A stretch of 22,500 nt of DNA from a virus. The DNA lies in the IMG/VR virus record IMGVR_UViG_3300022707_001782, positions 1 to 22,500 of that record, one strand, 5' to 3'. Shown piece after piece: positions 1-22,500 of this stretch (its first letter is position 1; every line of letters begins with the position of its first letter). Both the position numbers and the translations under genes were made by a program. The notes under the pieces were generated by a model. It saw only the letters and a list, made by a program, of their open reading frames with translations, was not told where the DNA came from and searched no databases.

Positions 1-2
1 AT

Positions 3-50
3 TGTATCGAGGAATGGCGTGACTGGCACCTTGACAGGGGTGTGGTATGA
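3..50 (+). CDS. Possible 3' end of an upstream gene (partial)
   Basis: Frame 3 is open from the window edge to a TGA at 48-50 and ends in the plausible hydrophilic tail CIEEWRDWHLDRGVV. Frame 1 is also open here (to 264) but runs into the next gene. No function can be given from 15 residues, and the choice of frame is uncertain. Confidence 0.25.
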   Translation, partial: CIEEWRDWHLDRGVV

Positions 51-78
51 TGCACTCGTCGGTCTAGTTGGGGCTTTC

Positions 79-129
79 GAGCCGTCTCTGGAGCGCAAGC
101 ACAGGAACAGAGTCGCTTCACGGCGGCTC
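79..129 (+). terminator. Nested hairpin, candidate terminator or insulator
   Basis: An outer stem GAGCCG (79-84) / CGGCTC (124-129) encloses GGAGCG (90-95) / CGCTTC (114-119, one G-U pair). It is followed by TTTCTG, a weak T run. It lies just before the -10 box of the gene at 150, so it probably separates that gene from upstream transcription. The pairing is seen directly; terminator function is inferred. Confidence 0.4.
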
Positions 130-135
130 TTTCTG

Positions 136-141
136 TATGAT
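136..141 (+). promoter_or_regulatory. -10 box TATGAT before the 3D-domain gene
   Basis: TATGAT is preceded by TG (TGTATGAT) and ends 8 nt before the ATG at 150. This is 2 nt longer than the 6-nt spacing seen at most other -10 boxes of this window, so the message would have at most a couple of leader bases. No -35 box is evident. Confidence 0.5.
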
Positions 142-149
142 TGGGGAGA

Positions 150-866
150 ATGTTTCGTCGTTCCACCAAAATCATCGTTACCATCTTTGTCGTTGCTCTC
201 CTGTGGTGGCTGCTCCTCGCGCCTATGGTCGAGGCAGCACTTTCGCCACGCCAAGCGAGGATAACGCGTGAGGTGTCCAGATTGGACGGCGTTGCTCGGA
301 GGCTAGAGGAGGCTGCTCGCAGTGTAAGGCGCACAATGGAGTGGCTCCAAAGTCTCGGATGCACCATAGGAATTAAATCAATGTGCATCGTCGAAGAGGC
401 GGTTGTTTACAATGACGTGAGCGAGGGACACACCGTCCGCGTGAGCTTTCAGGTCGAGGCATCGTGGTACAACAACCTTGTCCGCCAAACCGACAGCACG
501 CCTTGTGAAGGCAAGTACGGCAACATCTGTGACTCCTATCGTCGTGGAGAGAATCCCATTGCTGTGAGTCCAGATGTCGTTGGCTATCCCCTCAGCAAAG
601 GATCGAGGGTGAGACTCACCACTTCTTCTCCTCGCGTTGAATGCAAAGCCGAGACACGCAAAACATTCACGGTGATGGACGTGATGAGCGGGTGTCTCAA
701 AAAGGACAAAGACCTGAGAACTGGAAGATGCAGAAAGCCAGTCGTAAACTCCATCGACATTCTGATCCTGTGTACGGGCGAGGAGCGCACCGACGACTAC
801 TGTGTAATCGAGGAGGCAAGAGCGAACGCCAACGGGAGGTGCGAATTTGTGCTCACAAAGCTCTGA
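150..866 (+). CDS. Secreted 3D-domain / RlpA-like protein
   Basis: 238 residues. Residues 1-30 form an export signal: basic MFRRSTK, a hydrophobic core, and VEA just before the likely cleavage point. Residues 36-66 look like a charged coiled coil. Residues 98-208 resemble the 3D / double-psi beta-barrel fold of RlpA- and MltA-like wall proteins: ASWYN, TPCEG, AVSPDVVGYPL, FTVMDVM and NSIDILI follow the usual order, with the family-type aspartates in VMDVM and SIDIL. Many cysteines (71, 79, 119, 127, 165, 182, 194, 208, 218, 231) suggest disulfides outside the cytoplasm. It probably acts on or binds cell-wall glycan, perhaps in lysis or entry; that role is inferred. A TTG at 141 is an alternative start, but the ATG gives a clean signal peptide. 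Confidence 0.6.
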   Translation: MFRRSTKIIVTIFVVALLWWLLLAPMVEAALSPRQARITREVSRLDGVARRLEEAARSVRRTMEWLQSLGCTIGIKSMCIVEEAVVYNDVSEGHTVRVSFQVEASWYNNLVRQTDSTPCEGKYGNICDSYRRGENPIAVSPDVVGYPLSKGSRVRLTTSSPRVECKAETRKTFTVMDVMSGCLKKDKDLRTGRCRKPVVNSIDILILCTGEERTDDYCVIEEARANANGRCEFVLTKL

Positions 867-870
867 AACC

Positions 871-893
871 CTTCTGTGATGGTAGTACAGAGG
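871..893 (+). terminator. Weak hairpin after the 3D-domain gene
   Basis: CTTCTGT (871-877) can pair with ACAGAGG (887-893), 7 bp with one G-U pair, 4 nt after the stop codon. It has no T run and abuts the TTGACA box at 896. It may be a weak terminator or nothing. Confidence 0.25.
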
Positions 894-895
894 AC

Positions 896-923
896 TTGAC
901 AGTCTCCACGAGAGGCATATCAT
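896..923 (+). promoter_or_regulatory. Sigma70-type promoter of the early operon
   Basis: TTGACA (896-901), a 16-nt spacer, then TATCAT (918-923). This is the only near-consensus two-box promoter I found. The start point would be near 930, giving a leader of about 14 nt that contains CTCCTAG and CCTGACCA before the ATG at 944. It probably drives the overlapping genes from 944 to about 5240. Confidence 0.65.
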
Positions 924-943
924 ATTCCTCCTAGACCTGACCA

Positions 944-1216
944 ATGCCTACTCCAGCACCCACAGCAGAGGCCGAATTGTATCCTGAGTGCGAGAAGCTA
1001 AAATCTATCTCAGATGACTCACAGAAGATTGGTAGATTTCTCGATTGGTTGAGTGAGCAAGGCATGGAACTCGCTCGATACCACGATACTGACGGTAACG
1101 ACCGACTTCATCCTGTATCGCGAACTAACGAGAAACTTCTCGCAGATTACTTCGAGATAGATTTGCAGAAGGTGGAGAAAGAGAGAAGTGCGATACTTGC
1201 CTCAATTCGGAAATGA
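944..1216 (+). CDS. Small conserved-looking phage protein, unknown function
   Basis: 90 residues, acidic and helical, with the segment YPECEKLKSISDDSQKIG followed by FLDWLSEQGMELAR. Small proteins with this YPECEKL pattern are, from memory, frequent in phage genomes, and no function is established for them. It is the first gene after the TTGACA/TATCAT promoter. Its start has no Shine-Dalgarno sequence, only a TCCTCC...CCTGACCA leader. Its TGA overlaps the next ATG (ATGA at 1213), so the next gene is probably translationally coupled. Confidence 0.65.
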   Translation: MPTPAPTAEAELYPECEKLKSISDDSQKIGRFLDWLSEQGMELARYHDTDGNDRLHPVSRTNEKLLADYFEIDLQKVEKERSAILASIRK

Positions 1217-1482
1217 ATCTGACAATTTCCCTGTGCGGCTGTGGAGATGAAGCGACCAGCACGAATGGTCACGTACCAGAATGTGAAGTATGCAAAGACT
1301 CGAGAGAGCAGGCTGAGGCCAAAGGCTCACATATCGAATCTCGTCATTCTTTGGCCCCTAGAGAGTCGACATGGGAGGAAGATAGGCAAGAGGTCATCGA
1401 AGATCAAAAACGCGCTGAGTGCGAGTTTTATCCCCGTGCTTGCTATGACGAACGCTTCGATCCTTCCATCGACCGATCATGA
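1213..1482 (+). CDS. Small zinc-knuckle-like protein, unknown function
   Basis: 89 residues. The N-terminus has CGCG (C8, C10), H20, and CEVC (C24, C27), a spacing compatible with one zinc site. The remainder is highly charged and rich in Glu and Arg, with two more cysteines near the end. It overlaps the upstream gene by ATGA and the downstream gene by ATGA (1479), which supports this frame over the alternative frame beginning at 1241. Function not recognised. Confidence 0.55.
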   Translation: MNLTISLCGCGDEATSTNGHVPECEVCKDSREQAEAKGSHIESRHSLAPRESTWEEDRQEVIEDQKRAECEFYPRACYDERFDPSIDRS

Positions 1483-1673
1483 GTGATTTCCTCAAAATCA
1501 TAGATAGGGCTGTTTCTGATATTCGTTTCTCACACAATACAAGGAAATGGCTGGATGAGATGAGTACAAATCAATTTGCACAACTTTTGGCAGATTACAT
1601 CGAAAGTGATGAGATTGGTTTTATTGATTTCGTCGTAGAATCATATAGCGAAGAACAATCCAAATATCTCTAA
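1479..1673 (+). CDS. Small unknown protein
   Basis: 64 residues, acidic and probably all helical (MSDFLKIIDRAV, then QFAQLLADYIES and FIDFVVESYSEEQ). It starts in an ATGA overlap with the previous gene. It is more AT-rich than its neighbours, which may mean a separate origin. No motif recognised. Confidence 0.6.
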   Translation: MSDFLKIIDRAVSDIRFSHNTRKWLDEMSTNQFAQLLADYIESDEIGFIDFVVESYSEEQSKYL

Positions 1674-1687
1674 TTTCCCCCTATCAC

Positions 1688-2290
1688 ATGAAGAAAACAG
1701 ATTTAGTCGCGACACTGGCCTCACTCACTCTTCCAGAGGAACAGATCAGGCTTCTCAGCAAGCCGACTCCTTCTGAGTTTATCTTCGAGCGCAAAGGCGC
1801 TGGAGGAAAAACATTCAGCTACGTGGACATCGGATACGTCACGGGACGACTCAATCACATTTTCGGGAGCATGTGGAGCTTCGAGGTGAAGGACAAGGCG
1901 GTAGAAGAGTCACTCGGTCAGGTGTGGGTTCTCGGAGAGCTGAAAGTGCTGTGCTCCGACGGGAAGATCATCACCAAAAACCAATTCGGCTCATCCGACT
2001 TGAAGTTTCAGAAGGTGCGCGTATGCCCTGAGTGTATGTCTCAGCTTCCGTATAAGTGGAATACGTGTCAGGAATGTGACGTGAACATGAACGATAAAGA
2101 AGTAATCAGGAAGCCTCTCAGTGTGGGTGATGACCTCAAATCCGCAACCTCCGATTCCATGAAGAAGTGCGCCTCGATGCTCGGACTCGCTGCCGACGTT
2201 TACTTCCCGAAGACGTGGGCGCTGGTCGAGAAGATGCGCCCTGCCATCGAAGAGAAAGAGAAATCTTCCCCCGAAAAAGATGCAGAGTAA
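1688..2290 (+). CDS. Rad52-like single-strand annealing protein with inserted zinc ribbon
   Basis: 200 residues. The core fits the Rad52/22 family of phage annealing proteins, which pair complementary single strands in recombination-dependent replication. Seen are YVDIGYVTGRLNHIFG (45-60) with WSFEV, VWVLGELKV (79-87), NQFGSSDLK (98-106), and the family signature DDLKSATSDSMKKCASMLGL (148-167), a nucleic-acid-binding helix region. Between strand and helix sits an extra CPEC (C113, C116) ... CQEC (C127, C130), a four-cysteine zinc ribbon that I do not expect in the minimal fold. The acidic C-terminus resembles tails that contact single-strand-binding proteins. The start is preceded by CCCCC, not by a Shine-Dalgarno sequence. 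Sak-type is the likeliest subfamily; the exact family needs a profile search. Confidence 0.75.
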   Translation: MKKTDLVATLASLTLPEEQIRLLSKPTPSEFIFERKGAGGKTFSYVDIGYVTGRLNHIFGSMWSFEVKDKAVEESLGQVWVLGELKVLCSDGKIITKNQFGSSDLKFQKVRVCPECMSQLPYKWNTCQECDVNMNDKEVIRKPLSVGDDLKSATSDSMKKCASMLGLAADVYFPKTWALVEKMRPAIEEKEKSSPEKDAE

Positions 2291-2531
2291 CAACGACACA
2301 TCACAGGCTGCGGGAGAAATATCCCATTACGCACTTAATCATTCCGAGGGATGCTCAGTGTGCTTTCGGCGAAGAAAGGCTCTTGAGGCAGTAGCGAAGA
2401 AACACAAGATGATGGAGGAGGCAATGCAATGGTTCGTGGATCGCGTGGACAAAGGAGAGGTGCGCAGCGTGAAGACGTATGCGAAATTCAAAGAGATTCT
2501 GGCCCATGACCCCATCAAAGATGCTCTTTAA
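2280..2531 (+). CDS. Small unknown protein with CxxC
   Basis: 83 residues. After a polar N-terminus comes H16, H21 and CSVC (C25, C28) followed by FRRRK, a possible zinc knuckle. Then come a long charged helix and FKEILAHDP. It overlaps the annealing-protein gene by 11 nt and the next gene by 11 nt. Its ATG lies 8 nt after a CCCCC run. Function unknown; its position next to the annealing protein suggests a role in DNA metabolism. Confidence 0.6.
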   Translation: MQSNNDTSQAAGEISHYALNHSEGCSVCFRRRKALEAVAKKHKMMEEAMQWFVDRVDKGEVRSVKTYAKFKEILAHDPIKDAL

Positions 2532-2739
2532 GAAAAAGCCGTCGGCGATGGATGAGGCTCTTAGCGAGCTGAAAGACCCGATCAAGGAAGATACCTCACT
2601 GCCTGGGTTGCTTTTGTGTCTGCATAAGGCGGGGTTCGAGTGTACGAAAGCTATCGGCAAATTGTGTCGCACGAACTCTATGATGATTTCGATTCTGTAC
2701 CTCCTTTTCCTTCTCCATCTCATTCTCGAGTTACTATGA
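2521..2739 (+). CDS. Small protein with C-terminal membrane segment
   Basis: 72 residues from the ATG at 2521, which overlaps the upstream stop; longer in-frame starts exist but would lie deep inside the previous gene. The N-terminus is basic (MLFKKKP), then charged. The last 22 residues (SMMISILYLLFLLHLILELL) look like a tail anchor. It ends in an ATGA overlap with the next gene. Tail-anchored topology is inferred; function unknown. Confidence 0.5.
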   Translation: MLFKKKPSAMDEALSELKDPIKEDTSLPGLLLCLHKAGFECTKAIGKLCRTNSMMISILYLLFLLHLILELL

Positions 2740-2945
2740 ACATGGACGACACGATACTATCGGCAGTGACAAAGGCAATGCAGGAGAAAAACGCAGAGCG
2801 CTTCGAAGAGATATACCACGAGGAGCTGAATAAAGTGCTCCTGATGGTAGTGCAGACGCACGACCAAAAGCTCTATGGCTCTCTTCTCGGAGTGCTTCTA
2901 CTACGCGATCACCTCGAAGACATGCGTCACCCCCAAAAAGACTGA
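2736..2945 (+). CDS. Small acidic helical protein, unknown
   Basis: 69 residues from the ATG of the ATGA overlap at 2736; an upstream ATG at 2640 in the same frame would overlap the previous gene by 100 nt and is less likely. The sequence is amphipathic and acidic (MNMDDTILSAVTKAM, then ERFEEIYHEELNKVLL). It ends in a TGATG overlap with the next gene. No family recognised. Confidence 0.5.
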   Translation: MNMDDTILSAVTKAMQEKNAERFEEIYHEELNKVLLMVVQTHDQKLYGSLLGVLLLRDHLEDMRHPQKD

Positions 2946-3130
2946 TGAATAAGCACCTCAAACGATTCGGCATGACTAAGGAAACATCTGTCGGGATCGC
3001 AGTGAAGTTCCCAAAGCCACTGGAGAACCCTTACCCGTGGTACAAGGGTTATCTGACGGATAGGGAGAGCGGTCTCTTGGGTCTTCTAATCGGCTTAATC
3101 ATCGGCTCTTTTCTTGCTTCTATTTTTTAA
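2945..3130 (+). CDS. Small membrane protein
   Basis: 61 residues. The first two thirds are basic and polar (MNKHLKRFGMTKE, then PYPWYKGYLTDRES). Residues 43-61 form one hydrophobic helix (LLGLLIGLIIGSFLASIF) with glycine spacing that would allow helix packing. It starts in a TGATG overlap. It is one of a series of tiny one-helix proteins in this phage. Function unknown. Confidence 0.6.
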   Translation: MNKHLKRFGMTKETSVGIAVKFPKPLENPYPWYKGYLTDRESGLLGLLIGLIIGSFLASIF

Positions 3131-3141
3131 CTCCCTGACCA

Positions 3142-3531
3142 ATGAAACCAGACCCACAAATCTCAGAAGACTTGCGCAAATTCATGCGCAAGTTCCACGA
3201 AACGAACACATCTATCGCTGCCGCAGTAGGTACATCTGCTCAGGTTATTCAGGGATATGCTGAATACACTGAGGAGAACAATAACAAGCAATTCTGGCGT
3301 GATCCGATCATTCAGAAGATCGTAAAATACATGGATAAAGTGTGGCTCGAATCTGAGGAAGATGACAAAATTGAGCAGGGCAAAGAGCTACAGAAGACGC
3401 AGGAGAGGAAGGCAAAGGAATTGCGGAAGAAGACGCTCTATAAGCGAGCAAAGGTGATACATGCCATCATGGATTCTGCGCACATGACTGACGAGGAGAA
3501 GGAGGAGAACATTCTTCCCTTCATGGACTGA
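3142..3531 (+). CDS. Unknown helical protein
   Basis: 129 residues, all helical by appearance. Residues 20-45 (NTSIAAAVGTSAQVIQGYAEY) might be a small helical or helix-turn-helix-like unit. Residues 72-105 are a long lysine/glutamate coiled coil (KELQKTQERKAKELRKKTL). The leader CTCCCTGACCA repeats the CCTGACCAATG string found before the gene at 944. It ends in a TGATG overlap with the YopX gene. Function not recognised. Confidence 0.6.
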   Translation: MKPDPQISEDLRKFMRKFHETNTSIAAAVGTSAQVIQGYAEYTEENNNKQFWRDPIIQKIVKYMDKVWLESEEDDKIEQGKELQKTQERKAKELRKKTLYKRAKVIHAIMDSAHMTDEEKEENILPFMD

Positions 3532-3860
3532 TGGCACCATTACGATTCAGAGCTTGGTTTCCAAATCTCAAAGTAATGGGATTTTTGAATTTTCCAGTAG
3601 CCAAAGATTCAGATTTTGTGCAGTGGGCGGGATTAAAAATCATGCAATCCACAGGACTCAAAGACCTCAATGGCAAAGAGATTTACGAGGGAGACATCTA
3701 TCTCCTCCTGTCGCAAAAGAAGCTGTGCAAAACGGAGGCGGCACGAAGACGATGCGCGAAGGTAGTGGAGTGGAATGAAAAAACTGCGGGATACAATCTA
3801 TCGACAGATCAATGCGAAGTCACAGGCAATATCTTCGAGAATCCCGAACTGATGCTATGA
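3531..3860 (+). CDS. YopX family protein
   Basis: 109 residues. The middle and C-terminus match the YopX family of small phage proteins: a W..L and MQSTGLKDLNGKEIYEGDIY (39-58), then VVEWNEK, and VTGNIFENPEL at the end, which is the family hallmark. The fold is mainly beta and the molecular role is not established. It starts in TGATG and ends in ATGA overlaps, in the middle of the early operon. An extra basic loop (LSQKKLCKTEAARRR) sits between the two conserved blocks. Confidence 0.85.
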   Translation: MAPLRFRAWFPNLKVMGFLNFPVAKDSDFVQWAGLKIMQSTGLKDLNGKEIYEGDIYLLLSQKKLCKTEAARRRCAKVVEWNEKTAGYNLSTDQCEVTGNIFENPELML

Positions 3861-4186
3861 GTGATCCTTCATTCAAGGACTGGCTTGCTACTAGACCCAA
3901 AGCTGTGCAGGAACTCGCCAAGAAATATCCTCCAGGGCAGTACCGAATCGCTGAGTTCGCACCCTATGGAATCTCCTGCGCGGGTACGATTGTAGACTTG
4001 TATTCCTACACCGAATCTGGAGAGGTCGGGGTGATAGTCAGATCAGGAAATAAACTCCCAAGCTGCCTTTTGCATGAACGGTGTTTGGCGGAGGAGTTCG
4101 GAAAGAATGACCCTCATCACGATAAGAACGTTCTGGTTCACATTGATCCGATCTGGATGGAGCCATTGCCCGATGACAATGATTGA
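3857..4186 (+). CDS. Unknown early protein
   Basis: 109 residues from the ATG in the ATGA overlap at 3857; an in-frame ATG at 3812 lies inside YopX and is unlikely. The N-terminus is helical (DWLATRPKAVQELAKKYPPG). The rest looks beta-rich, with YRIAEFAPYG, GTIVDLYSY and EVGVIVRS, then an acidic tail with WMEPLPDDND. It may be a small SH3-like beta barrel, but no family is recognised. It overlaps the thyX start by 14 nt. Confidence 0.6.
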   Translation: MSDPSFKDWLATRPKAVQELAKKYPPGQYRIAEFAPYGISCAGTIVDLYSYTESGEVGVIVRSGNKLPSCLLHERCLAEEFGKNDPHHDKNVLVHIDPIWMEPLPDDND

Positions 4187-4799
4187 ATATATCTCTCACA
4201 TGGGCAACGATCTCACTGTGGTGAATGCCGCCAGAGTGTCCTTCCAGAATCACAAAGAGGAGATGGACGAGAAGGATGAGAAGCTCATCCGATACCTAGC
4301 AAAGCACAATCATTGGACTCCATTCGCTCACCCACAGATCACGCTCAGGATCAAAGCGCCCGTCGCAATCAGGACACAGTTCTTCAAGCACAAGCAGGGA
4401 TTCGTGGAGAATGAAGTGAGCCGTAGGTATGTATCTTCTCCGCCAGAAATTTACACACCGAAGCAATGGAGGCAAGCGTCTGAGAATAAAAAGCAAGGCA
4501 GCGCTGGCGCAGCCGAGAGATCGCCAATGAGGGATCATGTATACGATTACGCCATACAGAAAGCAATCGGCTGTTACAATCTCCTGATCGCCGATGGAAT
4601 ATGCCCTGAGCAAGCGCGGTTCGTCCTGCCTCAAGCGATGTTCACGGAATGGTACTGGACTGGATCGCTCGCGGCATACGCTCGCTTCTACAAGCTCAGA
4701 AGCTCAGAGGATGCTCAGGGAGAGATACAGGAGTATGCAGAGGGGATCGCGACAATCATCAGACCACTATTTCCTATTTCCTGGCCTGCCCTGACATGA
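4173..4799 (+). CDS. thyX: Flavin-dependent thymidylate synthase ThyX
   Basis: 208 residues, the usual ThyX length. ThyX makes dTMP from dUMP using methylene-tetrahydrofolate and NADPH with bound FAD, supplying thymidylate for phage replication. Seen are RVSFQNHKEE near the N-terminus, HWTPFAHPQITL (47-58), the signature region RTQFFKHKQGFVENEVSRRY (67-86), and EQARFVLPQ with TEWYWTGSLAAYARF (146-172). The signature has KHK where many ThyX proteins have RHR; the NEVSRRY part is intact. ATG 4173 or 4179 are both possible starts, since both overlap the end of the previous gene; the ATG at 4074 would give a non-homologous extension. It ends in an ATGA overlap with a small membrane gene. Confidence 0.93.
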   Translation: MTMIEYISHMGNDLTVVNAARVSFQNHKEEMDEKDEKLIRYLAKHNHWTPFAHPQITLRIKAPVAIRTQFFKHKQGFVENEVSRRYVSSPPEIYTPKQWRQASENKKQGSAGAAERSPMRDHVYDYAIQKAIGCYNLLIADGICPEQARFVLPQAMFTEWYWTGSLAAYARFYKLRSSEDAQGEIQEYAEGIATIIRPLFPISWPALT

Positions 4800-4933
4800 T
4801 TTACTTCCTCCTCGGCTCGGCATGCGGTGTCTTCACAGTGTTCTTGGGCTATAGGGCATACAAAGCAGGGGATTTCGTTGCTTTCCTCATCGGGGTATTG
4901 GTGGGCTTCCTTGCTGTACAATTCTTCACATGA
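4796..4933 (+). CDS. Tiny membrane protein, 45 aa
   Basis: 45 residues, nearly all hydrophobic: an N-terminal helix (IYFLLGSACGVFTVFLGY), a short polar turn (RAYKAGD), and a second helix (FVAFLIGVLVGFLAVQFF). This is a two-helix hairpin. It is coupled to thyX by ATGA and to the next membrane gene by ATGA (4930). Such hairpins occur among holins and phage exclusion proteins, but no family is recognised. Confidence 0.65.
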   Translation: MIYFLLGSACGVFTVFLGYRAYKAGDFVAFLIGVLVGFLAVQFFT

Positions 4934-5088
4934 TTCAATTCTTCTTCATCCTGGCGTTCATTGCGTCCTGCATCGGACTGATCGCAAGATTCAGAGAGAA
5001 TTTCGTACTCGCAGGTGCGATGCTCTGTGTATCGGTCGGGTGTTCTGTAATTGCCATTCTTATTTTTCTTTTCCAAAGGCTGCTATGA
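4930..5088 (+). CDS. Tiny membrane protein, 52 aa
   Basis: 52 residues starting at ATG 4930 in an ATGA overlap. One helix is at residues 3-18 (QFFFILAFIASCIGLI), then a basic turn (ARFRENF), then a second helix (LAGAMLCVSVGCSVIAILIFLF) and QRLL. It has the same two-helix hairpin plan as the gene before it. It ends in an ATGA overlap with the next gene. Function unknown. Confidence 0.6.
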   Translation: MIQFFFILAFIASCIGLIARFRENFVLAGAMLCVSVGCSVIAILIFLFQRLL

Positions 5089-5240
5089 CCAAAGTGAACA
5101 AGACTCCCAAGCGTTACCCTGCGGGGAAGTGTTGCTGCAAAGAGATGCCTGCGATCAGACTGATCCTCCAGTGCATCGCCGTCGAGATCGCTGCCATTGG
5201 AATACTGTTTGCGCTTCTCGTTCTTGACGTACTCACCTGA
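5085..5240 (+). CDS. Tiny membrane protein with Cys cluster, 51 aa
   Basis: 51 residues from ATG 5085 (ATGA overlap). A basic N-terminus, MTKVNKTPKRYPAGK, leads to CCCKE, then one hydrophobic helix (AIRLILQCIAVEIAAIGILF). The three adjacent cysteines before the helix are unusual and could be a membrane-proximal metal or lipid site. It is the last gene before the 5245-5288 hairpin, so it probably ends the operon. Function unknown. Confidence 0.6.
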   Translation: MTKVNKTPKRYPAGKCCCKEMPAIRLILQCIAVEIAAIGILFALLVLDVLT

Positions 5241-5244
5241 TGAA

Positions 5245-5288
5245 CCCTCTCCTGTGCTCCAGCACGGGACTGCCGAATCAGGAGAGGG
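5245..5288 (+). terminator. Strong inverted repeat at the end of the early operon
   Basis: CCCTCTCCTG (5245-5254) pairs perfectly with CAGGAGAGGG (5279-5288). Inside it GTGCT-CC-AGCAC (5254-5265) forms a second hairpin, so the whole is a branched or stacked structure 5 nt after a stop codon. There is no T run. It lies 22 nt before the -10 box at 5311. It is probably a terminator, or an RNA end that protects the early message. Confidence 0.5.
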
Positions 5289-5310
5289 GATTTCAGAGTA
5301 ACAAATCCTG

Positions 5311-5316
5311 TACAAT
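5311..5316 (+). promoter_or_regulatory. -10 box TACAAT, leaderless GTG start
   Basis: TACAAT, preceded by TG, ends 6 nt before the GTG at 5323, so transcription is expected to begin at or next to the start codon. No -35 box seen. Confidence 0.6.
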
Positions 5317-5322
5317 TTGTGT

Positions 5323-5439
5323 GTGGAAGAGATCGCTGCCAACATCGGGGACATTCTTGCGGATAAGCCACTCGCTGTAGTCCTGCTCGTAGGGATCATT
5401 GCGGGCATAATCCTGATCTCATTCGTGAATAGAAAGTAA
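5323..5439 (+). CDS. Mini membrane protein, 38 aa
   Basis: 38 residues starting at a GTG that sits exactly 6 nt after a TACAAT -10 box; this placement decides the start. The sequence is MEEIAANIGDILADKP, then one hydrophobic helix (LAVVLLVGIIAGIILISFV) and NRK. It is an N-out/C-in type single-span peptide by charge. Peptides this small could be holin-like, inhibitory or regulatory; nothing more can be said. Confidence 0.55.
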   Translation: MEEIAANIGDILADKPLAVVLLVGIIAGIILISFVNRK

Positions 5440-5442
5440 GGG

Positions 5443-5448
5443 TATGAT
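5443..5448 (+). promoter_or_regulatory. -10 box TATGAT, leaderless start
   Basis: TATGAT ends 6 nt before the ATG at 5455. It begins 4 nt after the previous stop codon, so this mini-gene has its own promoter even though it could have been read from the one before. Confidence 0.6.
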
Positions 5449-5454
5449 GGGGGC

Positions 5455-5610
5455 ATGATCGACTGGATCATTATTGCTGTGCTCATCCTCCAGCTCGTCA
5501 TCCTGAATAAGCAGAGGAAGTACCATCGAGACGGGAAGCAATGGCACGAAGACCTCGGCAACTTCTACAAGGATCAAATCGACGATGAACGTTCCCACAA
5601 ACGAAAATGA
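5455..5610 (+). CDS. Small membrane-anchored protein, 51 aa
   Basis: 51 residues from the leaderless ATG. An N-terminal helix (DWIIIAVLILQLVIL) is followed by a charged cytoplasm-like tail (NKQRKYHRDGKQWHEDL, then QIDDERSHKRK). The layout, a signal-anchor helix with a polar tail, resembles small i-spanin-like or anchor proteins, but no family is recognised. It ends in an ATGA overlap with the next gene at 5607. Confidence 0.6.
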   Translation: MIDWIIIAVLILQLVILNKQRKYHRDGKQWHEDLGNFYKDQIDDERSHKRK

Positions 5611-6002
5611 TAATGCTCACCTCAAATCAGAAGCTCACTGAGGGGCCAGTAAAACTCAGACCGAAGAAGATGACTGTGGGTGTAGACCTAGCTGCTCCGA
5701 CAACAATCAGTTGCGCGCTCGGTCATACAGATTCATCAGGAATGAGTGTGAAAATCCATCTTGTCACTCAGGGTGATGTCTCAAAGGAATGGAAACAGGA
5801 GCACACCATCCACCTCTGCGCAAAGCACGGCAAAGAACTAGAAGACATCGGCCCTTCCTGTTTCATCAAGAATTACAGGCACGAGCTTCGAAGAAACTCT
5901 CCTGCATTCCTTTCCCACCTACGCGATCTTGAAAAACGTCCTGATATTCCTCCTAGTGATAGCCATAGCGGTGACACTGCTCTACATAATCGACCCGACT
6001 AG
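5607..6002 (+). CDS. Unknown protein with Cys/His pairs
   Basis: 131 residues from the ATG in the ATGA overlap, with TTCCCAC about 11 nt before it. After a basic N-terminus come CALGH (C36, H40) and CAKHG (C71, H74), which could form a zinc site, and C85. The C-terminal 26 residues (from RDLEKRPD) are polar and are encoded over a second hydrophobic reading frame at 5929-6021, so this end may be under unusual constraint. Function unknown. Confidence 0.55.
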   Translation: MIMLTSNQKLTEGPVKLRPKKMTVGVDLAAPTTISCALGHTDSSGMSVKIHLVTQGDVSKEWKQEHTIHLCAKHGKELEDIGPSCFIKNYRHELRRNSPAFLSHLRDLEKRPDIPPSDSHSGDTALHNRPD

Positions 6003-6021
6003 CGCGGGAATGCTGAATTGA
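5929..6021 (+). CDS. Possible hidden mini membrane peptide, 30 aa
   Basis: In the frame of a TTG at 5929 the sequence reads KNVLIFLLVIAIAVTLLYII then DPTSAGMLN and a TGA at 6019-6021. It is a near-ideal single membrane helix lying over the end of the 5607 gene. The start has no -10 box at the standard distance and no ATG, and upstream codons stay open, so this is only a candidate, suggested by its resemblance in plan to the neighbouring mini membrane proteins. Confidence 0.3.
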   Translation: MKNVLIFLLVIAIAVTLLYIIDPTSAGMLN

Positions 6022-6022
6022 G

Positions 6023-6028
6023 TATGCT
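6023..6028 (+). promoter_or_regulatory. -10 box TATGCT, leaderless GTG start
   Basis: TATGCT ends 6 nt before the GTG at 6035. It begins 1 nt after the stop of the 5929 frame. No -35 box seen. Confidence 0.55.
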
Positions 6029-6034
6029 GTAGTC

Positions 6035-6196
6035 GTGAAATGCCAGCACCTCGTCGTTAAGACAGATGTGGAGGTCACTATCCCTCCCGACATGAAGATT
6101 CGCTCCCTCAAATTGGGGCAGGACAACCTGTACCACATCTTCATTGCTGACGAGGCGTTTCGAGTACCCAACGAACGCCGTGATCCAAAAAGGTGA
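6035..6196 (+). CDS. Small unknown protein, 53 aa
   Basis: 53 residues starting at a GTG placed 6 nt after TATGCT. The sequence begins MKCQHLVVKTDVEV and continues with TIPPDMKIRS and YHIFIADEAFRVPN, and looks like a small beta domain. It is supported by the promoter spacing and by absence of another good frame here. It overlaps the next gene, in another frame, by 17 nt. No family recognised. Confidence 0.5.
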   Translation: MKCQHLVVKTDVEVTIPPDMKIRSLKLGQDNLYHIFIADEAFRVPNERRDPKR

Positions 6197-6362
6197 TCCC
6201 ATCCTCGTCGTTATGCGTGACGGAAAGAGATACAACGTCACGGGGTTTTCGATGTCTCACCTGAAACACACTCGCAGGCACAACGGTGAAGCGAAGATCA
6301 GAACTGATGCTGGATTCGTGACTATCGAAGGCAAAGATATTCGTTCCCTCTCCCGACAATGA
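6180..6362 (+). CDS. Small beta-rich unknown protein
   Basis: 60 residues if the GTG at 6180 is the start; the in-frame ATG at 6144 would overlap the previous gene by 53 nt. It reads VIQKGDPILVVMRDGKRYNV and later GEAKIRTDAGFVTIEGKD, a strand-rich pattern like a small SH3-like barrel. It ends in an ATGA overlap at 6359. The function is unknown and the start is uncertain. Confidence 0.5.
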   Translation: MIQKGDPILVVMRDGKRYNVTGFSMSHLKHTRRHNGEAKIRTDAGFVTIEGKDIRSLSRQ

Positions 6363-6418
6363 GCTTCCAAAGACATCGTAAGCTCATCATCGCCTTCGAT
6401 ACAGACGTGGTAGAATAA
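6359..6418 (+). CDS. 19-residue ORF resembling a HAD N-terminus
   Basis: ATG 6359 in an ATGA overlap begins MSFQRHRKLIIAFDTDVVE and then stops. HRKLIIAFDTD resembles HRLVIAWDVD at the start of the HAD gene at 6748. It may be a fragment of a HAD gene cut off by insertion of the HNH gene that follows, or a leader peptide; TCTCCC precedes it. It could also be chance. Confidence 0.3.
   Translation: MSFQRHRKLIIAFDTDVVE
6411..6416 (+). promoter_or_regulatory. -10 box TAGAAT, leaderless start
   Basis: TGG precedes TAGAAT, which ends 6 nt before the ATG at 6423. The box lies inside the end of the 19-residue ORF. Confidence 0.55.
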
Positions 6419-6422
6419 TGAT

Positions 6423-6758
6423 ATGCCAAAAGGATTTTCCGAATACAACCAGAGCGGATGGAGGCATTCTCGGAAATCTATAAAAAAGATGAGCGAGAGC
6501 AAAATGGGGAAGATGCTTGGCGATGAAAACCCCAGATGGAAGGGGGACAATGTGACATATGCTGCGCTGCATAATTGGATAAGAAAACAATTTGGAACGC
6601 CGAGCAAATGTGAGAAGTGTCTGCGCTCGGGATTGAGAGGGGGGAAAATCCATTGGGCGAATCTATCTGGAAAATATAAACGCACTCGGAGTGACTGGAT
6701 CAGGCTTTGCGCTTCATGTCATCGAAAATTTGATTTCCACAAAAAACATGAAGCATAG
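6423..6758 (+). CDS. HNH-type endonuclease with NUMOD3-like N-terminus
   Basis: 111 residues. Residues 16-42 (HSRKSIKKMSESKMGKM, then GDENPRWKGD) resemble the NUMOD3 DNA-binding repeat of homing endonucleases. The C-terminal part is a zinc-supported HNH-like unit: YAALHNWIRKQFG, CEKC (C63, C66), WANLSGKYKR (78-87), and DWIRLCASCHRKFD (C96, C99, H100). It probably cuts DNA at or near its own locus and spreads the gene. It is leaderless behind TAGAAT and sits before the HAD gene, overlapping it by 11 nt, with a second HNH gene after it. The frame and motifs are clear; the target is unknown. Confidence 0.85.
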   Translation: MPKGFSEYNQSGWRHSRKSIKKMSESKMGKMLGDENPRWKGDNVTYAALHNWIRKQFGTPSKCEKCLRSGLRGGKIHWANLSGKYKRTRSDWIRLCASCHRKFDFHKKHEA

Positions 6759-7092
6759 ATTGGTCATAGCATGGGACGTAGACGACACTCTCATCATTCC
6801 ATCGTGTGCCACTGGCTTCGACACAGACGTGCCGAATTACGACACCATCGCTGTGTACAAATGGTTCCAGGCCCAGGGGCACTACATGATTATCTGGAGC
6901 GGAGGAGGTGCGGATTACGCGAAGCAGTGGGCGGAGAAGTTCGGCCTCAGAGCAGACGAGTATCTGACGAAGGGGGAGCCGACGAGCGTCGTAGACATCG
7001 CCTTCGATGATTGCGACGTTATGCTGGCGAAGGTGAATGTGAAGGTGAAGAGGGTGAAGAACCAGATTGTCCGTGACCCCGAGAGAGTATGA
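6748..7092 (+). CDS. Small HAD-superfamily phosphatase-like protein
   Basis: 114 residues from ATG 6748; the earlier in-frame start at 6691 is inside the HNH gene. HAD motif I is WDVDDTL (nucleophile D10, acid D12), motif II is MIIWSGG (S51), and VVDIAFDDCD (81-90) is motif IV with the magnesium-binding aspartates. No large cap domain fits in this length. Capless HADs of this size include nucleotide and polynucleotide 3' phosphatases, so a role in nucleotide or DNA-end processing is possible, but the substrate is not shown. The last 20 residues are basic (AKVNVKVKRVKNQ). It ends in an ATGA overlap with the second HNH gene. Confidence 0.75.
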   Translation: MKHRLVIAWDVDDTLIIPSCATGFDTDVPNYDTIAVYKWFQAQGHYMIIWSGGGADYAKQWAEKFGLRADEYLTKGEPTSVVDIAFDDCDVMLAKVNVKVKRVKNQIVRDPERV

Positions 7093-7514
7093 GTAGGGAG
7101 AAACAGATCAGAGAAGAGCTTATAGGCAAGTTGAACAACCACGACAACACGTACACGGTTACAGCCGAACTCATGGACGACATCATCGCGCAGCTAGTGG
7201 AGCTTGACGAGGTAAGGAAGCTCAATGGGAGATACTTCAATCTCCTCGAACAATGTCCTCTCTGCAAAAAGAGAAAAGTCGAAAACATGCATCACTTCGT
7301 TCCCCGAAGTAGAGGGGGCGCAAAAGATGAGAAGAGTATGTGGGGAAAGCGGAAGGTGAAGTTGTGCCGACCCTGCCATTTCGCAATCCACAAGGTACTC
7401 ACAGATACGGAACTCGAAATAAACTATCGCTCTCTCGATGAATTTTTCAAAAGAACACAAATTCTCAAAAAGATCATGAACGTAGCAGATGTTCATGCGG
7501 GGAGTACGATGTAG
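7089..7514 (+). CDS. HNH endonuclease
   Basis: 141 residues. The first 50 are helical (KQIREELIGKLNNHD, then ELMDDIIAQLVELDEV). The nuclease unit follows: CPLC (C56, C59), MHHFVPRSRGG (67-77, catalytic His pair), WGKRKVKLCRPCHFAIH (C93, C96, H97, H101). This is a standard HNH/treble-clef layout with two CxxC zinc pairs. The start overlaps the HAD stop by ATGA, with CCCC 9 nt before it. It may be a homing-type nuclease or a packaging-associated HNH; location far from the terminase favours the former. Confidence 0.85.
   Translation: MSREKQIREELIGKLNNHDNTYTVTAELMDDIIAQLVELDEVRKLNGRYFNLLEQCPLCKKRKVENMHHFVPRSRGGAKDEKSMWGKRKVKLCRPCHFAIHKVLTDTELEINYRSLDEFFKRTQILKKIMNVADVHAGSTM
7505..7510 (+). promoter_or_regulatory. 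-10 box TACGAT, leaderless start
   Basis: TACGAT ends 6 nt before the ATG at 7517 and overlaps the last codons of the HNH gene. Confidence 0.5.
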
Positions 7515-7516
7515 GC

Positions 7517-7705
7517 ATGGCTGATGATGAAATCAATGGCAGGCGACCAGACAACGCGGTGCGCTTCGATCTATTCGAGAGATCAATCGAGGCAGAAGCA
7601 TTTGAGCAAGCATGGCTCCTCGCTGATCTCTTGAAGCAGACTGATGAGTACAGAGACAGGGTGATAGAGCTATGCAAGGACTTGCCTAAGCGTCGTACAA
7701 AGTAG
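7517..7705 (+). CDS. Small helical protein, unknown
   Basis: 62 residues, charged and helical: FDLFERSIEAEAFEQAWLL, then ADLLKQTDEYRDRVIELC, ending KDLPKRRTK. The start is fixed by the TACGAT box 6 nt upstream. Its last 20 nt overlap the end of the - strand mini-gene 7686-7826. No family recognised. Confidence 0.6.
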   Translation: MADDEINGRRPDNAVRFDLFERSIEAEAFEQAWLLADLLKQTDEYRDRVIELCKDLPKRRTK

Positions 7706-7826
7706 CCTTCTTCCCACGCCAGCGTCCCGTGCGCCTCACAGTGCGCTCAAATTGCCGTCTGCACTTACCAGAACGACGGTCACGTGCGGATCGTGCCGAT
7801 TTCTTGTGTCCCTTCGACTTACTCAT
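7686..7826 (-). CDS. Highly basic 46-aa mini-protein on the - strand
   Basis: The complement of 7826-7686 reads MSKSKGHKKSARSARDRRSG, then KCRRQFERTVRRTGRWRGKK and ATLYDA, then TAG. About 40 percent of residues are Arg or Lys, with one Cys and one Trp. It fills most of an otherwise empty 170-bp gap and is convergent with the gene before it. The start is preceded by CTCCCTCCG, like the C-rich starts on the other strand. It is probably a nucleic-acid-binding peptide; no family is assigned. It is the only supported - strand gene in the window. Confidence 0.5.
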   Translation of the reverse strand: MSKSKGHKKSARSARDRRSGKCRRQFERTVRRTGRWRGKKATLYDA

Positions 7827-7865
7827 CGGAGGGAGCGGTTATGTGATTGGCTTTGCGGTCTGAGT

Positions 7866-7871
7866 TACACT
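7866..7871 (+). promoter_or_regulatory. -10 box TACACT, leaderless start
   Basis: TACACT ends 6 nt before the ATG at 7878. The spacing selects this ATG over the in-frame ATG-less extension to 7752, which would run through the - strand gene. Confidence 0.55.
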
Positions 7872-7877
7872 GTAGTC

Positions 7878-8066
7878 ATGTTCGGAAGAAAACACAAGTG
7901 CGACAAGCATAGGCATACATGGGAAGTGAACCACCAGCCCCCTTTCGATCCCGACAAAGTATCAGGAGGTTTTCGCTGTCTGTGTGGAAAGATTCGATGG
8001 ATGCACCGAGCAAGGGAGTATTGCATCATGTACTCCCCTATGGCGGACAATGCAGTGATGGAGTAG
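7878..8066 (+). CDS. Small zinc-knuckle protein
   Basis: 62 residues from the leaderless ATG. C8, H11 and H13 (HKCDKHRHTWE) and a later RCLCGK (C34, C36) could bind one zinc. The C-terminus (IRWMHRAREYCIMY) is basic and aromatic. A similar C-x-H then CxxC plan is seen in the 10522 gene of this phage. Function unknown; such knuckles often bind nucleic acid or other proteins. Confidence 0.6.
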   Translation: MFGRKHKCDKHRHTWEVNHQPPFDPDKVSGGFRCLCGKIRWMHRAREYCIMYSPMADNAVME

Positions 8067-8099
8067 AATGACTCAGCTTATTTCCTTCCCCAATTCTCT

Positions 8100-8213
8100 A
8101 TGTTTGATGATGAGAAGACGGATGCACCAGCAGACGGTGGCGACGCTCCCAAAGAGGAGGCAGCCCCCGAAGGAGGAGACGACAAGCCCGCAGAGGGTGG
8201 AGGCGACAAGTAG
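8100..8213 (+). CDS. Acidic low-complexity peptide, 37 aa
   Basis: ATG 8100 begins MFDDEKTDAPADGGDAPKEE and continues with EGGDDKPAEGGGDK to a TAG at 8211-8213. It is rich in Asp, Glu, Gly, Pro and Ala and should be disordered. The start has TTCCTTCCCC about 8-17 nt upstream and no -10 box at 6 nt. An overlapping frame from 8068 (to 8271) is proline- and arginine-rich and looks non-coding. Function unknown. Confidence 0.45.
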   Translation: MFDDEKTDAPADGGDAPKEEAAPEGGDDKPAEGGGDK

Positions 8214-8231
8214 TCATCCATTGGTGCACCT

Positions 8232-8266
8232 CAGTGAACGAGTAACTCCGTTACTCCTCTTCACTG
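8232..8266 (+). terminator. Two-part hairpin before the tail-fibre genes
   Basis: CAGTGAA (8232-8238) pairs with TTCACTG (8260-8266), and inside it GAGTAAC (8240-8246) pairs with GTTACTC (8250-8256) around a 3-nt loop. This gives 14 bp interrupted by a small 1/3 internal loop. There is no T run after it. It lies 22 nt before the -10 box at 8289, the same arrangement as at 5245-5311. It is probably a terminator separating the tail-fibre block. Confidence 0.5.
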
Positions 8267-8288
8267 TATGATCTGAGATTGGATATAG

Positions 8289-8294
8289 TACAAT
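8289..8294 (+). promoter_or_regulatory. -10 box TACAAT, leaderless start
   Basis: TACAAT ends 6 nt before the ATG at 8301. First promoter of the tail-fibre block. Confidence 0.65.
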
Positions 8295-8300
8295 CGTTCC

Positions 8301-8726
8301 ATGACAACTGTTTTCCCTGGCGCGATTGATAGCTTCACGAATCCGACTCCTACGGATACTCTTGACTCGGTTACTGTCCCTCACGCGGATCAACACGAAG
8401 ATGCAAACGACGCTATCGAGGCATTAGAAGCGAAGGTAGGAAAGGACAGTTCAGCAGTTACCACATCGCACGACTTTAAGATCAGAGAGCTAGAGACGCA
8501 GGACATCTTCAACGAAACACCGTCAGGAACGATTGATGGTGTCAATGCGACTTTCACTTTGGTGAATACAGTTGCTCCCGCTAATTCGCTCATGCTCTAC
8601 AAGAATGGATTGCTGCAAGCGGCTGGAGTCTCAAACGATTTCACCCTTTCAGGTTCTACGATCACGTTCAACGCGGGTGCTATTCCGAAGTCGGGTGACA
8701 CCTTGATCGCTACCTATCGAAAATAA
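8301..8726 (+). CDS. Tail-fibre-like / virion decoration protein
   Basis: 141 residues. The N-terminus has VTVPHADQHEDANDAIEALE followed by KVGKDSS, a phrase common at the start of phage fibre and appendage proteins. From about residue 75 comes a beta module with TPSGTIDGVNATFTLVN, LMLYKNGLLQ, DFTLSGSTITF and SGDTLIATYRK. The same module closes the next protein (8748-9827), so the two are modular relatives. It is probably exposed on the virion. It is leaderless, with its own promoter. Confidence 0.7.
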   Translation: MTTVFPGAIDSFTNPTPTDTLDSVTVPHADQHEDANDAIEALEAKVGKDSSAVTTSHDFKIRELETQDIFNETPSGTIDGVNATFTLVNTVAPANSLMLYKNGLLQAAGVSNDFTLSGSTITFNAGAIPKSGDTLIATYRK

Positions 8727-8735
8727 TCCTTGTGT

Positions 8736-8741
8736 TATCAT
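8736..8741 (+). promoter_or_regulatory. -10 box TATCAT, leaderless start
   Basis: TGT precedes TATCAT, which ends 6 nt before the ATG at 8748. The whole intergenic gap is only 21 nt, so almost nothing but the -10 box fits between the two genes. Confidence 0.65.
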
Positions 8742-8747
8742 TGAGCC

Positions 8748-9827
8748 ATGCCAGTAACAGAAATCAGAGGGGACGATCAGATCAAAGCGCTCACCATTAC
8801 GAACGCGGAGATCGCCACGGCTGCCGCAATCGAACTCTCGAAGCTGGAGGAGGCGGTTATTCAGGCTGATGGCGGACAGGACTTCACAGGGGAACAGTCG
8901 ATGGGGAGCAATAAGCTCACGAATCTGGATGATGGTACGGATGCCACAGATGCAGTAAACCTCGGACAGCTTCAAGCGCAGCAAGCAGGACTCTCATGGA
9001 AGGACAAGGTGCGTGCTACTACCACTGTGGATGGCGCACTGGCTACTGCATACGAGGACGGAGACGTGATCGATGGTGTGACGCTGGCGACAGGGGATCG
9101 TATCTTGATTAAAAATCAGAGTGCAGGAGCAGAGAATGGTATCTACGATGTTGCGGCATCAGGCGCACCTACTCGCTCTACGGATGCAGACACAGGCGCA
9201 GAAGTAGAGAGCGCTGCTGTATTCGTTGCAGAGGGAACATTGAATGCAGACGCAGCCTTCGTGCAGACCACAGAGCCGATCACGATTGACGTGACCGCTC
9301 AGACATGGGTGCAATTCAGTGGACTCGGACAGATCACCGCAGGTTCAGGTCTTTCAAAGACAGGGAACACTATCAACGTAGGAGCAGGAAATGGTATCAC
9401 CGTGAACGCAGACGATGTCGAGGCTCGCCCAGATTCAAGTGCAGACTCGATCGATGTGATCGCTGGAGGTATCAAGATCAAAGACGGAGCAGATGCTCAG
9501 ATTCTCGTTGCGAACGGATCAGGTGTGTACAAGCGCGTGACCATGAGCGGCGACGCTACCATCGACAACGCAGGAGTTGTTACGGTTACGGCTGGAGACT
9601 TTGTCGTACGTGAAGTGCCAAGCGGAGCAATCAACGGCGTGAACACCACCTTCACACTCGCAGACACTCCCATCGCAGGATCAGAGGAGCTGTACCTGAA
9701 TGGAATCTTGCAGAACCTTGGCGGGTCAAACGATTACACAATCTCTGGAGCAACAATCACGATGAACAGCGCACCGAAGTCCTCACCAGGAAACCCAGAT
9801 GTGCTTCTGGTGAGCTATCGCAAGTAA
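8748..9827 (+). CDS. Tail fibre protein
   Basis: 359 residues, beta-rich and modular. Residues 45-75 carry MGSNKLTNLDDGTDATDAVN, the usual fibre linker, then QAGLSWKDKVRATTT, DGVTLATGDRILIKNQ, AENGIYDV and QFSGLGQITAGSGLSKTGN, a module widely found in phage tail fibres. Residues 290-359 repeat the C-terminal module of the previous gene (VPSGAINGVNTTFTL, ELYLNGILQ, VLLVSYRK). It probably forms a trimeric fibre that binds the host surface. It stands before the packaging genes instead of after the tape measure, which is less usual. Confidence 0.82.
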   Translation: MPVTEIRGDDQIKALTITNAEIATAAAIELSKLEEAVIQADGGQDFTGEQSMGSNKLTNLDDGTDATDAVNLGQLQAQQAGLSWKDKVRATTTVDGALATAYEDGDVIDGVTLATGDRILIKNQSAGAENGIYDVAASGAPTRSTDADTGAEVESAAVFVAEGTLNADAAFVQTTEPITIDVTAQTWVQFSGLGQITAGSGLSKTGNTINVGAGNGITVNADDVEARPDSSADSIDVIAGGIKIKDGADAQILVANGSGVYKRVTMSGDATIDNAGVVTVTAGDFVVREVPSGAINGVNTTFTLADTPIAGSEELYLNGILQNLGGSNDYTISGATITMNSAPKSSPGNPDVLLVSYRK

Positions 9828-9831
9828 GTGA

Positions 9832-9837
9832 TACAAT
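9832..9837 (+). promoter_or_regulatory. -10 box TACAAT, leaderless start
   Basis: TGA precedes TACAAT (extended -10), which ends 6 nt before the ATG at 9844. The intergenic gap is 16 nt. Confidence 0.68.
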
Positions 9838-9843
9838 AGGCGC

Positions 9844-10509
9844 ATGGCTGTTACAGGTGTTCGATCAGAACAAGTTAACAATGGCGAGATCAAACGTGAT
9901 GATCTGAATACCGCAGAAGCGGGGCAAGCGGTCACTCGTAAGATCATTGCGGGTGCAGGTGCTTCTATCTCTTCGACGGGTGTGGACACTGGAACGGGCG
10001 ACGTAACGATCAGCGCGTCAGCGAGTATCTTGAACGACTCAGAGCCTTTCGACATGGAATCCTCTCCAGGTAGTGCTCCTGAGAAATTCAGTGGAAACCT
10101 TCTGATCTTCCAGTTCCGAAATAACTTCGATGATGAGTGCTCAGGGAACTCCGACATGCCTCGCGAGATTGATCTCGCAGTCGATCCAGTTCTTCGATTC
10201 AACTGCGCTATTCATCAGGCAGGATCAGGAAATGCTGATGTTCGTATCATGTTGGAGATTCAATACCTATCAGACGGAGAGAATACAGGTGATGCAGCGG
10301 ACGAAACACTCCTTCAGACCGTTCCAGTTATCGATAACGTAGGAGAAATAGGTTCGTTCTTCTTTACGCTCGATGGCACTCTCATGTCACAGGACGCTCG
10401 CGTTGTCATTCTACTGAGTCGCCTCGGCTCTGATGTGCTCGACACGTTCACTGGCGACATTGGTATCGCTGAGGTTGCGCGATGGGACTTCCGAAGGCAG
10501 GCGACGTAG
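9844..10509 (+). CDS. Tail-fibre-associated or receptor-binding-like protein
   Basis: 221 residues. The N-terminal 60 residues (MAVTGVRSEQVNNGEIKRDD, then ITISS-like glycine/serine repeats such as IAGAGASISSTGVDTGTGDV) resemble the attachment part of fibre proteins and the N-terminus of the 8748 product. Residues 80-221 look like a single beta-sandwich head (IFQFRNNFDDE, DPVLRFNCAI, ADVRIMLEIQYLSDGE, GSFFFTLDGTLM, ARVVILLSRLG). It may be the receptor-binding tip of the fibre. That role is inferred from position and composition. Confidence 0.65.
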   Translation: MAVTGVRSEQVNNGEIKRDDLNTAEAGQAVTRKIIAGAGASISSTGVDTGTGDVTISASASILNDSEPFDMESSPGSAPEKFSGNLLIFQFRNNFDDECSGNSDMPREIDLAVDPVLRFNCAIHQAGSGNADVRIMLEIQYLSDGENTGDAADETLLQTVPVIDNVGEIGSFFFTLDGTLMSQDARVVILLSRLGSDVLDTFTGDIGIAEVARWDFRRQAT

Positions 10510-10515
10510 TATAGT
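10510..10515 (+). promoter_or_regulatory. -10 box TATAGT, leaderless start
   Basis: TATAGT ends 6 nt before the ATG at 10522; its T is the base right after the previous stop codon. Confidence 0.6.
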
Positions 10516-10521
10516 GATCCT

Positions 10522-10764
10522 ATGGACTGCGATCACAAATTGAGAGTGACAGAGGACTACGAGAGTATCGTGTGTGATGCCTGTACCCAAACATGGGATC
10601 ACATCGTTGCGGGCTTTGGCGACATTTTTGTTTCAGAGCAGGATGGTTCCTGGTTGACAGTTGCAGGATTGGGAGTGGATGCTATGGGTAAACCTCGTTT
10701 GTTTCTCAATGCCGTCAAAAAAGCGCCCACCAAAGGAACGAAAATCCCAATCACCGAAGAGTGA
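10522..10764 (+). CDS. Small zinc-knuckle protein
   Basis: 80 residues. MDCDHKLR (C3, H5) and VCDACTQTWD (C18, C21) form a CxH...CxxC site, a plan also seen in the small protein at 7878. The rest looks beta-rich (GDIFVSEQDGSWLTVAGL). The last 55 nt overlap the next gene in another frame. Function unknown. Confidence 0.6.
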   Translation: MDCDHKLRVTEDYESIVCDACTQTWDHIVAGFGDIFVSEQDGSWLTVAGLGVDAMGKPRLFLNAVKKAPTKGTKIPITEE

Positions 10765-10945
10765 AGGGGTGCATGAAGTGATACCTCCCATCATCTCCTG
10801 CGATGTGATTGAGGTTCCCCATTCGATTGCGAGACACTGTGCGAAGCTCGTCCTGAATACAGCGCCGACTCTCCAGTGGGATACTCAGCAGATCAGAGAC
10901 CACGCGGATGCGATTGATTTTTTTAAGGCGATGGTGAAGAAATGA
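10709..10945 (+). CDS. Unknown protein upstream of VRR-NUC
   Basis: 78 residues from ATG 10709, which begins MPSKKRPPKERKSQSPKSEG, a disordered basic N-terminus. Then come VIPPIISCDVIEVPH and a helical part ending DHADAIDFFKAMVKK. A GTG at 10771 would avoid the 56-nt overlap with the previous gene and give about 57 residues. It ends in an ATGA overlap with the VRR-NUC gene. No family recognised. Confidence 0.5.
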   Translation: MPSKKRPPKERKSQSPKSEGVHEVIPPIISCDVIEVPHSIARHCAKLVLNTAPTLQWDTQQIRDHADAIDFFKAMVKK

Positions 10946-11265
10946 AAGAGGCAGACATACTCAAGGCGTGCAAAGATTGGCTCGCCGCCAAACACATCTT
11001 CCACTTCCGTGTAAATAACACAGGCATGTGGAATGAGGCGAAAGGGAGGTTCCACACTTTTCATGGAACAAAGGGAGTGTCGGACATCATCGGTATCCTT
11101 CCAGGTGGGAGATTCTTCGCTTGTGAGGTGAAGACAGAAAAGGGCAAAGTCTCCGACGCGCAGGAGAAGTTTCTGACAGGAGTGGATTGCGCTGGAGGAC
11201 TCGCAATGATAGTGCGCTCCGTGGATGATCTGGAGCAGTTTATTAGTGAGGAAATTGGTAGCTGA
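10942..11265 (+). CDS. VRR-NUC domain nuclease
   Basis: 107 residues, the size of single-domain phage VRR-NUC proteins (a PD-(D/E)xK nuclease branch related to Holliday-junction and flap cutting enzymes). Motifs in order: E3 at the N-terminal helix, KGVSDIIGILPGGRFFACEVK with D48, E62 and K64 as the catalytic D...ExK, then KVSDAQEKFLTGV with the conserved Gln, and AMIVRSVDDLEQFI as the closing strand and helix. It probably resolves branched DNA in phage replication or before packaging. It is coupled by ATGA to the preceding gene and is followed by the long non-coding stretch. Confidence 0.88.
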   Translation: MKEADILKACKDWLAAKHIFHFRVNNTGMWNEAKGRFHTFHGTKGVSDIIGILPGGRFFACEVKTEKGKVSDAQEKFLTGVDCAGGLAMIVRSVDDLEQFISEEIGS

Positions 11266-11280
11266 GGTCGCAAAAACAGG

Positions 11281-11286
11281 CATAAT
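11281..11286 (+). promoter_or_regulatory. Possible -10 box CATAAT for the structured RNA
   Basis: CATAAT lies about 15 nt before the 5' base of the long stem at 11301. If used with the usual spacing, transcription would start near 11293. A TTGGTA at 11255-11260 could act as -35 but the 20-nt spacer is long. Weak. Confidence 0.3.
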
Positions 11287-11300
11287 AAGTCTCCGTTCTT

Positions 11301-11523
11301 TCAATGTCTCGCGCGGGTGTGGTGCTATAAGTAAAAATGCACGATGAAGCCCAATAAGTCGGATGCGCCGTAAATAGCACATTCCCCCTAGTGATGCACT
11401 AAAAAGGCTCGCTGTGGTAGATCACGTAATTTCTGCTCGTGGGGAAAAGTAAAGGGTGCGTACCCTTCTTGCCACCTGGGTCTCGGTGGCGATAGTGTAA
11501 GCCACACTCCCGCGAGGCATTGA
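11301..11523 (+). ncRNA. Candidate structured RNA, multi-branched, 22-bp closing stem
   Basis: The 291-nt stretch 11266-11556 has no plausible gene. Its bases 11301-11322 pair with 11502-11523 over 22 positions with a single C-C mismatch and a few G-U pairs. Inside, four hairpins follow in order: A, TGCTAT (11323-11328) / ATAGCA (11374-11379); B, TTCCCC (11382-11387) / GGGGAA (11441-11446), itself enclosing TAGTG-ATG-CACTA (11389-11401); C, AAGGGT-GCGT-ACCCTT (11452-11467); D, GCCACC / GGTGGC (11471-11490) with an 8-nt loop. This is a five-way junction of about 220 nt. It does not match tRNA, tmRNA, SRP, 6S or RNase P RNA as far as I can see. It sits between the replication-type genes and the packaging genes, where cos or pac sites and packaging RNAs can occur. 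The strand is assumed from the neighbours. Confidence 0.6.
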
Positions 11524-11544
11524 GTGTTGTGGAGCGCTTCAAGG

Positions 11545-11550
11545 TAAGAT
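11545..11550 (+). promoter_or_regulatory. -10 box TAAGAT, leaderless start
   Basis: TAAGAT ends 6 nt before the ATG at 11557 and begins 21 nt after the long RNA stem ends, the same hairpin-then-promoter spacing as at 5311 and 8289. Confidence 0.55.
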
Positions 11551-11556
11551 AGAAGC

Positions 11557-11745
11557 ATGGGCATTACTTACAACGAAACGGGGATCATCTATAACGATCC
11601 AAAGTTCTGTTACAACGGAATCGCTTGTGCGTTAGAAGCAAAGCAATGTCCACCGTTCTTTGTGATGATAAGGGACACAGTTCCCGCCGAGGTGAGAGTG
11701 ATAAGGGACACAGTGCCAGCCGTCCCTGTGGTGCTACAATGCTGA
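11557..11745 (+). CDS. Small repetitive protein before the packaging genes
   Basis: 62 residues. The first part has a tyrosine rhythm (GITYNETGIIYNDPKFCYNG), and the second a repeated unit IRDTVPAEVRV / IRDTVPAVPVV that comes from a 16-bp direct repeat in the DNA. The start is set by TAAGAT. Its end lies inside the promoter region of the next gene. No family recognised; position suggests a minor structural part. Confidence 0.5.
   Translation: MGITYNETGIIYNDPKFCYNGIACALEAKQCPPFFVMIRDTVPAEVRVIRDTVPAVPVVLQC
11666..11714 (+). repeat. 16-bp direct repeat, 33-bp period
   Basis: TGATAAGGGACACAGT occurs at 11666-11681 and 11699-11714. The second copy contains AGGGAC (11704-11709), which can pair with GTCCCT (11722-11727) just before the TACAAT box at 11735. 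It encodes the IRDTVPA repeat, so it may be a protein repeat, an operator pair, or both. Confidence 0.6.
11735..11740 (+). promoter_or_regulatory. -10 box TACAAT, leaderless start
   Basis: TGC precedes TACAAT (extended -10), which ends 6 nt before the ATG at 11747. It overlaps the end of the preceding coding sequence. Confidence 0.65.
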
Positions 11746-11746
11746 C

Positions 11747-12121
11747 ATGCCACACTTTGAAGTATTTGAGGGCGAGGCGTTCAACATTCCTTTTGAATTG
11801 CAGTACGACAGGTTTTGGTCAGAGGTCTCGAAGAGAGGGCAACCAGTGAAACAGAGCGAGGTGACGACCACGTTTTTCTTCGTGAAGGAGAAGGACAGCG
11901 ATGCCAACGCGTTCATGACACTCACGGATGCGACTACTGCTGAGATCGAGTGGACTACTCCGAATGAAGGAAAGCTCACCGTAAAGCTCGATACCTCCAC
12001 TGAGGGGAAAGTTGGAAAGAAACGACCCTACGAATTGAGAATCAAACTCGTCGATGGAACATTCACCACTGTGGACTCAGGAACGCTCGACATTCTGGAG
12101 TCCACCGTAGATACCCCGTAG
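11747..12121 (+). CDS. Ig-like beta-sandwich protein, probably structural
   Basis: 124 residues in regular strands: FEVFEGEAFNIPFEL, EVTTTFFFVKEKDSD, AFMTLTDATTAEIEW, GKLTVKLDT, RPYELRIKLVDGTF and VDSGTLDIL. The order resembles the N-terminal beta domain of phage baseplate or decoration proteins. It lies just before the terminase and has its own promoter. The fold is inferred from strand pattern; the role is inferred from position. Confidence 0.6.
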   Translation: MPHFEVFEGEAFNIPFELQYDRFWSEVSKRGQPVKQSEVTTTFFFVKEKDSDANAFMTLTDATTAEIEWTTPNEGKLTVKLDTSTEGKVGKKRPYELRIKLVDGTFTTVDSGTLDILESTVDTP

Positions 12122-12126
12122 CGTTG

Positions 12127-12132
12127 CATAGT
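12127..12132 (+). promoter_or_regulatory. -10-like CATAGT before the terminase
   Basis: CATAGT ends 6 nt before a GTG at 12139 and 10 nt before a second GTG at 12143, which is in frame with the terminase. It differs from the TANNNT pattern at position 1. Confidence 0.4.
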
Positions 12133-12138
12133 CGTCCT

Positions 12139-12186
12139 GTGAGTGATCTTCGTGGTAGATTGTACCCACCTTCGTTTTATGGATGA
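12139..12186 (+). CDS. Possible 15-aa leader peptide overlapping the terminase start
   Basis: The GTG at the leaderless distance from CATAGT opens a frame MSDLRGRLYPPSFYG and a TGA at 12184-12186. The terminase ATG (12179) lies inside its last codons, so translation of the peptide could deliver ribosomes to the terminase start. It may instead be incidental, with the terminase beginning at GTG 12143. Confidence 0.3.
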   Translation: MSDLRGRLYPPSFYG

Positions 12187-13612
12187 TCTTCGCTCTCTCA
12201 GGCAAGAAAACAAAAAAGAATTTCTCGATGAAATTCTCAAACAATTCATAGCCTTCTCAAAGGAAGATTTCGGGATTGATCTCTACGAATCACAGATAGA
12301 AACAGCTATCGTGATGTTTGAGAGTGTGTTCTTCTCGCACAAAGATGTGTACATGAAGATGGCGAGGCAGGGAGGAAAGACAGAAGTGCTCACGCTGATC
12401 GTTCGTTTTCTCATCATCAATTACAGAGAGATCATGGACGATCCACTGATGGTGGCGTTTGCGTCCCCGCAGGGAGAACAGGCGAAGACCGACATCGACA
12501 GGATCAAAAAGACCTGGGACATTCTCAAAAACAAGTGGCGAATGGATGACAGGGAGTTCAATAAAAATACGATCCGCGCTTACGTCGGAGACATTCTGAT
12601 GGCTGAGGTTTACCGCTTCTCTCTCGCTCCGACTACGAGGAATGAGTCGAAGACGATAAATCTGCTCATTGTGGAAGAAGCGCACAATGTCGATGACATC
12701 AAAAGAGAGGATGAACTCGATCCGATGCTTGTCTCCACGGGAGGCCCGTCGTTCTTCCTGGGTGTTGGCTGCACACGGCTTTGTGATTTCAAGCGAGGCT
12801 GTGATGGAGAGAAGTCTGAGAGTGTTGCCCTCCTGTACGATTGTGACAGGCTTATCGCTGATAGATTCGCAATGTACAAGCGGACTGGCGATACGAAACA
12901 TCTCTCTTACGCCGAAAAAATCAAATCAGAGATCGCCAAAAAGGGGAGAGAGAATCCACAAGTAAAGCGCAACTACTTTCTGGAAGATACGGTCGAGGAA
13001 GGTGGCTTTATATCGCGTGATCGTTTGCTTTCCTGCCATCAGGAAGGCGATGCGAAGGTGGATCAAAGTGCACTCTACGTTGGGATCGACTTCGGACGTA
13101 GAGTGGACTTCTCATGGGTGTGCGTCACGAATGTGGATAAGGACGTGGTGAACTGGTTTAAGTATCCACACATCGAAACAGAGGATCAGTTGAAAATGAT
13201 TTGGGAGGACTTGAAGCAGTACAAGGGCAGGATCATGGCGATCCGTGGTGACTCTACGGGGGCAGGGGACATGCCGATGGAGTGGCTGATGCGTCACACC
13301 GATCTCCCAATGGGGGAACAGAGCCATTATATCTTCGGCCCGCAGTCAAAACATGATCTATATACACACTTCGAGAACTGCTTATTTAAGGAAAAAGGAA
13401 CCGATGAACGTTTCTCATATCCCGCCAATCATCCGCTTGCATCGCAATTTGAGGAGGAAATGATAAACCTGCACAGGGAGTACAGAGGCGACCGCGCTTT
13501 CCTCGCAGTAAACCATCCTCCAGGCGGCGGAACTCATGATGACAGCGCGGATGCAACGTCACTCTCCCTGATCGCGAGCGCTTCGGGAAAAATCGGTGAT
13601 ATAATCTTCTAG
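12179..13612 (+). CDS. terL: Terminase large subunit
   Basis: 477 residues from ATG 12179. The motor ATPase has Walker A MARQGGKTEVL (61-71), adenine-side SQIETA, and Walker B LLIVEEAH (162-169, catalytic Glu). The C-terminal RNase H-like nuclease has GIDFGRRVDFSWV (D304), AIRGDSTG (D358) and HDDSADATSLSL (D454/D455). The enzyme pumps DNA into the prohead through the portal and cuts the concatemer. It is directly before the portal gene. No small terminase subunit is recognised next to it. The start is uncertain: GTG 12143 is in frame and would add MIFVVDCTHLRF. Confidence 0.93.
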   Translation: MDDLRSLRQENKKEFLDEILKQFIAFSKEDFGIDLYESQIETAIVMFESVFFSHKDVYMKMARQGGKTEVLTLIVRFLIINYREIMDDPLMVAFASPQGEQAKTDIDRIKKTWDILKNKWRMDDREFNKNTIRAYVGDILMAEVYRFSLAPTTRNESKTINLLIVEEAHNVDDIKREDELDPMLVSTGGPSFFLGVGCTRLCDFKRGCDGEKSESVALLYDCDRLIADRFAMYKRTGDTKHLSYAEKIKSEIAKKGRENPQVKRNYFLEDTVEEGGFISRDRLLSCHQEGDAKVDQSALYVGIDFGRRVDFSWVCVTNVDKDVVNWFKYPHIETEDQLKMIWEDLKQYKGRIMAIRGDSTGAGDMPMEWLMRHTDLPMGEQSHYIFGPQSKHDLYTHFENCLFKEKGTDERFSYPANHPLASQFEEEMINLHREYRGDRAFLAVNHPPGGGTHDDSADATSLSLIASASGKIGDIIF

Positions 13613-13676
13613 GAATCGAATATCAGATTCACATGCGTGTCGTGCAACTCAAAGCGACCGAAGGATGGGAGTGATG

Positions 13677-13682
13677 TAGACT
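13677..13682 (+). promoter_or_regulatory. -10 box TAGACT, leaderless start
   Basis: TAGACT ends 6 nt before the portal ATG at 13689. The 76-nt gap after the terminase otherwise holds only a weak GAATC/GATTC inverted repeat (13613-13630) and a 13-codon ORF at 13634. Confidence 0.55.
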
Positions 13683-13688
13683 GAGGCT

Positions 13689-15419
13689 ATGCCGTCAATT
13701 CTGGATAGACTTCGGAGCGCGACCAGCGCATTCATCGGAATAGAGCAGAGACAACCAGCTCCTCCGCCTCCGTTTATCTCCATGACAGCAGGATTGGGGA
13801 TGCCTCACACATTCAGGCCACTCAGTAGCCTTAGCACGTACAGTGACAATCCCTGGCTTTATGCAGCTATCAGCGCGATCGCACAGGAAGCGAGCCGCGT
13901 GAATATGATGTTGCGTCAGAAGCTCCCTGATGGTGATTTTCTGAAAATCGAGAAACACCAAGCGCTTGATGTACTCGCTAAACCTCTTCCGATGAAAGAG
14001 GCCGAAGGACGGACGCACATGACGGGGCGTGAACTCATGTATCTCGTATATCTGAATCTCCAGCTAAACGGTGAGAGCTTTTGGCTTGCGAATGGAATGA
14101 ATGCAGGTGGAAATCCGACCCGTCTTCACACACTGATGCCTGGATTGATGACCGAAACTCTCGGTTCGGATAACTTCATATCGCACTACTTCTACAGGCC
14201 AATGGGTAATGATATTCGATTCGAAGCGAAGGAGATTGTGCAGATGAAAATGAGTAATCCAAAAAATTACTTCCGAGGCCAATCTCCTATGGAATCTGCG
14301 CGTTTCGCTGTCCAGCAACAGATTCAAGCCGATCTTCTTAATCTCGGTCGATTGCAAAACAATGCTATTCCTGCGGGTCTCTTAAAAACAGATCAGCAGG
14401 TTCCCGATGAGACCCGTAAAAGGCTTGTGGAGCAGTGGAAGAATATGTTTGGAGGTAACAGATCGCATCATGGTCATAGCTTTGGATTTGGTAGAGGAGG
14501 AAACCTCGCAGAAGGATCGGGAGCGGGAAAGGTTGGCTTCCTTCCTCAAGGTGTAGATTTCAAAATCATTCAGCAGAACAATCAGGAAATGCAATTTACG
14601 GAAATGAAGAAAATGTCACGCGAAGAAGTGCTTGCGAACTTCCGTGTGCCTATGGAGGTTCTCGGTATGACCGACAACCAGACGCGTGCGAACGCAGAAG
14701 CATCCAACTTCGTATTCCAGCGTTACACGGTATTACCGATATTGGAGCTTGTAGCTGACTCCCTCACGTCCGACTATCTTCCCATGTTCGATCAGACGGA
14801 AGATTTGGAGTTCTTCTTCGATGATCCAGTTCCAGAAAATGCAGAGGAAAAGCGTGAGACTTCGAAAGTTCTGTTTGGCATCGGATCGGTCACTCCGAAC
14901 GAAATACGACAGAAGTTCGGCCTAGATAAGCTCGATGACGATAGCGCCGATAACACGTTCCTCCAGTTCAATCAGGTTCCTATCGCCAGTGCAGGAGAAG
15001 AAATGTCAGGACATTTGGATGAGGAGGAGGAAGAGGACGAGGATCGCAAAGGTAAGGCAGAAGCTCGTTTCGAGAGAATCAGGGATATTACGCTCAAGTC
15101 GTTATTGAAATCTTTTGGTCATGGCGTTCGCCTGGTTTCGGAATTGAATGCTGATGATGTTCTTCTCGAAGCAGAGAAGAAGAACTTGGAAGCTCGTGCA
15201 ATGACCGTGGCACTAGGAATCGCTGAGGGTTCCCCTATCTCTATCGTTAGTGCAGAACTCATGACCGCAATGAACGATGGAACTAACAGAGCGTGTAGAA
15301 TGATCGGTGCAAGTCCTTCGAGCGAAGAGAAGAAGCGCATCGCAAAGCAATCCATCAGGATACTTGCGTCACTAGAAGGACGATATGCTCAGGCTCTCAA
15401 AAAGTTCTTATCCACCTAA
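13689..15419 (+). CDS. Portal protein (HK97 type)
   Basis: 576 residues. The portal is the dodecameric ring at one capsid vertex through which DNA enters and leaves. Family features are YSDNPWLYAAISAIAQEASR (57-76), GRELMYLVYLNLQLNGESF with WLANG, RPMGNDIRFEAKEIVQMKMS, FRGQSPMESARFAVQQQI, and MSREEVLANFRVPMEVLGM. The last 150 residues add an acidic stretch (HLDEEEEEDEDRKGK) and a helical domain not needed for the usual roughly 400-residue core, so this is a long portal. It is leaderless behind TAGACT and followed by the protease gene. Confidence 0.92.
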   Translation: MPSILDRLRSATSAFIGIEQRQPAPPPPFISMTAGLGMPHTFRPLSSLSTYSDNPWLYAAISAIAQEASRVNMMLRQKLPDGDFLKIEKHQALDVLAKPLPMKEAEGRTHMTGRELMYLVYLNLQLNGESFWLANGMNAGGNPTRLHTLMPGLMTETLGSDNFISHYFYRPMGNDIRFEAKEIVQMKMSNPKNYFRGQSPMESARFAVQQQIQADLLNLGRLQNNAIPAGLLKTDQQVPDETRKRLVEQWKNMFGGNRSHHGHSFGFGRGGNLAEGSGAGKVGFLPQGVDFKIIQQNNQEMQFTEMKKMSREEVLANFRVPMEVLGMTDNQTRANAEASNFVFQRYTVLPILELVADSLTSDYLPMFDQTEDLEFFFDDPVPENAEEKRETSKVLFGIGSVTPNEIRQKFGLDKLDDDSADNTFLQFNQVPIASAGEEMSGHLDEEEEEDEDRKGKAEARFERIRDITLKSLLKSFGHGVRLVSELNADDVLLEAEKKNLEARAMTVALGIAEGSPISIVSAELMTAMNDGTNRACRMIGASPSSEEKKRIAKQSIRILASLEGRYAQALKKFLST

Positions 15420-15430
15420 TCCCTTCTCTC

Positions 15431-16789
15431 ATGAAAATTTCCTACCGCGCTCCCGATACCAAACAGCTACGTGCTGTGGATCGTGATACCCGTACTATCG
15501 ACGTGGTTGCGAGTACGGGTTCTCTCGATTCTCACGGAACTCGTATCGACCAGAAAGGGTGGATTTTGACACAGTTTAAGAAGAACCCCGTCATCACCTG
15601 GGCGCACGACGATCGTGGCTTTACTCAGAGCGCAGGGCTACCCATTGCTAGAGCGAAGAACATCAAAGTGAAGGACGATCAGCTTGTGATGAAGATTGAG
15701 TTCCCCGAGGAGGGCGTGAGTCGCTTCTCAGATACCGTCTTCGGTCTGATGGCAGACGGATTCCTCAATGCACTGTCCGTAGGATTCGATCCAGTGGAAA
15801 CGGAGATCGTAGAGGAGAAGGGCAAAGACGTTCGCGTCTTCACGAAATCTAAACTCCTCGAGGTTGCTGTGGTCACGATTCCGAGCAATGACGAAACGCT
15901 CGTAGTACGAGCGAAGGAACTCGGACAAGACCCTGATGAGATCATCCGTCGAACCGTGACACTGGAAGCGATCATCGAGGAAGAGAGGGAAGAGAAGTCA
16001 GTACACGGTGATGATGAGGACAGAGCGGAGCACGGCGTTGTACCGACGAATGTGTCGACATCACTTGCGCCCGAAGAGGAGGAGTGGAGCAAGCCGACAC
16101 TCTCAGACTTCACCGATAAGCCATTCGGTGATCTCACCGATGCAGAGAAGCGGAAGATCGCAGGACACTTCGCATGGTGTCTGACCGTACCGCCAAACAG
16201 CTTCGGAGAGTGCAAGCTACCGCACCACCGCGCCTCAGATGGAAAGGTGGTATTCCGAGGTCTCGCGGCTGCCACAGGGCGATTGAATCAGACGGACGTA
16301 GGTGATGACATGGACGCGGTGAAGCGTCACCTCCGTGCGCACTACCGTGCGTTTGAGAAAGACATTCCAGAGGTACTGCGCTCCTATGGAGCAGAGGATA
16401 AGTGCGAGGAATACTACGACACGAAGCAACCAACCAACCGCGCATCCACAAAGGTGCTCAAGAAATTCTTTGAGAAGCGCGGGGTGGAACAACCAGAAAA
16501 CGAACTTGAAGCATGGAGACTCATGTTCGAGATGATCGAGGAGAAGAAAACTACGCCATCAACTCAAGCGCCTGCGGAAGCCCCGCAGGAAAAGGCAGTG
16601 AAGCCCACTGTCTTACGAGTCTCCCCTTCCCAACTGAAAACCGCCAAAGCGGACATTTTGCAGCAATGCAAAGATGCCGCTCTCGCTGCATCACGGAAGG
16701 GCATGCCCGCAAAGGATATTGAGGCGATGGTTCGCGCTCTCAATGACACACTCATTGAAGAGCATATTCGCAATTTACCCAAAACTTAG
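15431..16789 (+). CDS. Prohead protease with long C-terminal extension
   Basis: 452 residues; the HK97-type protease takes about 1-165. Likely catalytic residues are H59 in WAHDD, S116 in NALSVGFDP, and E144 in LLEVAVVTIPSNDE. It cleaves the scaffold part of the capsid protein. Residues 165-220 are acidic linker. Residues 225-330 form a second conserved-looking unit (SDFTDKPFGDLTDAEKRKIA, GECKLPHH, FRGLAAATGRLNQ, MDAVKRHLRAHYRAF), a type I recall beside phage capsid proteases. Residues 385-452 are a helical tail. The extension may serve as scaffold. The start is preceded by TCCCTTCTCTC, with no Shine-Dalgarno sequence. Confidence 0.88.
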   Translation: MKISYRAPDTKQLRAVDRDTRTIDVVASTGSLDSHGTRIDQKGWILTQFKKNPVITWAHDDRGFTQSAGLPIARAKNIKVKDDQLVMKIEFPEEGVSRFSDTVFGLMADGFLNALSVGFDPVETEIVEEKGKDVRVFTKSKLLEVAVVTIPSNDETLVVRAKELGQDPDEIIRRTVTLEAIIEEEREEKSVHGDDEDRAEHGVVPTNVSTSLAPEEEEWSKPTLSDFTDKPFGDLTDAEKRKIAGHFAWCLTVPPNSFGECKLPHHRASDGKVVFRGLAAATGRLNQTDVGDDMDAVKRHLRAHYRAFEKDIPEVLRSYGAEDKCEEYYDTKQPTNRASTKVLKKFFEKRGVEQPENELEAWRLMFEMIEEKKTTPSTQAPAEAPQEKAVKPTVLRVSPSQLKTAKADILQQCKDAALAASRKGMPAKDIEAMVRALNDTLIEEHIRNLPKT

Positions 16790-16791
16790 TT

Positions 16792-18153
16792 ATGGACGAT
16801 AAGAAATCAGCGCTGACCGACGAACAATTAAAGACGCTGAACGAGCGCGTGTTCGCCGCAAAGCCAGAAGATCGTCAAGCTGAGGTTATGAAGTATTTTG
16901 CAGAGCTTTCTGGCGCAGAAGTGAAGGAGAAAAAAGCTCCTGAACTGAACGTCACCTTTACTGATGAGCAACTTACTCGTGTTCTCGCTGGAGGCGTGGA
17001 TGCGAAGGAGGTTGCAAAAGACGTTACTGAATCTCTTAAAGAAATTCGCGGTGTGGATCACGTTAGAGCTAAAGAAGCCGTGACCAAAGAGATCACTGAC
17101 AAACTCAGTAAGGTGGAACAGAGGCGCATAGAGAACAAACTCGTAGCTAATTCCTTCCGTGCCCTTTATCAGATGAAGAAGGGTTACGGGAGCTTTCAAG
17201 CTGTCGAGGATGCCTACAACCGTGAAGCAGACTATCTCGGAAGAGAGACTGCCTTCACGTCTCAGAACAAAGAAGAGCGTGCAATGTCAGTTGGCACTGA
17301 CACGGCAGGTGGATTCTTTTCTCCTGAGATTTTCTCGACGATGCTCTTTGAGCGACTTGAGAAATACGGCATGGCACGAATGCACGCGAACATGATTCCG
17401 ATGGAGTCTGAGATTCTCAGATTTCCTCGTTTGACTTCGGACGTGACTGCGGCGGTAACTGCGGAAGCAGCTACAATCGCAGCAAGCGATATTGTGTCGG
17501 CACAGCTCACACTCCAGCCTCAAAAACTGGCAGTGATGGCTGGCCCTTTCTCGGACGAGCTTCTCTTGCACGCTGATCCTGGGATTGTGGAGATTCTTAA
17601 TGACTCCTCAGCCCGTGCTCTTGCAAAACTCGAAGACAATAACGTCTTCATCGGAGACGCAGCTTCCTTCACAGGACTGCTCGAAAATGCGACAACGAAT
17701 ACGGTGAACATTACAGGTGCTCTCAGTACGATCACCTTCGACGACATCATCAATCTTCAAGATGCTCTCGAGGAAAGATTTAGAACTGCGGGTGTTGGAT
17801 TCTGGTGGAACAAGACTGTTACCCGTGAACTGCGCAAGCAGAAGGGTGCAGATCAGTTCTTTTGGGGAGACATGGCAAGCTCGAGAGAGCGAACCATTCT
17901 CGGTGATCCGTACTTCCACATTGTCGACATGGACGCTTCCCCTTCTGGCGTAGACACAGATTTCGGAGTCTATATGGACTTGGATTTGGTGTGGGTCGGA
18001 ACCCGTGGAGGTCTTCGAATCGACATGCTCACAGAAGGTACTGTGAGTGGTGTAAACCTCGGTGAGACTGCAAGCATGGCTCTTCGCGTTCTTGAGTATT
18101 GGGATAACGAAGTCATCGACAATGACGGAGTTGCCCTTATCAGAACAAGTTAG
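16792..18153 (+). CDS. Major capsid protein (HK97 fold)
   Basis: 453 residues. Residues 1-164 are charged and helical, the delta (scaffold) domain. The mature part probably begins near 165 (MSVGTDTAGGFFSPEIFSTM), giving about 289 residues. Typical HK97-fold elements follow: MESEILRFPRLTSDVTAAVT, VSAQLTLQPQKLAVMAGPFS, a helix with ALAKLEDNNVFIGDA, and WWNKTVTRELRKQKGADQFF. Cleavage by the protease just upstream is expected around residues 160-165. It should be the most abundant phage protein, yet the start has no Shine-Dalgarno sequence, only TTACCCAAAACTTAGTT. Confidence 0.93.
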   Translation: MDDKKSALTDEQLKTLNERVFAAKPEDRQAEVMKYFAELSGAEVKEKKAPELNVTFTDEQLTRVLAGGVDAKEVAKDVTESLKEIRGVDHVRAKEAVTKEITDKLSKVEQRRIENKLVANSFRALYQMKKGYGSFQAVEDAYNREADYLGRETAFTSQNKEERAMSVGTDTAGGFFSPEIFSTMLFERLEKYGMARMHANMIPMESEILRFPRLTSDVTAAVTAEAATIAASDIVSAQLTLQPQKLAVMAGPFSDELLLHADPGIVEILNDSSARALAKLEDNNVFIGDAASFTGLLENATTNTVNITGALSTITFDDIINLQDALEERFRTAGVGFWWNKTVTRELRKQKGADQFFWGDMASSRERTILGDPYFHIVDMDASPSGVDTDFGVYMDLDLVWVGTRGGLRIDMLTEGTVSGVNLGETASMALRVLEYWDNEVIDNDGVALIRTS

Positions 18154-18164
18154 CCTTGACGGTT

Positions 18165-18193
18165 GGGCTGCCTCGCAGCCCTTCCGCGAGGGC
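18165..18193 (+). terminator. Hairpin after the capsid gene, with competing alternative
   Basis: GGGCTGC-CTC-GCAGCCC (18165-18181) is a perfect 7-bp hairpin 12 nt after the capsid stop. An overlapping alternative, GCCCT (18178-18182) / AGGGC (18189-18193), uses the same bases, so only one can form. A pyrimidine tract follows instead of a T run. It may attenuate transcription after the capsid gene so that less of the connector genes is made. Confidence 0.5.
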
Positions 18194-18224
18194 TTCCCCC
18201 TCACTACTTCCTCCCCCCCCTCCT

Positions 18225-18416
18225 ATGGTCAAAGTCACCGTAAACGAGCGGCAATATCTCCGAGAACTCGGTCGAAAGACTGTAGTAGGAGAAGAGCTTG
18301 ATCTCGACAAAGAGGTCGTGGATGCCCTAAACGAACAGATGCCAGGGTTATTCAAGGCCGCGAAAAAGACGGCTCAGGGTAGCGCTGGCGCTACTCGAAA
18401 GAAGGCTGCAAAATAG
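18225..18416 (+). CDS. Small basic protein after the capsid gene
   Basis: 63 residues from ATG 18225, beginning MVKVTVNERQYLRELGRK, with a mixed middle (ELDLDKEVVDALNEQMPGLF) and a lysine/alanine tail (AAKKTAQGSAGATRKKAAK). The leader is an extreme pyrimidine tract (18193-18224) including a run of eight C. A small unnamed protein at this place is common in HK97-like gene clusters. Function unknown. Confidence 0.6.
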   Translation: MVKVTVNERQYLRELGRKTVVGEELDLDKEVVDALNEQMPGLFKAAKKTAQGSAGATRKKAAK

Positions 18417-18437
18417 GATCACTTCCCCCACTCCGAT

Positions 18438-19199
18438 TTGCCTGAACACGTCCTCAAAGACTATGCGCTTACAACGGTCGATAATCTCGCGGACGCACTC
18501 GGAGTGCCGTCAGTCGCACGAGATCATCGGCTTATTCCCGTAATCGACGCAGCATCCGACTGGATTGAGGGACAGACGGATCGCAAGCTAAAGGCACGGA
18601 ACTACAAGGGGTTCGATCAAACAGTGGGGACTGGCTTATTCGAGCACAAGGTCACGGGCACAGGTGATACAGTGGCGACCGAAGATTTCATCTTCTTCGA
18701 TGGCGAAGATATAGAACTGGATGGACACGGCAGAGGGAGATTCTACCTGCCGCAATTCCCGATCCTCACCGTAGACCCCACTACAAGCACGATACGAGGG
18801 CGCATACGCCATCCGAACGCTCTTACCTTCGTGATGGAGAAGCTCACAGATCGCACTGCTTCGGGCGGTGAGACATTCGAGACGCTTGTAGAACTTGATG
18901 ACTACATTCTGGATCAGGAAAGAGGCATAGTGCTTCTCATCGGTGAAGGTGTGAGGCGAGGATTGCGCAACTACCGATTCACCTACACAGGCGGCTATTC
19001 CATTCAGGAGGATCAGCCCTACGGCCCCGATGATCTCGAGAGCTTGTGCATCCACATCGCATCGAAGCTCTATCAGGACAATATCGACGTGAAAGCCGAG
19101 CGGGTCGGATCGCTGAGCAAAAGTTTCTTGGAGCTTTCAGAGGACAAATACGTCAATTCAATCGTGATGCGGTACAGGAGACTGGAGCCTGTATCATAG
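18438..19199 (+). CDS. Head-tail connector (gp6-like adaptor)
   Basis: 253 residues from TTG 18438. The N-terminal helices (LTTVDNLADALGV, IPVIDAASDWIEGQTDRKL) and the C-terminal helices (PDDLESLCIHIASKLYQD, KSFLELSEDKYVNSIVMRYR) match the helical adaptor that docks below the portal. The middle (about 60-180) is a beta insertion with ATEDFIFFDGEDIELDGHG and YRFTYTGGYS. TTG is the first start after the previous stop in this frame; TTCCCCCACTCC precedes it. Its last codons contain the -10 box of the next gene. Confidence 0.75.
   Translation: MPEHVLKDYALTTVDNLADALGVPSVARDHRLIPVIDAASDWIEGQTDRKLKARNYKGFDQTVGTGLFEHKVTGTGDTVATEDFIFFDGEDIELDGHGRGRFYLPQFPILTVDPTTSTIRGRIRHPNALTFVMEKLTDRTASGGETFETLVELDDYILDQERGIVLLIGEGVRRGLRNYRFTYTGGYSIQEDQPYGPDDLESLCIHIASKLYQDNIDVKAERVGSLSKSFLELSEDKYVNSIVMRYRRLEPVS
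19192..19197 (+). promoter_or_regulatory. -10 box TATCAT, leaderless start
   Basis: CTG precedes TATCAT, which ends 6 nt before the ATG at 19204. It lies within the end of the connector gene, the only such box inside the head-tail joining genes. Confidence 0.6.
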
Positions 19200-19203
19200 G
19201 GCT

Positions 19204-19533
19204 ATGTCCATGCGATTCCCCTGCGGCATCACGAAGGAAGTAGAAGTCTTCCACCTCGATACAAGCACATCGCCTGAGCTTTATGCACTTGATCCTGATG
19301 AAGTAATCGTCGGAGGTTTCGTTGCGATGGATAGAACACAGCACGCCCTCGAGGGAGGTCAGCTCGAAGACCCACACGAGCTGTATGTGAGTTTCGATAC
19401 AGATATTCGTGAAGCAGATCAATTACTGATTGAAGGAAGAACTTTTAAGGTTCGTAAAGTGTACGCCGCACAATCGGGGAGATTACGTCACAAACGCTGT
19501 TCTATCAGTGCCGAACCTTCCGCAACACAATAA
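19204..19533 (+). CDS. Head-tail joining / head closure protein
   Basis: 109 residues, strand-rich: GITKEVEVFHLDTS, DEVIVGGFVAMDR, HELYVSFDTDIREADQLLIE and RTFKVRKVYA. A small beta barrel between the connector and the gp10-like gene fits the head closure (stopper) protein that seals the filled capsid. Assignment rests on gene order and the strand pattern. It ends in a TAATG overlap with the next gene. Confidence 0.6.
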   Translation: MSMRFPCGITKEVEVFHLDTSTSPELYALDPDEVIVGGFVAMDRTQHALEGGQLEDPHELYVSFDTDIREADQLLIEGRTFKVRKVYAAQSGRLRHKRCSISAEPSATQ

Positions 19534-19940
19534 TGGCTGGCCCACTGATCCTCATTTCAGTTATCGGCTTAGACAAGATCGTGGGCGATATTGATAGCTT
19601 CCCTGGCGACTCAGCAAGGGTGTATTCGAAGGCTGTGGATGACGCAGCGAAGCTACTTGTGAAGGGCACAAAAAATATGCCTCCTGTTTCGGCAGCCACA
19701 ACGGGATACGGTCGCAAAGGAATGCCTGTAGACACAGGAGCATTGAGAGGAAGCATTCAGAAGCGAGAGATTGGTCTGATGGCATCAGGAGTCTTCGCGA
19801 AGGCGGACTACTCAGGATTTGTGCACGAAGGAACTAGCAGAATGCCAGCACGTCCTTTCTTCCAGTGGGCGCTCGACTTCTTTGGAGTACAGTTGGCAAT
19901 AGATAAAATCTTTGCAAAAGCTACCGCCAAACTTCTATGA
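19533..19940 (+). CDS. HK97 gp10-like head-tail / tail completion protein
   Basis: 135 residues. Family features are a helical N-terminus (DSARVYSKAVDDAAKLLVKG), KNMPPVSAATTG, MPVDTGALRGSIQ (position about 65-78, the best-conserved part), then YSGFVHEGTSRMPARPFFQWAL. This is the standard gp10-type pattern VDTGxLRxSI...YxxFVExGTxxMxARPFF. The protein takes part in joining the tail to the head. It overlaps both neighbours (TAATG and ATGA). Confidence 0.88.
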   Translation: MAGPLILISVIGLDKIVGDIDSFPGDSARVYSKAVDDAAKLLVKGTKNMPPVSAATTGYGRKGMPVDTGALRGSIQKREIGLMASGVFAKADYSGFVHEGTSRMPARPFFQWALDFFGVQLAIDKIFAKATAKLL

Positions 19941-20353
19941 ATGATCCCATCGCAACCATCCGCGCCACGCTCGAAACGAAGCTCAATGAAGTCACGGAAT
20001 TGGCAGAGGTGAAAGTAGGGCGCTTCACGACCTTCACGGGATATCCTGCATGTCGATTGTATCTGGCAGCCATTGACGATGAGCTGCTAGATAATCAGCC
20101 CACGAACTTCCGAACGTACTCGTTCAATATCGACATCTTTCAGGAGACAACGAACAAGGATGCGAGGGATGCCGAGATCGCTATGGAGAATGCGGTCGAT
20201 GCAGTGCTCGATAAGCTCAATGCGAACATTGATCTGGACAACGACGTAGAGGACACTCAGATTGAGTCTGGTATAATTGAGGAGCGCGATTACGGATTTG
20301 GGCCAGCGCTCGGAATGACTATCATCTTCATCACTCGTACAGTTATCAGATAA
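19937..20353 (+). CDS. Tail terminator protein
   Basis: 138 residues with the layout of phage tail terminators: an N-terminal helix (DPIATIRATLETKLNEV), a strand with KVGRFTTFTGYPACRLYL, a second strand RTYSFNIDIFQET, a long helix (ARDAEIAMENAVDAVLDKLN), and closing strands MTIIFITRTVIR. Tail terminators form the ring that stops tail tube growth and meets the head. Position between gp10-like and the tail tube gene agrees. It starts in ATGA and ends in TAATG overlaps. Confidence 0.75.
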   Translation: MNDPIATIRATLETKLNEVTELAEVKVGRFTTFTGYPACRLYLAAIDDELLDNQPTNFRTYSFNIDIFQETTNKDARDAEIAMENAVDAVLDKLNANIDLDNDVEDTQIESGIIEERDYGFGPALGMTIIFITRTVIR

Positions 20354-20502
20354 TGCCTCGCTACTCGTTTCCAGATAAGGGTCTCTCGATAGAAGCACCA
20401 AACCTAGCAGCAGCTTTGGAGAAGTTGAACAGTGGTGACAAAAAAGAGAGTGGTGTACCATCGAAGAAGACGAAAAAGAAGTCTTCCCCATCACCTGAAT
20501 AA
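20353..20502 (+). CDS. Small basic protein between tail genes
   Basis: 49 residues from the ATG in the TAATG overlap. MPRYSFPDKGLSIEAPNLAA is followed by ALEKLNSGDK and a lysine/serine tail (KKTKKKSSPSPE). The overlap and the 2-nt gap to the tail tube gene indicate that it is a real gene. A tiny unnamed ORF is common here in siphophage clusters. No function recognised. Confidence 0.5.
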   Translation: MPRYSFPDKGLSIEAPNLAAALEKLNSGDKKESGVPSKKTKKKSSPSPE

Positions 20503-20504
20503 CT

Positions 20505-21491
20505 ATGGTACCTGAAATCGGACGTTTACGGCAGATCGGAGTAGGGCGAGAAGCAACGCCTGGAACGGCTGTGACTCCGACTTTCTGGATTGGTGTCGAT
20601 TCGGGAAAGGTGATCCCCGACATCGAGTATGTCACTGATGAAACCGCAGTAGGACGCATTGAGTCGCCTATTCAGTCCGAGCCTGTGAAGGAGAACACCA
20701 TCACGACATTCACTACGACAGTCCGCTCAGACTGGATCGGGCTTCTTCTCACACAGATTCTTGGCACTGTGAACACGGTGACGGCAGGAGGTGAGACTAT
20801 CGTCTTCGAGCACACTATCTCTGTCGATAACACGAACTCGCACCCCACGCTCACGCTCTCGCATAAGGACGGGATCGCTACGGAAGCATCCACCTTTGCG
20901 ATGCTGAATAGTCTCGAATTTACGCTCGATGCACGTGGCCTTCTCCTGATTAGCGCAGAAGTTATGGGTCGTGCGCTTGTGGCAGACACAGAGACTCCAG
21001 CTTATGTCTCGGATGCACTCTTCACGGGTGTGAACGCCAGTATCAAGTTCGCGGATAACCTCGCGGGACTCGGTGGCGCATCAGTAATCGGATTCCATCA
21101 GCTCACGCTTACGATTGAGGCCAACCTCGAGCAGCATCACATCTTCGGATCGAAGACGCTCGATGAGAACATCAATAAGCAATTCAGTGTCTCAGGGGAG
21201 TTACAGATTCTTCATGAGAACAACGATTTCAGAGACAGAGCGACAGATGGCACGGATCAGGCGATCCGATTCTTCTTCGAGAATCCTAAAACTATCGGTG
21301 TCGGTGAAACTACAACCCTGCAAATCGACCTCGCAAAAGCGAGCTTCGAGACTTTCGATGTAACGGATGGGAACAATGACATCATCGTGGAGACACTCGG
21401 ATTCACAGCTCAGTATGACCTCGATGAAGGCTCTCCGCAGATGATCGAGGCTCTCCTCACAAACCTTGAAGATGGCACAAACTACTCATAG
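20505..21491 (+). CDS. Major tail (tube) protein
   Basis: 328 residues, almost all beta. The N-terminus (GRLRQIGVGREATPGTAVTP) matches phage tail tube proteins, followed by PDIEYVTDETAVGRIESP, FTTTVRSDWIGLLLTQILG, TLTLSHKDG, LNSLEFTLDARGLLLISAEV, HQLTLTIEANLEQHHIFGS, FSVSGELQILHEN and TTTLQIDLAKASFETFD. The duplicated beta halves fit long tail-tube proteins with two similar domains. It polymerises into the tail tube around the tape measure. CCCC lies 15-18 nt before the start. Confidence 0.85.
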   Translation: MVPEIGRLRQIGVGREATPGTAVTPTFWIGVDSGKVIPDIEYVTDETAVGRIESPIQSEPVKENTITTFTTTVRSDWIGLLLTQILGTVNTVTAGGETIVFEHTISVDNTNSHPTLTLSHKDGIATEASTFAMLNSLEFTLDARGLLLISAEVMGRALVADTETPAYVSDALFTGVNASIKFADNLAGLGGASVIGFHQLTLTIEANLEQHHIFGSKTLDENINKQFSVSGELQILHENNDFRDRATDGTDQAIRFFFENPKTIGVGETTTLQIDLAKASFETFDVTDGNNDIIVETLGFTAQYDLDEGSPQMIEALLTNLEDGTNYS

Positions 21492-21531
21492 AGACGGCGG
21501 AGACGGGGGTTGCGGGTGCGGATAAGTCTGG

Positions 21532-21537
21532 TATGCT
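21532..21537 (+). promoter_or_regulatory. -10-like TATGCT before the tail chaperone
   Basis: TGG precedes TATGCT, which ends 9 nt before the ATG at 21547, 3 nt longer than the common spacing, giving a very short leader. The 55-nt gap before it is G-rich (21491-21520). Confidence 0.45.
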
Positions 21538-21546
21538 TTGAGGCAC

Positions 21547-21999
21547 ATGCAGTTTTCTCTCCCCTATAGCGAGGAGAAAGTCGAAATCAGAGACTTCATC
21601 CCGCACAAGGTTGCCAAAGAAGTGAATGCGGCAATGTACAAGGGCATTACGGTGTCACAATTAAGCGTGTCTGCCACGAAGCAGGAGCTTATCAATGAGT
21701 TCGGCCCGAAGGTGATGGAGGAAGTGGATAAGCTATCTGTCGATGAGTACAAAAAGAAAATGGAAGAGCTAAAACAAGACCTCATCAAGAGCCGAATGTC
21801 GCTCGAAGGGCTTTCGCTTGCGAACATAGAATCGGGGAACATGGTGAAAGTGTGTGGCATGGTGACAAAGGTCGGTGACGACAATGCTCCATCCCAAAAA
21901 GTCTTCGATGAGATGGCGCAACAGGACTATGACTGCATTCTTGAAAACATTTCCAAAATAGAGAACCTCCCTTTAGGAGAGACCACATCAACGCAATAA
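21547..21999 (+). CDS. Tail assembly chaperone, short form (G-like)
   Basis: 150 residues from ATG 21547; a TTG at 21538 directly abuts the -10 box and is unlikely. The sequence MQFSLPYSEEKVEIRDFIPH is followed by a helical, charged region (VMEEVDKLSVDEYKKKMEEL). Position between tail tube and tape measure, size, and a downstream overlapping frame identify it as the G-type chaperone that coats the tape measure during tail assembly. A slippery site at 21969-21975 lets some ribosomes pass into the second frame. Confidence 0.75.
   Translation: MQFSLPYSEEKVEIRDFIPHKVAKEVNAAMYKGITVSQLSVSATKQELINEFGPKVMEEVDKLSVDEYKKKMEELKQDLIKSRMSLEGLSLANIESGNMVKVCGMVTKVGDDNAPSQKVFDEMAQQDYDCILENISKIENLPLGETTSTQ
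21969..21975 (+). other. Predicted -1 ribosomal frameshift site C CCT TTA
   Basis: In the chaperone frame the bases read C CCT TTA, an exact X XXY YYZ heptamer. A -1 slip keeps CCC and TTT pairing. It lies 8 codons before the zero-frame stop and within the region (21945-21999) where the -1 frame is open, which is where the site must be. Confidence 0.65.
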
Positions 22000-22256
22000 A
22001 GTCTGTCGTGCAAGGGATCAAACACGACTTCACACCCTATGTGAACCTCAGAATGATAGAGCATATTCTGATGCGCGACATTTTTCATTGCACGCCGAAG
22101 GAGTTGGGAGAGATAGATGAAGAAGAAATCCTCATCCATTGGGAGATTCGTGAGGCGCTGAGACAGGAGGAAGAGCGGCAGGTACAATACCAACGTTCCA
22201 AATCTTCTTATGGCGCTAGAAAGGGAAATCACCTACGTTCTAAAAGTCCGCGATGA
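21975..22256 (+). CDS. Tail assembly chaperone, frameshift extension (T-like)
   Basis: In the -1 frame 93 codons follow the slip to a stop at 22254-22256, giving a fusion of about 236 residues. The extension reads HINAIKSVVQGIKHDFTPYV, then MIEHILMRDIFHCTPKELGE and EEEILIHWEIREALRQEEER, a helical domain of the T type that contacts the tail tube. A GTG at 22008 could be an independent start, but T domains are normally made only as the fusion. The end overlaps the tape-measure start by 47 nt. Confidence 0.7.
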   Translation, partial: RRDHINAIKSVVQGIKHDFTPYVNLRMIEHILMRDIFHCTPKELGEIDEEEILIHWEIREALRQEEERQVQYQRSKSSYGARKGNHLRSKSPR

Positions 22257-22500
22257 AGCAAGCGGGGCACTAGCTAAGTTCAAAGGTGCCGCTATAGGAG
22301 CCACCGCAGCACTGGCGGGGATAGGTCTCATCACAAAGCAGGCGATTGATTTCGAGAGCGCTTTTGCAGGTGTCGTCAAAACGGTGGATGACGCGAGTGA
22401 CGATTTCGGAAATCTCACTGATATTGGTAGGCAACTGAGAGAGGAGTTCTTAGACCTCTCTACGATCATTCCTGTAACAGCCAATGAACTCGCAAGCGTA
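22210..22500 (+). CDS. Tape measure protein, N-terminal part (runs off the window)
   Basis: 97 codons are present. MALEREITYVLKVRDEASGA is followed by LAKFKGAAIGATAALAGIGL, then AIDFESAFAGVVKTVDD and LDLSTIIPVTANELASV. These match the N-terminal unit of TP901-type tape measure proteins: a short beta strand, a coiled helix, then FE.AFAGV and IPVTANELA. The protein sets tail length. The frame continues open past 22500. There is no Shine-Dalgarno sequence, and it overlaps the chaperone gene, so translation is probably coupled. Confidence 0.88.
   Translation, partial: MALEREITYVLKVRDEASGALAKFKGAAIGATAALAGIGLITKQAIDFESAFAGVVKTVDDASDDFGNLTDIGRQLREEFLDLSTIIPVTANELASV

Follow-up and report, generated by a model that had tools for sequence, protein, structure and literature searches.

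A long paired stem in the gene-free gap before the packaging genes of an uncultured phage

Genomic context of the gap

The locus lies in a 22.5-kb virus record of an uncultured phage from IMG/VR, which was analysed over its whole length and is referred to here as the window. The plus strand carries all plausible genes of the window. DNA-metabolism genes coding for a Rad52-like protein, ThyX and HNH nucleases are located upstream, and virion structural-type genes are found at 8301-9827, i.e., already 5' of the gap considered here. The ThyX gene (4074-4799) has its best phage match in the podophage Lau218 (58% identical). A VRR-NUC nuclease gene then precedes the gap, which is followed by orf62 and by the genes for a phrog_1084 protein, the large terminase subunit (terL), portal, protease, capsid and connector (Table 1). 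The product of orf62 has neither a PHROG nor a Pfam match; its gene contains a short direct repeat (11665-11735), which reads MIRDTVPAEV / VIRDTVPAVP in the protein and comprises two copies of GATAAGGGACACAGT in the DNA.

The gap extends from the VRR-NUC stop (11265) to the ATG of orf62 (11557). The original prediction of a 291-nt stretch devoid of plausible genes holds: the ORF lists contain no plus-strand ORF of at least 50 aa in 11266-11556, and the sole plus-strand frame of at least 20 aa that enters the gap is 40 aa long and begins within the nuclease gene. No terminator-like site was detected on the plus strand of the gap. Directly 5' of the orf62 ATG, a small hairpin is predicted with a probability of 0.93-0.94 when the gap is folded alone and of about 0.5 in longer contexts.

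Table 1. Features of the gap and its neighbourhood (window coordinates)
Feature	Position	Strand	Evidence
VRR-NUC nuclease gene, upstream neighbour of the gap	10942-11265	+	PF08774, 4e-6; phrog_93, 4.5e-21
Gene-free gap, VRR-NUC gene to orf62	11266-11556	+	ORF lists
Possible P1 extension, pairs with 11531-11534	11291-11294	+	probability context-dependent
P1, 5' arm (C-C mismatch at 11314)	11300-11323	+	pair probabilities; stem score 50; shuffles
Proposed first inner domain (P2/P2a)	11323-11379	+	z -0.2, P2 probability 0.26: not beyond chance
Proposed P3 domain, sub-hairpins 11389-11414 and 11416-11437	11383-11445	+	probabilities 0.79-1.0; z -2.5
Predicted hairpin P4, AAGGGU-GCGU-ACCCUU	11452-11467	+	probability 0.89
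Predicted hairpin P5, loop UGGGUCUC	11470-11491	+	probability 0.99-1.0; loop scan
P1, 3' arm	11501-11524	+	pair probabilities; stem score 50; shuffles
Small hairpin, candidate ribosome-binding site AAGG in loop, directly 5' of orf62 ATG	11536-11556	+	pair probabilities
orf62, small protein, first gene 3' of the element	11557-11745	+	ORF list
phrog_1084 small protein (function unknown)	11747-12121	+	PHROG; relative upstream of terL in L059
terL, ATPase and nuclease motifs	12143-13612	+	phrog_2, 5.5e-12; conserved columns

The outer stem

The inverted repeat, the gene-free gap that holds it, its position and the co-directional genes around it are seen directly, and the outer stem, P1, is a real and statistically unusual feature. 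It had been proposed as a pairing of 11301-11322 with 11502-11523, with one C-C mismatch and a few G-U pairs, and was recovered with slightly wider limits. P1 comprises 23 pairs, four of them G-U, in two segments (11300-11313/11511-11524 and 11315-11323/11501-11509) separated by the C-C mismatch at 11314/11510. Its pair probabilities are mostly near 1, and the same in contexts of up to 800 nt. The stem encloses about 180 nt, giving an element of about 225 nt in total, and its 3' foot is located 32 nt 5' of the start of orf62, the first packaging gene. A possible extension of P1 has a probability of 0.94-0.97 in 11266-11556 and of 0.09-0.26 in longer contexts. An 8-base repeat, AATAAGTC, is present just 5' of the element (11284-11291) and inside it (11353-11360), which is near chance level.

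In a scan of the window for ungapped stems with a spacing of 60-320 nt, P1 is the top long-range stem, with a score of 50 as compared to 34 for the next. The score depends on the strand (50 on plus, 38 on minus) because the imperfect positions, apart from the single C-C, are G-U rather than A-C; this apparent strand bias rests on very few positions. Among 120 dinucleotide-shuffled whole windows, the maximum stem score averaged 37 (sd 3.5), and one window reached 51. The Gumbel probability of the P1 score anywhere in 22.5 kb is about 0.005, and about 0.5-1% of shuffled windows hold an equally good stem.

The folding control suggested with the original prediction, a comparison of 11290-11530 with shuffled sequences, gave -87 kcal/mol and z-scores of -3.8 on the plus and -4.1 on the minus strand. 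For 11290-11535, z was -4.5, and across runs the whole region ranged from about -3.3 to -4.5. This low energy is mostly carried by the outer stem. A stretch within the major capsid gene (17221-17460) also folds unusually well (z -2.9 on plus, -3.7 on minus), and because it scores comparably, a functional RNA cannot be deduced here from fold energy alone.

The enclosed region

The structure had been proposed as a large RNA in which four further hairpins complete a five-way junction, with so much nested complementarity that chance seemed unlikely. The outer stem provides most of the support for a structured element; the specific five-way RNA gains no support beyond chance from the interior. On its own, the interior (11325-11499, 175 nt) has a z-score of -1.0 on the plus strand, where 45 of 300 shuffles fold as well, and of -2.1 on the minus strand; when the arms are kept and the interior alone is shuffled, z is -0.4 on the plus strand, with 67 of 200 shuffles as good.

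The four inner hairpins fare differently. The first, at 11323-11380, does not stand out from shuffles (z -0.2), whereas the others do so modestly (z -2.5 for 11380-11447 and -2.3 for 11447-11500); for the P3 domain and for P4-P5, about 2% of shuffles are as good. The part 11381-11500 reaches a z-score of -2.4, as compared to -1.0 for the interior as a whole. In contexts of 225 to 800 nt, helix probabilities are 0.89-1.0 for P3a, P3b, P4 and P5, 0.80 for P2a, 0.79 for P3 and 0.26 for P2. The UGGGU of the P5 loop could pair with GCCCA at 11349-11353, a candidate P2a-P5 loop-loop contact of 5 bp. Since the first inner domain is unsupported and the other domains are modestly supported, the five-way junction remains a model and is not established.

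Relatives and searches for homologues

In keeping with the undescribed look noted at the outset, none of the 4227 Rfam families, the search of which had likewise been suggested, matched in the window at the gathering score. When the gap was searched with E up to 10, a single chance snoRNA match of 10.6 bits was obtained, and ARAGORN found neither a tRNA nor a tmRNA. Blastn against phages and plasmids gave no match.

A scan of IMG/VR with the single terL protein gave no relative, a capsid-protein scan gave one (L038) and a portal scan only distant ones; alignment scans led to L056/L057, L058 and L059. These amount to four independent relatives, L056 and L057 being identical, with terminases about 47-50% identical. 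L059 is a Planctomycetota-binned contig. The late module is common to the relatives wherever their sequence extends, and one 57-kb contig keeps the late-gene order. In the 57-kb relative, the region 3' of the nuclease gene proved to hold a minus-strand frame rather than a homologous RNA.

Neither blastn nor a covariance model matched the RNA in the four relatives, of which L038 cannot speak to its presence because it begins 51 nt before its terL. L059 has a phrog_1084 relative upstream of terL and lacks the RNA. The covariance model was built from the single sequence of the element with the weak helix P2 omitted; it found no homologue in the relatives or their contigs, and a run without filters gave no more than scattered matches of low bit score. 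One 19-bit match (E 0.006 per genome) among 392 genomes of the L059 phylum is at about chance level and falls in an ordinary bacterial intergenic region. Two 16-base patterns from the element, searched in IMG/VR, led to 34 loci that lack the RNA and to one hit that the model did not match. The collections searched, from which near records may be missing, yielded no close relatives, and the missing matches do not show that the RNA would be absent from nearer kin.

Interpretation

The explanation that we favour, tentatively and well short of confidence, is that the element may act in cis as an intercistronic mRNA element, most likely an RNase III-type processing stem. RNase III processing stems occur at the flanks of pre-rRNA and at sites in T7 early mRNA, and the substrates of the enzyme are about two helical turns long. 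P1 resembles them in being a long near-perfect helix of about two turns between presumably co-transcribed genes, and a double-stranded stretch of about 20 bp, flanked by co-directional genes, is indeed what is found; because of the helix length, RNase III would be the likely enzyme. Transcription across the gap, folding, cleavage and an effect on expression are all inferred here, and the searches gave no homologue of the element.

The element could function in the following manner: A late transcript would run from the nuclease gene through orf62, the phrog_1084 gene and terL to the portal gene. In this transcript, the 23-pair helix would form around the enclosed nucleotides and serve as a double-stranded RNase III-type processing site, at which the nuclease message may be cut from the packaging message. 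Cleavage would leave a structured 5' leader on the packaging message, and this leader, together with the small hairpin at the ribosome-binding site of orf62, could tune expression. The processing stem is supported by P1 being an outlier in the window that is stable in every context tried, by its stronger complementarity on the mRNA strand and by its location between same-strand genes with no terminator-like plus-strand site. Against it stand the missing homologues, the relatives that share the late module and do without the element, and a plus-strand interior no better than chance.

The main rival, possible and somewhat less likely, is an inverted repeat acting at the DNA level, with the RNA fold being incidental. 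The repeat could serve in binding, packaging (pac/cos-linked), replication or recombination, or be what is left of a small mobile element that had inverted ends. The whole region folds about as well on one strand as on the other, the interior has a rather better z-score on the minus strand and looks unstructured on the plus strand, the site borders the packaging genes and the element is missing from relatives, all of which would suit such a site. However, as DNA the arms split into 6-bp exact blocks, and no inverted repeat is detected with a 7-base exact seed; no target duplication is visible in the flanks, the contig holds no second copy, and an exact TTATCCACA box is absent, with 2-mismatch matches only.

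Less probable still, the element would belong to a new family of non-coding RNAs, trans-acting or structural in role, and be excised at the outer stem. The high pair probabilities of P3, P4 and P5 with their modestly better folding, the possible loop-loop pairing and the failure to match any known family would be consistent with it. The first inner domain and the interior as a whole, however, do not stand out, with many loop pairs to compare, a 5-bp match between loops is expected by chance, none of the collections searched yielded a homologue, and neither a promoter nor a terminator belonging to the element was convincingly seen. GOLLD and ROOL are likewise phage-encoded RNAs of unknown function, for which Rfam models exist (PMC12286853); they are larger and often located near tRNAs, and their models did not match the element.

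Chance complementarity without function is unlikely. Equally good stems do arise in shuffled windows at the frequency given above and the interior is ordinary, but P1 falls in a gene-free gap that makes up about 1% of the window, an after-the-fact consideration that renders chance less likely still. Slightly more doubtful is the most far-reaching form of the non-coding RNA idea, a new class of phage RNA of about 225 nt that would be excised at the long stem and take part in packaging or in the control of late genes; the uncultured phages of this lineage would, as far as the fragment shows, have no small terminase beside the large one.

A processive antitermination or attenuation leader of the late operon, similar to the put RNAs of HK022, is improbable. 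A structured nascent RNA where the packaging genes begin would fit, as put RNAs come after the promoters in phage operons (PMC9378689). They measure about 70 nt, however, and consist of two stem-loops (PMC9378689), in contrast to an element of about 225 nt with one long closing stem; moreover, no terminators were mapped downstream, and structural-type genes already lie upstream.

Structured intercistronic elements are common in kind in phages, with few known outside model phages. If the element proved to be a separate RNA, the phage non-coding RNAs would gain one without relatives in Rfam; at present, it is of value as a candidate whose RNA ends could be mapped or that could be compared with close relatives once these are sequenced.

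A packaging RNA of the phi29 type working with the terminase, one of the roles envisaged originally, is very improbable because the terminase has ordinary ATPase and nuclease motifs, as read from an alignment in which the candidate acidic nuclease residues D316, D370 and D466/D467 are conserved with the relatives. In contrast, the phi29 RNA partners a terminase with a vestigial nuclease fold, measures 174 or 120 nt and is described as peculiar to phi29 and its relatives among Bacillus phages (PMC11476376). The element shares with it a phage origin, the order of size and the vicinity of packaging functions, and lacks an Rfam match. A PHROG search did not recognise a small terminase beside terL in the window, while L058 has one directly 5' of terL (3526-4053; phrog_3064, 5e-15); the contig is a fragment, however, so the gene could be elsewhere. 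Among the frames preceding terL in L056, no small terminase was recognised either; according to its translation, a chaperonin (GroEL-like) gene is located at 1435-3015 of that contig, shortly upstream of the terminase.
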